Below are positions 1-64,000 of a stretch of DNA of 64,000 nt, piece by piece. The notes beneath the pieces are model-generated. The model did not search any database, was not told the origin of the DNA, and was given only the letters and a program-made list of their open reading frames with translations. Position numbers and translations under genes: made by a program. The stretch's first letter is position 1, and the number at the start of each line of letters is the position of its first letter. This stretch comes from Planctomycetota bacterium (GTDB lineage: Bacteria; Planctomycetota; Planctomycetia; Pirellulales; UBA1268): positions 1 through 64,000 of the forward strand of contig VGZO01000021.1 in assembly GCA_016872555.1 (NCBI GenBank), given 5' to 3'.

Positions 1-122
1 GAGCCGTCGAGCACGTCGATCATGTCGCCATCGACGATCTTCACCACCTTCCCGGTGAGCGTGCCGGCGAAGGCGACGGAGGCCAGGACAAGGGATAGGG
101 CGATGGCAATGGCGGGACGCAT
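1..122 (-). CDS. Thermonuclease-like (SNase) secreted protein, N-terminal part only
   Basis: Only the first 40 or so codons lie in the window; the gene runs off the left edge. The ATG at 122 opens a hydrophobic leader (MRPAIAIALSLVLASVAFAG), a convincing signal peptide ending in AFA. It is followed by GKVVKIVDGDMIDVLDG, which matches the first beta-strands of staphylococcal-nuclease-fold proteins, whose usual motif is V-x-x-V-x-D-G-D-T-I. The window therefore probably holds the start of an exported micrococcal-nuclease-like enzyme cutting DNA or RNA outside the cytoplasm. The catalytic Arg/Glu residues are off the edge, so activity cannot be judged. It sits on the left side of the tRNA fragment and may belong to the integrated element proposed there. 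Confidence 0.6.
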   Translation of the reverse strand, partial: MRPAIAIALSLVLASVAFAGTLTGKVVKIVDGDMIDVLDG

Positions 123-279
123 TGGCGGGGTTCCTCGCGACACCCCGCACCCGGTGGGTTCATCAGCGTACCCGAGCCAGGCGCGACGCAAACCCTAGGC
201 CACTGCCCGCCCGCCTGCCGGCAAAGCGACCAGTCCTCGAGATCAGCGCCAACAGAGCCGCCTGCCTGCCACGCCGCGG

Positions 280-301
280 TAGCCCAACAGTAGCCCAGCA
301 A
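280..301. repeat. Two tandem 11-bp direct repeats, candidate integrase arm sites
   Basis: TAGCCCAACAG (280-290) is followed immediately by TAGCCCAGCAA (291-301), differing at two positions. They lie about 40 bp from the truncated tRNA. Tandem short direct repeats beside a tRNA-derived core are typical of arm-type binding sites of tyrosine integrases. The assignment is inference from position and pattern only. Confidence 0.35.
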
Positions 302-339
302 TACGGTAACCCCAAAAAACATCGCAAAAAAGCGTCATC

Positions 340-401
340 GGACTCTGACTGTAAATCAGATGCCCCGAAAGGGGTTGCGGGTTCGAATCCCGTGCCCTCC
401 G
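340..401 (+). tRNA. tRNA-Tyr (GTA) 3' fragment; 5' half missing
   Basis: The anticodon arm (TCTGA, loop CTGTAAA, TCAGA; anticodon GTA at 351-353), a class II variable arm (CCCC-GAAA-GGGG, 362-373), the T arm (GCGGG-TTCGAAT-CCCGT) and the 3' acceptor strand GCCCTCC plus discriminator G at 401 are all present. The matching 5' acceptor strand (GGAGGGC) and the D arm are absent; upstream is A-rich sequence instead. This is what remains when an element integrates into the 3' part of a tRNA gene: the complete tRNA would lie left of the window and this copy marks the distal att site. It is probably not a functional tRNA. Confidence 0.8.
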
Positions 402-434
402 CTCTAGTTTTCCCGAGTGAAATCGACGAAAAGA

Positions 435-456
435 GCCCCGTAACTGGGGCTTTTTT
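435..456 (+). terminator. Rho-independent terminator after the tRNA-Tyr 3' end
   Basis: GCCCC (435-439), loop GTAACT, GGGGC (446-450) and then six T (451-456) form a classic intrinsic terminator 34 bases after the tRNA 3' end. It supports the view that the right side of the fragment is the original chromosomal tRNA locus. Confidence 0.75.
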
Positions 457-593
457 CATGCGCGGGCCGCGTCGAGCGGCGGTCAAGGTCCGATCGGCGC
501 GGGCGAGCCCAGGACGACGCGTCGGCGTGTCACGTTTGGGCGACGCCCTCGCGATGCTGGCCGGGCACCGCGGCCACCCCGCGCGACACGCCA

Positions 594-621
594 CCGCGCC
601 CGGTTTTGTCTCCGGGCGCGG
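594..621. terminator. Strong GC hairpin downstream of the FGE-like/DUF4114 gene
   Basis: CCGCGCCCGG (594-603) and CCGGGCGCGG (612-621) form a perfect 10-bp stem with an 8-nt T-rich loop. It lies 17 bp past the stop codon of the leftward gene at 639, so it may end that transcript. There is no good U-run on the minus strand, so it may be only a stabilising 3' hairpin. Confidence 0.45.
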
Positions 622-638
622 CGCGGTGTCGCAAGATG

Positions 639-2828
639 TCAAAGGGTAAACCGGCGCCGCTCCCGCAGGCCGAGGGCACCGGCGACGAGGGCCACGACGC
701 CCGCCAATCCCGCGGGGTCGATCTCGGGGATCGCGGCAGGACTCGTCACCGCTGCCTCGACTCCCTCGACCGCGAAGATCAGGTCGTTGAACGCGTTGTC
801 ACAGTAAAAGTCGCCGGGCAGCGAGGCGCGGGAGATGTCTTCCCACGCGAACATGTTCGAGCGCTTCCCGGTGGCCTTCGACGTCCCTGCGAAGCTCATC
901 AACTGATCCCTGCCACCGGGATTGGCCGCCGCGTAGCCGAAGAACGGCCAGCGCTTGGGACCGCCGATCCCGAACGTCGCCGAGCCGACTCCGGTGACGG
1001 CGAAGCTGCCCGGACTCGTCTGGAAGTTCGCCAGCGTATCGTCAGGTATCAGGAAGAACCCGAGCAGGTCGCCGCCGTTGACGGTCTTGGTCGTCGTCGC
1101 GCCGGGATCGTGGATGACGTCGTTGAACACCAGCACGGCGTTGCCCGCGGCGAGCGCGGTGGTGGCATACGCCTGTTTTCCCGCCGTCGTACTCGTGTCG
1201 ATGGAGTTGAGTGCCGGGAGGTACTTGTAGTAGCCGAAATTGAACCGGAACGAGCCGGTGTCGGCATGCATCCGGAAGGTGAGCGTGACCGGCCCCGAGC
1301 CCTGGACTTGATAGGCCTCGAGCGCCGTCTCGGTGAGGGGGGGAAACGCGTTGGTACCATACTCCAGGTTCAACCCGTTTCGCACCGCGCCGTAGCTGGC
1401 CGGTGACGACAGGTACTGCACCGTGTCGGTCGTGGCGGCGGCGACCGGTCGGCCCAGGATCAGCGCCGCGGCCAGGGCTGCCGCAGCCTGCGCGGCGGTC
1501 ATCAGGATCCGCGGCGCCCGCCTTTGCGGAGCAGTGGGCGACTGTCTCGCTGCGGCGGAGGCCCCGCGCCGGCCGCGCCGCCGCTCGAACCACGCGAGGA
1601 ACCCCGCGACGATGGCGACGACGGTGCCCGCTGCGCTTGGATCGATCACGGGGATGGAGGTTGGAGCGATCGCCGAGAGCCGGATCCCGAAGAAATCACC
1701 CCGCGCCGCGGCCCCGGCGTCAGATTTTGATGACCCTGCCATCGCCGCTGAATCGAACGCGAAATTCCCGCCGCGCAGAATGCGGCGAGTTGCGTCGAAG
1801 CCTGCCTCGTCGGTCCATTCAGCGACATTACCGCCCATGTCGAAGGCACCGTACGTGCTCGGGCCTCCATTGGTACCTACCGTGGTCACATTGCCATCTT
1901 TACCGCCCCAGTCAGCTCCGCGATTGAAGTTCGCGGAGTTTCCGCCGGGGACCGGACTGATCCCTCCGAGCATGCCGATGCCGGTCGAAGTCGCCATCAC
2001 TGCGGTCGGGGGCGAGTCGCTTTGCGTCGGGTATGTCCAACACCCTGCCGCCGCGGCCCCTCCTTTGAAATACGCGGCCTTTTTCCACTCGTCGGCGCTG
2101 GGAACCCAAAAGACCGCTGCGGAGTTCCTTTGTGGCGCTATACCACTGGCGATATTCGTGATTGTATAGGCGCCCTGGTTGACCCCCGTCGCACCAGCAG
2201 CACTGGAAGGGTATGTCTGCTCTCCATTCTGAAGCCAATTGGCGAACTGAGCGGCATTGAACCAGCTCGTGAACGTGACCGGCTTGTCGCCCATGTTGGG
2301 CTTGACGAGATATCGACTGCCGGAAGTGATTCCGGTGTTCTCGATTCCACCGAAGAATCTCATCAGTGAGGAGTATGTGTCGGCAGGGTTCGTGCCCTCG
2401 GGATCGACTGCGTTGAGGAACGCCGCGTAATTGTCATTCGTCAATTCGTTCTTCATGATGCGGTATGAAGTGGCGACCGCACCGTATCCGTAGGCGTCGG
2501 GTAGGTTGCCAGAGTCGCCGACGGTGACCCAGTCGATACCGATCGCCGAGGCACTTCCGCACCAGATCCGGCTGACTCCGAAGATGGCGATGAAAGCTGA
2601 CAGCAGGCTCACGCAACGCCAACGTTGTGCGCGAGGCGGCGGCAAGCGGGTGAGCCGCGCGGAAATCGATGCGGCCGGGAGCGGACTTCCATGCGGACCT
2701 GGTCGGTCGCGGGCGCCAAGCCACTGATACGAGTCAAGGGAGTCCAGTGGCAGCGATGCGGAGAAGTCATTGTCACGGGAACGGGAGTGAAACACGAGCA
2801 GGCCTCCTGGGGAAGTGATGGCGAACAT
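639..2828 (-). CDS. Secreted FGE/sulfatase-modifying-factor-like protein fused in frame to a DUF4114 protein; two sorting signals
   Basis: One uninterrupted 729-residue frame reads as two exported proteins end to end. Residues about 85-393 follow a signal-like stretch (VSLLSAFIAIFGVSRIWC) and match the formylglycine-generating-enzyme fold (FDMGGNVAEWTDEA, RRILRGGNFAFDS). The C-terminal region has no cysteine pair where FGE has its catalytic cysteines, so sulfatase activation is unlikely. Residues 394-420 form a first sorting signal (IPVIDPSAAG, hydrophobic stretch, ERRRGRRG). Residue 443 (ATG at 1502) begins a second signal peptide (MTAAQAAAALAAALILGRPV), then a DUF4114 domain (VNGGDLLGFFLIPD; NAFNDLIFAVEG), then a second sorting signal (AIPEIDPAG...RERRR). 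It could be a fusion by stop-codon loss, or two coupled cistrons with the second starting at 1502. The N-terminal start is uncertain: residues 1-80 look non-coding and a GTG at 2612 may be the true start. Confidence 0.75.
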   Translation of the reverse strand: MFAITSPGGLLVFHSRSRDNDFSASLPLDSLDSYQWLGARDRPGPHGSPLPAASISARLTRLPPPRAQRWRCVSLLSAFIAIFGVSRIWCGSASAIGIDWVTVGDSGNLPDAYGYGAVATSYRIMKNELTNDNYAAFLNAVDPEGTNPADTYSSLMRFFGGIENTGITSGSRYLVKPNMGDKPVTFTSWFNAAQFANWLQNGEQTYPSSAAGATGVNQGAYTITNIASGIAPQRNSAAVFWVPSADEWKKAAYFKGGAAAAGCWTYPTQSDSPPTAVMATSTGIGMLGGISPVPGGNSANFNRGADWGGKDGNVTTVGTNGGPSTYGAFDMGGNVAEWTDEAGFDATRRILRGGNFAFDSAAMAGSSKSDAGAAARGDFFGIRLSAIAPTSIPVIDPSAAGTVVAIVAGFLAWFERRRGRRGASAAARQSPTAPQRRAPRILMTAAQAAAALAAALILGRPVAAATTDTVQYLSSPASYGAVRNGLNLEYGTNAFPPLTETALEAYQVQGSGPVTLTFRMHADTGSFRFNFGYYKYLPALNSIDTSTTAGKQAYATTALAAGNAVLVFNDVIHDPGATTTKTVNGGDLLGFFLIPDDTLANFQTSPGSFAVTGVGSATFGIGGPKRWPFFGYAAANPGGRDQLMSFAGTSKATGKRSNMFAWEDISRASLPGDFYCDNAFNDLIFAVEGVEAAVTSPAAIPEIDPAGLAGVVALVAGALGLRERRRFTL

Positions 2829-4376
2829 GAGTGATGGGGTTGCGGTCGAATCGGGTGCGGTTACGAAGCGGGTGAAGACGGTTGCGTAGGCTCCGCTGCG
2901 GGCAACGCCATGGAGACGTTGCTCGAGCGCTCCGGCAGCCTTGATCTCCAGATCGGGTACATCGCGGTACGGCGGACTGCCGAAGCGCGTGCCGTCGCGC
3001 TCGGCAGGTTCGTTACCGTGACTGGCGGCGGACGTGACTGCCGCAGAACGCAGTCCGGGACGCGCCGATGTCGACTGCGTTGCTGCCGATGAACGGCTTT
3101 GCCTCTGTCCGCGTGAGCGCGCGGCGCGGCTGCCCGACGAGGCCGTCGATCGAGATCACGACGGTGAACGCCAGGTTGCCGAGGGCCGTCGCGCTGCCAT
3201 CCGGCGCGTGCACGTTCTGTGGCATCGCAACCGCCGGTGACGTCAGTAACGCTGCGAGTCAGGCGTGCACGGGCGATGTGTCCGGGCGGCGTCGCGAACG
3301 AGGCAGCGAGCGCATTGTCCACGCCCCCCGGGGGCTGGTCGCCGCCGGTGACACGGGGATTGGAACACACCGCGTCGAACAGGACGCGGAGCGTGACAGG
3401 CGGAATCGTCGGCATCGGATGGGCTCCATGAAGAGCCCCCGCGCACACCCGCGGCGCTGCACCGTGCGAAACGCCGAACCGGTCACCGGCGCCGACCGAC
3501 ACCCCAGGCGCGGCGTCCATCCGGCGCGGCGCACGCGGACGGAGAGCCCCACGAGTGGAGTGGCGATCGACCCGGTCACGGCCGTGACGGCTCCGCCGCG
3601 CGCGGCGGCGGTCGGCCACCCGGAAAGCGCGGTATCTCCCGCGCCTTTCGCGTGGACGATTCCCGCCGGAGGCATGCCGGCGCGACGGCTCGCCAGCGCG
3701 CTGCCTGACGGCGGGCGCAGGAGACCGTGCGAGAGCAAGCACCGCGCGAGCGGCTCGGGAACGGCGCAGCCAAGCCGCCGCATGCTCCGATCGATCGGAG
3801 CATGGCCCGGCACCCGGCCGATGAAGGCCGAATGCGGGCGCGGAACCGCCGCACCACTCGTCACCGTGACACGTGTGACCAGTTCGTCAGTTTCGCACGA
3901 GGCGAAACACGACAGCGGGTGCTTGCAGGAGCGGTTCCTTGATCGATTTCAGGACACGTTCACGTCGAATCTCGGACAAACATCCCCCGCACCACGACAG
4001 ACCCTCCCGGTGCCCCCGAGCCATGGCGCGGCCGCCGGGGGCAGACGCCACCCAGCGGCCACGCTCTCGAGGCTGCACTGGCCGATTCGGTTCAGGACGC
4101 GTCTCCTCGTCCCGGGCCATCTCCAGGTGCCGGTCGATGGTGCGGGCCGTGCTGCCGGTGTGCCGGAGGGCGTCGATCGGTGATCGATTCCCTTCCTGCA
4201 ACCGGGAGTGGCGCCGGGCCCAGTGCCCGCACGCCTTTCTCCATCTCTAGAGACGCACGGCGCGGCGAAAGTTAGCCACGAGAATTTTTTTCTTGCGTTT
4301 TTCCCGGAGATGGCAGAAACGGAGGGCCGCGGTAGGCTGCCGACGAGTTCCCCGGGGAAGGGGGTGAGGAGGGGGC
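2829..4376. other. 1.5-kb stretch without a convincing gene; possible decayed coding DNA
   Basis: Open frames exist on both strands but all are Arg/Pro-rich translations typical of GC-rich shadow frames. Short minus-strand stretches look more protein-like (for example around 3013-3225, with NLAFTVVISIDGLVGQ), which suggests remnants of a broken gene; I cannot name its family. The words GTGAC/GTCAC occur about ten times between 3010 and 3890, well above a rough composition-based expectation of two to three. A perfect palindrome lies at 3781-3804. The A/T-rich patch at 4276-4303, just before the sigma gene, may hold its promoter, but I see no clear -35/-10 pair. Confidence 0.4.
3781..3804. promoter_or_regulatory. 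Perfect 24-bp palindrome
   Basis: CATGCTCCGATC is followed directly by its exact reverse complement GATCGGAGCATG. Flanking bases do not extend it. A loop-free palindrome of this length in an intergenic region fits a dimeric regulator's operator better than a terminator. It lies about 570 bp upstream of the sigma-factor start, so the target gene is not obvious. Confidence 0.5.
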
Positions 4377-5081
4377 ATGCCTCAACCGACGGCAGGGACG
4401 TGCGGGACTCGTGACGACGGTTGTGGACCGGTTTCGTTGCTGTCGGCCGACGCTTCGGCTGCGTCTCCGATCGCGTCGGCCTGCCTGGCCGACGAGCGGA
4501 GGCTCGGCGACTTGATCGCCGCCGCCCGCCGCAATGAGCCTGGCGCGCTCGGCGAGCTGCTCGTCGCTGCCCGCGGCTACCTCGTCCGGATTGCCGATGG
4601 CCGGATCCCGACCGAGGTCCGGGCCCACCTGGCGCCGTCCGACGTCGTCCAAAATACGACCGTCGCCGCCCACGCCGCGTTAACCTCGTTTCAGGGAACG
4701 ACCGTGGCGGAGTTCTATGGTTGGCTCCGCGCGATCCTTGCCAACGACGTCTTCGACGCGCTGCGCCGGCAGCGGTCGTACGATCGTGCCGTGGTGCTCG
4801 GGCCCGGCTCGGCCGCGGCGCGTGCCCCGGAACGCTCCCCGACCGCCCCCACGCGCCCCACCGAGGCGTCGGCGATCCGCCGCGACGACGCCATGGTCGT
4901 CGCCCGCGTGCTCGACACGCTCGGTGCCGAAACGCGCGAGGTCATGCGCCTCCGCTACTGGGAAGACTTGCCGTTCGCCGAGATCGCCGTCCGGCTCGGT
5001 CGGTCCGACAACGCGGTGCGGAAGCTGTGGTACCGTGCTGTGAAACGGCTGCAGCTTGCACTCAGCGCCGGCGACGGCTGA
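4377..5081 (+). CDS. ECF-type RNA polymerase sigma factor, planctomycete STK-linked group
   Basis: A 234-residue protein with sigma region 2 at about residues 35-125 (LIAAARRNEPGALGELL, then HLAPSDVVQNTTVAAHAAL and EFYGWLRAILANDVFDALR) and region 4 at about 175-230 (ETREVMRLRYWEDLPFAEIA, a helix-turn-helix, then VRKLWYRAVKRLQLAL). It should direct core polymerase to a dedicated promoter set. GAGGAGGGGG just ahead of the ATG is a strong ribosome binding site and fixes the start. The Ser/Thr kinase gene follows in the same direction after about 200 bp, without an obvious anti-sigma factor. Planctomycete genomes contain ECF groups adjacent to Ser/Thr kinases; by analogy the kinase may control this factor, which is inference. 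The N-terminal 30 residues are low complexity. Confidence 0.88.
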   Translation: MPQPTAGTCGTRDDGCGPVSLLSADASAASPIASACLADERRLGDLIAAARRNEPGALGELLVAARGYLVRIADGRIPTEVRAHLAPSDVVQNTTVAAHAALTSFQGTTVAEFYGWLRAILANDVFDALRRQRSYDRAVVLGPGSAAARAPERSPTAPTRPTEASAIRRDDAMVVARVLDTLGAETREVMRLRYWEDLPFAEIAVRLGRSDNAVRKLWYRAVKRLQLALSAGDG

Positions 5082-5277
5082 CGGGGCCGGTTGTGGACAT
5101 CGTGATCCGGCGCTAGAGGCGGCGGCCGACACCTCGGAGTGATCGTGGGTCGTTCGGCGGTGTGTTGCGACGGAAACCGGTCACGGATGATTGGTTCCAC
5201 GCTCCGGCAGCGGGTGGAGGACGAGCTTCCCGAACCGGTCGGGAGCTGCCCGCCGCGACAGGGAACGGGATCACGCG

Positions 5278-8200
5278 ATGGCACCCGACACGCCGATTCC
5301 CTGCGGTGAGCAGGCGCCGACGCCCCGCGAACCGGCCCCCACGGAGCCGCCACGGCGCGACTCCCTTCCCGCCGACGAAGCGCTGCCCGCCGATGCCGCG
5401 CGCCTCGCCGACATCGACGACCGGCTCGCGGGGCATCGGCCACCCGGCGAGGGCGAAGCCGGCGGGGAGGATTCGCCGGAGCCCGATCTCCCTGCGGGGC
5501 TCGATGCCATTTTGCTGCTCCGGCAGATGGCCGCCGAACAGGCGGGCAACGCCGGCGCCGATCAGGGGGCGATGCCGCTGCGGATCGGCCGGTTCGCCGT
5601 GGTCCGCGAGGTGGGGCGCGGCGGGTTCGCGCGGGTCTACGAGGCGCTCGACACGCGGCTCCAGCGCGGCGTGGCGCTCAAGGTCGCCCGGCCGGAGGCG
5701 GTGCTGCCCGCCGGGGCACGGCGCCGGTTTCTCCGCGAGGCGGAGCTCGCCGCGCGGCTCGACCATCCCCACGTGGTCACGATCCACGAGGCGGGGGAGG
5801 CCGACGGCTGCCTGTTCATCGCCGAGGAATTCTGCACCGGCGGCAGCCTCGCCGACTGGCTCGACTCCCGCCCTGGCGCGCTCGAGCCGCGCACCGCGGC
5901 GCGCGTGGTCCACGCGCTCGCCGCGTCGCACGCTTTCGGCATCGTCCATCGCGACATCAAACCGGCCAACGTGCTCCTCGTCGCCGATCCCGACGGCGTC
6001 CTCGAGGAACCCGGTGCCGCGCCGGGCGGTGGCCGCTGGAAGGTGAAGCTCGGCGACTTCGGCCTCGGAAAGCTGCTCGCCGACGAGGCGAAGCGCGCCA
6101 ACGTCACCGACCTCACGCGTTCCGGCACCCGGGTGGGTACGCCGGCCTGGATGGCCCCGGAGCAGGTCGACCACGCGATCGGGCCGGTCGGCGCCGCCAC
6201 CGACATCCACTCGCTCGGCCTGCTCCTCGACCGGCTGCTCACGGGGCGCTGCTGCCAGGCCGGGGCGAGCGAGGCCGAGACGCTGCGGCTGGTGCTGTTT
6301 GCCGAGCCGGTGGCCGCCGACCGGATCGTTACCGGGGTGCCCGCCGACCTCGCCGCGGTCGGGCTCCGCTGCCGCGCCAAGCGCCCCTCGGAACGCTACG
6401 CCACCGCCGCCGATCTCGTCGCCGACCTGCGCCGCTTTCTGGCCGGCCAGCCGACGCTCGTGCGGCCGCTCGGGGTCGCCACGCGGGTGTGGCGCGCCGC
6501 ACGCCGCCGCCCGGGAATCGCCGTCGCGACGAGCGTGGCGGTCGCCGCGATCGTCGTCGCCGGTGGCATGGTCGTCGTTCAGCAGCGGCAGCAGACGCTG
6601 CTCGACAGCCGGGCGGCCGAGATCCGCGGCCACCAGGCGGCGGCCACGCTGCGGCGCGGGTTCGAGGCCTGGGCCGGTGGGGATGCCGCCGGGGCGCTGC
6701 GCCAGCTCGACGACTGCCGGTCGCTCGATCCGGCGCTCGCCGGGTCGGTTGCCGGGCGGTGGCTGCTGGCCCGCTGCAACGGCGAGCTCGACCGGCTTCC
6801 GGCCGGTAGCGCCCCACTCCACAAAGTCGTCGTCGCGCCGGACGGTCGGACGGTCGCTGCCGGGGCTGCTGACGGCCGGCTGCACGTGTGGCGGCTCGAC
6901 GACCATGGGGCGGTCGACGGGCCGCCGGTCGTCACCCGGCCCCACGACGAGATCAACGACGTCGCCCTCAGCCCCGACGGGATGCGCGTCGCCAGTGTCG
7001 GCCAGGACGGCCGCGCGGCCGTGTCCGACACGGCGACCGGCGCGCTCGTCGCCGAGCGCGACTTTGCCGACGGTCCGCTGTTCGGCGTCGGCTGGGCGCC
7101 CGACGGCATGGCGGTGGCCGTCGGGGGCGAGGGACGGACAGTGTGGGTGTGGACCCCCGATGGCTCGTCCACCCCTCGGGCGCTCGATCCCTTCGCCGCC
7201 GCCGCCGGTGGGAATCCTGGCGCCGAGGATGCGGCTGATCCCGAGATCGAGTGCCTGGCGTATCTCGACGCCCGGCGGATCGTCGTGGCCTGTGGCCGGC
7301 GGGTGGTGGTGTGCGATGCGGTGACCGGGATGGTGGAGTGCGAGCTCGAGGGGCACGCCGGCAAGGTGACGAGCGTGGCGGCCAGTCCCGATGGTACGCG
7401 GCTGGTGACTGCGGGCACCGATCGACAGCCGCGGCTGTGGGATCTCCCTTCCGGCACGCTGGTCAGATCGCTGCCGTTGCATCCGGTGTGGGTCGCGGGC
7501 TGCCGGTTCTCGCCCGACGCGGCGCGGATCGCGACCGGCTGCCGCGACGGCGTGGTCCGGCTGTTCGATGCTGCCGACGGCGCACCCGTGACGACGTTCG
7601 TCGGGCATCCCGGGCGCGTGTGGGACGTGACGTTCGAGCCGCGTGGCACGATCCTCTCGGCCGGAAACGACGGCACGCTGCGGCGCTGGGACGCGGACAG
7701 CTCGCGGGGCCTGGCCGGCGTCCACGAGCTGCCCTCCCCGCGGGGGCCGCTGATGGGCGTCGCGGCGCTGGGGGGCGGTCGGTTCGGGGTCGTCGGACCG
7801 CTCTTGCCGTCGTCGACCGGCGCGGACGAGATCACGACGCCGTCGATCACGCTGGTCGGAGCCGGGCCCGGCGAGCGGATCTCCGCCGAGTCGAGTTCCG
7901 GGCGGATCGCGACCAGCGGCGGCACGTTCGAGATCACGACGCGCCTGGGCGCTGTCACGCGCCCCATCCCGGCCGACGTCATCGGTGAGGCGATGCTGTG
8001 GACGGCGCCCGACGAGCTGCTCATCGGAGCGCGCGACGGCCGGTTGCTCCGGTGGCATGACGACACCGGCGTGCTCGAGACGCTCGACGACACCGGCAGC
8101 GGGATCGCGGTGCATGCCCTTGCCCATGGCCCCGGTGGCCGACTGGCCGTGGCGACGGCGAAGACGGTGACGCTCTACGAGACCTCCGACGCCGGCGTGC

Positions 8201-8622
8201 CGCGGCGCGGCACCGGGCGCCGGCTGGTCGAGCTGCCGCCATCGACCGGGAGCGTGACACGCGTCTCCGTCAGCCCCGACGGCACGCGTCTCGCGATTGG
8301 CACCCACGTCGGCGAGGTCCTGTGCTTCGACACGGCGACAGGGCTGCCGGTCGGCACGTTCGCCCGGCACACGCACGGCATCCGGGCGCTCGAGTGGTCG
8401 CCGGAGGGGCTCGTCCTCCTCTCGGCCGACGCCGACTGCGTGCGGTTCTCCGACGTGCGGACCACGACGGTGTTCGACGAGATCCGGCCGGGAGCCACGG
8501 TCGGCGGGGCCTGTTTCGGGGTCGCGGCCGACGGTGCCGATCTGCTCGTGATCGTGGGTGCCCGCGGCGGCGACAACGGCTGGACGGGAGTCGTCCGGTT
8601 TCCCCAGCCGGCCGAGCGCTGA
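5278..8622 (+). CDS. Membrane-anchored Ser/Thr protein kinase with C-terminal WD40 repeats
   Basis: 1114 residues from the ATG at 5278; an upstream in-frame start (5191) is possible but gives an Arg-rich non-conserved extension. The kinase domain spans about 102-390: Gly-rich loop (VGRGGFARVYEA), catalytic lysine (VALKVARPEA), HRD loop (IVHRDIKPANVLL, about 222-234), DFG (KLGDFGLGK, about 260) and GTPAWMAPEQ in the activation segment. All catalytic residues are present, so it should be active. One membrane helix (about 414-438, VAVAAIVVAGGMVVV) separates the cytoplasmic kinase from an extracytoplasmic WD40 beta-propeller region (about 510-1110, with recurring LSPDG and LW/VW repeat ends) likely to bind protein partners or sense a signal. 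It follows the ECF sigma gene and ends 22 bp from the convergent addA-like gene. Confidence 0.88.
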   Translation: MAPDTPIPCGEQAPTPREPAPTEPPRRDSLPADEALPADAARLADIDDRLAGHRPPGEGEAGGEDSPEPDLPAGLDAILLLRQMAAEQAGNAGADQGAMPLRIGRFAVVREVGRGGFARVYEALDTRLQRGVALKVARPEAVLPAGARRRFLREAELAARLDHPHVVTIHEAGEADGCLFIAEEFCTGGSLADWLDSRPGALEPRTAARVVHALAASHAFGIVHRDIKPANVLLVADPDGVLEEPGAAPGGGRWKVKLGDFGLGKLLADEAKRANVTDLTRSGTRVGTPAWMAPEQVDHAIGPVGAATDIHSLGLLLDRLLTGRCCQAGASEAETLRLVLFAEPVAADRIVTGVPADLAAVGLRCRAKRPSERYATAADLVADLRRFLAGQPTLVRPLGVATRVWRAARRRPGIAVATSVAVAAIVVAGGMVVVQQRQQTLLDSRAAEIRGHQAAATLRRGFEAWAGGDAAGALRQLDDCRSLDPALAGSVAGRWLLARCNGELDRLPAGSAPLHKVVVAPDGRTVAAGAADGRLHVWRLDDHGAVDGPPVVTRPHDEINDVALSPDGMRVASVGQDGRAAVSDTATGALVAERDFADGPLFGVGWAPDGMAVAVGGEGRTVWVWTPDGSSTPRALDPFAAAAGGNPGAEDAADPEIECLAYLDARRIVVACGRRVVVCDAVTGMVECELEGHAGKVTSVAASPDGTRLVTAGTDRQPRLWDLPSGTLVRSLPLHPVWVAGCRFSPDAARIATGCRDGVVRLFDAADGAPVTTFVGHPGRVWDVTFEPRGTILSAGNDGTLRRWDADSSRGLAGVHELPSPRGPLMGVAALGGGRFGVVGPLLPSSTGADEITTPSITLVGAGPGERISAESSSGRIATSGGTFEITTRLGAVTRPIPADVIGEAMLWTAPDELLIGARDGRLLRWHDDTGVLETLDDTGSGIAVHALAHGPGGRLAVATAKTVTLYETSDAGVPRRGTGRRLVELPPSTGSVTRVSVSPDGTRLAIGTHVGEVLCFDTATGLPVGTFARHTHGIRALEWSPEGLVLLSADADCVRFSDVRTTTVFDEIRPGATVGGACFGVAADGADLLVIVGARGGDNGWTGVVRFPQPAER

Positions 8623-8644
8623 GTCGTCCCTGCCGTCGTCGCGC

Positions 8645-11600
8645 TCAAGCCAACTCGACGACCGCCGCGGAACGCATGAAGACCAGCGTCGTCGTCACGT
8701 GACGCTCGTCGATCGACAGCAGCCTGGCCACCGCATCGCGGTAGGCCTCGAGCTGCGGGGTGTAGAACGCTGTCTTGTCGGCGCGGATCCGCTGCCGCTC
8801 CGCCGGGGTCGCGCGCGCCGAATCGCCGATGCCGTCGAACTTGAAGTCGATCACCTCGGCGGCCACCGCCCGGCCGTCGCGGTGCCACTCCACGAGGCGG
8901 TCGACGATTCCCTGCACGAGGCCGTCGTCGACCGCCAGCGCGAAGCCGCGCTCGCGGCGCAGCACCGGAACGGCCGGACCGGGAGCGAGGCCGGTCCGCA
9001 CCAGCCGCTCCGGAAGGAGGGGGGCGGGTTCGGCGAGCAGCGCGGCGATCGCCGGGGCCGCGCACATCCGCCGGAAGTCGGCGCGGAGCGTGGCGACCTG
9101 ATCGGCCACCGCCGGGTGGTCGCGCGCGATGGTCGCCAGCGTGGCGTCGTCGGGGAGCGTTGCCGGCCAGCCGACCTGCTCGATCCAGGTGTGGAGCAGC
9201 GTGCCCACCGCACGGGCGGCGACCGAACCGGCATCGAGGAGCGCCCGCGCGGCCACGGCGCTGCCCCCTTCCTGCCCCGACGGCGTCCGCCAGGCCCTGC
9301 CGCGGCGCCGGCCCGTGGGCGGCAGCGGGGCGAGCCCCACCGGGCCGACGACGGCGCTGGCCGGCGCGGTGGCCGCCGTAGCCGTGGCCGTCGGGAGTCG
9401 GTCGTCGGCGGGATCGGTCCGGTGACCGACGGCGTAGAGGAGCGTGTCGGGGGTCGCGGCCGCGCCGGCCCCGAGTGTGGACCGGAGGATCCCGGCGATC
9501 GTCTGCGGTGCCGCTCCCGACCGCGGCCCCGCCGGCGCGATGATCACCTCGAGCGCCTGGATCGCACGCGTCATCCCCACGTAGAGCGTGCTGATCGATT
9601 CACGGAGCAGCGGGTGGGCGGCGCGCCTGTGGCAGTCGGGCCAGGGGGCGGGGAGCAGCGGTGCGACGTCGCCGTTGAGGCCGGTGAGCAGCCCGCGGAT
9701 CGGCGTTAGCGCCCGGCCGCGGACCACCGGACGATCGACCACGACCCGCGGATGGTGGGGTACGAGCTTCCGGTCGAGGTCGGTGAGGACGACGATGTCG
9801 AACTCGAGCCCTTTCGACTTGTGGATCGTCATCACCCGGATCGCCGCCGGCTCGGGGTCGGCGACGCGCTCGCTGCGGACGCGCGCCACGAACGGGGCGG
9901 TGCGCACCAGGCCCGCGCTGCCCCCATGGCGCACGTCGTGGTCGCGGGCCATGACGAGGAGCTGCTCGAGGCGCCGGCCGTCGCGGGCACCGGCGGCGGG
10001 CGTGAGGCGCGTGGCGAGGTCGCCAAGCACGGCCGCATGGCCGTCGTCGACGAGCCGGCGGCGCACCCGGTCGAGTGCGGCGAGAAACGCGGGCGACGGC
10101 TCACGGGCGACGGCGGCGGCGCCGTCGAGGGCCAAGTCGCCGGCCAGCACCGAGGCGCCGACGTGGAACCGGGCCACGGTGTCCGAGGGATGGTCGACGA
10201 GCGACAGCACCGAAAGGAGCAGCTCGACCGCGGGTGAGTCGGAGAGGGGCTGCCCCCCTTCGGCACTGGCCGCGATCCCGTCGCGGCGCAGCCGCGCGAT
10301 CACCTGCTCGGCGCCGGCGTTGGTGCGGACGAGCACGGCCACCGTCCGCCCCGGATTGGCCGTGGCGAGGTCGCGGGCGCGGTCGGCGGCGGCGCGGAAC
10401 AGGTCGGCGGCGGAGCCGTCGTCGGCCGGTGCGGTGCGCAGCCGCACCCAGCCGGCGAGGTCGCGGTTGCGCGCGGCGGCGACATGGGGATGGAACGACC
10501 GGTTCCACTCGGCGACCACCTCGGGCGCGTCGGCGAGCTGCGGGCAACCGGCCAACGCGCCGAACAGCGCGTTGACGGCTTCGAGGACCGCCGGGCTCGA
10601 TCGCCAGCTCTCGCGCAGCGACTGTTCCCGCAGCGGCACCGGACCGGCGGCGAAGAACCCGCCGAGGGCTTCGAACAGCGTCGCCTCGCCGCCGCGCCAA
10701 CCGTAGATCGCCTGCTTGGAGTCGCCGACCGCGAAGAACGTGCCGCCGGAGGTCGCCGTGTGCTCGGCGAGGCGCTCGAGGACGCGCCACTGCCCGAGCG
10801 ACGTGTCCTGGAACTCGTCGAGGAGCAGGTGCTTGGCGAACGGGATCCCGCGCCACCGCGCCGCGTCGAGCGTGCCGTCGGCGGCGGCGTCGCCGACGAG
10901 CCGCGTGACGTCGTCGAACGACACGACCCCGGTCCGGCGGACGAGGCCGTCGAGGGCGGTGGCGTGGCGGTCGAGCCACTCGCGCATCGCCCGCGTCTGC
11001 TCGACGATCCGGGCGATCACCGCCGTCCGGGTGACGGCGATCAGCACGCCATACGCCGCGACGACCTCGTCGGCGAGCGGCTTCTTGTAGTAGGTCGTCT
11101 CGCCGGCGACGAGCTTGGCGGCGATCCCGCTGCCGAGGAAGTCGCGAAACCGCCCGGCTTCGAAGGCTTCGAGGCTGGCCTCGTGTGCCGCGGCGATCTT
11201 CTTGTGCGAAAACGCCACCGTGCGGAGCGTAGCCACGGCCGCCGTGACATCGGCGGCGGCGGGGGCCGGTGGCACGGCGAGCGGCTCCCAGGCGGTCGCG
11301 TCGGCCTGGCGGTGGAGCGCGGCGAGGTCGGCGACGATCCCCCCGACCGCGTCTTCCAGGCCGCGCGTCGTGCCCCCTCCCGAGGCCTGGACGAGGAGCG
11401 TCGCCAGCGCCGCGGCGGTCGCCTCGCCGTCCTGGAGCGCGGCGTGGATCGCCCGGCGGCGCTGGCCCGCGACCTCCGCCTCGTTCCCCACGCCCCATCC
11501 CTCGGGCAGTCCGAGCTCGTACCGTGCCGCGTCGGCGGCGGAGACGAAGAACGCGTCGAGCGTGCCGATCGCCACCCGACCGAGGGCGCCGGTGAGGGTG

Positions 11601-11917
11601 GCGAGGATCCCGAGGAACGCCTCGGCGCCGAGCCCGGGGGCGCCGATGTCGCCCGCGAGGCGCGCGGTCGCGTCCGGCCGTGCCGGGTCGGCGGCGTCGG
11701 CGAGCCGGCGCAGGACGCGCGCCAGGATCTCGCCGGCCGCCTTCCGCGCGAACGTCGCGGCGAAGATCTCCTCGGGGGGTGTGCCGTCGGCGAGCAGGGC
11801 GATCAAGCGCGTGGTCAGGGCGTGGGTCTTCCCCGTGCCGGCACTGGCGCGGACGGCGACGAACCGGTCCGTGCCCGGGCCGTCGGAGGGACGCGGCGCG
11901 GCGCTGCCTGCGCTCAT
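8645..11917 (-). CDS. addA: AddA/RecB-like UvrD-family helicase-nuclease
   Basis: 1090 residues with superfamily 1 helicase motifs in order: Walker A ASAGTGKT (24-31), motif II LLLDEFQDTS (about 363), motif III GDSKQAIYGWRGGEA (about 398), motif V MTIHKSKGLEFD (about 695) and motif VI TLYVGMTRA (about 774). The C-terminal part holds a RecB-type nuclease domain, with GIVDRLVEWH and VIDFKFDG (about 1019) supplying acidic and lysine residues of the PD-(D/E)XK site. With the upstream partner it should process double-strand DNA ends for homologous recombination. Its ATG overlaps the TGA of the addB-like gene by four bases (11914-11917), so the two are co-translated. Symbol assigned by architecture and partnership; family-level identity is firmer than orthology. 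Confidence 0.85.
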   Translation of the reverse strand: MSAGSAAPRPSDGPGTDRFVAVRASAGTGKTHALTTRLIALLADGTPPEEIFAATFARKAAGEILARVLRRLADAADPARPDATARLAGDIGAPGLGAEAFLGILATLTGALGRVAIGTLDAFFVSAADAARYELGLPEGWGVGNEAEVAGQRRRAIHAALQDGEATAAALATLLVQASGGGTTRGLEDAVGGIVADLAALHRQADATAWEPLAVPPAPAAADVTAAVATLRTVAFSHKKIAAAHEASLEAFEAGRFRDFLGSGIAAKLVAGETTYYKKPLADEVVAAYGVLIAVTRTAVIARIVEQTRAMREWLDRHATALDGLVRRTGVVSFDDVTRLVGDAAADGTLDAARWRGIPFAKHLLLDEFQDTSLGQWRVLERLAEHTATSGGTFFAVGDSKQAIYGWRGGEATLFEALGGFFAAGPVPLREQSLRESWRSSPAVLEAVNALFGALAGCPQLADAPEVVAEWNRSFHPHVAAARNRDLAGWVRLRTAPADDGSAADLFRAAADRARDLATANPGRTVAVLVRTNAGAEQVIARLRRDGIAASAEGGQPLSDSPAVELLLSVLSLVDHPSDTVARFHVGASVLAGDLALDGAAAVAREPSPAFLAALDRVRRRLVDDGHAAVLGDLATRLTPAAGARDGRRLEQLLVMARDHDVRHGGSAGLVRTAPFVARVRSERVADPEPAAIRVMTIHKSKGLEFDIVVLTDLDRKLVPHHPRVVVDRPVVRGRALTPIRGLLTGLNGDVAPLLPAPWPDCHRRAAHPLLRESISTLYVGMTRAIQALEVIIAPAGPRSGAAPQTIAGILRSTLGAGAAATPDTLLYAVGHRTDPADDRLPTATATAATAPASAVVGPVGLAPLPPTGRRRGRAWRTPSGQEGGSAVAARALLDAGSVAARAVGTLLHTWIEQVGWPATLPDDATLATIARDHPAVADQVATLRADFRRMCAAPAIAALLAEPAPLLPERLVRTGLAPGPAVPVLRRERGFALAVDDGLVQGIVDRLVEWHRDGRAVAAEVIDFKFDGIGDSARATPAERQRIRADKTAFYTPQLEAYRDAVARLLSIDERHVTTTLVFMRSAAVVELA

Positions 11918-14900
11918 CCGGCACCCCCGTCGTCGTCATCGTCGCCGTCGTCGACGATCGCATCGGTCTGGCAGATCGCGTCGTACTCCGGGAACGACGC
12001 GGCACCGTCCGGATTCGGCGGCCAGTAGCGGCCGGCGCGGATGCCGCGGATCACCTCCGCGGCGGCCGCGAGCGCCGCTTCGTGCTCGGCGCGGGTCCAA
12101 TCGGCGACGACGACAGCGGTGTGTTCCGCACGGGCGGGGAGGTTGAAGAACCCGACCGCGATCGCCTCGGGAGACGCCGCGGCGAGGGCCGCGATTCCTG
12201 TCGCCCCGGCGAGGTGGCGGTAGAGGGGGAGTTGGAAGTCGATCCACGCGCCGCGCTTGCGGTGCACCCGGTCGGGCGGGCGCCCCTGGGCCGAGGTTTT
12301 GTAGTCGAGGATCTCCCAGCGGCCGGTGGCTGGGTGGTGGTCGATGCGGTCGATCCGGGCGACGATCGGCACCGCCGTGCCGTCGACGTCGAGCGTCCCG
12401 TGAACCTCGCTTTCGGTGGCCGCGATCCGCCATCCGGCGGCGGTTCGCCGCGCCTGCTCGACGGCGAAGGCCGTGAGCCGGCGCCGGGCGAGCGCGGCCT
12501 GGACCTCCACTGCCGGGAGGGCGGCGGGCCCGTAGCGCGAGGCGACGAGGTCGTCGAGGAGGCCGCCGAGAGCGGCGGCGAGCGCCTCGGGATCGGTCGA
12601 TGCCGCGAGCACCCGATCGGCGGCGAAGCGCTGGAGGCACTCGTGGAGCAGCGTGCCGAACTCGAGCGCACCGAGTTCGAGGGCGTCGTCGGTCACGGTC
12701 CGCAGGCCGACGACATGCCTGAGCCAGAACCGGTAGGGGCAGGCGACGTAGCTCCGCAGCGACGTCACGGCCAACTCCCGCGGCTTCGCTGCGGCCTCCG
12801 CGGCGGGCTCGGCGCCGGCGGTCTCCTGGGGAGCCAGCGCCAGGAAGGGGGCGAACGAGTCGGGATGCGGGATCGCGAGGCGCCCGGTCGCACCGGGGGA
12901 GGGTGCCGGCTGCGGCGGCGCCGGGCTGCAGATCCGCTGCACGGCGGCGACGAGCTCCGCTGCCGGGCGCCGGAAGAGGAGCCGGCTGGGGACGGCGGCG
13001 GCGCCGTCGACGTGGTGGCGCGGCACGATCACGAGCAGATCGCGGCGGCAGGTCGCCGCCAGCGCCAGGCTCCACGCGTCGCGGGCGGCGGTGCGGTTGG
13101 TGTCGGGGAGGCCGACGGCCTGCCGGAGCGGATCGGGGAGGAGCGGGTCGCGGCTCACGCCCCCGGGCAGGACTCCCTCGACGACGCTCGTGATCGCCAG
13201 CGCCGGGGCGTCGTCGAGCGCGACTTCGAGCCAGCCGACGATGGGCACCGCCTCGGGATCGGGAAGCGCGGGCACGAGCCGTCGCCCCCACCCCTCCAGG
13301 AGGACGTGGCCGAGACCGACCGGGCCGACCGCGGCGACCAGCTCGTCGGGGAGCGTCTCGATCTCGGCCAGCAATTCGCCGAGCGACTCGAGGGCGACGA
13401 CCACGGTCCGTTCCCCGGGGGCGTCGCGGTCGAGGATCCGGTCGCCGAGCGCCGCACCGACCACGCCGCGAATGGCCGCCGCCCAATCGAGGGCCCGCTG
13501 CCGGTCGCTGCTTCCGCGCCGGGCGCGCTTGCCGAGGGCGCGGGTGGCGGCGACCAGCTCCGCCAACCAGCCGTCGGCGGCGTCGAGGAGGGCGAGGAAC
13601 AGCCGCTCGGGGCTGGCGGCGGGATCGCGCGCTTCCGCGGCGGCCTCGGCGAGCAGCCGGCGGTCGATCGCGAGCGGGAGGTGGCGGTTGGCGATCTCGT
13701 CGGCGACGGCGGCGGGAAGCGCGATGCCGGTGCGCTCGGCGAGGAGCCGGGCGGCGTCGGGGCAGCGGAGGAGGCGGGCGAAGGGGGCGAAACCGCCATC
13801 CGCCAGCCAGCCGAGGATCGCCTCGAGCAGATGCCACGGCGTCGAGCGCTTGACCGTGCGGCCCCCCGCGGCCCGCCCGCTCAGGCCGACGCCGCGGAGC
13901 CGGTGCTCGAGCTCGGGAACGAGCGCCGAATCGGGGGCGGCGATCGTGATCTCGTCGGCGGCACGGCGCCCGCCGAGGCTTCGCAGCCAGTCGATGACGG
14001 CGTCGGCCTGACCGGCCGCGTCCTCGACGACGGCGATGGCGTCGAGCGGCAGCGCGATCGGCGCGGTGTCCCAGACGGCGGGCACGAGGCACCCGTAGTC
14101 GTCGAACGCGGCGGCGAACTCGGCGTCGGCCATCGTCGGCGGGGCGGCGACGAGGGCATCGCAGCCCGCCGGCAGGGCGGCGAGCAGATCGCGCTGGAGT
14201 GGGTCGAGATCGACCGTCGCCACGAGCACGATCCGGTGGTCGCAGCGGATCTCGCCGTTGCCGATCGCCTTCCGCCGCGCCGTCTGCCGGTCCCAGGCGT
14301 CGAGGCCCTTCAACCAGCCGAGGTACTCGGCTTCGAGCCGTGCCAGCGCCAGCCAGCGGTCGTCGTCGGCGAAGGCGGGGAGCTTCTCGGCCGCGGTCGC
14401 GGCGAACGACGCGAAGTCGAGACCGTGCGAGGCCAGCTCCCGGTGGAGGGCGACCATCCCCGCGCCGGCGTCGACGAGCCGATCGCCGGCCGGAGGCGTG
14501 TCGGCAGCGGTGCCGCCGAGGCCGGCCACGACGAGGTCGCGATCGCGCGGCGAGGCGGCGGCGATCGCGCCGGACCAGCAGAGCGTCTCGAGCAGCGTGT
14601 CGGTGAGCGGCTTGCCGGGCGCGTAGAGGCACTCGGGCAGATCGCCGGGCGTCGTGATCCGCGGCGGCACCAGCGCCAGGCCGCGTGCCGCCGTCGCGGC
14701 GACGAGCAGCTCGTTGAGCCGCAGCCCCGCCGCGCGCCCCGGGAGGACGACGAGCCAGCCGGAGAGGTCGGCGACCGGCGTGGCGCCGCCGTCGACGCTC
14801 GGATCGGCGCCCGCGCGGGCGAGCAGCCACTCGACCGCGGCGGCGAGGACGCCGGAGCCGACGTCGAGCCGGTGGAGCCGGCAGGGGGAGGGGGCTCGCG

Positions 14901-14964
14901 TTGTGGCGGCCGATGGGCTGCCAGCCGTGGCGGGGGCTGCGGGCGCGGCGGTCCGACGGGCCAT
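11914..14964 (-). CDS. addB: AddB-like PD-(D/E)XK nuclease subunit of an exonuclease complex
   Basis: 1016 residues. The N-terminal two thirds resemble the inactive helicase-like half of AddB-type proteins and lack a canonical Walker A. The C-terminal region has a RecB-like nuclease domain: SLRSYVACPYRFWLRHVVGL (about 732-751), FGTLLHECLQRF, ARIDRID and EILDYKT (about 882). The acidic and Lys residues of the PD-(D/E)XK core are visible. AddB proteins often carry an iron-sulfur cluster of four cysteines; only the CPYRFW cysteine is obvious here and a full set is not visible. It is first in a two-gene unit with the addA-like gene, with a 4-bp overlap. Repeat copy A lies just upstream of its start. 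The first 30 residues are Ala/Pro-rich. Confidence 0.8.
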   Translation of the reverse strand: MARRTAAPAAPATAGSPSAATTRAPSPCRLHRLDVGSGVLAAAVEWLLARAGADPSVDGGATPVADLSGWLVVLPGRAAGLRLNELLVAATAARGLALVPPRITTPGDLPECLYAPGKPLTDTLLETLCWSGAIAAASPRDRDLVVAGLGGTAADTPPAGDRLVDAGAGMVALHRELASHGLDFASFAATAAEKLPAFADDDRWLALARLEAEYLGWLKGLDAWDRQTARRKAIGNGEIRCDHRIVLVATVDLDPLQRDLLAALPAGCDALVAAPPTMADAEFAAAFDDYGCLVPAVWDTAPIALPLDAIAVVEDAAGQADAVIDWLRSLGGRRAADEITIAAPDSALVPELEHRLRGVGLSGRAAGGRTVKRSTPWHLLEAILGWLADGGFAPFARLLRCPDAARLLAERTGIALPAAVADEIANRHLPLAIDRRLLAEAAAEARDPAASPERLFLALLDAADGWLAELVAATRALGKRARRGSSDRQRALDWAAAIRGVVGAALGDRILDRDAPGERTVVVALESLGELLAEIETLPDELVAAVGPVGLGHVLLEGWGRRLVPALPDPEAVPIVGWLEVALDDAPALAITSVVEGVLPGGVSRDPLLPDPLRQAVGLPDTNRTAARDAWSLALAATCRRDLLVIVPRHHVDGAAAVPSRLLFRRPAAELVAAVQRICSPAPPQPAPSPGATGRLAIPHPDSFAPFLALAPQETAGAEPAAEAAAKPRELAVTSLRSYVACPYRFWLRHVVGLRTVTDDALELGALEFGTLLHECLQRFAADRVLAASTDPEALAAALGGLLDDLVASRYGPAALPAVEVQAALARRRLTAFAVEQARRTAAGWRIAATESEVHGTLDVDGTAVPIVARIDRIDHHPATGRWEILDYKTSAQGRPPDRVHRKRGAWIDFQLPLYRHLAGATGIAALAAASPEAIAVGFFNLPARAEHTAVVVADWTRAEHEAALAAAAEVIRGIRAGRYWPPNPDGAASFPEYDAICQTDAIVDDGDDDDDGGAG

Positions 14965-14998
14965 GGATCCTTCCAGGCGGGGGTGGACGGAAGTCTAG

Positions 14999-15117
14999 CA
15001 GCCCGTGGGAAAAGCGCCCGGCCGCCGGATGCGGCCGACGGCGACCGGGGAAACCCGCGGCGTTTCCCGCGGTCGCCAGAGTGGACACAGGCCGCGGACG
15101 GCTTTGTCCACGGACAG
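14999..15117 (+). repeat. Copy A of the 118-119 bp hairpin repeat
   Basis: Begins CAGCCCGTGGGAAAAG and ends GCTTTGTCCACGGACAG. The internal hairpins are CGGCCGCCGGATGCGGCCG, GGCGACCGGGGAAAC...GTTTCCCGCGGTCGCC and GTGGACACAGGCC...GGCTTTGTCCAC. The last stem carries a mismatch (ACACAG rather than ACAAAG), making A the most diverged copy. It lies between the 3' end of the aldo/keto reductase gene and the start of addB. Orientation is defined by copy D. Confidence 0.85.
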
Positions 15118-15137
15118 CGGGCAGCCGGATCGGCCGG

Positions 15138-16097
15138 TCAGCCGGGGAGCAGGGCCGTGATCGCGTCGCGCTCGGCGGAGGCCAGTGCGACGTCGGCCGC
15201 GGTGACGAGCTCGGCGAGCTGCCCGGGCCGCCGCGCGCCGACGATCGCCGCGGTCACCGCGCCGTGGCCGAGCACCCAGGCCAACGCCAGCGCGCCGACC
15301 GAGATCCCGCGGGCCGCGGCCAGCGGGCGGAGCCGCTCGACGAACGCCAGGTGCGCCGAGAACTGCGGCTCCTGGAACAGCGGGTTCTTCTCCTTGCGCC
15401 AGTCGTCGGCGGCGAGCGCCGCGAAGCGTGCGTGCGACCAGGCTCCCGTCAGCAGCCCCGAGGCCATCGGCGAATAGGCGAGGACGCCGACGCCGTGGGC
15501 AGAGCACCAGGGAAGGATCGTCGCCTCGATGTCGCGGCGCAGCAGCGAGTAGGGGGGCTGGAGCGACGTCACCGGCGCGATGGCGCTGGCCCGCTCGAGT
15601 TGGGCGACGCTGAAATTGCTGACGCCGATCCAGCGCACCTTGCCGTCGCGCACCAGCCGTGCGCACTCGGCCCAGCCCTCCTCTACCTCCTCGTCGGGCT
15701 CGGGCCAGTGGATCTGGTACAGATCGATGCAGTCGACGCCGAGCCGCCGCAGGCTCGCCTCGCACTCAACGCGGATGCTCGCCGCGGTGAGCCGCTTGCC
15801 GACCTCGCGCCGTTCGTTCCACACCCGGCCGCACTTCGTGAACAGCAGCGGCCGCCGCCCGGCGGGGAGCCCGGCGAGCGCCCGGGCGACGACCTCCTCG
15901 GAATGGCCGAGGCCGTAGACCGGGGCGGTGTCGATCCAGTTGAACCCCAGGTCGAGGGCCTCGTGGATCGCGGCGCTGCTGTCGCCGTCGTCCTGCCCGC
16001 CCCAGGCGAACGGCCAGCCGGGGCCGCCGATCGCCCAGCTTCCGAACCCGAGCGGCGTGATCAAGAGGTCCGAGTTGCCGAGGCGGCGCAGGTGCAT
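15138..16097 (-). CDS. Aldo/keto reductase
   Basis: 319 residues, the usual length for the family. It starts MHLRRLGNSDLLITPLGFGSW and keeps the AKR signature GFNWIDTAPVYGLGHSEEVV (Asp about 54 and Tyr about 59 of the catalytic tetrad), FTKCGRVW (Lys about 90) and LYQIHWPEPD (His about 131). The C-terminal IVGARRPGQL region matches the NADPH-binding end. It should reduce aldehydes or ketones, or oxidise sugars, with NADP(H) in the cytoplasm; the substrate cannot be read from sequence. It is divergently placed from the PQQ-dehydrogenase/cytochrome gene at 16261, and the 163-bp gap should hold both promoters (a TATCAT hexamer at 16190-16195 could be a -10). Confidence 0.85.
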   Translation of the reverse strand: MHLRRLGNSDLLITPLGFGSWAIGGPGWPFAWGGQDDGDSSAAIHEALDLGFNWIDTAPVYGLGHSEEVVARALAGLPAGRRPLLFTKCGRVWNERREVGKRLTAASIRVECEASLRRLGVDCIDLYQIHWPEPDEEVEEGWAECARLVRDGKVRWIGVSNFSVAQLERASAIAPVTSLQPPYSLLRRDIEATILPWCSAHGVGVLAYSPMASGLLTGAWSHARFAALAADDWRKEKNPLFQEPQFSAHLAFVERLRPLAAARGISVGALALAWVLGHGAVTAAIVGARRPGQLAELVTAADVALASAERDAITALLPG

Positions 16098-16260
16098 CGA
16101 TCGGGTTTTAGAGGATGGAGTGGCGGCGCCGTCACGCGCGGCGGTGGGTGGCCCCCGCAGTCGGCGGTGCCAGACGAAGGGAAAAGCGTCCTATCATGGT
16201 GCCGGGGCCGCGCGGCGTGTCGAGAGCGCCGCGTTCCCGTGCCGCCGCGCAAGAACGCCC

Positions 16261-19203
16261 ATGCCCATGCTTCCCGGTCGTTGGAGGTGGTCGACCGCCC
16301 TGGTCGTGTGGGTGTCGTACTGCGCCGCTGCCGCGCCCGGCCGGGGCGCCGACCCCGCGCCCGGTGGGTCGGGGGAGCGGCGCGTTCCGTGGGTCGGTTC
16401 GCGGATCACCGGCACCCCCGAGCCGCCCCCACCCTATGGGACCGAGGCGCTGTTCCCCGGGCTGCGGTTTGACCATCCGACGGCCGTCGTCCGCCTCCCC
16501 GGTACCGACCGTTTGGTCGTCACCGAAGAGAAGGGGAAGGTGTACACGTTCCGCGCGGTGGCCGGCGGCGACGAGCCCCCCCGGGCCGATCTCGCCCTCG
16601 ACCTCGGCGCCGTGCCGGGGCTCGACCATGTCTTCGACATCGCCTTCCACCCGCGCTTCGCCGACAACCGCTTCTGTTACGTCGTCTACGCCCTGACGCC
16701 GAAGCTTCCGGAGGGGACGCGCGTCTCGCGCTTCACGGTGTCGGCCAGCGATCCGCCGGTCATCGATCCGGCCAGCGAGCAGGTCGTGATCACGTGGCTG
16801 TCGGGGGGCCACAACGGCAGCGCGCTGGTCTTCGGCGCCGACGGGATGCTGTACGTCTCGGCTGGTGACAGCGGCGATGCCACGCCCCCGGACGCCTCGC
16901 TCACCGGCCAGTCGATCCACGATCTCCTCGCCTCGGTGCTGCGGATCGACGTCGACCGGACGACGCCGGCCAGCGGCACGGCGCCGGCGTTGGCCTACGC
17001 GATTCCCTCCGACAATCCCTTCGTCGGGCGCCCCGGAGCCCGCGGCGAGGTGTGGGCCTACGGCCTGCGCAACCCCTGGCGGATGTGCTTCGACGAGGCC
17101 GGCCGGCTGCTCGTCGCCGACGTCGGCTGGGAGCTGTGGGAGATGCTCTACGACGTCAAGCGCGGCGGCAACTACGGCTGGAGCATCATGGAGGGATCGC
17201 AGCCGGTCGTCGGCGACCGGCCCCGCGGGCCCGAGCCGATCGAAGCGCCGCTGGTCGCGCAGCCCCACACCGTCGCCCGGTCGATCACCGGGGGGCACGT
17301 CGTCGCCTCGTCGCGGCTGCCGGAGCTGACCGGTGCCTACGTGTATGGCGACTACGTCACGGGGCGGATCTGGGGACTGCGGTACGACGGCACGCGCGTC
17401 ACGGAGCACCGCGAACTGGCCGACACGTCGCTGGCGCTGTCGAGCTTCGGCCTCGATCACGCCGGCGACCCGCTCCTCCTCGACTACGACAGCGGCACGC
17501 TCCACCGCCTCGTGCCGCAGCCGGCCCCTCCGGCCAACGCCGCCTTCCCGACGCGCCTCAGCGACACCGGCCTGTTTGCCGACACGGCCAGCGCCGGCCC
17601 GGCACCCGGAGTCGTGCCCTATTCGATCAGCGCCGAAGCCTGGGCCGACGGCACGGCGGCAACCAGGCTCGTCGCCCTCCCCGGCGACTCGCTTCTCACG
17701 GTCGAGGACCGGCAGAACCCGCAGCAGGGGTTCATCCGCGGCAAGTACCGGTTTCCCGCCGACGGCGTCCTCGCCAAGACGATCGCGCTCGAGACGCGCC
17801 CCGGCGATCCGTCGAGCCGGCGGCGGATCGAGACGCAGATCCTCCACTTCACGGGCGCCGACTGGAACGCCTACTCCTACCTGTGGAACGAGGCCCAGAC
17901 CGATGCCGACATGGTGCCGGCCGACGGGGCGACGGTGCGCCTGACGCTGGCCGCCGACGGTCCGGCCGCAACTCAGACGCGCGAGTACCGCGTCGTCGGC
18001 CGCACCGAGTGCCTGATCTGCCATACGACGCGCGGCGGATCGCTGTATGGTTTCATCCCCGCGCAGCTCGCCCGGGCCGTGCCCCGGCCCGAAGGCACTC
18101 CCGGAGACGGGGCCACGGTGGACCAGCTCGCGCTGTTTCACGAGCTGGGCCTCCTCGCCGCGCCCCCCGCGGCGGGGCTCGTGGCGCCGGCCGATCCCTA
18201 CGATCCCGCCGCCGACCTCACCGCCCGGGCGCGGAGCTACCTGCAGATGAACTGCGCCCACTGCCACCTCCGGGGCGGCGGCGGGGCCTCGGAGTTCGAC
18301 GTCCGCGCCGACATGGCCCTCGAGCGGACGCGCCTTGTCGACCAGCGCCCAGTCCACGGTGACCTCGGGATCGCCGACGCCCGGCTCGTGGCGCCCGGCG
18401 ATCCGACGCGCTCGGTCCTCTATTACCGGATGGCGACGCTCGGCCGTGGCCGGATGCCGCATTTCGGTTCCACGGTGGTTGACGAGCGCGGCCTGGCGCT
18501 GATCGGCGACTGGATCGCGAGCCTCGCCGCCGCCGTGGCGGCGGAGGGGGCCGCGGCGGCCGCGTTTACCCCGCCGGCGGAGCCGACACCGGGGGCGGCG
18601 CTTCGCGTGCTGCGGGACCTCGAGACCGGAGTGTTCGACGAGCCGGCCCGGCGCGCGGCGATCGCCTGGGGCACCGGCCAGTCCGACCCGCGGCTCCGCG
18701 ACCTGTTTTTGCGCTTCGTTCCCGAGGAGGCTCGGCCGCGGCGGCTCGGCAGCGAGATTCGCGCCGAAGACCTGCTCGCGCTGCGTGGCGACGCCGAGCG
18801 CGGCCGGCGCCTGTACATGACAGGCGCGCTGTCGTGCCGCACCTGCCACCGGATCGGCGCCGACGGCGGCGACGTGGGGCCGGCCCTCACCGATGTCGGC
18901 CGGCGCCTGTCCGCCGCACAGATCGTCGACAGCCTCGTCGAGCCGTCGAAGTCGATCGACCCGAAATATGCCACCTGGTACGTGGAAGCGGCCGACGGCA
19001 CGGTCCACACCGGCCTGCTCCAGGAGCGCTCCGAAGAGCGGATCGTGCTCCGCGACACCCAGGGGCGCGACCACCCGATCGCCCGCGGCGATGTCGAGGT
19101 GTTCGTCAGTCAGCCGGTCTCGTTGATGCCCACGCACCTCCTTCGCGACCTGTCCGCGGAGGAGGCTGCCGATCTGCTCGCCTACCTGGGGAGTTGCCGA
19201 TGA
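16261..19203 (+). CDS. Secreted PQQ-type sugar dehydrogenase-like propeller with c-type cytochrome domains
   Basis: 980 residues from the ATG at 16261 (ATG at 16267 also possible); the longer open frame upstream lies in the intergenic region. A signal peptide (STALVVWVSYCAAAA) is followed by a glucose/sorbosone-dehydrogenase-type beta-propeller (about 55-410: FDHPTAVVRLPGTDRLVV, GGHNGSALVFGADGMLYVS, VWAYGLRNPWRMCFD, GGNYGWSIMEG). Three CxxCH heme motifs follow: CLICH (about 583), CAHCH (about 665) and CRTCH (about 860). The last sits in the planctomycete-type heme domain that ends with DLLAYLGSC. It probably oxidises an aldose or similar substrate outside the cytoplasm and passes electrons to its own hemes. 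The TGA stop overlaps the ATG of the DUF885 gene, so both are co-translated. Confidence 0.85.
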   Translation: MPMLPGRWRWSTALVVWVSYCAAAAPGRGADPAPGGSGERRVPWVGSRITGTPEPPPPYGTEALFPGLRFDHPTAVVRLPGTDRLVVTEEKGKVYTFRAVAGGDEPPRADLALDLGAVPGLDHVFDIAFHPRFADNRFCYVVYALTPKLPEGTRVSRFTVSASDPPVIDPASEQVVITWLSGGHNGSALVFGADGMLYVSAGDSGDATPPDASLTGQSIHDLLASVLRIDVDRTTPASGTAPALAYAIPSDNPFVGRPGARGEVWAYGLRNPWRMCFDEAGRLLVADVGWELWEMLYDVKRGGNYGWSIMEGSQPVVGDRPRGPEPIEAPLVAQPHTVARSITGGHVVASSRLPELTGAYVYGDYVTGRIWGLRYDGTRVTEHRELADTSLALSSFGLDHAGDPLLLDYDSGTLHRLVPQPAPPANAAFPTRLSDTGLFADTASAGPAPGVVPYSISAEAWADGTAATRLVALPGDSLLTVEDRQNPQQGFIRGKYRFPADGVLAKTIALETRPGDPSSRRRIETQILHFTGADWNAYSYLWNEAQTDADMVPADGATVRLTLAADGPAATQTREYRVVGRTECLICHTTRGGSLYGFIPAQLARAVPRPEGTPGDGATVDQLALFHELGLLAAPPAAGLVAPADPYDPAADLTARARSYLQMNCAHCHLRGGGGASEFDVRADMALERTRLVDQRPVHGDLGIADARLVAPGDPTRSVLYYRMATLGRGRMPHFGSTVVDERGLALIGDWIASLAAAVAAEGAAAAAFTPPAEPTPGAALRVLRDLETGVFDEPARRAAIAWGTGQSDPRLRDLFLRFVPEEARPRRLGSEIRAEDLLALRGDAERGRRLYMTGALSCRTCHRIGADGGDVGPALTDVGRRLSAAQIVDSLVEPSKSIDPKYATWYVEAADGTVHTGLLQERSEERIVLRDTQGRDHPIARGDVEVFVSQPVSLMPTHLLRDLSAEEAADLLAYLGSCR

Positions 19204-21002
19204 ACGCCGTCTTTCCGAGCCGCGCGCGTGCGTCGCGGTGCTTGCTGGTGGCCGTCGTGAGCCTGGGGGCCGTCGCGTTCGCCGGCGCGGCCGCGCCGGC
19301 GCGCGGCGAATCGGCCGACGAGCGGCTGGCGGCATTTTTCCAGGCCCATCTCGACGCCACGTTCGCCCTCCGCCCGCTCGATGCCACGCTCCTCGGCGAC
19401 CACCGCTTCGACCACCTCCTCGACGACATCTCCGCGCCGGCGCGGGCGCGGTGGCTGGAGCTCTGGAAGGGGCAGTTGGCGAAGCTCGACGCGGCGTTCG
19501 CGACCGCCGACCTGTCGGCCGACGGCCGGCTCGACCGCGACATCCTCCGCGACGACCTCGTGCGGAACATCTGGCTGGCGGAGAACGAGCCCGCCTTCGA
19601 GCAGGACGCGCGCGTCTACGGCAGCTATTCGACCGACAGCGTGTTCTCGCTGCTGACGCAGTCGACGCTGCCGAAGGAGACCAATGTCGCCAACTGCATC
19701 GCCCGGATGAAGCTCGTGCCGGCGCTGCTCGAGACGGCGCGGACGTCGCTCACCGACCCCGCGCCGACGATGCTCGAGACGGCGAACCAACAGAATCGCG
19801 GCTCGATCGCGTTTTACGAGAAGCAGATCTTCGACCTCGTCGGCGAGTCGCCGCAGCTGCCGGCGCTCCGCGCCGCGGCCGTGCCGGTGGTCGCGGCCCT
19901 GCGCCGCCACCAGGAATTCCTCGAGAAGGAGCTGCTGCCCAAGGCGCGGGGCCAGTGGCGGCTCGGCCCGGAGAGGTTCTCGAAGAAGCTGGAATTGGTC
20001 CTCGACATGGGGTGGGACGCCGAGCGCGTCGTCGCCGAGGCACGGCGCGAGTTCGAGCGCGTGCGCCACGACATGGCGTTCGTCTCCCGGCAGTTGTGGC
20101 ACCGCTTCCGGCCGGGCCGCCCGGTGCCGCCGGACGACGAAGCCGGCCGGCGCGAACTGATCGCCACGGTGGTCGACGCCGTCAACCAGGACCACGGCCA
20201 GCCGGAGACGCTCGTGCGCGACGCGCGCGAGACGGTGGCGGGGCTGTGCGACTTCATCCGCACGCGCGACATCCTCCGCCTCCCCGAGCCCGACCGCTGC
20301 CGGATCGTCGAGATGCCGGAGTTCCGCCGGGGCAATTCGCTGGCCTACCTGGAAAACGCGCTGCCGCTCGATCCGCAGGGGGCGAGCACCTACGCGATCA
20401 GCCCGCCGCCGTCGTCGTGGGACGCCGCCCGGGTGCGGAGCTTCCTCGAGGAATACAACGACCGGATGCTGCAGATCCTCACGATCCACGAGGCCTATCC
20501 AGGCCACTACGTGCAGCTCAAGTGGTCCAACCGCTGCCCGTCGCTGGTGCGGCGCGTGCTCCAGTCGGGGACGTTCATCGAGGGGTGGGCGGTGTACACC
20601 GAGCAGATGATGCTCGACGAGGGCTACGGCGCCGGTGACCCGGCGCTGCGGCTGATGCAGCTCAAGTTCTTCCTCCGCGCGGTCGCCAACGCGATCCTCG
20701 ACCACGGCATGCACTGCGAAGACTGGTCCGACGAGCGGGCGCTCGACTTCCTGATGAACGAGGCCTTCCAATCGGAGGGGGAGGCGCGGCTCAAGATCGT
20801 CCGCGCCAAGCAGAGCTCGGTGCAGCTCTCGACCTACTTCGCCGGCCGCACCGCCCACCACCGGCTCCGCCAGGAGATCCAGCGCGAGATGGTCGACGCC
20901 TTCGACCTCGGCCGCTACCACGAGGCGGTGTTGTCCAACGGCTCGGTGCCGGTGAAGTATCTGCCGCAGCTGGTGCGCGAGCGGTTGAAGCAGCCCCGGT
21001 AG
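19200..21002 (+). CDS. DUF885 family secreted protein, putative zinc metallopeptidase
   Basis: 600 residues. The start at 19200 is set by the ATGA overlap with the preceding stop and by the signal peptide right after it (CLLVAVVSLGAVAFAGAAA, then ARGESADE). The body matches DUF885: a helical N-terminal half, then TIHEAYPGHYVQ (an HExxxGH metal site, about residues 430-440) and GTFIEGWAVYTEQMMLDEGY, whose glutamate could be a third ligand. The sequence fits a metallopeptidase or hydrolase of the extracytoplasmic space; biochemical function in the family is poorly known. Coupling to the PQQ/cytochrome gene suggests a common physiological setting, but no specific link can be inferred. Confidence 0.82.
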   Translation: MNAVFPSRARASRCLLVAVVSLGAVAFAGAAAPARGESADERLAAFFQAHLDATFALRPLDATLLGDHRFDHLLDDISAPARARWLELWKGQLAKLDAAFATADLSADGRLDRDILRDDLVRNIWLAENEPAFEQDARVYGSYSTDSVFSLLTQSTLPKETNVANCIARMKLVPALLETARTSLTDPAPTMLETANQQNRGSIAFYEKQIFDLVGESPQLPALRAAAVPVVAALRRHQEFLEKELLPKARGQWRLGPERFSKKLELVLDMGWDAERVVAEARREFERVRHDMAFVSRQLWHRFRPGRPVPPDDEAGRRELIATVVDAVNQDHGQPETLVRDARETVAGLCDFIRTRDILRLPEPDRCRIVEMPEFRRGNSLAYLENALPLDPQGASTYAISPPPSSWDAARVRSFLEEYNDRMLQILTIHEAYPGHYVQLKWSNRCPSLVRRVLQSGTFIEGWAVYTEQMMLDEGYGAGDPALRLMQLKFFLRAVANAILDHGMHCEDWSDERALDFLMNEAFQSEGEARLKIVRAKQSSVQLSTYFAGRTAHHRLRQEIQREMVDAFDLGRYHEAVLSNGSVPVKYLPQLVRERLKQPR

Positions 21003-21039
21003 GGAGGTGTGCCGTCGCCGAGCGAGCCACCTCCGGCAC
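21003..21039. terminator. Hairpin at the convergent DUF885 / release-factor-like junction
   Basis: GGAGGTG (21003-21009) pairs with CACCTCC (21028-21034), directly after the DUF885 stop. The overlapping GTGCCG (21009-21014) and CGGCAC (21034-21039) could pair instead, giving alternative folds. There is no U-run, so termination is plausible but unproven. Confidence 0.35.
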
Positions 21040-21098
21040 GACCTGTGGCCCGAAACCGTCGCCCTGCGTCACTTTGAACACGTCTTCGAACGGGGCGC

Positions 21099-21638
21099 TT
21101 ACCGCAGCGCGGCGAGGCCGCGGGTGGCGCGCTGGCGGTTGAGCTCCGCGAGGGCCGTCGGCTCACGGGCCACGAGGCGCACCAGTTGCGTGGGTGTCAC
21201 GCCGAGACCGCCTGCCGCGGCGCGTGCGTCCCAGTCGGCGGCGGCCAGGGCGTCGAGGGCTTCAGCCAGGAGGGACGGGAAGTCGTCGTGGCTGTCGGCG
21301 ACGGCGATCCGGCCACCGCGAGCCCGGCTCTGCCAGAGGCGCGAAGGTGCCGCTGGGCCGCTTCGCGGGGTGGCGTCGTCGGGGAGCGCGGCCGCGCGGG
21401 TCGCCACGGCCAGGCGGAGGCGGAGGCGGCGCAGCGCCACGGCGCGGTTCTCCGCCTGGCTGCGCCGTTCCGAGGCCTCGGCCGTGAGGCCCGTCGGCCG
21501 GTGGCGGAGGATCACCGCCGTCTCGACCTTGTTGCGGTGCTGGCCCCCCGGGCCGCTGCGGCGCGTACGCGTCTCGTCGCAGTCGGCGAGCAGCGCCGCC
21601 GGCGGTAGCGCGGCGGGGTGCGGGTCAGGGGGGGGCAC
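21099..21638 (-). CDS. Peptide-chain-release-factor-like GGQ protein without stop-codon recognition domains
   Basis: 179 residues. The GTG at 21638 is chosen because GGAGG stands six bases upstream. The core is RRSGPGGQHRNKVETAVILRH, containing the GGQ tripeptide that reaches the peptidyl transferase centre, followed by PTGLTAEASERRSQAENR as in RF domain 3. The N-terminal stop-codon recognition domains of RF1/RF2 are absent, as in ArfB, PrfH or C12orf65-like rescue factors. It probably hydrolyses peptidyl-tRNA on stalled ribosomes. The C-terminal extension (about 95-179) is Ala-rich and not the short basic tail of ArfB, so the mode of ribosome binding may differ. Repeat copy B lies just upstream. 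Confidence 0.75.
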   Translation of the reverse strand: MPPPDPHPAALPPAALLADCDETRTRRSGPGGQHRNKVETAVILRHRPTGLTAEASERRSQAENRAVALRRLRLRLAVATRAAALPDDATPRSGPAAPSRLWQSRARGGRIAVADSHDDFPSLLAEALDALAAADWDARAAAGGLGVTPTQLVRLVAREPTALAELNRQRATRGLAALR

Positions 21639-21692
21639 GGGCGACCTCCGGGGTCGGGCCCGTCACGGCCAGCGGCCGGGCCGGCCTGCTCG

Positions 21693-21810
21693 CTGTCCGT
21701 GGACAAAGCCATCCCTGGCCTTTGTCCACTCAGGCGACCGCGGGAAACGCCAAGGGTTTCCCGGGTCGCCGTCGGCCGCATCCGGCGGCCGATCACTTTT
21801 TTACGGTCTG
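21693..21810 (-). repeat. Copy B of the 118-119 bp hairpin repeat, overlapping the DUF1080 3' end
   Basis: Read on the minus strand it begins CAGACCGTAAAAAAGTGATC and ends GCTTTGTCCACGGACAG, with the same three hairpins as copies A, C and D. Its first bases coincide with the last codons (Q-T-V-K-K) and TGA stop of the DUF1080 gene. It separates that gene from the downstream release-factor-like gene. Confidence 0.85.
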
Positions 21811-22491
21811 CTCGGGAAGGGCCTTGAAGCGCACGTCGCGCCAGCGGACCTGGAACGGGCCACTCCCCTTGGCGATCCCGTGAACCTGGAACCCGATGTG
21901 CCCTTCGGGGTCGTGCGGCTGGCGGAAGTCGGCGGTCGGCACGCCGTTGACCCAGCTGCGGTAGTGGTCTCCCTCGACCACGATCCGGTAGGCGTTCCAC
22001 TCCCCCTTGCGAAACGCCTTGGTGGCCGCCTCGGTGCGGACCGCGTCGGTGCCGGTGAGGATGCTCCACCAGGTGCCGCGCCGCGCCTCGTCGTAGAAAT
22101 TGCCGGCGGTGCCGTCGATCGCGATCTCGCACTGCGGTCCGTAGAGGCGCCCGGCGGGGAGCTTTCCCTTGGCCCCCTCCGGCTGCTCCCCCTCGGCGGC
22201 GAGATGGCTGCGCACCTGGACACCGGAGTTGAGCTCGTCGTCGACCTTGACCTCGAACCGCAATTCGAAGTTCTTCACCGGCTTCCGCGTCGCGAGAAAC
22301 GTGTTGGGGCTGCCGTCGGCGGTGGTGCCGACGAGGATGCCGTCCTGCACCTCGTAGGTGGCCGAACCGCTCACCACCTGGAAGTCGTCGAGGCGGCCGT
22401 CGGCGAACCAGCGCGAGAAGCCGTCGTCGTCGGCGCGGCCGACGAGGGCGAGGGTGGCGAGGAGCAGGGTGGGAACGGCACGGCGGAGCAT
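21793..22491 (-). CDS. DUF1080 (3-keto-disaccharide hydrolase-like) secreted protein
   Basis: 232 residues from the ATG at 22491, chosen because a signal peptide follows at once (MLRRAVPTLLLATLALVGRA); the longer frame adds an unconserved Arg/Pro-rich stretch. The body is a concanavalin-like beta sandwich of the DUF1080 family: YEVQDGILVGTT, NFELRFEVKVDDELNSGVQV, GPQCEIAIDG, KGEWNAYRIVVEGDHYRSWV, GHIGFQVHG and VRWRDVRFKAL. Family members bind or cleave sugars outside the cytoplasm and are strongly expanded in planctomycetes. The last five codons and stop appear to be supplied by repeat copy B, so the native C-terminus may have been altered; the fold itself ends at RFKAL and should be unaffected. 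Confidence 0.88.
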   Translation of the reverse strand: MLRRAVPTLLLATLALVGRADDDGFSRWFADGRLDDFQVVSGSATYEVQDGILVGTTADGSPNTFLATRKPVKNFELRFEVKVDDELNSGVQVRSHLAAEGEQPEGAKGKLPAGRLYGPQCEIAIDGTAGNFYDEARRGTWWSILTGTDAVRTEAATKAFRKGEWNAYRIVVEGDHYRSWVNGVPTADFRQPHDPEGHIGFQVHGIAKGSGPFQVRWRDVRFKALPEQTVKK

Positions 22492-22571
22492 CGGGGACCT
22501 CACGGTGCGGGGAAGCGGACGCCGCTCGGGGGCGCCGCACGGCCCGAGCAGACCTGCCTGCCGCGACCTGG

Positions 22572-24029
22572 TCAACCCGGCGGGCCGAAGCCGAACTCGG
22601 CCTCCTCGCGCGCGGCCTGCTCACGACGGGCCCGCTCCTGCTCGGCGCGCTGCCGCGCCGCCGCGGCGGCGGCCGCAGCGCGGTCCTCGGGCGGGGCGTC
22701 GGGGGGACGGCGGTCGCAGGGCACGTCGGCAGCGTCGTCGGGGCGCGGAGGGCCGCGGCGGCGGCCGCGGCGCGGGCGGCGCCGGCTGGCGTCGTCGCGC
22801 GGGGGGGGCGGGATCGGCGGGGAGCTCACCGCGCCGGCGAAGCGCTCGATGACCAGCGGATCGGACGCCGTCACGTCGGCGATCCGCAGGCCCGCCCGGC
22901 CGGCGAGCAGATCGTCGACCAGATCGCCGACGACCTCGGCGCGCCAGCCGGTGGCGAGGAGTGGCGGACGGTCGCCGTCGTAGTAGCCGAGCTTCCACGA
23001 CAGCAGCTCGCGCATGTCGCCGGCCGTGCCCACCAGCGCCGGGGCGATCGACACCTGGCGGCAGAGACCGTTGATCGCCGTGACGAGGAATTGGCCGATC
23101 ACCGCCAGCTGCGCGGGCGGGGCCTGGAAGCGTTCCCCACCTGGGCATTCCTCGTCGGGCAGGGCGAGGCCGCGGTCGACCGCGGCGCACAGCCCCTTCA
23201 TGATGTGACGGAGATCGGAACGCTGCATCCCGCGGATCGCGGCGATGCCGGTCGGGTCGGCGCTCTTGCGCTTGCAGAGCTCGACGAGCAGGTCGTCGCG
23301 GAGGACTCGCTTCGGGGGCATGTCGCGCTCCTCGGCAACGGCGTCACGCCAATGCCACAGCTCGCGGGCCACGGCCAGCTCGCGGCGCGACAGGCCGTTG
23401 AGCCCCGAGATCCGCCGCCAGCGCTTGCGGGTAAAGCTCTCGGCGACGTCCTCCTGCCAGGTGGCCATCTCCTCGTCCATCCAAACGCGCCGGCCGAGGC
23501 GCTCGAGGCGCTCCTCGAGGCGTTGCCACATCGCCTCGAGATGGCGGACGTCGTCGAGGGCGTAGTCGAGCTGGGCCTGCGACAGCGGACGCTTCCGCCA
23601 GTCGGTGCGCGTCTCACCCTTGTTGGTCTGGACGGAGAGCAGGCGGCGGACGAGGGCCCCGTAGCCGGCCGGGTACTCGTGGTCGACGATCCCGGCAGCG
23701 ACCTGGACGTCGAACAACCGCGGCGGCGGCTGGCCGACGGCGTGGAGGATGAACCCCATCTCCTCGCGGCCGGCATGGACGACGACGGTCCGCTCGGGAT
23801 CGAGGCACAACTCCCAGAACGGATCGAGCTCGCGGACCGCCAGCGTGTCGACGACGGCGAGCGTTCCCGGGGCGGCAACCTGGAGGAGGCACAACTGGCT
23901 GCGGTAGGTGTGCTCGGAGACGAACTCGGTGTCGAAGGCGACATGGGCCTCGTCGGCGAGACGGCGGACGAGCCGGTCGAGGCCCGCCGCGGTGGTGACG
24001 TGTTCGAAACTGCCGGGGGTGGTTGGCAT
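22572..24029 (-). CDS. rnd: Ribonuclease D
   Basis: 485 residues. The DEDDy exonuclease domain shows FDTEFVSEHTYRSQLCLLQV (catalytic Asp/Glu, about 33-35), VVVHAGREEMGFIL, LFDVQVAAG and LDYALDDVRHLEAMW (Tyr and final Asp, about 180-190). An HRDC-type helical domain follows (about 215-300: LNGLSRRELAVARELWHWRD), with a second similar helical region after it. The enzyme should trim the 3' ends of tRNA precursors and other structured RNAs. The C-terminal 75 residues are a disordered Arg/Pro/Ala tail (DDASRRRPRRGRRRGPPRP) not found in E. coli RNase D, which could add RNA binding. It lies downstream of the antiporter gene and may share its transcript. Confidence 0.88.
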   Translation of the reverse strand: MPTTPGSFEHVTTAAGLDRLVRRLADEAHVAFDTEFVSEHTYRSQLCLLQVAAPGTLAVVDTLAVRELDPFWELCLDPERTVVVHAGREEMGFILHAVGQPPPRLFDVQVAAGIVDHEYPAGYGALVRRLLSVQTNKGETRTDWRKRPLSQAQLDYALDDVRHLEAMWQRLEERLERLGRRVWMDEEMATWQEDVAESFTRKRWRRISGLNGLSRRELAVARELWHWRDAVAEERDMPPKRVLRDDLLVELCKRKSADPTGIAAIRGMQRSDLRHIMKGLCAAVDRGLALPDEECPGGERFQAPPAQLAVIGQFLVTAINGLCRQVSIAPALVGTAGDMRELLSWKLGYYDGDRPPLLATGWRAEVVGDLVDDLLAGRAGLRIADVTASDPLVIERFAGAVSSPPIPPPPRDDASRRRPRRGRRRGPPRPDDAADVPCDRRPPDAPPEDRAAAAAAAARQRAEQERARREQAAREEAEFGFGPPG

Positions 24030-24098
24030 GAGGGCGGCGTCGCGGTCCCGGGTGACGGGATCCGGTCGGCCGGCAACGGGGGCGGGGGAGGAGCGGCG

Positions 24099-25730
24099 TC
24101 AGAGGAACAGGAACGAAACCAGGGCGAAGATCGGCAGCAACACGCCGAAGCTGTACACAAGGTACCCGAAGAAACTGGGCATCCGCACGCCCGACTGCTC
24201 GGCGATCGCCTTGACCATGAAGTTCGGCCCGTTGCCGATGTAGGTCATCGCCCCGAGGAACACGGCCCCGAGGCTGATCGCGGCCAGCCGGCCGACCTCG
24301 ACGCCGGCGACCGTCGGCCCGTCGGCGGCGAGGCCCTGGGCCGCCTTGAAGAACACGAGGTAGGTGGGAGCGTTGTCGAGCATGCTCGACAGGATGCCGG
24401 TGGCCCAGAAGAACGAGCGGGCCGAATCGAGCCCGAGCCGGCTCCCCTGCTCGGCGAGGATCGCCAGGGCCGGCTGCATGCAGACGAAGATCCCGAGAAA
24501 CAGCGCCGCCACCTCGAGGATCGCCCCGTAGGTGAAGGCGTTGCGCCGGCGGATGTCGGCGCTGCCGAAGGCCAGCGACGCCGCGACCAGCGCCACGAGG
24601 ATCACCTCGCGGAGGAACACCCAGGGATGCCACGCGGTCCCGGGGAGCGGCTTCGACGGGTCGAGGAGGGCGACGGCGGCGACGACGGCTGCGAGGAGCA
24701 GCGCGTTGGGCCACAATCCCGAGATCCGCAGGCGCGTGGCGGCGCGGACGTCGCGGCGGATGTCGCCGAACGACTCGCGCGGGTGGGCGAAGAACGTGTC
24801 CCACGCCCAGTAGATGGCCAGCAACAGGCCGTTGGTGACCAGCCACGGCTTCCACAGCGACAGCGTCCAGAGGAAGTCGACCCCCTCCAGGTAGCCGAGG
24901 AACAGCGGCGGATCTCCGATCGGGAGGAGCAGGCCGCCGCAGTTGCAGACCACGAAGATGAAGAACACGAGCGTGTGGGCGACGTGGCGCCGCTCGCTGT
25001 TGGTGTCGAGCAGCGGGCGGACGAGGAGCATCGCCGCCCCGGTGGTGCCGACGAAGCTCGCCAGCAGGCCGCCGGCGGCGATGAACGCGGTGTTGACTTT
25101 TGGAGTGGCGACGAGATCCCCCTCGATGCGGACGCCGCCGGTGATCACGAACAGCGCGAACAGCAGGGTGATGAACGGGACATATTCCGCCAACAGGGCG
25201 TTGGCGAGCACCGCGCCGCCGATCCCCCACGAAGGCCCGCCGGCCGCGGGGGCGGCGACCGCATGGGCCGGGAAGTGGATGTCGACCGGATGGCGGTGGA
25301 GGAACAAGTAGAACGCCAGGGTCGCCAGGCCGAGCGCGCCGGCGACGGCGAGCTTGCTCGAGTTGTGTTCCCACCTGTGGGAGAGGGCGGGGGTGAGCGG
25401 GAAGATCGCGATCGCGGCCAGCAGGGCGACGAACGGGACGACCGTCCACAGCGGCGGGGCGGCGGCATGCCCGGCAGCGGCCGCGGTGCCGTGATCGGCG
25501 CCGTGATCGCCGTCGGCCGCCGGAGCGTGGCCGTGGGCGGCTTGTGCGGCGACGATCAAGTCGCGACCATGCTGGGGCCAGCCGACCAGCGCCGCCGCGG
25601 CATAGGCCACGAGGACCGCGACCAGCCCCGCCAGCACGCCGGCGCTGCCCGACGCCGCGGCGTGACGGGAACCGGAATCGGAACCGGAAGCGGCGGAGGC
25701 GTCGCTGGTGGGCGGAGGTGTGGCGGTCAT
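24099..25730 (-). CDS. NhaD-like sodium:proton antiporter
   Basis: 543 residues from the ATG at 25730; the open frame further upstream lies opposite another gene. Many membrane segments are visible (for example [64 protein letters not shown]). The conserved loops [58 protein letters not shown] and [18 protein letters not shown] are typical of NhaD/ion-transporter superfamily proteins. It should exchange Na+ for H+ across the cytoplasmic membrane. A His-rich soluble loop ([20 protein letters not shown], about 65-85) could sense pH or metal. It is divergent from the membrane protein gene at 25770, leaving 39 bp between starts, so promoters must overlap. Confidence 0.83.
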
Positions 25731-25769
25731 GGCTCGGGCGAGCGGCAGTGGGCGTGCGGGAAGGGGTCG

Positions 25770-26453
25770 ATGACGGATCGCGACGCGACCGCCGGCCAGG
25801 ATGGTACGCCCCCTGCGCCGCGCGCGGAAGGCGGCTCGACCGTCTGGCTGCGGGCCAACCCCCGGCCGGTGTGGCTCGCTGCCGCGGCGCAGTGGGGTGG
25901 GTTGGCGATCGTGTGGCTGCTCGTCGCCGGGCTGGCGGGTTGGCCGCCGTTCGGGCCGTGGAGCGGGGCGGCGGTTGGGGCGGCGGCGCTGGCAGCGGTG
26001 CTCGCCACCGCGGTCGGCATCATCGCCCGGGCAGCGCTGCTGCCGCGGGTCGAACGCCGCGGCGACCGGCTGCGGGTGCGGGTGGCGCCCGGGCGCACGG
26101 CCGATCTGCCGGTCGCCACGGTGGAGTGTTTCTTCCTCGGCTCCGACGCGCTCGCCGGGGAGCCGTCGGCGTCCCCCGCCACGCATCGCGTCGGCACGCT
26201 CGTGATCCGCTGCGCCGAGCGCGACGCGGCGGCGTGTGCGGCGCTCGTCGAAGGCGCTCCCGCCGCCGGCACTGCCGCTCCGGGAGGCCACGCGCCGGGC
26301 GCGTGGGGGCGATGGCAGGACGGGGCGGTGGTCCTCGACGGGCGGTGGTGCGAGCCGCTCTCGGTCGACCTCGCCCGGCGGCTGTCGGGGCTGCTCGTCG
26401 AGGCGCGGCGCGACGTCCTCGGTGCACCGCGGCCTGCGGAGCAGGCGCGATGA
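25770..26453 (+). CDS. Hypothetical membrane protein with two N-terminal helices
   Basis: 227 residues. AAGGGG lies four bases before the ATG. Two hydrophobic segments (about 30-53, [20 protein letters not shown], and about 62-85, [20 protein letters not shown]) are followed by a soluble region with beta-like strands ([40 protein letters not shown]), reminiscent of membrane-bound PH-like proteins. I do not recognise a named family. The TGA stop overlaps the ATG of the mfnB-like gene by four bases, so its product is made together with that enzyme; a role near C1-carrier synthesis is possible but is only a contextual guess. Confidence 0.75.
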
Positions 26454-27211
26454 ACGGCGGCGTGCTGGTCAGCGTGCGCGATTCCGAAGAGGCCCGCGCG
26501 GCGCTGGCCGGCGGCGCGGCGGTGATCGACGTCAAGGAGCCGCGCCATGGGCCTCTCGGCTGCGCAGCGCCCGAGACCGTCGCAGCGGTCGGCCGCGCCG
26601 TCGCGGGAGCGGTTCCCTGGACGGTCGCGCTCGGTGAATTGGCGGATGGCCCCGCGGCCCTCGCTCGTCGGTTCGACGACGTCGTCGCAGCCCTCGCCGG
26701 TGCCATGCCCCCCGCCGCCGTCAAGGTCGGGTTGGCCGGCATGGACCGTCAGGCGTGGGAGCGCGACCTGGCCACGGTCTTCGCCCGGCTCGGGACGGCG
26801 ACGGCGCCGGTCGCGGTCGCCTATGCCGACCACGAGGTGGCGGTGGCGCCCGATCCCCGCGCCGTCGTCGCGGCTGCGGCGCGGCTCGGCTGCCGCTGGC
26901 TGTTGATCGACACGGCCGACAAGTCGCGGGGCAGCGTGATGGCCGGCGCGGCTGCCGCATCGCTCGCGGGCTGGATCGACGCGGCGCGCAAAGCGCGATT
27001 GCCGGTCGTGCTCGCCGGCAGCCTCACGCTCGACGACCTACCGGCAGCGGTGGCGATCGGAGCAGCGCTCGTCGGGCTGCGGACCGCCGTATGCTGTGGG
27101 GGTCGTCTGGGGGTCGTGAACGAGGGGCTCGTGCGTGCCGCGGTCACTGCCGCAGCGCGGGCGCGCCGGTGCTCGGCCGTCACCGCCGGGGCCGACCCCC
27201 GGTCGAGGTGA
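26450..27211 (+). CDS. mfnB: (5-formylfuran-3-yl)methyl phosphate synthase (MfnB-like)
   Basis: 253 residues. The N-terminus [32 protein letters not shown] is the hallmark of the MfnB family (formerly DUF556), with the Lys of DVKEP as the expected Schiff-base residue. Further family stretches are [22 protein letters not shown] and [15 protein letters not shown]. In methanogens this TIM-barrel enzyme condenses two glyceraldehyde-3-phosphate molecules into the furan precursor of methanofuran. Its presence fits the tetrahydromethanopterin-type cluster at 48.6-54.2 kb and a formaldehyde-handling C1 pathway. The residues after about 225 ([15 protein letters not shown]) look like an unconserved tail. 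Start fixed by the ATGA overlap. Confidence 0.83.
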
Positions 27212-27241
27212 CGGCAGGGACGGCCTGGAAACTCTGGAGAC

Positions 27242-27559
27242 GTGATCGTGAAGACACTCGAAGTACGCGTGCCGCACTCGCTCGATCCGGTCGAGGTGCG
27301 GCGCCGGCTGGACTCGGCCCTGGCGTCGGCGCGGAGTGATTTCGGCGACTCGCTCGGGGATCTCGACGCCAGCTGGGACGAGGCCGACCGGCTTGCCTTC
27401 CTCCTGGTGGTCCGCGGCCTGAAGATCCGCGGGAACCTCGAGGTCCAGGTGGCCGAGTTGGTGGTCCAAGTCGACCTCCCGGGCACGGCCCTGCTGTTCA
27501 AGGGGCCGATCCGCGACGGGATCCAGGAGCGGCTCGGAGGCCTGCTGGCGTCATCCTGA
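27242..27559 (+). CDS. Polyhydroxyalkanoic acid system (PHA_gran_rgn) family protein
   Basis: 105 residues: VRVPHSLDPVEVRRRLDSAL, DLDASWDEADRLAFLL, GNLEVQVAELVVQVDLPGTA and LFKGPIRDGIQERLGGLL. This is the full pattern of the small PHA-granule-region family found in many proteobacteria and planctomycetes, where it often sits near PHA synthesis genes; no PHA synthase is in this window. Role unknown, probably cytoplasmic. The start is a GTG; GGAG at 27236-27239 is better spaced for the next GTG (27248), so the protein may begin two residues later. It follows the mfnB-like gene by 30 bp and is probably in the same transcript. Confidence 0.75.
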   Translation: MIVKTLEVRVPHSLDPVEVRRRLDSALASARSDFGDSLGDLDASWDEADRLAFLLVVRGLKIRGNLEVQVAELVVQVDLPGTALLFKGPIRDGIQERLGGLLASS

Positions 27560-27763
27560 GGCCAGCGGGCGGAGTGCGGCTTCCCGACGAGGTCCGGGCG
27601 GCGCCGGTGCGGGGGGACCGACGGCACCGATCAAGCGGGTTGGTGGACCGCGCGCCGGGCGGGTGGACGCCGCACCCCGCGGCGGTCGATCCACCGGATG
27701 GGCGAAGGTATGCTCGCGGCCATCGTCAGGTCCGACCCGTCCTCCCCCCGGAATCCGTATCCC

Positions 27764-28843
27764 ATGGCCCCCCGGTGGTTTCGTCTTCGTCTCGGCGCCC
27801 GCAATGCCGGTCTGGTCGCCTTGGCCATTCTCGCGGCAGCTTCGGATCGGGCCATCGCCGCGCAGCAGGGCGCCAACGCCCCGAAGTCCCGGCAAGGGGG
27901 TGCCGAAGACGATCCCTTCGCGGACGAGCTCAATCCGCTCGGCACCGGTCGGCCGCGCCCCGCGACTCCCGGCACCGCACGGCCGGAGACGCCGACGCCG
28001 CGGCCGATCCCCGACGCCCCGACGGTGCCCCCCGAACTGCCCGCCGGACGACCGTTGACCCCGAAAGACGACGCCGCTGACCGGGGCCGTCGCGAACGGG
28101 CGCTGCCGTTGCCGTTTCCCGAAGCGGGAGACGACCTCCTCGACGGGATGGGGGCCCAGACGAAGTCGCCCGCAGAGCCGTTCCTCGTCGAGGCCGAGAA
28201 ACTCGAGAAGGCGAAGAACTACCGCGACGCGGCTGCGGTCCTCGAAAAGGCGGTCGCCGCCGACCCGAAGAGCACCGTCGCGCATCTCGCCCTCGGCATG
28301 GTGCGGCGCCGGCTCGGCGACCTCAAGGGCGCCATCGTCTCCTATTCCAACGGTCTGAAAGTCGACGAGTTCGACCCCTCGCTCCTGTTCCGTCGTGGGA
28401 TCGCCTGGTTTCGCCTCGGTGAATACCGGATCGCGCTCGAGGACTTCGACGACGCGTCGGGTCTGTCGTTCGACGACCCGATGCCCGAGATGTGGAAGGG
28501 GTTCACGCTGATGGAGCTCGACCGCCCCCGCGAGGCGATCGTGGCCTATTCCGCGGCGATCCAGAAGGACCGCAGCGTGATGGACGCTTACCTCAACCGC
28601 GGGCTGGCCTACCTGGTCGTCGGCGAGCCGGACAAGGCGGAGACCGACTTCGAGCTCGCCATCCGGCGCGATCCGGCCGATGCCACCGCCTGGTTCAACC
28701 GCGGCGTCGCCCAGGCACGGCAGCGCGAGTACGCCAACGCGGCGACGTCGTTCCAGCGGGCGCTGGTGATCGACCCGTCGTTCGAAGCCGCCCGCCGCAA
28801 CCTCGACGCGGTCCAGTCACGGGCTTCAGGCAGCGGCGGCTGA
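27764..28843 (+). CDS. Secreted or membrane-anchored TPR-repeat protein
   Basis: 359 residues from the ATG at 27764, which directly precedes a basic and hydrophobic leader (RLGARNAGLVALAILAAASD). A Pro/Thr-rich disordered spacer (about 45-130) leads to a run of five or six tetratricopeptide repeats (about 140-345), for example YRDAAAVLEKAVAADPKSTV, LGDLKGAIVSYSNGLKVDE, DRPREAIVAYSAAIQKDRS, VGEPDKAETDFELAIRRDPA and REYANAATSFQRALVIDPSF. It should act as a protein-binding scaffold in the periplasm or at the envelope. An in-frame ATG at 27698 would add 22 unlikely residues. No enzymatic domain is visible. Confidence 0.8.
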   Translation: MAPRWFRLRLGARNAGLVALAILAAASDRAIAAQQGANAPKSRQGGAEDDPFADELNPLGTGRPRPATPGTARPETPTPRPIPDAPTVPPELPAGRPLTPKDDAADRGRRERALPLPFPEAGDDLLDGMGAQTKSPAEPFLVEAEKLEKAKNYRDAAAVLEKAVAADPKSTVAHLALGMVRRRLGDLKGAIVSYSNGLKVDEFDPSLLFRRGIAWFRLGEYRIALEDFDDASGLSFDDPMPEMWKGFTLMELDRPREAIVAYSAAIQKDRSVMDAYLNRGLAYLVVGEPDKAETDFELAIRRDPADATAWFNRGVAQARQREYANAATSFQRALVIDPSFEAARRNLDAVQSRASGSGG

Positions 28844-28877
28844 GGGCCGGCCGGCCGCTCGCTGCGGGCGCGCCCGC

Positions 28878-29918
28878 TCACGGCTTGCCCGCGGCGCCGA
28901 CCTCGAGCCGTTTTTCGACGATCCGGCTTTGCAGCCCCAGCGGGCCGAGGATCGCGTCGAGGAGCTCGTCGCGGGTGGCGTCGCGGACATCGACGCGCAC
29001 GATCCGTCCCCGGGGCACGCCGGCCGCCGCCAGCGCCGCGTCGTCGAGGACGAGCTCGAGGCGGAGGCGTGCGCTCACCGCCGCGAGCAATTCGCCGAGC
29101 GGGGCCTCGGCCCGGAGCGTGAACCGGTCGTGGGCCGGGTCGCGCGCCGCGGCGGGGCGGCGCTCGCCCGATGGTCGCAGCGGCTCGCGCGGCGGCCGGT
29201 CGCGGCCGGTCGGTTCGAGACCGTCGCCGAGGGCGACGATCGGCAGCCGGAGCGGTCTGGCCGTGGAGTCGGCAGGGAGGGTGCTCCAGTCGACGCGCCG
29301 ATCGAACTGGCGGAGGATCAGATCGAGCCGCTCGGCGAGCGGCAGCGGGGGCAGCGCGGCGGCGCGGAAGTGGTCGTGGGGAACGTCGTCGATCCCCACC
29401 AGGGCGATTCCGGCGGCGGCAGCCTCGTCACGCACGAGGTCACGCGGCACCGCGCCGTCGGGCCACGACCAGGGAGCCGCGGCGAGCGCCTGGCGCCGCA
29501 GCGCCCCGGGCAGCGCGCGAATGTCGCGCTCCCGGCGCCTCTCGGCGGCGGCGACGGGCAGCGCGTCGGCCGGGGGAAGGAAGACGATCACGGCTTCGAG
29601 GGAAACGGCGCGGGCCCCGGCGGCGGCGGCGAGGCGGGCGAGCAGACTGGCGATCGGTTCGTCGTCGGCCGCGAGGTCGACGGCGATCGTCCGGTCGACA
29701 CGGCGATCGATGATCACCGGTCGGCCACAACGCTCTGCGAGGGTACGGGCCAGGTCGGCGACCGGGACCGCGGTCCAGGCGCCCGAGACCGGGTCGTCGA
29801 GACCGTCGGCCCGGAGGTGCGCGTCTCCGCCGGCGCTCACGGCCAGCCAGCCGACGAGCGGCGCCAGCCACCACCGGCAACGCTCTGCCGTTCCCCTGGC
29901 CGGTCCCAATCGCGCCAT
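28878..29918 (-). CDS. Secreted protein with STN (secretin/TonB short N-terminal)-like modules
   Basis: 346 residues from the ATG at 29918, after which comes a leader (RCRWWLAPLVGWLAVSAGG). Two regions look like STN modules: about 50-120 (WTAVPVADLARTLAERCGRP, then IIDRRVDRTIAVDLAADDEP) and about 265-340 (DRFTLRAEAPLGELLAAVSA, RGRIVRVDVRDATRDELLDA, LGLQSRIVEKRLEV). STN modules normally lead secretins or TonB receptors, but no pore domain follows, so this may be a stand-alone envelope protein. I recognise no more specific family. Divergent from glpD with 128 bp between them. Confidence 0.65.
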   Translation of the reverse strand: MARLGPARGTAERCRWWLAPLVGWLAVSAGGDAHLRADGLDDPVSGAWTAVPVADLARTLAERCGRPVIIDRRVDRTIAVDLAADDEPIASLLARLAAAAGARAVSLEAVIVFLPPADALPVAAAERRRERDIRALPGALRRQALAAAPWSWPDGAVPRDLVRDEAAAAGIALVGIDDVPHDHFRAAALPPLPLAERLDLILRQFDRRVDWSTLPADSTARPLRLPIVALGDGLEPTGRDRPPREPLRPSGERRPAAARDPAHDRFTLRAEAPLGELLAAVSARLRLELVLDDAALAAAGVPRGRIVRVDVRDATRDELLDAILGPLGLQSRIVEKRLEVGAAGKP

Positions 29919-30046
29919 GGAAAGCCGATCCTCGCGCGGGCGGGGCGGTGCCCACCCGGGCCCGCGACGGCGCGAGTATATTCCCGCTCGCGGAGCGTCG
30001 GCAGGCCGGAACGGTCCCTGGGCCACGGTCACGGAGGGAGCGGTCG

Positions 30047-31765
30047 ATGCCTGGATCCGATCGACCGACCGTGCTCGTCGTCGGGGCGGGCATCAACGGC
30101 GCGGCGCTGGCCCGTGAGCTCGTCCTCGCCGGGTGCAACGTGGTCGTCGCCGACGATCACGACATCGCCGCCGGGACCACGGCCTGGTCGACGCGGCTGA
30201 TCCACGGTGGGCTGCGGTACCTCGAGTATGGCGAGGTGTCGCTGGTCCGCGAGAGCCTCGCCGAACGGGCCCGTCTGGTGCGGCTCGCGCCGCACCTCGT
30301 CGAACCACTGCCGTTCTACCTCCCGGTCCAGGGGCGGTGGGGCGGCGTCGCCGCGGCCGCCGCGCGGATCGTCGGCTGGGAGGGGCTGGCGCGGCGCTGG
30401 AGCGGGCCACGTGGGCGGGGCAGCATCGCCGTCGGTCTCGGACTGTCGCTGTACGACCTGCTTTCCGGCGGGGGCTGGCCGCGCCACCGCCGGGTCCGGC
30501 CGGGCACGGCGGGACTGCCCGCCGTGGACACGGCGCGGTTTCCGCGCGGGCAGGTGTACGTCGATGCGCAACTCCGATTCCCCGAGCGGTTCACGGTCGA
30601 GCTGCTCGTCGACGCGGCGGCGGCGGCGGCGGCCGCGGGGCGTTCGTGCCGGATCCTCCCCCATACCGCAACGCGGATCGGATCCGACGCGACGGTGCAC
30701 CTCGAGGATCGGGAAGGATTCGGCGAGCGGATGGCGGTCGATGCCGTGGTGAACGTCACCGGGGCCTGGGTCGACGCCGCGCTCGCCGGCCCGCTCCGCG
30801 GCCTCGAGGCGGACGGGCGTCTCGTGGGGGGCACGAAGGGTAGCCATCTGGTGATCGATTCGGCCCCGCTCCACGCCGCCCTCGCCGACCACGGCGTCTA
30901 CGCCGAGGCGGCCGACGGCCGGCCCGTGTTCGTGCTTCCCTTCGGCCCGCGTCTGGTGCTGGTCGGCACGACCGACATCCCCTGGCAGGGAGACCCCTGG
31001 GAGGCGCACGCCGAGCCGGCCGAGATCGCCTACCTCCTGGCCGCGGCAGGGCGGCTGTTTCCCGACCATGCCCCGACTGCCGACGACGTCGTCCAGCACT
31101 ACTGCGGCGTCCGTCCGCTCCCGGCGGGAGGGCGGGGCGCGCCCGCCGGGATCACACGCCGCCACATGCTCGTCCGCCACCCCCGCGCGGCGCTGCCGGC
31201 CTGGTCGATCGTCGGCGGCAAGCTCACCACCTGCCGGAGCCTTGCCGAATCGGCGGCCCGTGAGATCCTCGCCACGCTCGGCCGGAAGGTGGAGGGTGAT
31301 TCACGCGACCGCCCGCTGCCCGGCTCCCCGGCCGCCGGCGGCACGGCGTCCCTGGTCGCCGCGACGCGCGCCGGGCTGATCGCCGCCGGGGTCCCCGCGG
31401 GGGCCGGCCTCGAGGCGGCAGCCGAGCGGACCGTCGCGCTGTTCGGTGCGCTGGCGCCGGCCGCGGTGGCCGGCGGTCCGGTGCCGGGGCCGGCGCTGCT
31501 CCCGGCCACCCACCTGCCGGCGGCGGTCGTGCGATACTGCGTTTGCCGGGAGTGGGCCCGGTCGCTGGCCGATCTGGTGGAGCGGCGGCTGATGCTCCTC
31601 TTCGACAGCCCGCTGCACCGCACGACGCTCGACGGGGTCGCCGCGGTGCTCGCCGCGGAACGGGGCGGAGGGGCAGCCGACGAGGTCGGGCCGCTCGTGG
31701 CGGATCTCGAACGGCGCTACGGGAAGCGGGTGATCGACGGCCGGCAACCTGACAGGAGGGGCTGA
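30047..31765 (+). CDS. glpD: FAD-dependent glycerol-3-phosphate dehydrogenase
   Basis: 572 residues. A strong ribosome binding site (GGAGGGAG) sits eight bases before the ATG. The Rossmann FAD site is at the N-terminus (VLVVGAGINGAALARELVLA), followed by the family motif GTTAWSTRLIHGGLRYLEYG. KGSHLVIDSAPLH and VFVLPFGPRLVLVGTTDIPW match the substrate domain, and LPAWSIVGGKLTTCRSLAE the conserved FAD-contacting end. It oxidises glycerol-3-phosphate to dihydroxyacetone phosphate and feeds electrons to quinone at the membrane. glpK overlaps its stop (TGATG), so kinase and dehydrogenase are co-translated for glycerol use; no glpF permease is nearby. Confidence 0.9.
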   Translation: MPGSDRPTVLVVGAGINGAALARELVLAGCNVVVADDHDIAAGTTAWSTRLIHGGLRYLEYGEVSLVRESLAERARLVRLAPHLVEPLPFYLPVQGRWGGVAAAAARIVGWEGLARRWSGPRGRGSIAVGLGLSLYDLLSGGGWPRHRRVRPGTAGLPAVDTARFPRGQVYVDAQLRFPERFTVELLVDAAAAAAAAGRSCRILPHTATRIGSDATVHLEDREGFGERMAVDAVVNVTGAWVDAALAGPLRGLEADGRLVGGTKGSHLVIDSAPLHAALADHGVYAEAADGRPVFVLPFGPRLVLVGTTDIPWQGDPWEAHAEPAEIAYLLAAAGRLFPDHAPTADDVVQHYCGVRPLPAGGRGAPAGITRRHMLVRHPRAALPAWSIVGGKLTTCRSLAESAAREILATLGRKVEGDSRDRPLPGSPAAGGTASLVAATRAGLIAAGVPAGAGLEAAAERTVALFGALAPAAVAGGPVPGPALLPATHLPAAVVRYCVCREWARSLADLVERRLMLLFDSPLHRTTLDGVAAVLAAERGGGAADEVGPLVADLERRYGKRVIDGRQPDRRG

Positions 31766-33297
31766 TGAGTGGCACCGCGCGGCATGTCCTGGCGCTCGAC
31801 CAGGGGACGACCTCGAGCCGGGCGATCGTCTTCGACGCCGCGGGCATTCCGGTGGCGATGGCCCAGGAGGAGTTTCCCCAGCACTACGGTTCGGGGGGCG
31901 CCGAGTTGGGAATCGTCGAGCACGATCCGGAGGACATCTGGCGGACGCAGCTCGGCTGCGCCCGGGAGGCCCTCGGCCGCGCGGGGCTCGGCGCCGATGC
32001 GGTCGCCGCCATCGGGATCACCAACCAGCGCGAGACGACCGTCCTTTGGGAGCGGTCGAGCGGCCGGCCGGTGGCGCCGGCGATCGTCTGGCAGAGCCGG
32101 GTCTCGGCCCCGGTCTGCGCCCGGCTCCGGGCCGCGGGCGTCGAGGACGAGGTCAGGAAGCGGACCGGGCTCGTGCTCGATCCCTATTTCTCGGCGACGA
32201 AGATCGTCCATCTCCTCGAGACGATCCCCGGCCTCCGCTCGGCCTGCGAGCGCGGCGAGGTGCTGTTCGGGACGATCGACTCGTTCCTCGTCTGGCGTCT
32301 GACGGGGGGCCGCGTCCACGCCACCGACCCGACCAACGCGTCGCGGACGCTACTCTACGACATCGACGAGCGCCGTTGGAGCGAGCGGTTGTGCGCCATC
32401 TTCGGCATCCCGCCGGCGATCCTCCCCGACGTCCGCCCCTCGAGCGGCTCGTTCGGCGAGTCGGCCGAGGAGTGGTTCGGCGCGCCAATCCCGCTGCGGG
32501 GCTGTGCCGGCGACCAGCAGGCGGCCGCCTACGCCCACGGTTGCTTCGGCCCCGGGGCGGCGAAGAACACCTACGGCACCGGGGCGTTCCTCCTCTCCGC
32601 CACCGGGTCGAGGCGCGTCGACAGCCGGCGCGGTCTGCTGACGACACTGACCTGCGGTGCGGGGCCCGGAGCGCCACCGGCCTATGCCCTGGAGGGGTCG
32701 GTGTTCATCGCCGGGGCGCTCGTCGGCTGGCTCCGCGACGGCCTCGGCCTGATCCGCACCAGCGCCGAGGTCGAGGAGCTCGCCCGCAGCGTGCCCGACT
32801 CCGGGGGGCTGGTGATCGTGCCGGCGCTGACCGGCCTGGGCACGCCCCACTGGGATCCGTCGGCGCGGGGGATGATGATCGGGCTGACGCGGGCCACCGG
32901 TCGCGGGCACGTGGCCCGGGCGGCGCTCGAGGCGATGGCGCTGTCGGTCGGCGACGTCGTCGCCGCCATCGAGGCCGACAGCGGTCAACCGCTCGACCGG
33001 CTGCGCGTCGACGGCGGGGCGAGCGCGAACGACATGCTCCTCCAAATCCAGGCCGACGTGCTCGGGATTCCGGTCGAGCGCCCGGTCGTCCGCGAGACGA
33101 CGGCCCTCGGAGCCGCCCTGCTGGCGGGCCTGGCCGTCGGCCTGTACGCGAGCCACGACGACGTCCGCGGCGCCGCCCAGCTCGATGGCCGATTCACCCC
33201 CGTCGAGGATCAGACGACGCGGGCGCGGCGGCGGAGGGCGTGGGATGCCGCGATCGGCCGGGCGCGCGGCTGGCTCGACGAGCTCGCCCGGGCGTGA
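31765..33297 (+). CDS. glpK: Glycerol kinase
   Basis: 510 residues, normal for the family. HVLALDQGTTSSRAIVFDAA is the N-terminal ATP-binding FGGY motif; AIGITNQRETTVLWERSSGR, NTYGTGAFLLSATGS, LTGLGTPHWDPSARGMMIGL and LRVDGGASANDMLLQIQADV are diagnostic of GlpK. It phosphorylates glycerol to glycerol-3-phosphate in the cytoplasm, the substrate of the glpD product encoded just before it. AGGAGGGG lies a few bases upstream of the ATG, which shares its A with the glpD TGA stop. Confidence 0.93.
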   Translation: MSGTARHVLALDQGTTSSRAIVFDAAGIPVAMAQEEFPQHYGSGGAELGIVEHDPEDIWRTQLGCAREALGRAGLGADAVAAIGITNQRETTVLWERSSGRPVAPAIVWQSRVSAPVCARLRAAGVEDEVRKRTGLVLDPYFSATKIVHLLETIPGLRSACERGEVLFGTIDSFLVWRLTGGRVHATDPTNASRTLLYDIDERRWSERLCAIFGIPPAILPDVRPSSGSFGESAEEWFGAPIPLRGCAGDQQAAAYAHGCFGPGAAKNTYGTGAFLLSATGSRRVDSRRGLLTTLTCGAGPGAPPAYALEGSVFIAGALVGWLRDGLGLIRTSAEVEELARSVPDSGGLVIVPALTGLGTPHWDPSARGMMIGLTRATGRGHVARAALEAMALSVGDVVAAIEADSGQPLDRLRVDGGASANDMLLQIQADVLGIPVERPVVRETTALGAALLAGLAVGLYASHDDVRGAAQLDGRFTPVEDQTTRARRRRAWDAAIGRARGWLDELARA

Positions 33298-33341
33298 TCG
33301 GCGGAGCGGTCGCCGCGTGCCGCCCGGTGACAGCGCCTGGC

Positions 33342-33358
33342 ACCGGCGAGCCGCCGGT
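33342..33358. terminator. Hairpin between convergent glpK and the thioredoxin/YHS gene
   Basis: ACCGGCG (33342-33348), loop AGC, CGCCGGT (33352-33358). The perfect 7-bp stem in the 60-bp convergent gap could terminate both transcripts. There is no U-run on either side. Confidence 0.4.
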
Positions 33359-34668
33359 CAGCGGACGATCGTGCGCTCGGCGGCAGGACGCTCGGCGACC
33401 GTGACCCGGGCGGTGTACCGCGTCGGATCGGCGGAGAAGGTGTCGCGCGTTTCCGGGGACGAGAACAGATACATCCGCGACTGGTACGTGATCCCGTAGC
33501 GGCGCTGCCCCTGGACCTTGCGGCCCGAGTCGAAGGCCAGCACCGGGTCGTCTCCCGACAGCCCGGGAGCGTAGCGGTCCGGGGCGGCGAGGAAGGTTTG
33601 CTGCTCGGCCTGTCCGGCGAACAGATAGGTCCGTCCGCGGTGACGCACACCCCATTGGGCCCGCCCCTCGACCCACGTGCCTTTGTCCATCACGCTCACC
33701 GGACAGTAGCCGTCGAGTCCCACGGGCATCGAGACACCGGCGTCGGTCGCGGTGTATCCGGCCGGTGCGACCGGCGAGGGCGTCGGAGGGGGGACGGAGG
33801 TCGCCGGCTTGGTGGCGCTCTCGGGGCGGGTGAACAGACCGGTGATCGACCGCTGAAACGAATCCCAGGCCGGCAGTCGCGTCGCGGACTTCGCCGGGGG
33901 CTGTGTCGGGGGAACCGCGGGGGCCGACTGACCGAGCCAGGGGCCGGGGGCCACAGTGGCCGCTGCCGTGGATTCCGCCGCGGGCGTGGTCGAGGCCGCT
34001 CCCGGAGGCTCGATCTGGCTCGCGAGCGCCGGGGCCTTGCCGTCGGCCGTCATCGGCCGCGTCACCTTCTCGGCAGGCCACGCCGGTGCGCTTGCGGCCA
34101 ATGCCGGGGTCTGGTCGGCAGCGGGCGCGGCCGGCGCCGAGGGCTGGGGTGCGACGGCACTAGCCGTCGGGACCGGCGCGGCGGGGCCGGCACCGGTCGG
34201 GGCGACCGGGGCGGTGGCAGCTGTGGCCAGGGCCGCCTGCTGCACCGCGCGACCGGCGGCGGCGACGAAGGCCGTCGGCGCGGCGGGAATGTCGAAGCGG
34301 GCGACGACGCGCTCATCGCGGTCGATCACGCAGGCGGTCGGAAGGTGGGCCACCCCCATCGCCCGGGCGAGCCCGGGGTCGGCATCGACGTCGACACGGA
34401 CCGGCTCGTAGCAGGCAGTGAGCAGCGCGACCGCCTCCGGCGATGCCAGGGCGGTCGAGTCCAGGGCCACGCTCGGCTCGCTCCATGCCGCCGTGAACAC
34501 CACCAGCACCGGCCGTTGGCTGACGGACGAGGCGACTTTGGCACCGGCGAGGTTGGTGTGCCATGGGATGTCGGCCCAAGCCTGGCCGGCGAACGCTGTC
34601 GCCACGGCGATCCAGGTGCCGACGACCCGCCGGGAGTGGCGGGCCCAGGTGAACCACCGGACTGGCAT
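33358..34668 (-). CDS. Secreted protein: cysteine-less thioredoxin fold, Ala/Pro linker, two YHS-like modules
   Basis: 436 residues with a signal peptide (VVGTWIAVATAFAGQAWA). Residues about 40-135 follow a thioredoxin fold (SQRPVLVVFTAAWSEPSVAL, VRVDVDADPGLARAMGV, LPTACVIDRDERVVARFDIP), but the WCxxC position reads WSEPS, so there is no redox-active cysteine pair. A long Ala/Pro/Thr linker (about 140-310) leads to two consecutive YHS-like modules: GLDGYCPVSV...RHRGRTYLFAGQAEQQTFLA and DDPVLAFDSGRKV...TYQSRMYLFSSPETRDTFSA. YHS domains usually bind metals; only the first keeps a Cys. A binding or sensing role outside the cytoplasm is likelier than catalysis. It is convergent with glpK. Confidence 0.7.
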   Translation of the reverse strand: MPVRWFTWARHSRRVVGTWIAVATAFAGQAWADIPWHTNLAGAKVASSVSQRPVLVVFTAAWSEPSVALDSTALASPEAVALLTACYEPVRVDVDADPGLARAMGVAHLPTACVIDRDERVVARFDIPAAPTAFVAAAGRAVQQAALATAATAPVAPTGAGPAAPVPTASAVAPQPSAPAAPAADQTPALAASAPAWPAEKVTRPMTADGKAPALASQIEPPGAASTTPAAESTAAATVAPGPWLGQSAPAVPPTQPPAKSATRLPAWDSFQRSITGLFTRPESATKPATSVPPPTPSPVAPAGYTATDAGVSMPVGLDGYCPVSVMDKGTWVEGRAQWGVRHRGRTYLFAGQAEQQTFLAAPDRYAPGLSGDDPVLAFDSGRKVQGQRRYGITYQSRMYLFSSPETRDTFSADPTRYTARVTVAERPAAERTIVR

Positions 34669-34871
34669 GGGACTGGCTCTCGGCTAGGGGCGATCGGTGG
34701 GGATAGACGCCATGAGGCGCTCCCCGGCCGGTTGTATCGGTCGTTCGGATCGCACCTGTTGCGTCGAAATGCCCGGGCCGATGGCCGGGCGGAATCCTGG
34801 GTAAATTCCCTGGAAACCCTGGGGAACTGCAGAAACCAGGCGGGCCCAGCCAGGCGGGGGAAGTGGACTCC

Positions 34872-34900
34872 TTGACACCGCCGGCGGGGCTGCGGATACT
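34872..34900 (+). promoter_or_regulatory. Consensus sigma-70 promoter (TTGACA-17-GATACT)
   Basis: TTGACA at 34872-34877, a 17-bp spacer and GATACT at 34895-34900 match the vegetative promoter consensus in 10 of 12 positions with ideal spacing. The next gene in this direction is rho, about 815 bp downstream. Confidence 0.6.
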
Positions 34901-35531
34901 ACCGACCAATGGTGAAGGGGTGAACAGAGGCTTATATCACCGCCTCGAATCCGCTCGCCAAGACAGGGTGCCAGGCGAACGATCCCACGCGGCTGTTCTC
35001 AGTCCCCGCGAGCATCGTTCGGAAGCTCCGGCACGGGTTCCAGAGGAGATCGTTTCCCTCTGGCCCTTCGTGACAGGGCACTCTGTCCAGGGGCTTTTCG
35101 TTCGTTCGTCCAGGCTCGTTTCGGGAGCCTCGCCTTTCTGTGGTTCTGAATCCTGACCGTTTTCGGCCGGGATCCGCCAGTGTGGACCAGTCGGTTCGCA
35201 CTGCATGCCACGGGAGCCAGGTGGTTCGCGACGCGTTCCTGGCGGTTCGGCCATCGACGGAGGTGGCGCATGCTCCGGCGGGCGGGAGTCCTTTTCGGGA
35301 TGCCGCCTGCGTCCTGAAGCGTTAGCCGATGCTGGTGCGGCAAGTCTGCCGGTGCTCCGCGGGCAAGGGAGATCGTGGAGCCACCGGATGACGGTTTGCG
35401 ACCCCCGCAGACCCAACGGGGAGGCGGGGAGGGAGATCGATCCGACGAGCGAAGGGGAACGCCCGATGGAGCGGGCAGTGGGACCGGATGGGGCGTTCGC
35501 CCTCCGGTCCCGACGATCCCGAGCACGGTGA

Positions 35532-35554
35532 TCCCGGATCTTTTGGATCCGGGA
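35532..35554 (+). other. Hairpin in the rho leader
   Basis: TCCCGGATC (35532-35540), loop TTTTG, GATCCGGGA (35546-35554): a perfect 9-bp stem about 160 bp before the rho start codon. It is not followed by a U-run, so it is more likely a leader structure than an intrinsic terminator. Confidence 0.45.
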
Positions 35555-35714
35555 CGAGTCCACACCCCGGGGAACCGGTGCCGACCGGTGTCGGCACGAA
35601 TTTCCTCGGGACTTAGAGCAGTTCGGCGGGTGGTGCCGACGGTCCAGCGAGCGCCGCCGCGGGTGGCGAGTCGTGTGTCGAGAGTTCGGTTTTCCCGAGG
35701 GATGTGCTGAAGAC

Positions 35715-37175
35715 ATGTCGAAGCGGAGGCGTTCACGGTCGCATGGCCGTCAGGGCATGGGGGGCGGTCAGCCCGGCCAGTTCGGACCAGGTGGTGCTCC
35801 AGGTGGTGCTCCAGGTGGTGCTCCAGGTGGTGCTCCAGGTGGTGCTCCAGGTGGTGCTCCAGGTGGTGCTGGTGGGGGCGGACCGGGAGGCCATGGCTAC
35901 GGCGGTCGCCGTGGACGCGGTCGCTATCGCCGTGGCGGCGGTGGCGGCGGCGGTGGGCCGTCAGTCAGCGGTGCCGGCGCCGTCGGGATGGACGGCGAGG
36001 GGATGCGCGCCCCGGATGCCGAACCGGAGGTCGCCGAGAACGGCGAGCCGATTCCGCTCCAGCCCGGCGCGGGTGTCCTCGAGATGCACCCCAACGGCTA
36101 CGGGTTTCTCCGCAGCGCCGAGACGAACTACACCCGGGAACGGACCGATCCGTTCGTGCCCGGAACGATGATCGAGCGGTTCCGTCTCCGCGAAGGCGTG
36201 TTCATCAAGGGGATGGTCCAACCGGGCCGTCGCCAGCAGGGCCCGCGCGTGCGCGAGATCCTCGAAGTCGAGGGAATGGCGCCCGACGAGTACCCGAAGG
36301 TCAAGACGTTCGATCAGCTGACGCCGATCAACCCCGAGACATGGCTTCGTCTGGAGACCGGCCAGCAGCCGTTGACGACGCGGATCATGGACCTGCTCAC
36401 GCCACTGGGGAAGGGGCAGCGGGCACTGATCGTCGCTCCGCCGCGGACCGGCAAGACGGTCCTCCTCCAGCAGGTTTCCCAGGCGGTGTCCGCCAATCAC
36501 CCCGATCTTTCGCTGGTGATGCTCCTCATCGACGAACGCCCCGAGGAAGTCACCGACATGCGCCGCACCGTCAAGGGAGAGGTGCTCGCCAGCAGCCTCG
36601 ACTGCGACGTCGAGAGCCACGTCCGGCTGTCGCAGTTGGTGATCGAGCGCTGCAAGCGGATGGCGGAGGCGGGGAAGGACGTGTTCCTGCTGATGGACTC
36701 GATCACGCGGATGGCGCGGGCCTTCAACAAGTGGGTCGGGAACACCGGTCGAACCATGTCCGGCGGCGTAGACATCAAGGCCCTCGACATCCCCAAGAAG
36801 CTGTTCGCGACCGCGCGCGTGTTCGAGGAGGGGGGGTCACTGACGATCGTCGCCACGGCTCTCGTCGACACGGGCAGCCGGATGGACGAGCTGATCTTCC
36901 AGGAGTTCAAAGGCACCGGCAACATGGAGCTGGTGCTCGACCGGAAGCTCGCCGATCGCCGGGTCTGGCCGTCGATCGACATCTCGCAGTCGGGCACCCG
37001 ACGCGAGGAGAAGCTCCTCGACCCCGACACGCTGCACGCCGTCAACATGCTCAGGCGGACGCTGTCGAGCATGCACCATGTCGACGCCATGGAGCAGCTC
37101 ACCAAGCAGCTCGCCAAGTTCAAGAGCAACCGCGAGTTCATCTCGCTGATCGCCAGTTCCCGTTCCGGCGAGTGA
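35715..37175 (+). CDS. rho: Transcription termination factor Rho with Gly/Ala/Pro repeat N-terminal insertion
   Basis: 486 residues, longer than the 419 of E. coli Rho because of a disordered N-terminus. The ATG at 35715 begins [18 protein letters not shown]; residues 25-52 are seven PGGA units, followed by an RGG-like stretch (about 60-85, [13 protein letters not shown] plus a Gly run). The cold-shock RNA-binding domain starts at about 118 ([17 protein letters not shown]). The ATPase core is complete: Walker [13 protein letters not shown] (about 242), [28 protein letters not shown] and the R-loop region [14 protein letters not shown]. It should form the hexameric RNA helicase that ends transcription. 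A 12-bp tandem repeat encodes the PGGA units (separate entry). Confidence 0.95.
35787..35870 (+). repeat. Seven perfect tandem copies of a 12-bp unit inside rho
   Basis: CCAGGTGGTGCT is repeated seven times without a single mismatch, encoding Pro-Gly-Gly-Ala in frame. The identity extends to third codon positions, which end in A or T against the strong G/C preference of the gene, so the array looks young or actively homogenised. The unit length preserves the reading frame when copy number changes. Confidence 0.95.
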
Positions 37176-37237
37176 CCGCTCTGATGAGGCCGTCGGCCAC
37201 CGTGCTTGCGGCCATCGGCTGATCGGGCTTTGGGAGT

Positions 37238-37513
37238 TCAGCCGCGGCCTGCAGGCGGAGAGCGGCTGTCCGGCTCATCGGCGGGGAGACGGCTCGCCCA
37301 GTGGGCATATTGCGGGTCGCCGCAGCGGAACGAAAACACGGCGTCCGGAAGCCGATCGGCCCCGCACCCCTCGGAGCGGACGCGGACCACGATCGCGTCG
37401 CCGCGGCGCTCGATCGACAGCCTGTCGGCCGACAGCGGCGCATCAACAGGTGCGATGGCGGGGGCAGCCTGGGCAGGCCGTGGCCTGTCGGTCGGAGGGA
37501 GTGGGGCGGGCAT
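37238..37513 (-). CDS. Small hypothetical protein
   Basis: 91 residues with ATG at 37513, reading LSIERRGDAIVVRVRSEGC and DAVFSFRCGDPQYAHWASRL. The central part has alternating beta-strand character and reasonable composition, unlike the shadow frames nearby, but the ends are Pro/Arg-rich. I do not recognise a family. It would be transcribed away from the conserved gene at 37672 and toward the rho 3' end. Confidence 0.4.
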   Translation of the reverse strand: MPAPLPPTDRPRPAQAAPAIAPVDAPLSADRLSIERRGDAIVVRVRSEGCGADRLPDAVFSFRCGDPQYAHWASRLPADEPDSRSPPAGRG

Positions 37514-37604
37514 GGGGCCGGCGTGGAGGGCGGGGTGACTGGCAGGGAGCTGATTATGGCCACCCGGGCGGCGATCGTGCCAGTGCTCGGCGGCCGATCG
37601 GGTT

Positions 37605-37634
37605 TTGGTCGATTGTTTTCCGCGATCGTATACT
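37605..37634 (+). promoter_or_regulatory. Candidate promoter for the gene at 37672
   Basis: TATACT at 37629-37634 is a good -10 element; TTGGTC at 37605-37610 is a weak -35 with an 18-bp spacer. The start codon follows 37 bp downstream, giving a short leader. Confidence 0.4.
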
Positions 37635-37671
37635 CGAAGGAACTGTTCACGGTTCGAGGAGCATCCATCGC

Positions 37672-38430
37672 ATGACGCCCTATGCGTCGCTGGCGGACGA
37701 TTTCTACGTCAACATGAACCTGGCCACGGAGATGGAACTTCCCGGCCAGCGGGAGACGGTCCTCCACTTCTTCGAGTGTCTGCAGAAGAAGTATCCGACG
37801 ATGCGGAAGTTCTACTGCCGCGACAAACGCGACTTCGTGCTCGAGGAAGACAAGGATCAGGGGCGCTACCGCTGGGCCGCGGTCGAGGCCAAGCGGCTCT
37901 GTTCCGGGCAGGTCAACCCGTCCTCCCTCGAATCGGCTCTCGATCAGCACCGGCTGGTCCTCGACCTCGCGCCGGCGCTGCTGTCGGTGAGCCCGCTCGA
38001 CTGCGAAGCGCTCGATCTGCTGTTCGGATTCGATTTCGCCTTCCGCGGCAACCACAACGCGCTGCTCGCCGAGGCCCTCGGCGTCGGTCCGGCACTCGAT
38101 CGTGTCGCCGAGGTGCCGGGCTGCCGGGTGATCAACTACGAGCCGTCACTGACCGTGGCCGTCGACGAGGACTGCCGCGTGCAGGTGCGCGTCAGCACCG
38201 AGACCCGGACCAATGCCTTCCAGGTGCGGACCGGCGAGTTCTCGGAGGAGCAGCTGAGCGTGTACGTCACCGCGCGGCAGTATGGAAGTCTCGATCCCCG
38301 CCAGCCCGACGGCAGCGGCGGCTACGGGGAGGCACTCGACAGGCTGTTTCGCGTCGGCCTCCAGGTGGTCGACGAATGCGTCGTCAACCAGATCCTGCGG
38401 CCGCTGGCCCGTGCGATCTCGATGAAGTGA
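37672..38430 (+). CDS. Conserved planctomycete protein of unknown function
   Basis: 252 residues from ATG 37672 (MTPYASLADDFYVNMNLATE). It is rich in normal globular features: ETVLHFFECLQKKYPTMRKF, RDFVLEEDKDQGRYRWAAVE, RLVLDLAPALLSVSPLDCEA, LDLLFGFDFAFRGNHNALLA, RVQVRVSTETRTNAFQVRTG. There is no signal peptide or membrane segment, so it is cytoplasmic. Composition and its position next to rho suggest a conserved housekeeping-type protein; I recall similar sequences only from planctomycetes, which is memory rather than a search result. No catalytic motif is evident. It ends 6 bp from the convergent charged protein gene. Confidence 0.8.
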   Translation: MTPYASLADDFYVNMNLATEMELPGQRETVLHFFECLQKKYPTMRKFYCRDKRDFVLEEDKDQGRYRWAAVEAKRLCSGQVNPSSLESALDQHRLVLDLAPALLSVSPLDCEALDLLFGFDFAFRGNHNALLAEALGVGPALDRVAEVPGCRVINYEPSLTVAVDEDCRVQVRVSTETRTNAFQVRTGEFSEEQLSVYVTARQYGSLDPRQPDGSGGYGEALDRLFRVGLQVVDECVVNQILRPLARAISMK

Positions 38431-38436
38431 CGGTGG

Positions 38437-40071
38437 TCAGCGGCCACCACGCGACCGGCCCCGATCGTGGTCGTCGCCGCGCGGCGACCGGCTTCGGGCG
38501 TCGAGGTTGCCTGCGATCACGATGCCGATCGCCTCGACCCAGCTGGGAACGTCGAGGACCGACCCGAGGCCGCTCTCGGTGAGGACGTCGTCCTCATCGT
38601 GGGCATCCTGCCGCGAAGCCCGCCGCGGGGCGGCGTCGCCGTCCTCGATGCCGAGGTACTCGAGCCCCTCGTCATCCTCGTCGCGGCCTCCGGCGACCGG
38701 AGCAAAGTCGTCGCGTCGAGAACGATGCAAGCCGCTCGAACGCGCCCCCTCGCCGCGGACTTCGCCCGGGCGCCGGCGTCCCCGCCTTCCCCGTCGCCGA
38801 CCGCCGTCGGCGCCGTCGGTCGCCGAGTCCCCCGACCGGGCCGCGGTCCGTTCACCGGGGCGGCCGGAGTCACCGGTCGCTTCGCCACTGCGTCGATCGC
38901 GCCGGCGTCGGCCGCGGCGCTCGCCCGCCTCGCCGCCATCCCCCGGCCGTGCTTCACCGGCCGGCTCCGGCCGTTCCGGGGCTCGAGGCCGGACGCCGTA
39001 GCCGGCGGGCAGCGGTTCGTCGTCACCGCCGTCATCGCCGGCAGGAGGCCGTGCTTCGCAGGCCACGCCTTCCCCATCGGAGGGGCGCTCACGCCCCGAC
39101 CGCCCACGGCCGCCACGACGCCCCCGCCGCCGCCGCGGGCGGCGCGGGCCGTCGTCGTCGCGGGTGTCTTCACCGGTCGATTCACCGCGAGCCGCGGGCG
39201 CCGCAGCGGTGTCTTCGGGATGCTCGTCGTGCCCGTCGTCACGCCCCCCCCGCCAGTCGTCGCGATCGGCGTCGACGAGGCGGGATTCGCCGGTCACCGC
39301 GCGGTCGCGACCACCCGGCCCACGGGCTTCCCCGGGCTGCTCGTCCGGCCCCCAGCCACCGCGGCGGATGCCGTCGTCACGCCCACCGTGCCGGTCGTGG
39401 TCGTGATCGTCATGATCGTCATGGTCGAAACGCGCTCCGGCTTCGCCCGGTTCACCGCCGACCGCTTCGGCCCGCGACGGCCCTTCGGCCCTGTCACCCG
39501 ACCGCCGCCCACGGCCACCGCGCCGCCCACGGCGGCGGCGCCGCCGGCCATCCCCGTCGCCACGCTCGTCGTCGCGGCGCGGCTCGTCGGAACCGCCGGG
39601 GCGGAGCGCATCAGCCGGCTCAGACGCCTCGCGGGCGTCGTCGCGCTCGACGACCGGGCGTGGTCCGCCGTCGTCGTCGCATCGGCGGTCAGGTCCGTCG
39701 GCCCGCGGCGGACCGCGGCGCGGGCGGCGCTCGTGGGCGTCGTCGCGACCTTCCCGCCGTGGGGCGCGGCGCGGTTCGTCGCGCTCGAGCGACCGCGGCT
39801 CCGGCCGGGGCTCGGTGCGCGGCGCCTCGACGGCTCCGGCCGGTCGCGCGATGGCGCGCGGCGGGGGTTCTGGCGCGGGGGGCAGCCCCAGGGCGTCGTC
39901 GAGGCCCGACCAGTCGCCCGCGGTCGGCGGGGCCGCCGCGCGGGGAGCAGCCGGTTTTGGCGGGGCTGGACGCTGCGGTGGGGCCGCCGGCGGTGGGGCC
40001 TTCGGTTCGGGAGCGGGCGCCGCCCCCAGCGATTCGGCGAGCGAGCCCCAGGGATCGTCGTGGTCGGCCAT
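38437..40071 (-). CDS. Highly charged, disordered Arg/Gly/Asp-rich protein
   Basis: 544 residues from ATG 40071 (MADHDDPWGSLAESLGAAP). After a Pro/Ala-rich N-terminal fifth, most of the protein alternates acidic blocks with basic boxes such as RRRRRRGRRGGRGRRSG, RRPRRRRGRRGGRGRSGR, RRGRRRRDRRSG and RRRGRRGRRRPGE, plus a DHDDHDDHDHDRHGG stretch. The only conserved-looking globular piece is near the C-terminus (SVLDVPSWVEAIGIVIAGNL, about 505-525), which ends in another Arg/Gly tail. RGG and Arg-rich boxes suggest RNA or nucleic-acid binding and possible condensate formation; this is inference. The opposite strand is also open over this range, but as a Val/Pro-rich translation without domains. 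Confidence 0.65.
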   Translation of the reverse strand: MADHDDPWGSLAESLGAAPAPEPKAPPPAAPPQRPAPPKPAAPRAAAPPTAGDWSGLDDALGLPPAPEPPPRAIARPAGAVEAPRTEPRPEPRSLERDEPRRAPRREGRDDAHERRPRRGPPRADGPDRRCDDDGGPRPVVERDDAREASEPADALRPGGSDEPRRDDERGDGDGRRRRRRGRRGGRGRRSGDRAEGPSRAEAVGGEPGEAGARFDHDDHDDHDHDRHGGRDDGIRRGGWGPDEQPGEARGPGGRDRAVTGESRLVDADRDDWRGGRDDGHDEHPEDTAAAPAARGESTGEDTRDDDGPRRPRRRRGRRGGRGRSGRERPSDGEGVACEARPPAGDDGGDDEPLPAGYGVRPRAPERPEPAGEARPGDGGEAGERRGRRRRDRRSGEATGDSGRPGERTAARSGDSATDGADGGRRRGRRGRRRPGEVRGEGARSSGLHRSRRDDFAPVAGGRDEDDEGLEYLGIEDGDAAPRRASRQDAHDEDDVLTESGLGSVLDVPSWVEAIGIVIAGNLDARSRSPRGDDHDRGRSRGGR

Positions 40072-40400
40072 GAACGGGTTCCTGATCGTGCGGAAATGGG
40101 CGGAGACGTCCGGTCGGCGACCGCGCCGCCGCTGCGAAGTCCGACGCCGCCGTGATGGCGATTGCCGTTCGGTCGGAAACCGGCGTGTGGCCCAGGGGCC
40201 AGCCGCGGTCCGCGGCGCGAATTCCCAGCTCCCGGGACGTCGAACCCTTGGAGAATACCAGAAACCCGCCGCCCGGCGTCGCCCCCTCGTCCGGCCGGCC
40301 CGTGCGGCCGGAGGCGCCCTCGCGGCGTTCTCCGTGGTCTCCCACGAGGACGACATGCACCGACCGTGCCGCGGGTAGCGAGCGCAGTGTCCGCGCGACG
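40072..40400. other. Intergenic region upstream of the charged protein gene
   Basis: No gene is supported in these 329 bases. On the minus strand TATTCT occurs at about 40260-40255 (plus-strand AGAATA), a possible -10 for the charged protein gene, but there is no convincing -35. Confidence 0.35.
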
Positions 40401-42314
40401 TCAGCGGACCGGTGCCAGCGTACGGATCATGCTGCCGTTGTCGGCGACCTCGAACAGGGGCCGGTAGGGGCTCGACAGACCGCGCCGGGCGCGGCAGGCC
40501 GGGTACCAGACCAAGTTCACGGCGACGTTCCACGCCTGTCCGGAGTAGCCCTGCAGCGTGGTGCTGTTGAGCGGGATCGTCTTCGACGCCTGCGGGATCA
40601 GGTAGGTGAACGTCCCCTCGAGGGCCAGGCTGCGGTTCATCGGTGCCCGGACCAGCGAGCCGAGGATGAAGTCGCCCTGGCCGGTGCCACCACCCCAGGC
40701 CTTCAGCTCATTGGCATCGCCGAACAACACCCGGTAAAAGCCCGCATAGATGTCGATCGTGTCGGTGTCGACCAGTCCGAGCGGCCCGACGTTCTTCCGC
40801 CCCATCGTGTTGGCGGCACCCCAGAAGCCGAATTCGTGGAAGCCCCACACGTAGCTCACCTCGCCACGGACCTGTGACAGGTCGACGTCGTCGTAGAGAT
40901 CGTCACGGAGGTAGTCCCAGACGGCGCCTCCCTGGAAGCCGCGCCCCTCGAAGGCCCGCGTGTAGAAGCCCGTCGTCACGAACACCTGATTGCGGGCACC
41001 GTTGGACAGCGGTTGGTTGCCGAGGCGGACGGTCGTCGACTGGAAGTCCGACTGGACGCCGCGCGCCCCGACCTGCCAGCCGATGCCGAGTGCGTTCCAG
41101 AACGGCATGCCCCAGTTGACGTACTCGTTGAAGCCGTAGTTGCCCAGCAGGCCGAGGTCGATCGGATTCTGGAACGACGTCACGCCGGCACTGGCGGAGA
41201 AGTCGCGGTACCAGCGCCAGCCGTAGTACGGCCTGCCGAACCGGCGGAGGAACGCGCAGATCCGGCCGTCATGCTCGTAGAACGGCAGACAGCCGCACGG
41301 CTCGCCATCCTCACAGGCGAACGGGTCGTCGTACGGCGACGGCACGTGGAGGAACGTCTCCCCGGTCCACCCGGGTCCGATCATCCCCGAGCCATCGTCG
41401 ATCATCGTGCCGTCATCGAGGATCGCACCGTCCGGGAACATCGGCCCGCCGCTGCCGTCGTCGAAGTAGGCACCGTCGGAGAACTCGGGAGCCCTCCCGC
41501 CGTCGTCGGCGTAGGGAATGCCGGCCGAGGGATCCTCGAGGATGATCTCGCCGGGGCTGCCCGGGAAGGTGTCGGGGAGCGCGGGGGTCGGCGACTGGGT
41601 AATCGAGGGCGCGCCTGACTCCGCAGTCACGCGGGGTGCAGGCAGGGGCTGCGCGGCGGGAGCCGGCGCTGCCGGCGTCGGCTGCGAGAGCACCGACGGC
41701 ATCCCGTCGGCGTTGAGGGCCAGACGCTGCGGCCGGGTGGCACGGGCCTGCGGCGGAACCTGCCGCCCCGCCGGCGCGGCGCCGCGCGGGGCCGGAGCGA
41801 TGCCGGTCGCGGGGGTCACGCGGCGCTGGGCGGCCTGCGGCCGCTCGTCGCCGAGCAGTGGCCGGCCGACCTCCCCCTGCGGGGCGCGGTTGAAGCCGGT
41901 CCCGAAGATCCCCTCCGGGTTCGACGGATCGATCGCCCGCCGGAAGCTCTCTCCGAAACCGGCCGCAGCCGGAGCGCGCCGCTGGTCCGGCCGACGGGCC
42001 GCGACCGGGGCCCGCGGTGGGCGCAGATCGACCGCCGGCACTCCCGCCGGCAGGGCGACACTCGCCGCCGCGGCGCTCGGTGCCAACGCCGGGCTCGGCG
42101 CTGCAGCGGTCGCCGCGGCCGGGCGGGTGGCATTGACGGTGGTCGTCGGGTCGCGAGACGAAAGCTGCTCGTCGGCGGAACCGCCCGCCAGCGACCGGCG
42201 GTGGGGCGTCCAGCGCAGGCCGTCGCTGCCGGCATCGCCCTCGGCACGCAGTTCAACGACGCTGGCCGACAGCGCCAGGGCGATCACGAATCGGAGGCGG
42301 GGGGAAAAACGCAT
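40401..42314 (-). CDS. Planctomycete outer-membrane-type protein (probably DUF6666)
   Basis: 637 residues from ATG 42314, placed directly before a signal peptide (LRFVIALALSASVVELRA). The first half is a low-complexity Ala/Pro spacer, then Asp/Gly-rich repeats (FSDGAYFDDGSGGPMFPDG, ILDDGTMIDDGSGMIGPG), then a Cys-containing stretch (FACEDGEPCGCLPFYEHDG). From about residue 390 the sequence has beta-barrel-like alternating strands: GLLGNYGFNEYVNWGMPFWN, IGWQVGARGVQSDFQSTTVR, YTRAFEGRGFQGGAVWDYLR and VSYVWGFHEFGFWGAAN. This matches large planctomycete surface proteins that I recall as DUF6666. A role in the outer envelope is likely; the specific function is unknown. Confidence 0.7.
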   Translation of the reverse strand: MRFSPRLRFVIALALSASVVELRAEGDAGSDGLRWTPHRRSLAGGSADEQLSSRDPTTTVNATRPAAATAAAPSPALAPSAAAASVALPAGVPAVDLRPPRAPVAARRPDQRRAPAAAGFGESFRRAIDPSNPEGIFGTGFNRAPQGEVGRPLLGDERPQAAQRRVTPATGIAPAPRGAAPAGRQVPPQARATRPQRLALNADGMPSVLSQPTPAAPAPAAQPLPAPRVTAESGAPSITQSPTPALPDTFPGSPGEIILEDPSAGIPYADDGGRAPEFSDGAYFDDGSGGPMFPDGAILDDGTMIDDGSGMIGPGWTGETFLHVPSPYDDPFACEDGEPCGCLPFYEHDGRICAFLRRFGRPYYGWRWYRDFSASAGVTSFQNPIDLGLLGNYGFNEYVNWGMPFWNALGIGWQVGARGVQSDFQSTTVRLGNQPLSNGARNQVFVTTGFYTRAFEGRGFQGGAVWDYLRDDLYDDVDLSQVRGEVSYVWGFHEFGFWGAANTMGRKNVGPLGLVDTDTIDIYAGFYRVLFGDANELKAWGGGTGQGDFILGSLVRAPMNRSLALEGTFTYLIPQASKTIPLNSTTLQGYSGQAWNVAVNLVWYPACRARRGLSSPYRPLFEVADNGSMIRTLAPVR

Positions 42315-42562
42315 GGCCGGAGGTCTCCCGACAGCCCGCGCGCCGGATCCCGGCTGCGCGGCAACGTCGCTGCAATCGACAGCGGTATCGTCTCCCGCCG
42401 GGACGGAACTTCCGTCAAAACCGACGCGATGCACAAATCCACCCCCGCTTCACCGGGCTGCCCCGGCGCAGCGGCAAACTGGGCGGTTGGCGGCATCGGC
42501 CGCGGCGACCGTGGCTGGCCGGAGAAAAGCGGCCGCAGGCGACCCGGCCGGCGCGGGCGCCG

Positions 42563-43813
42563 TCACCCTGGCAGCGCCAAGGCCTGCCCGAGGTCGGCAA
42601 TCAGGTCGTCGGCGTCCTCGATGCCGCACGCCATCCGGATCATCGAGTCGGGTATCCGGAACGTGGCCCGCTCCGCCGGGGAGTAGTTCCAGTAGCTCAT
42701 CACCAACGGTTGCTCGATCAGCGTCTCGACTCCCCCGAGGCTCGGTCCGATCCGGGCGATCTTCATCCGGTCGACGACGGCCGCCGTCTGCCGCCAGTCG
42801 GCATCGCGGAGCAGGAACGTCACCAGACCACCGTAGCCGCGCATCGAGTCGCGCGCCACGGCGTGGAACGGATGGCTCTCCAGGCCCGGGTAGAAGACCC
42901 GCTCGACGCGCGGATGGCGCTCCAGGTAGCGGGCGACCGCCAGACCGTTGGCGTTGTGGCGTTCCATCCGCACGGCGAACGTCTTCAGGCCGCGCTCGAG
43001 GAGATAGGCGACGTGGGGAGAACTCACCCCCCCCATGATCCCGCGGAGGTAGCGCACCGGATCGATCAGCGCCTTCGAGCCGAGGACCACGCCGGCGAGC
43101 AGGTCGTTGTGACCGCCGAGATACTTCGTCGCCGAGTGGAGGACGAAGTCGACACCCGCCTCGACAGGGCGGACGTTGTAGGGCGTCCCGAGCGTGGCAT
43201 CGATCAGCGTCAGCACGCCACGGCGCCGTCCGAGCTCCGCGAAGCGCGGGATGTCGACCACCGAGAGGTGTGGATTGGTCGGCGATTCACTGACCACGAA
43301 CCGGGTCCGTGGCGTGATCGCCGCCTCCATCGCGTCGTAATCGCAGGTCGCCACCTCGCGGAATCCGACCCCGAAGCGCGTCAGGTGGCGGCGGCAGAAT
43401 TCCCGGCTGCGGTGGTAGCACTCGTCGAAAAAGACGATCTCGTCGCCGGCGTTGGCATGTGCCATCAGCACGCCGACCAGCGCCGCCATGCCCGAGGCGA
43501 ACAGCGTCGCCGCCTCGGCCCCCTCGAGGGCCGCCAGCTTCGCTTCGACGACGCGCTCGCCGGGATTCCCGTAGCGCCCGTATTCCTCGCGGCGCTGCTT
43601 CTCCTCGATGTAGCGGACGATCGAGTCGGTGTCGGTGAAGGTGTAGGTCGACGTCGCGAAGATCGGATCGGTCAGCGAGTTGCCCGGCTTGTCGCGGGAC
43701 TCACCACCGTGGACGGCGGTCGTCGACGGGCCGACGCCGGCGCTGGCTGCGGGCGCCGCGGATGCGTCGGCGCCGGGGCGCGGGTTCGGAGCGCCCGTGC
43801 CGGGTCGGTTCAT
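42563..43813 (-). CDS. Cys/Met metabolism PLP-dependent enzyme (cystathionine synthase/lyase type)
   Basis: 416 residues from ATG 43813. An Ala/Pro-rich N-terminal 25 residues precede TTAVHGGESRDKPGNSLTDP, the usual family start. YGRYGNPGERVVEAKLAALE, TLFASGMAALVGVLMAHANA (PLP phosphate site) and FVLHSATKYLGGHNDLLAG (PLP lysine about 225) are diagnostic, and GLESHPFHAV and SLGGVETLIEQPLVMSYWNY are typical C-terminal motifs. It should act in transsulfuration or methionine synthesis; gamma-synthase and beta- or gamma-lyase activities cannot be separated by eye. Divergent from the PQQ-propeller gene at 44083, with 269 bp between. Confidence 0.88.
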   Translation of the reverse strand: MNRPGTGAPNPRPGADASAAPAASAGVGPSTTAVHGGESRDKPGNSLTDPIFATSTYTFTDTDSIVRYIEEKQRREEYGRYGNPGERVVEAKLAALEGAEAATLFASGMAALVGVLMAHANAGDEIVFFDECYHRSREFCRRHLTRFGVGFREVATCDYDAMEAAITPRTRFVVSESPTNPHLSVVDIPRFAELGRRRGVLTLIDATLGTPYNVRPVEAGVDFVLHSATKYLGGHNDLLAGVVLGSKALIDPVRYLRGIMGGVSSPHVAYLLERGLKTFAVRMERHNANGLAVARYLERHPRVERVFYPGLESHPFHAVARDSMRGYGGLVTFLLRDADWRQTAAVVDRMKIARIGPSLGGVETLIEQPLVMSYWNYSPAERATFRIPDSMIRMACGIEDADDLIADLGQALALPG

Positions 43814-44082
43814 GGAGCGGCGTCCGTGTCTCTGGGGCCGCGATCCCGCGGCGGATGTGGGAGTCGGGCGATCACCCCGGACGGGCGGCGGCCGAGCGGC
43901 CACCCGAGGCAGCTGGCCCGCCGGGCCTCGGCGGCGACCGACCGATCGCCTGCGCCGGTCACGGGCCTCGGAGTCTAGTCAGCGCGCAGACCTCGGACAA
44001 CACGCCCGGCACACCGGCCGCACACGCCCGGGGGAGCCCGGGCGACTGCTACACTGCCGACGCATTCGGCCGCGGTTCCGGG

Positions 44083-45825
44083 ATGAACCGGCTGGCGACC
44101 GATCGCCCACCCGCCACGAGGCCGGAAGTGTCCCGAGCGCGTACGCGTGGTCCCGACAAGAAGTCTCCCGCGCCGGAGTCGCTGCCGCGTCCGCTGTGGC
44201 CGTCGGCGCGGGTCTGGGTGACGCTGGCCTCGCTGGCTGCCGCCGTGGCGCTGGTGCGGGCCGGTTGGCTGGAGACGCTGTTCGGCACGCTCATCGACGG
44301 CGCGGTCCGCAACATCATCACGCTGATCCTGTCGTTTTCCGGGCTCGTCGCCCTCGTCAGCTGGTTCCTCCGCGACAGCGGCCATCCGCGCCGCACGAAG
44401 TGGACGGTCGCCGGCATCCTCGCCGCCCTCGTCGCCGCGGCCGTCGCGACGCTCCGGATCGAGCGCGTGTCCGGGGATCTGGTCCCGGAATTCGCCTGGC
44501 GCTGGCAGCCCTCGCCCGACTTTCTCCTCGAGCGGAAGGGGGCGTCGCCGGCGCCGGCAGCCGCAGCGCCGGCCTGGGAGGCGACCGCCACCGACGTGCC
44601 CCGGTTCTTCGGCCCGGCCGGCACCGGCACGGTCGACGTGGCGCTCGACGCCGACTGGAAGGCGCGCCCTCCGCGCGAGGTGTGGCGGCGGCCGATCGGA
44701 GCGGGGTGGGGCAGCTTCGCCACCTGTTGCGACCATGCCGTGACCCTCGAGCAGCGTGGTCCCGAGGAAGTCGTTGCCTGCTACGCGCTGGCCGACGGCA
44801 GCGAGGAGTGGGTCGTTGCCGTCGAGGCGCGCCACCAGACGGTGCTCGGGGGCGTCGGGCCGCGGTCGACCCCCGCGATCCACGACGGCATCGTCTACAC
44901 CGCCGGGGCCACCGGCTGGCTTCACGCCATCGACGGCGCCACCGGGCGCGTCGTGTGGAAGAAGAACATCCTCGACGATCTCGGCATCGACCCCGAGGCC
45001 CACGCCCTGGCCGTCACCTGGGGACGGGCGGGATCGCCGCTGGTCGTCGACGACCTCGTCGTCGTGCCCGGGGGCGGACCGCGTGCCGACGGGCCGGTCT
45101 CGCTGGTCGCCTACGACCGTGCCGACGGCACGCGCCGCTGGACGGCGGGTGACCGGCAGGTCGGCTACGCCTCGCCGATCGTCGTCACGCTCGCCGGCCG
45201 GCGCCTGATCGTGTCGGGCAACGAGGCAGAGGTGGCGGGCTACGACCCTGCCGACGGGGCCACCGTCTGGCGCTGCGAATGGCCCGGCCACAGCAACTCC
45301 GACGCCAACTGTTCGCAGCCCGTGTTCCTCGACGACCGGCGCTTCCTCCTCTCCAAGGGCTACGGCCTCGGCGCGGCGCTGTTTCGCATCGCCACGGCCG
45401 ACACCGTGCCCTGGACGGTGGAGGAAGTCTGGCGCAACAACGGCCTGCTGAAGACCAAGTTCACCAGCACCGTGCTCCACGGCACTCATGTCTACGGCCT
45501 GTCCGACGGGATCCTCGAGTGCGTCGCCGTCGCCGACGGCCGCCGCGCCTGGAAGGGGGGCCGCTACGGGCAGGGGCAGGTGCTCCGCGCCGGCGACCTG
45601 CTCCTCGTCCAGGCGGAGTCGGGGGAGATCGTGGTCCTCGACGCCGACCCGACGGCCGCGCGGGTCCGTGCCCGGCTCGCGGCTCTCGACGGTCAGACCT
45701 GGAACAACCCCTGCCTCGCCGGCGAGCGGTTGCTCGTCCGTAATGCCGCCGAGGCGGCGTGCTTCATCGTGCCGTTGCGAGGTGCGGCCGAGGAGCGCGC
45801 CGCCGCCGTCCGGGACGGCCGATGA
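44083..45825 (+). CDS. Membrane-anchored PQQ-like beta-propeller protein
   Basis: 580 residues from ATG 44083, preceded by GGTTCCGGG. Three membrane segments occupy the N-terminal fifth (VWVTLASLAAAVALVRAGWL, NIITLILSFSGLVALVSWFL, WTVAGILAALVAAAVATLRI). The rest is an eight-bladed-type propeller with PQQ/BamB-like repeats: ADGSEEWVVAVEAR, GVGPRSTPAIHDGIVYTAGA, GWLHAIDGATGRVVWKKN, VGYASPIVVTLAGRRLIVSG. It probably faces the periplasm. Whether it binds PQQ is unclear, since planctomycetes have many such propellers used only as scaffolds. Its TGA overlaps the ATG of the following SDR gene by four bases. Confidence 0.83.
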   Translation: MNRLATDRPPATRPEVSRARTRGPDKKSPAPESLPRPLWPSARVWVTLASLAAAVALVRAGWLETLFGTLIDGAVRNIITLILSFSGLVALVSWFLRDSGHPRRTKWTVAGILAALVAAAVATLRIERVSGDLVPEFAWRWQPSPDFLLERKGASPAPAAAAPAWEATATDVPRFFGPAGTGTVDVALDADWKARPPREVWRRPIGAGWGSFATCCDHAVTLEQRGPEEVVACYALADGSEEWVVAVEARHQTVLGGVGPRSTPAIHDGIVYTAGATGWLHAIDGATGRVVWKKNILDDLGIDPEAHALAVTWGRAGSPLVVDDLVVVPGGGPRADGPVSLVAYDRADGTRRWTAGDRQVGYASPIVVTLAGRRLIVSGNEAEVAGYDPADGATVWRCEWPGHSNSDANCSQPVFLDDRRFLLSKGYGLGAALFRIATADTVPWTVEEVWRNNGLLKTKFTSTVLHGTHVYGLSDGILECVAVADGRRAWKGGRYGQGQVLRAGDLLLVQAESGEIVVLDADPTAARVRARLAALDGQTWNNPCLAGERLLVRNAAEAACFIVPLRGAAEERAAAVRDGR

Positions 45826-46586
45826 GCACCCCGGCCGCGCTCGCCGGTCGGACGGCGTTGGTGACCGGTTCCAGCCGCGGGATCGGCCGGGCCGTGGCGG
45901 TCGCGCTCGCCGCCGCCGGCGCCCGGGTCGCCGTCCACGGCCGCAGTGCTGCCGGCGCCGAGGCGACCGTCGCCGCACTTCCCGACCCGGCCCTCCATGC
46001 GGGCACGTTTCTCGCCGACCTCGCCCGTCCCGGCGCCGCCGACGGGCTCGTCGCGGAGGTCACGGCGGCACTGCCGGGGATCGACGTCGTCGTGGCGGTG
46101 GCGGGGGCCGACGTCCTCACCGGCGCGGCGGCGCAGTGGCCCTTTTCGCGCAAGCTCGAGGAGTTGCTCGCCGTCGACGTCGTCGCCACCGCCATGCTCG
46201 CGCGCGGGCTCGGCGCGTGGATGCGCGATCACCGTGGTGGGGCGATCGTGACGATCGGTTGGGACCAGGTGGAGGTCGGGATGGAGGGGGACAGTGGCGA
46301 ACTGTTCGCCCTGTCGAAGGGGGCGGTGATGGCGTTCACGCGGAGCCTCGCCCGGTCGTTGGCACCACAGGTGCGGGTCAACTGCGTGGCCCCGGGGTGG
46401 ATCCGGACGGCGTGGGGCGAGGGGGCGAGCGAGGCCTGGCAGCGCCGGGCGATGCGCGAGAGCGTGCTTGGCCGATGGGGCACGCCGGAAGACGTCGCCG
46501 CGGCGGTGGCCTGGCTGGCATCCGACGACGCGGCCTTCGTCACGGGGCAGGTCGTCCCGGTCAACGGTGGCTTCCGCCGCGCGTGA
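45822..46586 (+). CDS. Short-chain dehydrogenase/reductase-family protein with non-canonical active site
   Basis: 254 residues. The NAD(P) site is intact (ALVTGSSRGIGRAVAVALAA, TGxxxGIG at about 14-21). The catalytic positions differ: where classical SDRs have Ser after strand 5 there is IVTIGWDQVEVGMEGDSG, and the YxxxK motif reads FALSK (LFALSKGAVMAFTRSLARSL), so the catalytic Ser and Tyr are both replaced while Lys remains. The C-terminal part is normal (VRVNCVAPGWIRTAWGEG, WLASDDAAFVTGQVVPVNGG). It may be a pseudo-enzyme or catalyse a different reaction. It is translated from an ATG overlapping the PQQ-propeller stop. Confidence 0.85.
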   Translation: MSTPAALAGRTALVTGSSRGIGRAVAVALAAAGARVAVHGRSAAGAEATVAALPDPALHAGTFLADLARPGAADGLVAEVTAALPGIDVVVAVAGADVLTGAAAQWPFSRKLEELLAVDVVATAMLARGLGAWMRDHRGGAIVTIGWDQVEVGMEGDSGELFALSKGAVMAFTRSLARSLAPQVRVNCVAPGWIRTAWGEGASEAWQRRAMRESVLGRWGTPEDVAAAVAWLASDDAAFVTGQVVPVNGGFRRA

Positions 46587-46622
46587 GAGGGGAAGCAAGC
46601 CCGCGGGCGTGATAGCGAAAAT

Positions 46623-46670
46623 GCCCCGGCCTGGGCGAGCGAGGCGGTAGCCCGCCCAGGCCGTTGGGGC
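46623..46670. terminator. Strong bidirectional hairpin between SDR and amt genes
   Basis: GCCCCGGCCTGGGCG (46623-46637) pairs with CGCCCAGGCC-GTT-GGGGC (46653-46670), a 15-bp stem interrupted only by a 3-nt bulge. It lies in the convergent gap between the SDR gene and the ammonium transporter gene and should stop transcription from both sides. Confidence 0.65.
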
Positions 46671-46728
46671 ACCCTTCTGGTTTGTCAGGCCGCGGCGGAC
46701 CGGCCAGCTTGGTTCGTCCGGGCCGGGA

Positions 46729-48279
46729 TCACTCGGCGCGGGTGAGGACGAAGCCGTGGTAGGCCTCGTTGCCATGCTCGCCGATGTCGAGCCCCTCGAT
46801 CTCCTCCTGCGGCGACACACGCAAACCGACGACTGCCTTGAGGATCAGCCAGCAGATCGCCGACACCGGGACCACGTAGGCGCCCACGAGGAGGATGCCC
46901 ACGATCTGGGCCACGAGCTGCTTGGTGCCTCCCCCGAAGAACAGTCCCGCGTACGGGCCGCCGGCGGCCGCGCTGCCGAACGGTCCGGTGAGGACGGTGG
47001 TCGACAGGTCGGTCGTCGTGAACAGTCCGACGCACAGCGTGCCGAAGATTCCGTTGACGAGGTGCACGCTCGTCGCCCCGACGGGATCGTCGACCCGGGC
47101 CCGGTCGAAGGCCAGCACGGCGAACACGACGAGCACGCCGGCGATCGCGCCGATGATCGCCGAGCAGGTCACGTTGGTGAACGCGGCCGGAGCCGTGATC
47201 GCCACCAACCCCGCGAGGCAGCCGTTGAGCGTCATGCCGATGTCAGGCTTGCCGAGGAGGAGCCACGCGGCGATCGTCGCGGTCAGCGTCGCGGCCGCGG
47301 CGGCCGTGTTGGTGTTGACGGCCACCTGGCTGGCGAGGGCACCGCCGTCGGCGGCCACGCTCATCGTGCTGCCGGGATTGAACCCGAACCACCCGAACCA
47401 CAGCACCAGGCAGCCGATGAAAGCGGCGGTCATGTTGTGGCCGGGGATCGCCCGCGGCCTTCCGTCGGACCCATATTTGCCGATCCGGGGGCCGAGGACG
47501 ATCGCTCCGGTGAGAGCCGCCCAGCCGCCGACGGAATGGACGACGGTCGAGCCGGCGAAGTCCCAGAAGTTCCACTCCTTGGCGAGGTAGCCGAAACCCC
47601 AGATCCAGTGGCCGGTGACGGGATAGATCACCAGCGCCATCAGGAAGCTGAAGAGGATGAACGCGTGGTACTTGATCCGCTCGGCGACCGCCCCCGAGAC
47701 GATCGTCGCCGCCGTCCCGGCGAACACGAGCTGGAAGAAGAACTTCGTCCACAGCGGCACGTTCGCCCAGCTGATCGCCGAGTAGACGCCCTTGTACTGG
47801 TCGCCCATCGCCGGGGAGTTGTCGGCACCCCCGACCATGAACGACCCTGAGTTGCCGTAGAACGCGCCGTCACCGCTGCCGAACATCACGTCCCAGCCGA
47901 ACAGCCAGAAGGCGATCGCCGTCGCCGCGAAGACGATGAAGTTCTTCGAGAGGATGTTGACGCAGTTCTTGGCGCGGGCGAAGCCCGACTCGACGCAGCC
48001 GAACCCGAGGTTCATGAAGAACACGAGCATGCTGCAGATCAGCACCCAGACGGTGTCGGCAGCCATCCACAGCTTGGGCACCATCTCGTCGATCGACGGT
48101 GACTGAGGGGCAGTGGCCGCGGCCGCCGGAGCGTCGGCCAGCGCCGCGTCCTGGGCGAACGACACACCTCCCAGGGCCACGACCAGGGCCGCGACCATCA
48201 CCGGGAGACACCAGCGCGTCGCCTCTCGGGCACCACGAACCCACGGGCCCGCAGCGCGGGCCGACTTCGAGCAATCCAT
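46729..48279 (-). CDS. amt: Ammonium transporter (Amt family)
   Basis: 516 residues with an N-terminal signal sequence (LPVMVAALVVALGGVSFAQD) and eleven expected membrane helices. Family motifs: VLICSMLVFFMNLGFGCVESGFARAKN, VVHSVGGWAALTGAIVLGPR, VLWFGWFGFNPGSTMSVA, NGCLAGLVAITAPAAFTN and SVHLVNGIFGTLCVGLF. It forms trimers that conduct ammonium into the cell. GAGG lies five bases before the ATG. No glnK/P-II gene is adjacent, which is unusual for amt. Transcription is probably sigma-54 dependent (promoter at 48380-48395), meaning induction under nitrogen limitation. Confidence 0.93.
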   Translation of the reverse strand: MDCSKSARAAGPWVRGAREATRWCLPVMVAALVVALGGVSFAQDAALADAPAAAATAPQSPSIDEMVPKLWMAADTVWVLICSMLVFFMNLGFGCVESGFARAKNCVNILSKNFIVFAATAIAFWLFGWDVMFGSGDGAFYGNSGSFMVGGADNSPAMGDQYKGVYSAISWANVPLWTKFFFQLVFAGTAATIVSGAVAERIKYHAFILFSFLMALVIYPVTGHWIWGFGYLAKEWNFWDFAGSTVVHSVGGWAALTGAIVLGPRIGKYGSDGRPRAIPGHNMTAAFIGCLVLWFGWFGFNPGSTMSVAADGGALASQVAVNTNTAAAAATLTATIAAWLLLGKPDIGMTLNGCLAGLVAITAPAAFTNVTCSAIIGAIAGVLVVFAVLAFDRARVDDPVGATSVHLVNGIFGTLCVGLFTTTDLSTTVLTGPFGSAAAGGPYAGLFFGGGTKQLVAQIVGILLVGAYVVPVSAICWLILKAVVGLRVSPQEEIEGLDIGEHGNEAYHGFVLTRAE

Positions 48280-48379
48280 GTCCGCCTCATGACCAGAAAG
48301 TCACCGGCGCGATCCGTGCGCCATCCGCCTCTCGTCCCCCGGCCTCATGCCCGAGGACTCTTCCGCCGGCCGCGAGAAT

Positions 48380-48395
48380 TGCAAACCGCGTGCCA
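48380..48395 (-). promoter_or_regulatory. Sigma-54 (-24/-12) promoter of amt
   Basis: On the minus strand the sequence reads TGGCACGCGGTTTGCA, exactly the RpoN consensus TGGCAC-N5-TTGCA with the invariant GG and GC 12 bp apart. It lies about 100 bp upstream of the amt ATG. Nitrogen-regulated amt genes commonly use RpoN, which supports the call. Confidence 0.8.
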
Positions 48396-48518
48396 GCGAT
48401 CCCGGCAGCAGCCTCGGGCGATCGCGAACGGGTCCTGAAAACCGGCTGAAATCGCGGAAAAACGATGATCGCGGGTGGTCCGACGGCGATCGTGCCCGGG
48501 CTGAGGCGTTGGCTGACT

Positions 48519-48539
48519 GTCACCGGTTCGCCCGGTGAC
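48519..48539. promoter_or_regulatory. Inverted repeat upstream of the sigma-54 promoter; candidate activator site
   Basis: GTCACCGG (48519-48526), spacer TTCGC, CCGGTGAC (48532-48539). The perfect dyad sits about 140 bp upstream of the -12 element, the usual distance for an enhancer-binding protein such as NtrC. It does not match the E. coli NtrC box, so the protein is unknown. It could alternatively be a 3' hairpin for the pabA transcript. Confidence 0.45.
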
Positions 48540-48601
48540 TGCGCACCTCCTGCCGCATTCCTGGGCGACTGGGCGGTTTTCGTCCTGGTTCGCGGCGTCT
48601 T

Positions 48602-49273
48602 TCAGAACGTGACGACTGCACCCGGGGGAAGCGGATCGGCAGCGCCGGTTCCCGGTCCGGGGCCCTGCCAGCGCTCGAGCGCCGCGATGTCGGCCTGCCA
48701 CGGGATCCCGGCAAGGTCGAGGAAGTTGGCCAGCAGCCGGAAGCCGTGGCGGGTGAGGATCGACTCGGGGTGGAACTGCACGCCATACAGCCGGTCGGCG
48801 GCGTGGGCCAGTGCCATCACGGTGCCGTCGGGGGTCCGTGCGGTGACGGCGAGGCCGGCCGGCAGCGTGCGGTCCTCGACCACGAGCGAGTGGTAGCGGC
48901 AGGCGGCCATCGGGTCGGGGATTCCCGCGAACAGGTCGGTGCCGTCGTGGTGGATCGGGCTCGTGCGCCCGTGGACCGGCTCGTCGGCCCGGACCACGCG
49001 GCCGCCGAGGGCGGCGGCGATCGCCTGGTGGCCGAGGCAGACGCCGAGCATCGGCACGCGGCCGCGGAGCGTGCGGATCGCCTCCAGCGAGCAGCCGGCC
49101 TCGGCCGGCGTGCAGGGGCCAGGCGAGATCACGAGCGCCTCGGGGGCGAGCCGCTCGAGCGCGGCGACGGCCGTGCCGTGGGCGGGCACGACCCGCACCG
49201 CGACGCCGAGGAGGTGCAGGCAGCGCGCGAGGTTGAACACGAAGCTGTCACGGTTGTCGAGGACGACGATCAT
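48602..49273 (-). CDS. pabA: Glutamine amidotransferase subunit of aminodeoxychorismate/anthranilate synthase
   Basis: 223 residues, typical for PabA/TrpG. The class I triad is visible: MLGVCLGHQAIAAALGG (Cys about 80) and YGVQFHPESILT (His and Glu about 172-174); the oxyanion loop ISPGPCTPAEAG is present. It supplies ammonia from glutamine to its partner encoded just upstream. Its ATG overlaps the TGA of the pabB-type gene. PabA and TrpG cannot be told apart alone; the DHPS-like neighbour favours p-aminobenzoate synthesis, which here may feed tetrahydromethanopterin as well as folate. Confidence 0.85.
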   Translation of the reverse strand: MIVVLDNRDSFVFNLARCLHLLGVAVRVVPAHGTAVAALERLAPEALVISPGPCTPAEAGCSLEAIRTLRGRVPMLGVCLGHQAIAAALGGRVVRADEPVHGRTSPIHHDGTDLFAGIPDPMAACRYHSLVVEDRTLPAGLAVTARTPDGTVMALAHAADRLYGVQFHPESILTRHGFRLLANFLDLAGIPWQADIAALERWQGPGPGTGAADPLPPGAVVTF

Positions 49274-50793
49274 GCGGGGCGCTCCCCGGGCCGGTCGCCG
49301 GCGATGCCGAGGGCCGACAACACACGGAGGATCCCTTCCGCCTTGTGGAGCGTCTCGGCGTGTTCGGCGGCCGGGTCGCTCCGCGCCGTGATCCCGCCGC
49401 CGACGGAGAACTCGAGCGAACCGGCGCGGGCCACGAGGGTGCGGATGAGGAGGTTGAAATCGGCGCGGCCGTCGAAGCCGACGTAGCCGATCGAGCCGCA
49501 GTAGCAGCCGCGTGCCGTGCCCTCGAGGGCGGAGATGATCTCGCACGCCCGGTGCTTGGGCGCGCCGGTCACGCTCCCCCCCGGCACGGCGGCGCGGAGG
49601 GCGTCGAGCGCGGTCGCCCCGGGGCGGAGCCGTCCGGCGACGATCGACACCAGGTGCTGCACGCAGGCGTAGCGCTCGAGGCGGCACAGCGCCTCGACGC
49701 GGACGCTCTCGGGGGTGCACTCGCGCGACAGGTCGTTGCGCACCAGGTCGACGATCATCACGTTCTCGGCCCGGTCCTTGGCGCTGGCGGCGAGGTCGTC
49801 GCCGGCGAACAGATCGGCCTCGGGGCTGTCGATCACCCGCCGCGTCCCCTTGATCGGGTGCATCCGCACGATCCCGCCCCGCACCTGGAGGAACCGCTCC
49901 GGCGACATGCTCGCCACCTGGAGGCCGTCGAGCTCGAGCGAGGCGGCGAACGGTGCCGGATTCCCCCCCCGCGCGGCGCAGGCCAGCCGCGTCGGATCGA
50001 CGTGCGTCGCCACCGCGAGGCGCTGGGCGAGGTTGACCTGGAAGATGTCGCCGGCGCGGACCAGCTCGATCGCCTCCTCGACCATTCCCCGGTAGGCCGC
50101 CGCGGTGTGGCTGGCATGGACCGCCGGGAACGACGGCAGGGGATGGCCGGCGACGGCCGCTGCGGTCGGGCCGTCGGCCGCGCGCCCCGGCGGCTGCGTG
50201 CCGAGCGCCGCCAGCAGACGGTCGAGCCGCTCCTCGGCGCGCGCCCGGCGCGCGACCGGGCCCCGCGCGGGCACTCCCTGCGAGATCGCCCAGGCCCGGC
50301 CGAGGTCATGGTCGAACGCGAACACCACGTCGTAGCTGGCCAGCGACACCAGCGGCACGTCGTCCTGCCCCGGCGGCAGCGGCAGCCCCTGGAGCGCCAG
50401 GCCGAAGTCGTAGGCGAGCAGCCCAGCCAGACCTCCCTGAAAGGCCGGCAGGCCGGGGATCGTCTCGGTGCGGAGGTCGGCGAGCACGGCCGCCGCCGTG
50501 GCCAGTGCGGCTTGGGCGGCGGCGGGAGTCGCCTCGGTGCGCGGCAGCGTCACGACGTGGATCGGGTCGAAGGCGACGAACGACGCCTGCCCGAGGCGCG
50601 GCGGGGGCTGCTCGGTGCGAACGGTGGCGGGCGGGTCGACGCGCGCCGAATCGAGCCACAGCCGGTGCGGCTGACCGGCGCCGAGGACGAACAGATCCTC
50701 CGCCGAGCAGCCGGGATCCAATTCGGCGACCACGGCGCCGGACGACGTCGACCAGCGCCGGACGATTCGGGGAGCGGAGGGAAGGGGGATCAC
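49270..50793 (-). CDS. pabB: Aminodeoxychorismate synthase component I
   Basis: 507 residues starting at a GTG that overlaps the stop of the DHPS-like gene (GTGA). The chorismate-binding domain is complete: ELVRAGDIFQVNLAQRLAVA, MHPIKGTRRVIDSPEADLFA (PIKGT, where anthranilate synthases have PIAGT), AENVMIVDLVRNDLSRECTP, AVPGGSVTGAPKHRACEIIS and GCYCGSIGYVGFDGRADFNL. It converts chorismate to 4-amino-4-deoxychorismate with ammonia from PabA. The Lys in PIKGT supports PabB rather than TrpE. It is the central gene of a three-gene translationally coupled unit for the pterin-carrier pathway. Confidence 0.87.
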   Translation of the reverse strand: MIPLPSAPRIVRRWSTSSGAVVAELDPGCSAEDLFVLGAGQPHRLWLDSARVDPPATVRTEQPPPRLGQASFVAFDPIHVVTLPRTEATPAAAQAALATAAAVLADLRTETIPGLPAFQGGLAGLLAYDFGLALQGLPLPPGQDDVPLVSLASYDVVFAFDHDLGRAWAISQGVPARGPVARRARAEERLDRLLAALGTQPPGRAADGPTAAAVAGHPLPSFPAVHASHTAAAYRGMVEEAIELVRAGDIFQVNLAQRLAVATHVDPTRLACAARGGNPAPFAASLELDGLQVASMSPERFLQVRGGIVRMHPIKGTRRVIDSPEADLFAGDDLAASAKDRAENVMIVDLVRNDLSRECTPESVRVEALCRLERYACVQHLVSIVAGRLRPGATALDALRAAVPGGSVTGAPKHRACEIISALEGTARGCYCGSIGYVGFDGRADFNLLIRTLVARAGSLEFSVGGGITARSDPAAEHAETLHKAEGILRVLSALGIAGDRPGERPA

Positions 50794-52271
50794 GTCGCCT
50801 CGACCGGGGGCGAGGGTGTCGGGTCGGCCGGCCGGGGATCGGCGGTCGCTGCCGCGGCGCTGACGGCAGCAGCGGCGGCCCGTGCCGCGGCGCGCGACGG
50901 CCCGTGGCCGATCTCGGCGCGCGTCAGATGGCCCCACTCGAGCGCCTGGTCCTGACGGTAGTCCTTGCCGAGCGTGAGCGCGGTGACCGCCTTGGCCATC
51001 TCGTAGCCGAGGTAGAAGGCGTGCGACGGATCGACGTCGGTCCGCCCCGCGGCCGAGAGCCGCTCGAACAGCGCGAAGGGATCGCGGTCGGCGAGGTGCA
51101 GCCCCGCGCCGACGAGGTGGATCGCGTCGCGCTCGGCGAAGATCCGGAAGTTGGGATCGCGGATGTCGGCGGCGAGGCGGTCGAGGACCTCGTCGCCGTG
51201 CGCCTGCGGCCGCCCCGAGCGGAGCACCACCAGCCCCGGCTCGACGTGCTTGGGGAGCGTGCGCCGCGTGACCGCGTGGTGGACGAGCCGCCGGCCGAGA
51301 TCGCACTCGCGCACGCTCGACCGCGCCCAGTGGATCACCTCGGTGGTCAGCACCGAGCCGATCCCGACCTCCGCGCAGAAGCCCAGCAGGAGGACATTGA
51401 TCCCGGCCGAGTCGACGTCGGTCAGCTCGGTGAGGTTGCCGATCCCGACCATCAGCGCGGCCTCGGGGCGGCGGCGGCGCAGCTCGAGGGCCCGGCCGAG
51501 CGACGCCGCGAACCCGAAGCCGATCGGCTCGAGGACCGGGTCGAGGCGGAAACGCACCCCGCGGCGCTCGAGGAAGTCGGCGGTGTCGAGGAGGCTGCCG
51601 AGATCGTCGGGAACGTCGGGGATCGCCACCACCTCGCAGCCCCAGTCGGCGGCGGCCGCGGCGTTGGCGGAATTGACGCTCAGCACCAGTTCCGCGCCGG
51701 CGGCCGCGGCGGCGCCGACCTCGGCGGGGTCGAAGCTGTCGATCGAGACCCGCAGCCCCTCGGCGACGAGCATCCGCACCGCGTCGCCGACGCCCGTCCA
51801 GGTCGAGCCGGGGTCGCAGCCGACGTCAATCAGGTCGGCGCCGTCGGCGGCCAGCCGCCGCGCCGTGGCGAGCAGCTCGGCGCGGGACAGGCGCGGGGCG
51901 TGGTTGATCTCGGCGAGGATCTCGATCGCGTGGGCGCCGTAGCCGTCGCGGTCGGTGCGCGCCTGGCCGAACCACTCGTCGAGCCGGCGGAGGTCGGCCG
52001 GGCCGCGCTCCACGGGGACACCGGCCGCCGCGGCGACGACGTCGAGCGGCCCCGACACCGAGCCGGGGAGGACGACGCGATCGGTGCCCGGCGGCACGGC
52101 CAGCCGCCGGGCGATCCACGGGGTCGTCATCAACGCCGCGACGGTGATGTTGAGCACGTCGACGCTGTAATCGAACCCCACACGCGGCCCGAGGTCGGCC
52201 AGCACGCGTTGCAGCGACGGTTCCGCCAGCCGGCCGGTGACGAAATGGATGCGTTCGCGGGAAGCGGTCAC
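50790..52271 (-). CDS. Dihydropteroate synthase-like protein of the tetrahydromethanopterin type
   Basis: 493 residues, far longer than bacterial FolP (about 280). The start is a GTG at 52271; ERIHFVTGRLAEPSLQRVL follows as in long archaeal-type homologues. The N-terminal region (about 1-125) has a module I recall as DUF6513; the TIM-barrel DHPS part (about 125-330) shows EILAEINHAPRLSRAELLAT, AADGADLIDVGCDPGSTWTG and LRVSIDSFDPAEVGAAAAAG. The C-terminal part (YLGYEMAKAVTALTLGKDYRQ) matches the extra domain seen in methylotroph and methanogen homologues. It probably joins a pterin to a ribofuranosyl-aminobenzene unit rather than to p-aminobenzoate. Coupled to pabB by a GTGA overlap and divergent from the DUF447 and mptG genes. 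Confidence 0.75.
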   Translation of the reverse strand: MTASRERIHFVTGRLAEPSLQRVLADLGPRVGFDYSVDVLNITVAALMTTPWIARRLAVPPGTDRVVLPGSVSGPLDVVAAAAGVPVERGPADLRRLDEWFGQARTDRDGYGAHAIEILAEINHAPRLSRAELLATARRLAADGADLIDVGCDPGSTWTGVGDAVRMLVAEGLRVSIDSFDPAEVGAAAAAGAELVLSVNSANAAAAADWGCEVVAIPDVPDDLGSLLDTADFLERRGVRFRLDPVLEPIGFGFAASLGRALELRRRRPEAALMVGIGNLTELTDVDSAGINVLLLGFCAEVGIGSVLTTEVIHWARSSVRECDLGRRLVHHAVTRRTLPKHVEPGLVVLRSGRPQAHGDEVLDRLAADIRDPNFRIFAERDAIHLVGAGLHLADRDPFALFERLSAAGRTDVDPSHAFYLGYEMAKAVTALTLGKDYRQDQALEWGHLTRAEIGHGPSRAAARAAAAAVSAAAATADPRPADPTPSPPVEAT

Positions 52272-52311
52272 GGCGGCGGTCCGACGACGGGAAAACCCTC
52301 ATGTATTCTAT

Positions 52312-52430
52312 CTGTCGGTGGACAAAGCCCTCCGTGGCCTTTGTCCACTGTGGCGACCGCGGGAAACGCCGAGGGTTTCCCGGGTCGCCGTCGGCCGCAT
52401 CCGGCGGCCGATTCCCTGGGCCACCGCCTG
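52312..52430 (-). repeat. Copy C of the 118-119 bp hairpin repeat
   Basis: Read on the minus strand it begins CAGGCGGTGGCCCAGG and ends GCTTTGTCCACCGACAG, with the shared central hairpins. It sits in the divergent gap between the DHPS-like and DUF447 genes, so here the element occupies a promoter region rather than a 3' end. Its first 20 bases are the least like the other copies, yet overall length is conserved. Confidence 0.85.
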
Positions 52431-52505
52431 CCAGCTTCCGGTGGACGAATCCTCTTCCCCGAACCCGCCTCCCCGCCCCCGCGGGCGCGTTGCGTCTGCC
52501 ATCGC

Positions 52506-53138
52506 ATGCCCCTGGTCCTCGAAGGCATCGTCTCGACCCGCGCCGACGACGGCGGCGCGCACCTCGCCCCGATGGGGCCGTGGATCGACGAGGCCCAGCG
52601 CGGCCGACCGACGAGCCTCGTCCTCCTCCCGTTCGCGACCAGCCGGACCGCCGTCCACCTGGCGCGCGACGGGGTCGGCGTGTTCCACGTCACCGACGAC
52701 TGCCTGCTCCTCGCCCGGCTGATCGCCGGGGTCGAGGTGCCGGTGCCGGTGCGGCCCGCCGTGGCGGTCGAGGGCTGGGTCATCGAGGACTGCTGCCGGG
52801 CGTTCGAGTTCCGCGTCGGCGTCGCCGACCGGGCGACGCCGCGCCAGCAGCTCGCCGCGACGGTCGTCCACGTCCACGAGGGGCGGCCGTTCTTCGGCTG
52901 GAACCGCGCCACCGCCGCGGTCGTCGAGGGGGCCGTGCACGTCTCGCGGCTCCCGTTGCTCGGAGCGGCGGAGGTCGGGCGCCGGCTCGAGGCCCTGCGG
53001 ATGGCGATCGACAAGACGGCGGGGGAGCGCGAACGTGCCGCGTTCGCGTTGTTGGTTTCGGCGGTCGCCGCCGCCGGCTACGCTGATGGCTCCTCAGGTT
53101 CCGCCGCGGGGGCCCGCGCGGACCGACCGATCCCCTGA
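52506..53138 (+). CDS. DUF447 family protein (flavin-reductase-like), H4MPT-linked
   Basis: 210 residues from ATG 52506: LVLEGIVSTRADDGGAHLAP, MGPWIDEAQRGRPTSLVLLP, GVGVFHVTDDCLLLARLIAG, CRAFEFRVGVADRATPRQQL and RPFFGWNRATAAVVEGAVHV are the family's conserved blocks. DUF447 proteins occur in methanogens and in bacteria with tetrahydromethanopterin; the fold resembles FMN-binding split barrels. The exact reaction is unknown, but its place directly before mptG, opposite the DHPS-like gene, ties it to the same cofactor. No membrane segment; the C-terminal 25 residues are low complexity. Confidence 0.78.
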   Translation: MPLVLEGIVSTRADDGGAHLAPMGPWIDEAQRGRPTSLVLLPFATSRTAVHLARDGVGVFHVTDDCLLLARLIAGVEVPVPVRPAVAVEGWVIEDCCRAFEFRVGVADRATPRQQLAATVVHVHEGRPFFGWNRATAAVVEGAVHVSRLPLLGAAEVGRRLEALRMAIDKTAGERERAAFALLVSAVAAAGYADGSSGSAAGARADRPIP

Positions 53139-53143
53139 CACGC

Positions 53144-54208
53144 ATGCCGTCCGATTCCCCACGCCCGCGATCCGCCGGCCGCCTCGTCGAGGTGAAGACG
53201 CCGGCGCGGCTCCACCTCGGGATGCTCTCGTTCGGAACGCCGAGCGTCCGCTCGTTCGGCGGCGTCGGCGTGATGGTCGACCGCCCGGGGGTCCACCTGC
53301 GGATGGGCAATGCCCCCGACTTCCGTGGCCGCGGCCAGCTCGTCGAGCGCGCCCTGCGCTTCGCCCATGCCTGCAGCCGATCGTGGGATCTGCCGGCCGA
53401 CGCGGGCTGCGAGATCGAGGTGGTGGCGGTGCCGCGCGCCCATGTCGGCCTCGGCAGCGGCACGCAGCTCGCCCTCGCCGTCGCCGCCGGGATGCGTCAT
53501 CTCCATCTCGCCGGGGGCGAAGGGGGCGGTCCGCGCGCCGACGAGGGGGAGCCCTTGCACTTCGAGACCCACGACGCGGTAACGCTGGCGCGGGCCGCTG
53601 GGCGCGGGAAGCGCTCGAGCGTCGGCCTCTACGGCTTCGCCCGCGGCGGGTTGATCGTCGAGGCCGGCCGGTTCACCTCCCCGGACGACCGCGGCACCGA
53701 CCAAGCGCGTTCGCCGATGGTCGCGCGGGTGCGTCTGCCGAGCGCCTGGCGCTGTGTCGTGATCGTCGAACGCAACGCCGAAGGGCTGTCGGGCGAGGCG
53801 GAGCGCCAGGCGTTCCAACGCCTCGCGCCGGTGCCACGGGAGATCTCCGCCGAGCTGTCGCGGCTGCTGCTGCTCGAACTGCTCCCGGCGGCGGTCGAGG
53901 GGCGGTTCGACGCCTTCTCTGAGGCGGTCCATGCCTATGGGCAGTTGGCCGGCGAGCCGTTCGCGGCGGAGAGCGCGCAGCAGCCGCATGCCGAGGCGAC
54001 CGCCCAGCTCATCGAGCTCCTCGGCGAGCTCGGGGTCGTCGGCCGGGCGCAGAGCAGCTGGGGACCGGCGGTGATGGCGCTCTGCGACTCGCTCGCCTCG
54101 GCGGGGACGGTGGTGGAGCAGTTCGAGGCGCTCGGGCTCACCGGCCAATTCGAACTGTCGATCGCCAAGTTCGACTCCGACGGCGCCGTGATGCGCGTCG
54201 TCGAGTGA
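53144..54208 (+). CDS. mptG: Beta-ribofuranosylaminobenzene 5'-phosphate synthase (MptG)
   Basis: 354 residues, five bases after the DUF447 stop, so in one operon. A GHMP-kinase-like fold is evident: VKTPARLHLGMLSFG, FGGVGVMVDRPGVHL, VPRAHVGLGSGTQLALAVAA, GRGKRSSVGLYGFARGGLIV and VVIVERNAEGLSGEAERQAF. This enzyme joins phosphoribosyl pyrophosphate to 4-hydroxybenzoate or p-aminobenzoate with loss of CO2, the first committed step of tetrahydromethanopterin synthesis. Together with the pabA/pabB, DHPS-like and DUF447 genes it forms a coherent cofactor cluster and implies tetrahydromethanopterin-linked formaldehyde oxidation in this organism. Confidence 0.88.
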   Translation: MPSDSPRPRSAGRLVEVKTPARLHLGMLSFGTPSVRSFGGVGVMVDRPGVHLRMGNAPDFRGRGQLVERALRFAHACSRSWDLPADAGCEIEVVAVPRAHVGLGSGTQLALAVAAGMRHLHLAGGEGGGPRADEGEPLHFETHDAVTLARAAGRGKRSSVGLYGFARGGLIVEAGRFTSPDDRGTDQARSPMVARVRLPSAWRCVVIVERNAEGLSGEAERQAFQRLAPVPREISAELSRLLLLELLPAAVEGRFDAFSEAVHAYGQLAGEPFAAESAQQPHAEATAQLIELLGELGVVGRAQSSWGPAVMALCDSLASAGTVVEQFEALGLTGQFELSIAKFDSDGAVMRVVE

Positions 54209-54225
54209 CCTGAAGGGAGGCAGCG

Positions 54226-55179
54226 ATGGGACGCGACGGGAATGCCATGGCGGGATGCCGTCAGACGACGCGGCGCGGCTGGATCGCGGCGACGGCCCTG
54301 GCGGCGGTGACGCCGCGCGGCCTGTCCGCCGCCGATCCGCCGCGACGCCGCGGTGCTCCACGGTTCGTCCCCGCGCTTGCCGCCTACGGCTTCCGGCAGT
54401 ACTTCCCCTGGTCGCGCGGCATGGCGCAGGCCGTCGCCGATCCGGCGCGGGCGCTGTCGATTCCGGGGTTCATCGACTACTGCGCCGACCACGGCTGCGA
54501 TGCCGAGCTGACCGCCTACTACTTCGATCCCGCCGTCGGGGACGCCGACCTGGCGGCCTTCCGCCGCCAGGCCCACCTCCGCGGGATCGCGATCGCCGGG
54601 ACCGCCGTCGGCAACCGCTTCACGCTCCCCGCCGGCCCGCGGCTCGACGGCGAGATCGCCGACGTCAAGCGCTGGATCGACCGCACCGCGCTGCTCGGAG
54701 CCGGGCACATGCGCGTCTTCGCCGGGCCGTCCGGCGACGGCCTCGACGACGCCGCCGCGCGGAGGCAGTGCATCGCCGCGCTCACCGAGTGCGCCGCCCA
54801 CGCCGCGACGCGCGGCGTGATGCTCGGCGTCGAGAACCACGGCGGCGTGGTCGCCGACCCCGACGGCCTCCTCGCGGTCGTCCGCGGCGTGGACAGCGAC
54901 TGGCTCGGGATCAGCCTCGACACCGGCAACTTCGTCTCGGCCGATCCCTACGCCGACCTCGCGCACTGCGCGCCCTATGCGGTCAACGTCCAGTACAAGG
55001 TGTCGATCCGCCGCACCGAAGGGGTGCCGGCCGAGCCGGCTGACGCACGGCGGATCGTCGGCATCCTGCGCGACGCCGGCTACCAGGGGCGCGTGGCGCT
55101 CGAATACGAAGAAGACGAAGATCCCTACGCCGCCGTGCCGCGGCACCTGGCGGCGCTGCGGACGGCGCTGGCAGGCTGA
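54226..55179 (+). CDS. Secreted sugar phosphate isomerase/epimerase-like TIM barrel
   Basis: 317 residues; GGGAGG six bases upstream fixes the ATG. A twin-arginine-like leader (TTRRGWIAATALAAV) suggests Tat export. The body is an AP-endonuclease-2/xylose-isomerase-like barrel: LSIPGFIDYCADHGCDAELT, HMRVFAGPSGDGLDDAAARR, GVMLGVENHGGVVADPDGLL (metal-binding Glu), WLGISLDTGNFVSADPYADL and GRVALEYEEDEDPYAAVP. Such secreted epimerase-like proteins are common in planctomycetes and probably act on sugars; the substrate is unknown. It follows mptG by 17 bp and may share its transcript, though no functional link is obvious. Confidence 0.82.
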   Translation: MGRDGNAMAGCRQTTRRGWIAATALAAVTPRGLSAADPPRRRGAPRFVPALAAYGFRQYFPWSRGMAQAVADPARALSIPGFIDYCADHGCDAELTAYYFDPAVGDADLAAFRRQAHLRGIAIAGTAVGNRFTLPAGPRLDGEIADVKRWIDRTALLGAGHMRVFAGPSGDGLDDAAARRQCIAALTECAAHAATRGVMLGVENHGGVVADPDGLLAVVRGVDSDWLGISLDTGNFVSADPYADLAHCAPYAVNVQYKVSIRRTEGVPAEPADARRIVGILRDAGYQGRVALEYEEDEDPYAAVPRHLAALRTALAG

Positions 55180-55190
55180 CCGGACCGGCT

Positions 55191-57959
55191 TCATTTGGCC
55201 GGCGCGGCCTTCTTGGTGAAGTCGCCGGCACGGATGATCACGAGCTTGTCGGGATCGACGTGCCGGCGGAAGGCGTCCTGGATCTGCTGCGGCGTCAGTT
55301 CCGCCACGCGCTTCTCGTCGGCCGCGACCCGGGCCATTGTCCGGCCGAGTTCGAGGTTGCTGACGAGCTGCGCCACGATCGTGCCGTCGCTCGAACGACC
55401 CGTCTTGCGGGCCTCGAGCCAGGCCGTCTTGGCGGCGGCCAGCTCCTCCTCACTGGGGCCCGACTGGATGAAACGCTTCAGCTCCTCCAGCGCCGCCCTC
55501 TCGACGGCGTCGATGTTGCCGGGATTGGTGATCGCGCTGATCGTGAACCGGGCATCGTCGCCGCGGGCCGGCACGCTGACCGACGAATTGACGCCGTAGC
55601 TCAGGCCCTCCTTCTGCCGGATCCGGTCGCCGAGCCGGCTCGACAGCGCCCCGCCGCCGAGGATGAAATTGCCGACCTCGAGCGCCATCTCGTCGGGCGA
55701 CTCGTCGTCGAGCGGGAACGACAGCCCGGCGATGAACACGGCGTTGTCCTTGTCGGGCGTGAGGATGTCCTCCTTGGCCCCGGTGAGGTCTTTTTTCGCC
55801 GTCCGCTCGATTCGCGTGTAGGGCGTCGACGACTTCCAGTCCTTGACGACGTCGCGGATCGCGGCGAGGGCGGCGTCGGGATCGAAATCACCGACGATCG
55901 CGATCTCGCCGACCGCCGCCGAGAGCTGCTCGCGGTACAGCTTTTTGACCTCGTCGAGATTCGCCTTCTCGAGCTCCGCCCGGCTCTCCTCGATCGACCG
56001 CGCGTGGCGGACGTCGCCGGGCGGGTAGTCAGACAGCGCCCGGCCGAGCTTGACGCCGGCGAGCATCTGCGGCTCGGTCTCCATCCGCGCCATCCCGGCG
56101 AGCGACTGGGCGCGCATCTGGTCGAACTCCTCCGCCGAGAACGCCGGATCGCGGAGGACCTCGCCGAGGAGCCGGATCGCGTCGGGAAGCGTGCCCTTCT
56201 TGGCCTCCATCCCGAACGATAGCCCGCCCGCTCCACCGCCACCGCCACCCCCCCGGCCGCCGCGGCCGCCGCCCCCCATACGCACGCCCAGTTCGTCGAA
56301 CTTCTGCCGCAGCTGCTGGCGGTCGTACTTGCTCGTGCCGGCCATCAGCATCCGCGGCAGCATCCCGGCGGCGGTCGCCAGGCCGTGGAGCGAGCGCTCG
56401 TTGCCGTAGCGCAGCGCCATCGCGACCGACACCGTGTCGCCGCGGTTCTTCTTCGGCAGCATGGCCACCTTGATGCCGTCAATCTCCACGATCTTCGTGC
56501 GCCGGTCGATGTTCTCGGGCGTCGGGTCGAAGGCCTCGCCGGCCTCGCGGGCCACGCCACCCCGGTAGTCCTTGACGACCTCGGCGATCGACTCGACCTG
56601 CGGGACCGCGAGCCGCTGCGGCGCCTCGACGGGGATGAACTTGCCGATCGTGCGGTTGTGGGGCTTGAAGTAGGTGGCGGCGACACGGTTGACGTCGTCG
56701 ACGGTCACCGCGTCGATCCGGTCGCGCTGCAGGAACCACAACCGCCAGTCGCCGAGCGCCGCCGCCGACGACAGCGCCTGCGACATCGAGGCGGCGTCGG
56801 CGAGTGTGTTCTCGGCGCGGCGCCGCGCGCGGAGCTTGGCGCGGTCGAGCTCCTCGGCCCTGAACGGCGTCTCGGCGACGCTCTCGGCCACCGCCAGCAG
56901 CGTGCGCTCCGTCTCGTCGAGCTTCCCTTCGACCGGCTGTGCCATGAAGCTGAACAAGCCGGGGTCGTGGGCGTCGTCGGCGAACGCGCTGGCACCGGTG
57001 GCGATGTCGGGCTCGACGAGGTTTTTCTCGAGCCGGCCGATCTTGTCCTCCGAGAGAATGCTCGCGAGCATCGACAGCGGTGCCCAGTCGGGGTGGGCGG
57101 CGGCCGGCATGTGGTAGGCGATCATCACCGACCCGACCTTGCCGACGCGGCGGAGGATCACCGTCCGCTCGCCGTCCTGCGCCGGTTCCTCGGTGTAGGT
57201 CGTGTTGAGCTTCCGCGACGGGCGCGGGATCGAGCCGAGGTACTTGGCCGCCAGGGCGAGCGCCTTCTCCTCCTCGAACTTCCCGGTCACGATGAGGACG
57301 ACGTTGTCGGGCTGGTAGAAGCGCTCGTAAAAGGCGCGGAGGTTGTCGATCGGCACCCGCTCGATGTCGGAGCGGTTGCCGATCGTGCTCTTGCCGTAGT
57401 TGTGCCACTCGTAGGCCGCCGCCTGGACGCGCTGGGCGAGGACGCGCTCGGGGCTGTTCTCGCCCCGTTCGAATTCGTTGCGGACGACCGTGAACTCCGA
57501 CAGCAGGTCTTCGCGCTTGATGAAGCTGTTGACGAGTCGGTCGCATTCGAGGTGGATCGCGAAGTCGAGGTTCTCGTCGGTGGCCGGCACGGTTTCGAAG
57601 TAATTGGTGCGGTCGACGTTGGTCGTGCCGTTGAAGCTCGCGCCGTGGTCGCGGAGCGCCTTGGGCACCTCGGGAAACGTCGGCGTCCCCTTGAACACGA
57701 GGTGCTCGAGAAGGTGGGCCATCCCCGCCTCGCCATAGCCCTCGTGCCGCGACCCGACGAGCACCGTCATGTTGACCGTGATCGTCGGCCGTGACGGATC
57801 GGGAAACAGCACGACGCGGGCCCCGTTGGGGAAGCGGTACTCGCTCACCCCTTCGACGGAGGTCACCTTCTCCGGCTTGGCGACCGGCGCCTGGGCGACG
57901 GCCCGACCGGCGACGAGGAGCAGGAGGAGAAGCGGTAAGAGCGGCGCACGACGGCCCAT
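55191..57959 (-). CDS. M16 family (insulinase-type) zinc metallopeptidase, tandem domains
   Basis: 922 residues with signal peptide (PLLPLLLLLLVAGRAVAQ). The first M16 domain has the inverted zinc motif MAHLLEHLVFKGT (HxxEH about 81-85) and the downstream glutamate region NEFERGENSPERV. The second half (about 480-900) is an M16-like domain without HxxEH, so it is structural, as in other two-domain members. A Gly-rich run (about 562-583, [18 protein letters not shown]) interrupts it and is probably a disordered loop. It should degrade peptides in the periplasm. It is convergent with the epimerase gene, 11 bp apart. Confidence 0.88.
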   Translation of the reverse strand: MGRRAPLLPLLLLLLVAGRAVAQAPVAKPEKVTSVEGVSEYRFPNGARVVLFPDPSRPTITVNMTVLVGSRHEGYGEAGMAHLLEHLVFKGTPTFPEVPKALRDHGASFNGTTNVDRTNYFETVPATDENLDFAIHLECDRLVNSFIKREDLLSEFTVVRNEFERGENSPERVLAQRVQAAAYEWHNYGKSTIGNRSDIERVPIDNLRAFYERFYQPDNVVLIVTGKFEEEKALALAAKYLGSIPRPSRKLNTTYTEEPAQDGERTVILRRVGKVGSVMIAYHMPAAAHPDWAPLSMLASILSEDKIGRLEKNLVEPDIATGASAFADDAHDPGLFSFMAQPVEGKLDETERTLLAVAESVAETPFRAEELDRAKLRARRRAENTLADAASMSQALSSAAALGDWRLWFLQRDRIDAVTVDDVNRVAATYFKPHNRTIGKFIPVEAPQRLAVPQVESIAEVVKDYRGGVAREAGEAFDPTPENIDRRTKIVEIDGIKVAMLPKKNRGDTVSVAMALRYGNERSLHGLATAAGMLPRMLMAGTSKYDRQQLRQKFDELGVRMGGGGRGGRGGGGGGGAGGLSFGMEAKKGTLPDAIRLLGEVLRDPAFSAEEFDQMRAQSLAGMARMETEPQMLAGVKLGRALSDYPPGDVRHARSIEESRAELEKANLDEVKKLYREQLSAAVGEIAIVGDFDPDAALAAIRDVVKDWKSSTPYTRIERTAKKDLTGAKEDILTPDKDNAVFIAGLSFPLDDESPDEMALEVGNFILGGGALSSRLGDRIRQKEGLSYGVNSSVSVPARGDDARFTISAITNPGNIDAVERAALEELKRFIQSGPSEEELAAAKTAWLEARKTGRSSDGTIVAQLVSNLELGRTMARVAADEKRVAELTPQQIQDAFRRHVDPDKLVIIRAGDFTKKAAPAK

Positions 57960-58066
57960 GACGGGATCCCTCCGGAAGAGCGCGGCCCGAACGGGCCGGA
58001 CGGCGGCAGGATAGGCGGTGCGCCGGCCGGGGGCAAAAGGGGGCGGGCGGCGCCCGGCGGCACGCC

Positions 58067-58990
58067 TCAGGCGACCGTCTTCAGGCCGTAGGCGCGGAGC
58101 ACCGCGCGGAGCTTGTCGGCCAGCCCCGCCTCGAGCGGCACCAGCGGCATGCGGATCTCCCCCGAATCGCGGCCGAGCATCGCCATCGCCGCCTTGATCG
58201 GGATCGGGTTGCTCGCCAGCCCGAGCAGGTCGCGCGCCAGGCCGAACAGCCGGAGATGGAGCCGCCGCGCCTCGGCCAGATCACCGCGGTCGTAGGCGGC
58301 GCACAGGGCGCGCATGTCTCCCGGCACGATGTTGCCCACGACCGAGACCACGCCGCGCCCGCCGACGGCCAGCAGCGGGAGGGTCATGCTGTCGTCGCCG
58401 GAGAGGACCGTCAGATCCGTGGCGGCGAGGACCTGCGACGCCTGGTCCATCGACCCGGTCGCCTCCTTGACCATCTGGATCCCGGGCAGCTCCGCCAGCG
58501 CGACGATCGTCTCGGGCTCGATGTTGCGCCCGGTCCGCGCGGGAATGTTGTAGACGCAGATCGGCAGCGTCGTCGCCTCGGCGAGGGCCTTGAAGTGGGC
58601 GATCAGCCCCGGCTGCGTCGGCCGGTTGTAGTACGGGCCGACGACCAGCGCCGCATCGGCTCCGGCGCGCTCGGCGAACTTCGTCAGCCGCACCGCCTCG
58701 GCCGTCGAATTGCTCCCCGTCCCGGGCATCACCAGGATCCGTCCGGCCGCCGCCTGCACGCTCTCGGCGATCACGCGCTCGTGCTCGTCGTGCGACAGCG
58801 TCGGCGACTCGCCGGTGGTCCCGACGGGGCAGATGCAAGTCACGCCTGCCGCCACCTGGAACTCGATCTGCTCGCGGAGTCGCGCGACGTCGACCGTGCC
58901 GTCGCGGAACGGCGTGACGATCGCGACCGAGAGGCCGGCGAACCGCTCGGCGCGCGTGCGGCCGGACGACGGGGCGGCGACGGAGGGCAT
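58067..58990 (-). CDS. dapA: 4-hydroxy-tetrahydrodipicolinate synthase
   Basis: 307 residues; DapA is normally about 290. [80 protein letters not shown] (catalytic Tyr about 147) and [18 protein letters not shown] (Schiff-base Lys about 173) are all present. It condenses pyruvate and aspartate semialdehyde in lysine/diaminopimelate synthesis. Planctomycetes also have DapA-fold aldolases of other specificity, but the [12 protein letters not shown] and KEATG motifs favour true DapA. It is divergent from the purine phosphorylase gene. Confidence 0.87.
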
Positions 58991-59118
58991 CGGGGGAGAG
59001 TCTCCTGGGGATTCCGTGATCGCGATCGGGCGAGGATATGATGCCGGCCGCGCGGCGGCAAAGGGACAGCCGCGATCCCCGCCCGGCCGGGGTGACGGCG
59101 CCGCGCGGGAGGGCGCGT

Positions 59119-59973
59119 ATGGCTGAGGAGCGATCGCCGGGCGCGAACCTGCGCCCCCGCGCCGGGGCGGTGGAGGCTGCAGACCGACTCCGCGACCGGC
59201 TCGGCGGCCCGTGCGCGCTCGGGGTCGTGCTCGGCACCGGCTTGGGCGATCTGGTCGGACTGCTCTCCGAGCGCCGCACGCTCACCTCCGCCGAGACCGG
59301 CTGGCTGCCGCAGTCGCGCGCCACCGGCCATGCCGGCCGCATCGTCGCCGGCGTGCTCGCCGGGACGCGCGTCGCGATCCTCCAGGGGCGCGTCCACCAT
59401 TACGAGGGCCATCCCCCCGAGACGCTCGTCCGCGCGATCGAGCTGCTCGCGGCCCTCGGCTGCCGGACGGTGCTCCTCACCAACGCCGCCGGCGGGCTCC
59501 GCCCCGACATGGTGCCGGGGGAATTGGTCGTCCTCACCGGCCACGTCGATCTCGTCCGCCGCGACTGGACCGGTGCCCTCGGCCCGGCCGCGACCGTCGT
59601 GGGGCGCGGCGCCGGTTCGACCCCCTACGACCCCGCGCTGGTCGCGACGGCCCTCACGGCCGCGCGCCGCGCCGGGGCCCGCGCCCGGGCAGGCGTGTAC
59701 GTGCTCCTCTCGGGCCCGAGCTACGAGACGCGCGCCGAATACCGCTGGCTCCGCGCCAGCGGCGCCGATGTCGTCGGAATGTCGACCGTGCCCGAGGTGA
59801 CGGCGGCGCGGCGGCTCGGATTGGCCGTTGCCGCGGTGTCGGTCGTGACCAACGTCGCCCGCCCCGACGCCCCCGACAAGACGCTCGCCGAGGATGTCTG
59901 CCGGGCTGCCGCCGAGGCGGCCGCGGGGGTCGGGGCGATCCTCGCGGCCTTGGCCGCGGCCGCGCCGCACTGA
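59119..59973 (+). CDS. punA: Purine nucleoside phosphorylase (class I, trimeric type)
   Basis: 284 residues from ATG 59119, preceded by GGGAGG; the longer frame from 59038 would overlap the promoter region. Motifs: [60 protein letters not shown] (phosphate-binding His), [40 protein letters not shown] and [16 protein letters not shown]. It splits purine nucleosides with phosphate for salvage. surE follows 77 bp downstream on the same strand; both act on nucleosides or nucleotides. Confidence 0.9.
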
Positions 59974-60050
59974 GCCCGCGGCCGTTTGCCGCGGGCCGGC
60001 GCGGCGGGGCACAATCGGGTCGTCCGGTTCACCACGGCCAGGAAGCCCCG

Positions 60051-60740
60051 ATGCGGATCCTCCTCACCAACGACGACGGCATCGACGCGCCGGGCCTCGC
60101 GGCACTGGCCCGCGCCGCCGCCACGCTCGGGGGCGATCTGGTCGTCGTCGCCCCGGCCGAGTGCCACTCCGGCTGCGGCCACCGCGTCACCACCCACGCG
60201 CCGCTGTCGGTCGCCGAGGAGGGTCCGGCGCGCTACCGGATCGGTGGCACGCCGGCCGACTGCGTCCGCGTGGCGCTGGGGAAGCTCGCCCCCGACGTCG
60301 ATCTGGTGCTCTCGGGGATCAACCGCGGGGGCAACCTCGGCGTCGACGTCCACCATTCGGGGACGGTCGCGGCGGCGCGCGAGGCGGCGCTCCACGGCCG
60401 GCCGGCGATCGCCGTCTCGCAGCTGGTGCGCCCCGACGGCGACGTCGACTGGGAGCGGTCGGCGGCGTGGCTGGAGCGGGTGTTCCGCCGGATCGCGGCC
60501 GCGGTCCCGGGGGCAGGGACGTTCTGGAACGTCAACTTCCCCGTCCTTCCCGAGGCTGCTCCCGCGCCGCAGCTCGTCGAGTGCCCGGTCGATCCGTCGC
60601 CGTTCGCGCTGGCCTACCGGGAGGTGGACGGCGGTTGGCGCTGGGCGTCGGACTACCACCGCCGCCCGCGCCGCGCCGACGGCGACGTGGCCGTGTGCTT
60701 CGGCGGGGCGATCGCGCTGTCGCGTGTCGGGGTCGTGTAG
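60051..60740 (+). CDS. surE: 5'/3'-nucleotidase SurE
   Basis: 229 residues, AGGA upstream of ATG 60051. MRILLTNDDGIDAPGLAALA carries the metal-binding NDDG; CHSGCGHRVTTHAPLSVAEE, RIGGTPADCVRVALGKLAPD, LVLSGINRGGNLGVDVHHSG and TVAAAREAALHGRPAIAVSQ are the family signatures. It removes phosphate from nucleoside monophosphates, so it pairs naturally with the purine phosphorylase encoded before it. Repeat copy D begins at the base immediately after its TAG stop. Confidence 0.92.
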   Translation: MRILLTNDDGIDAPGLAALARAAATLGGDLVVVAPAECHSGCGHRVTTHAPLSVAEEGPARYRIGGTPADCVRVALGKLAPDVDLVLSGINRGGNLGVDVHHSGTVAAAREAALHGRPAIAVSQLVRPDGDVDWERSAAWLERVFRRIAAAVPGAGTFWNVNFPVLPEAAPAPQLVECPVDPSPFALAYREVDGGWRWASDYHRRPRRADGDVAVCFGGAIALSRVGVV

Positions 60741-60859
60741 CAGACCGTGGACAACGTGATCGGCCGCGGGATGCGGCCGAAGGCGACCCGGGAAACCCTC
60801 GGCGTTTCCCGCGGTCGCCGGAGTGGACAAAGGCCATGGTTGGCTTTGTCCACGGACAG
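60741..60859 (+). repeat. Copy D of the 118-119 bp hairpin repeat (reference orientation)
   Basis: Begins CAGACCGTGGACAACG right after the surE stop and ends GCTTTGTCCACGGACAG. CCGTGGACAA (60745-60754) and TTGTCCACGG (60846-60855) form a perfect 10-bp terminal inverted repeat. Internal hairpins: CGGCCGCGGGATGCGGCCG; GGCGACCCGGGAAAC with GTTTCCCGCGGTCGCC; GTGGACAAAGGCC with GGCTTTGTCCAC. It lies between two convergent genes. Confidence 0.88.
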
Positions 60860-60877
60860 TCGCGGCGTGCTGCCGGG

Positions 60878-61195
60878 CTACTCGTGGGCGGCGAGGTCGG
60901 CGTCGAAGACGCGGACCTTGGCCCACGACGGGGAGTGCTCGGCGATGAACGAATCGTGCCGCGGCGCTTGCTGGTAGGCGTCGTGCGCGGCGGGTGACTC
61001 GAACACGATCACCAGGGCGACGTCGAAGTCGCGGTCGTTCACCTGCCGGTCGTAGTCGGCGACCGTGCCGGCCGAGAAGAAGATCGTGCCGGGATGGCCG
61101 GTGAGCCACTTCCGGCAGCCCTCGACGAGCCGCGCCGCCGCGGCAGGGGTTCGTTCCTTGAGCGTGAAATACACGGCATGCGACAGCGCGGCCAT
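60878..61195 (-). CDS. Dabb (stress-responsive alpha/beta barrel) domain protein
   Basis: 105 residues from ATG 61195: ALSHAVYFTLKERTPAAAAR, VEGCRKWLTGHPGTIFFSAG, DFDVALVIVFESPAAHDAYQ and HDSFIAEHSPSWAKVRVFDA match single-domain Dabb proteins, which form ferredoxin-like dimers. Their function in bacteria is mostly unknown. A start at 61255 would add 20 residues without family similarity. It lies just downstream of the HEPN remnant. Confidence 0.82.
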   Translation of the reverse strand: MAALSHAVYFTLKERTPAAAARLVEGCRKWLTGHPGTIFFSAGTVADYDRQVNDRDFDVALVIVFESPAAHDAYQQAPRHDSFIAEHSPSWAKVRVFDADLAAHE

Positions 61196-61238
61196 ACGGA
61201 CAACGTCTCCTGGGGCAGAATCTTGGTGATCGATGGGG

Positions 61239-61489
61239 TCACCGGTCGGCTGCACTCAGCCGATCGGCGACGGCCTGCATGAGGGAGTGATACGCAGGCA
61301 GTCGGCTCAGAATCGTCGGGAGCATCGACTGCCGATAGACGTGGCTCCAGGTGTTTCGATCGGCGATCATGTCGAGGGCAGGCTGGTATTCCGACTCGCT
61401 CACGACACCCCGATCGAGGCCGGCTTTGATCGCCGCCTTGGGGCTGGTCGGCACGTCGAGCCCCCGGCAAACGGCCCACTGGCTCAGGC
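61239..61489 (-). pseudogene. Truncated HI0074-type HEPN (nucleotidyltransferase substrate-binding) protein
   Basis: The frame reads [20 protein letters not shown], then KAGLDRGVVSESEYQPALDM, IADRNTWSHVYRQSMLPTIL and SRLPAYHSLMQAVADRLS. SPKAAIKAG and the D-R-N-x-x-S-H active motif are the core of HI0074-like HEPN proteins, partners of minimal nucleotidyltransferases in toxin-antitoxin pairs. About the first third of a normal 130-140 residue protein is absent: upstream, the frame runs into the ftsH 3' end. The best available start (GTG 61454) leaves 71 residues. No nucleotidyltransferase gene is adjacent. I read it as a remnant, though a shortened functional protein is not excluded. Confidence 0.65.
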
Positions 61490-63442
61490 GTCGCTGCGGC
61501 CGTCGCGCGCCGCCTGAACCGGCGCCGAGCCGGGGGAGGCGAGCGGGGGTCGGCGCGGTGCCGCCGGGCCGACGATCGCCACCACCTCGGTGTCGTCGAG
61601 CATTTCGCGCTCCTCGAGCTCGCCGGCGAGGGCGTCGAGCTTGGCACGGTTTTCGGAGAGCAGCCGGCTGGCCCGCTCGGCCGCGTCGTGGAGGATCCGC
61701 GACACCTCGTCGTCGATGATCCGCGCCGTGTGCTCGCTGAACTCGCGCTGCTCGTAGACGTCGCGTCCCAGGAACGGATGCTCGTCCGACACGTGGCAGG
61801 CCACCGGCCCGACCTTCTCGCTCATCCCCCAGTGGGCCACCATCCGCCGGGCCAGACGCGTGGCCTGCACGAGGTCGTTCTCGGCGCCGGCCGAGTATTC
61901 ACCGCAGGCGAGCTTTTCGGCAGCCCGGCCGGCGAGGATGAACACCAGCCGGTTGGTAAGGTCGTGCTCGCCGATGTTCATCCGGTCTTCTTCGGGGACC
62001 AGTTGCGTCACGCCCAGCGCCCGCCCCCGCGGGATGATCGTCACCTTGTGGAGTTTGTCGACGCCGGGGAGCAGCCACGCGGCCAGGGCGTGGCCCGCCT
62101 CGTGGTAGGCGGTGAGCGTCTTCTCGTGGCCGGTGAGCACCTCCTCGCGCTTCGGCCCCATCAGGACCTTGTCGCGCGCGAAGTCGAAGTCGGCCGGCTC
62201 GACGGCGAGCTTGTCGTGGCGCGTCGCCCACAAGGCGGCCTCGTTGACGAGGTTGCGGATGTCGGCGCCGGTGAGGCCGACGGTCGCCGCGGCGAGCCGG
62301 TCGAGGTCGACGTCGGCCGACAGGGGGACGTTGCGCGTGTGGACCTTGAACAGCGCCAGGCGGGCCTTCTGATTGGGGCGGTCGACGGTGACGTGCCGGT
62401 CGAAGCGCCCGGGGCGGAGCAGCGCCGGATCGAGCACGTCGGGGCGGTTGGTGGCTGCCAGCACGATCACGCTCTCGGTCGGGCTGAAGCCGTCCATCTC
62501 GGAGAGGATTTGGTTGAGCGTCTGCTCGCGCTCGTCGTGACCGCCGCCGAGGCCAGTGCCGCGGTGGCGCCCGACGGCGTCGATCTCGTCGATGAACAGG
62601 ATCGCCGGCGAGGCATCTTTGGCGGTCTTGAACAGGTCGCGCACGCGCGACGCGCCCACCCCGACGAACATTTGGATGAACTCGGAGCCCGAGATCGAGA
62701 AGAACGGCACCCCGGCCTCGCCGGCGACGGCCCGGGCCAGGAGCGTCTTCCCGGTGCCCGGCGGGCCCATCAACAACACCCCCTTGGGCACGCGGCCGCC
62801 GAGGCGCTGGAACTTCTGCGGATCCTTGAGGAACTCGACGATCTCCTTGAGATCCTCCTTCACCCCGTCGAGCCCGGCGACGTCGGCGAACGTCATCTGC
62901 TTGTCGGCCGGGGAGTAGCGCTTCGCCGGCGAACGGCTGAAGCCGCCGAGGAAGCCGGTGCCGCCGAGCGGGTCGCGTGCCCGGCGCAGCATCGTCCACA
63001 TCAGGCCCATCAGGACGAGGAACCCGAGCATGTACAAGCCGATCAGGAAGCCTGTCCCGTCGGTCGGCTGACGGACGATCGTCTTCACGTCGTGCGCCAA
63101 AAGCAGGTCGTCGAGCCCGCGGCCGAGGTAGCTCGACAGTTCGGTGCGAAACGTCTTCGGGGCGGCGCCGATGGCACTCGATGGCGTGCTTTCCGCCGTC
63201 CCCCGGTATTCACCGGTGAGGATGTTGCCCGAGATCTGCACCGTCGCGACATGGCCCGCCTTGACCTCGCGGACGAACTCGTCGTAGCTGATCGCCGCCG
63301 GCATCGACGCCTGCTCGCGCACGAGCAAGGCCACCATCGCCAGTCCGGCGAGGAGCAGCATGATCAGGGCGGGCGTCCCCAGCGGCTTGCCGAGGGTGGG
63401 GCGCTGCGAGGACGAACCTTTGGGACGCTGCGGGGCATCCAT
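61484..63442 (-). CDS. ftsH: ATP-dependent zinc metalloprotease FtsH
   Basis: 652 residues. Two membrane helices (about 25-42, [16 protein letters not shown], and about 130-150, [17 protein letters not shown]) flank a periplasmic domain. The AAA core is complete: [20 protein letters not shown], Walker [14 protein letters not shown] (about 225), Walker [16 protein letters not shown] (about 280) and second region of homology [18 protein letters not shown] (about 331). The protease site is [12 protein letters not shown] (HEAGH about 446), with the third ligand in [17 protein letters not shown]. It degrades misassembled membrane proteins and regulatory substrates. The C-terminal tail is Pro/Ala-rich. 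Its 3' end abuts the truncated HEPN gene. Confidence 0.94.
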
Positions 63443-63522
63443 GGGCAGGGGGGGATCCGGCGGGGCAGGGGGACAAGACGGGCGTCAAAGTGTAGTGTAC
63501 GGGGCCCGGATGGAAACGGCCC

Positions 63523-63957
63523 ATGAACGCGTCCCCTGATCCAGTGCGTCGGCAGCCCCGCGGCGTGGTCGCGGTCGCAGCCCGCGGCGGGCGCTACCTC
63601 GCCATCCGGCGCGGTGCCACCGTGGCCGCCGGCGGCCGGATCTGCTTCCCCGGTGGACACGTCGAGGCCGGCGAGGGGGAGCAGTCGGCGGTCGAGCGCG
63701 AGTGCCGCGAGGAGCTCGGGGCGACGGTCGAGGCGACGGGGCGGGTTTGGTCGAGCGTGACGACCTGGGGGACGGCACTGTCCTGGTGGACCGTGCGGCT
63801 CGTCGGCGACGACGACCTCGTGCCCCACCCCGTGGAGGTCGCCGAGATCCTCTGGCTGTCGGAGGAGGAGATGCTTGCCGATCCCGATCTGCTTCCGGGG
63901 AACCGCGACTTCCTCCTCGCGGTGCGCGACGGCACGATCCGGCTTGACCAGCCATGA
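63523..63957 (+). CDS. NUDIX hydrolase
   Basis: 144 residues, ATG 63523. The Nudix box is complete: GHVEAGE, seven residues, then RECREELGA (G-x5-E-x7-REU-xEE-x-G-U), at about 45-67. RGVVAVAARGGRYLAIRRG and WWTVRLVGDDDLVPHPVEVA complete the fold. It hydrolyses a nucleoside diphosphate linked to some moiety, using Mg2+; the substrate cannot be predicted, although the small size is like MutT/NudG housecleaning enzymes. It is divergent from ftsH across 80 bp. Confidence 0.85.
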   Translation: MNASPDPVRRQPRGVVAVAARGGRYLAIRRGATVAAGGRICFPGGHVEAGEGEQSAVERECREELGATVEATGRVWSSVTTWGTALSWWTVRLVGDDDLVPHPVEVAEILWLSEEEMLADPDLLPGNRDFLLAVRDGTIRLDQP

Positions 63958-64000
63958 CGGCCATTGCCATGCCGTGACCGGCCGGCCCACCCTTCGTCCC

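Follow-up and report, generated by a model that had tools for sequence, protein, structure and literature searches.

Which tRNA gene gave rise to the partial tRNA found at positions 344-401, and what separated it from its 5' half? The window, i.e. the whole stretch of 64,000 nucleotides analysed here, is the beginning of contig C21 (bases 1-64000); the genome assembly has 4.47 Mb in 162 contigs, with 3.2% contamination. The original prediction took this sequence for the 3' end of a tRNA-Tyr marking the border of an integrated element that extends leftwards, a call that is right in the kind of boundary and its direction and wrong in the identity of the tRNA. The relevant features, with G002 and G003 denoting two relatives of the same genus, are the following:

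1-123, minus strand: 5' end of a gene for a secreted thermonuclease-like protein (MRPAIAIALSLVLASVAFAGTLTGKVVKIVDGDMIDVLDG...), with its ATG at 123-121; the contig start truncates the gene, which is probably cargo of the element.
124-343, no strand assigned: probable end of the element adjoining the attachment site, for which G002 and G003 have no equivalent upstream of tRNA-Ser(CGA).
279-300, plus strand: an 11-bp direct repeat present in two tandem copies (GTAGCCCAACA GTAGCCCAGCA); candidate arm-type sites of an integrase.
344-401, plus strand: displaced 3' part of tRNA-Ser(CGA), identical to that of G002 and G003 except in the anticodon (CG to GT).
351-353, plus strand: anticodon triplet GTA, which reads CGA in every same-genus and close relative as well as at the junction on contig C43.
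428-457, plus strand: intrinsic terminator originally belonging to the tRNA-Ser gene; it folds at -20 kcal/mol (z -5.8) and is kept in G002, G003 and G020.
639-2828, minus strand: chromosomal right-flank gene with an FGE-sulfatase domain and DUF4114, outside the element; its 3' end adjoins the intact tRNA in G003 too.

As originally described, only the anticodon stem-loop, the long variable arm, the T arm and the 3' acceptor strand with the discriminator base are present at 344-401. Comparison of these 58 bases with the tRNA-Ser(CGA) genes of G002 and G003 revealed two differences, both in the anticodon, and the alignment of the fragment plus terminator to the same loci extends over 117 bases (E values of 2e-34 for G003 and 8e-33 for G002). 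The fragment sequence was matched in 136 of the 146 related genomes searched, the best matches beginning at position 344 and most of the others no more than a few bases away, and ARAGORN identified the intact gene of these relatives as tRNA-Ser(CGA) or, for some weaker matches, as tRNA-Ser(GGA). The genome's own tRNA-Tyr lies intact on contig C7 and its body differs from the fragment. Read from its sequence, the displaced fragment is thus a serine tRNA body that resembles a tyrosine tRNA only by its anticodon, the former call being made because the triplet reads GTA. This GT-bearing version is absent from every other genome among the 72 of the family and the same-genus tRNA is intact, so that no relative was found to carry this fragment without an insertion; a 28-base form of the GT version had no match in the contigs of the genome collection, and neither phages nor plasmids matched the fragment. 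A match to tRNA-Sec at 324-395 was rejected as forced and below the cut-off. Elsewhere in the window, an odd tRNA called by ARAGORN at 54290-54384 with an undetermined anticodon, and missing from the hits of the Rfam tRNA model, is probably a false positive.

The other half of the gene was located on contig C43, which terminates at tRNA position 40 with the upstream flank and the 5' half of tRNA-Ser(CGA) (...CTCGAAATC; ...GGTCTGACTCGAAATC). In G002 and G003, the DNA upstream of tRNA-Ser(CGA) is orthologous to the 2.76 kb that precede this half. The 3' half starts at window position 344 and is preceded by 343 bases of foreign DNA. Among close relatives the uninterrupted site is found in G002 and, with both flanks, in G003, where the upstream flank, the intact tRNA-Ser(CGA), its terminator and the right-flank gene, seen at its 3' end, are contiguous. 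Positions 1-343 are therefore foreign DNA between the two halves of a single locus, and an insertion lies to the left of the displaced fragment. Searches of the assembly at the DNA level, by tRNA family and by pattern did not find a complete tRNA-Ser(CGA), only the 5' half on C43. To the right of the tRNA, about 8.2 kb (463-8658) separate the terminator from the next gene, a gap of about 90 bases in G002 and similarly short in G035; this interval contains the FGE-sulfatase/DUF4114 gene, an ECF-sigma-like gene and a kinase-WD40 gene, of which G003 shares at least the first. In another genome of the family, a contig (L068, the end of C212 in G068) stops within tRNA-Ser(CGA), immediately before the anticodon stem on its 5' side; what is left of the tRNA, its 3' part, carries substitutions and may be another displaced fragment at the same site.

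An intact intrinsic terminator was also described behind the fragment, and the strong hairpin at 428-457, kept in G002 and G003, corresponds to it. On the opposite side, the 5' part of the tRNA has indeed been replaced by unrelated DNA: the local score of the 88 upstream bases against the missing 5' part was 5.0, for a shuffle mean of 5.7, and 465 of 500 shuffles scored as high. The description of this upstream DNA as A-rich holds for about 310-330 but not elsewhere, the GC content being 70% at 201-300 and 52% at 301-400. The tandem 11-bp repeats, formerly given as 280-301, occupy 279-289 and 290-300 and end 43 bp before the fragment, or 46 bp before it if only the exactly repeated part (279-297) is counted. 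We read 279-300 as candidate arm-type integrase sites because the repeats of related elements sit at a like distance from their fragments; similar tandems occur by chance in 24 of the 639 100-nt pieces of the window. Among the 146 relatives, the 11-bp repeat pattern was matched at about the rate of its reversed control and never beside a matching tRNA fragment.

These observations make it very probable that an element integrated in tRNA-Ser(CGA) by an anticodon-loop exchange of the tyrosine-recombinase type, with 344-401 as the displaced chromosomal 3' part and the element to its left. The break coincides with one of the known integrase subsites (anticodon loop, T loop or T/acceptor junction), since the first bases of the fragment belong to the 5' strand of the anticodon stem and C43 breaks off on the 3' side of the anticodon; the anticodon loop is an established attachment subsite, the Islander survey counting 2083 anticodon-centred sites, along with 3760 islands that have 3' fragments (PMC4383910). 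At the left break point (C43) the chromosomal CG is retained, and at the right one (window) GT is followed by chromosomal sequence. On this reading, the integrative element entered the gene and now sits between the end of C43 and window position 343, a single crossover 3' of anticodon position 35 (at or 3' of position 36) being able to account for both junctions: the left one would keep the chromosomal CGA, the displaced fragment would receive two presumably element-derived anticodon bases, GT, and the tRNA would be restored at the far end of the element. A single exchange with an element-borne GT would make separate mutations unnecessary, the other bases of the 58 being unchanged. The overlap of such crossovers normally requires identity, and the two loop mismatches thus call either for a crossover 3' of them or for mismatch tolerance. 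Junction patterns searched in viral contigs and in genome contigs returned no matches. The insertion is of the ordinary tRNA-targeted kind, a common bacterial integration scar, with most of the element missing from the assembly.

The nuclease-like gene at the left edge of the window had been proposed as cargo. Its SNase assignment was made by eye from a signal peptide and the motif VDGDMIDV in 40 residues, which are too short for Pfam. Window positions 1-127 are 100% identical to bases 1-127 of contig C99, whose genes encode a small HTH_17 protein, a RepB-primase/DnaB-like protein, a ParB-like protein and a tyrosine integrase truncated where the contig ends; since its start is shared with this integrase-bearing contig, the nuclease-like gene is plausibly element DNA. 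The ends of contigs C62 and C90 likewise share exactly 127 bases, which identifies 127 as the overlap of the assembler (k=127), and such an exact overlap implies that C21 and C99 both adjoin one sequence, itself absent from the bin. The orientation of the nuclease gene relative to its neighbours in C99 versus C21 needs two copies or an inversion and counts against the integration proposed here. Neither the cognate integrase nor the far junction was found in the assembly. The gene did not emerge as recurrent cargo, the two other SNase-domain genes of the genome being dissimilar at the N-terminus and the weak nuclease-like matches in relatives adjoining no convincing tRNA fragment, and a search of genome contigs with the C99 integrase confirmed no relative. 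In G000, bases 1-281 of C62 and C90 (L029, L030) carry two different tRNA-Val genes (CAC and GAC), each followed by near-identical DNA that runs to the contig end; one element family may have a copy in each of these genes.

In related genomes, relatives of the C99 integrase are convergent with tRNA genes and their reading frame enters the target tRNA antisense in 23 of 25 cases; integrases running across attP are known from Mx8 and SSV (PMC4383910). The stop codon of these integrases often falls at the tRNA anticodon (L131-L159 and L161-L175, in related genomes of the order). Tandem repeats, mostly of period 12, are found no more than 200 bp from the tRNA in 16 of the 25, compared with 4 of 141 control pieces. 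Two C99-type elements with a mapped far end measure about 6.5 and 7 kb and leave 22-nt T-loop fragments, and in both 43 bp separate the end of the repeat from the fragment. Given that the mapped C99-type elements use the T loop and the window the anticodon loop, C99 may belong to another insertion than that of the window.

Among the alternatives, the one that survives best, although still unlikely, is that the common core was short and the tRNA was not rebuilt, tRNA-Ser(CGA) having been lost or replaced by a tRNA borne by the element. The failure to find a complete tRNA-Ser(CGA) in the genome is consistent with this, as is the end of C43 5 bases past the last mismatch, as if the sequences forked there. 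Moreover, the genome has a tRNA-Ser(UGA) that could read UCG, the reading of this codon by a UGA anticodon being established wobble, and tRNA-dependent lysogeny sets a precedent (PMC10865867). On the other hand, C43 simply ends and a rebuilt 3' half may sit in an unbinned short contig, and the assembly shows no replacement tRNA-Ser(CGA) either. Less probable again is a chromosomal rearrangement (inversion, translocation or transposition) that broke tRNA-Ser(CGA) without a site-specific element. The left side is seen for 343 bases only, in an assembly as fragmented and contaminated as stated above, which leaves some room for such an event; against it, the break lies exactly at the integrase subsite, the left DNA is common to C99 with its integrase/replication module, and integrases adjoin other tRNAs of this genome (tRNA-Glu on C97 and tRNA-Arg on C7). 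It would be more surprising still if the attachment site of the element were a serine-tRNA body with a tyrosine anticodon and the exchange sometimes resolved 5' of the anticodon; if this were true, a tRNA-Ser(GUA) would be built that would insert serine at tyrosine codons. Hardly credible, finally, is integration in a tRNA-Tyr gene as first envisaged, for which the GTA triplet speaks but against which stand the identity of all remaining bases to tRNA-Ser(CGA), the intact tRNA-Tyr with another body and the tRNA-Ser(CGA) 5' half ending C43.

Integration in the anticodon loop of tRNA-Ser(CGA) is therefore the reading that we favour. Besides correcting the identification from tRNA-Tyr to tRNA-Ser, it would add one more anticodon-loop integration scar for this bacterial group and indicate that element-derived anticodon bases can disguise the identity of a displaced fragment. 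The insertion also suggests a reason for the assembly break at this locus, and leaves general views unchanged.

Three known systems invite comparison. The small tRNA-adjacent elements of this order with C99-type integrases (e.g. L163 in G006 and L170 in G046) resemble the module linked to C99 in having HTH, RepB/DnaB-like and integrase genes, and share with the window a spacing of about 43-46 bp between tandem repeats and displaced fragment; they differ in leaving 22-nt T-loop fragments beside period-12 repeats of other sequence, whereas the window holds a 58-nt anticodon-loop fragment and period-11 repeats. The second is tRNA-dependent lysogeny, described for the mycobacteriophage Fionnbharth and others (PMC10865867). 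Here too a tRNA is split at the anticodon region, in our case by what would be a tyrosine integrase, possibly with a short common core; unlike in that system, neither phage genes nor a replacement tRNA are seen here, the interior of the element lying outside the assembly. The third comprises the Islander tRNA-targeting elements, characterized by a 3' tDNA fragment and an anticodon-centred 'A' subsite (PMC4383910). Unlike these, the window fragment has two non-target anticodon bases, and the intact tRNA and far-end integrase are not seen in the assembly; like them, it runs in the direction of the tRNA and keeps the terminator, with the break at the anticodon loop, the element 5' of the fragment and the empty site preserved in relatives.
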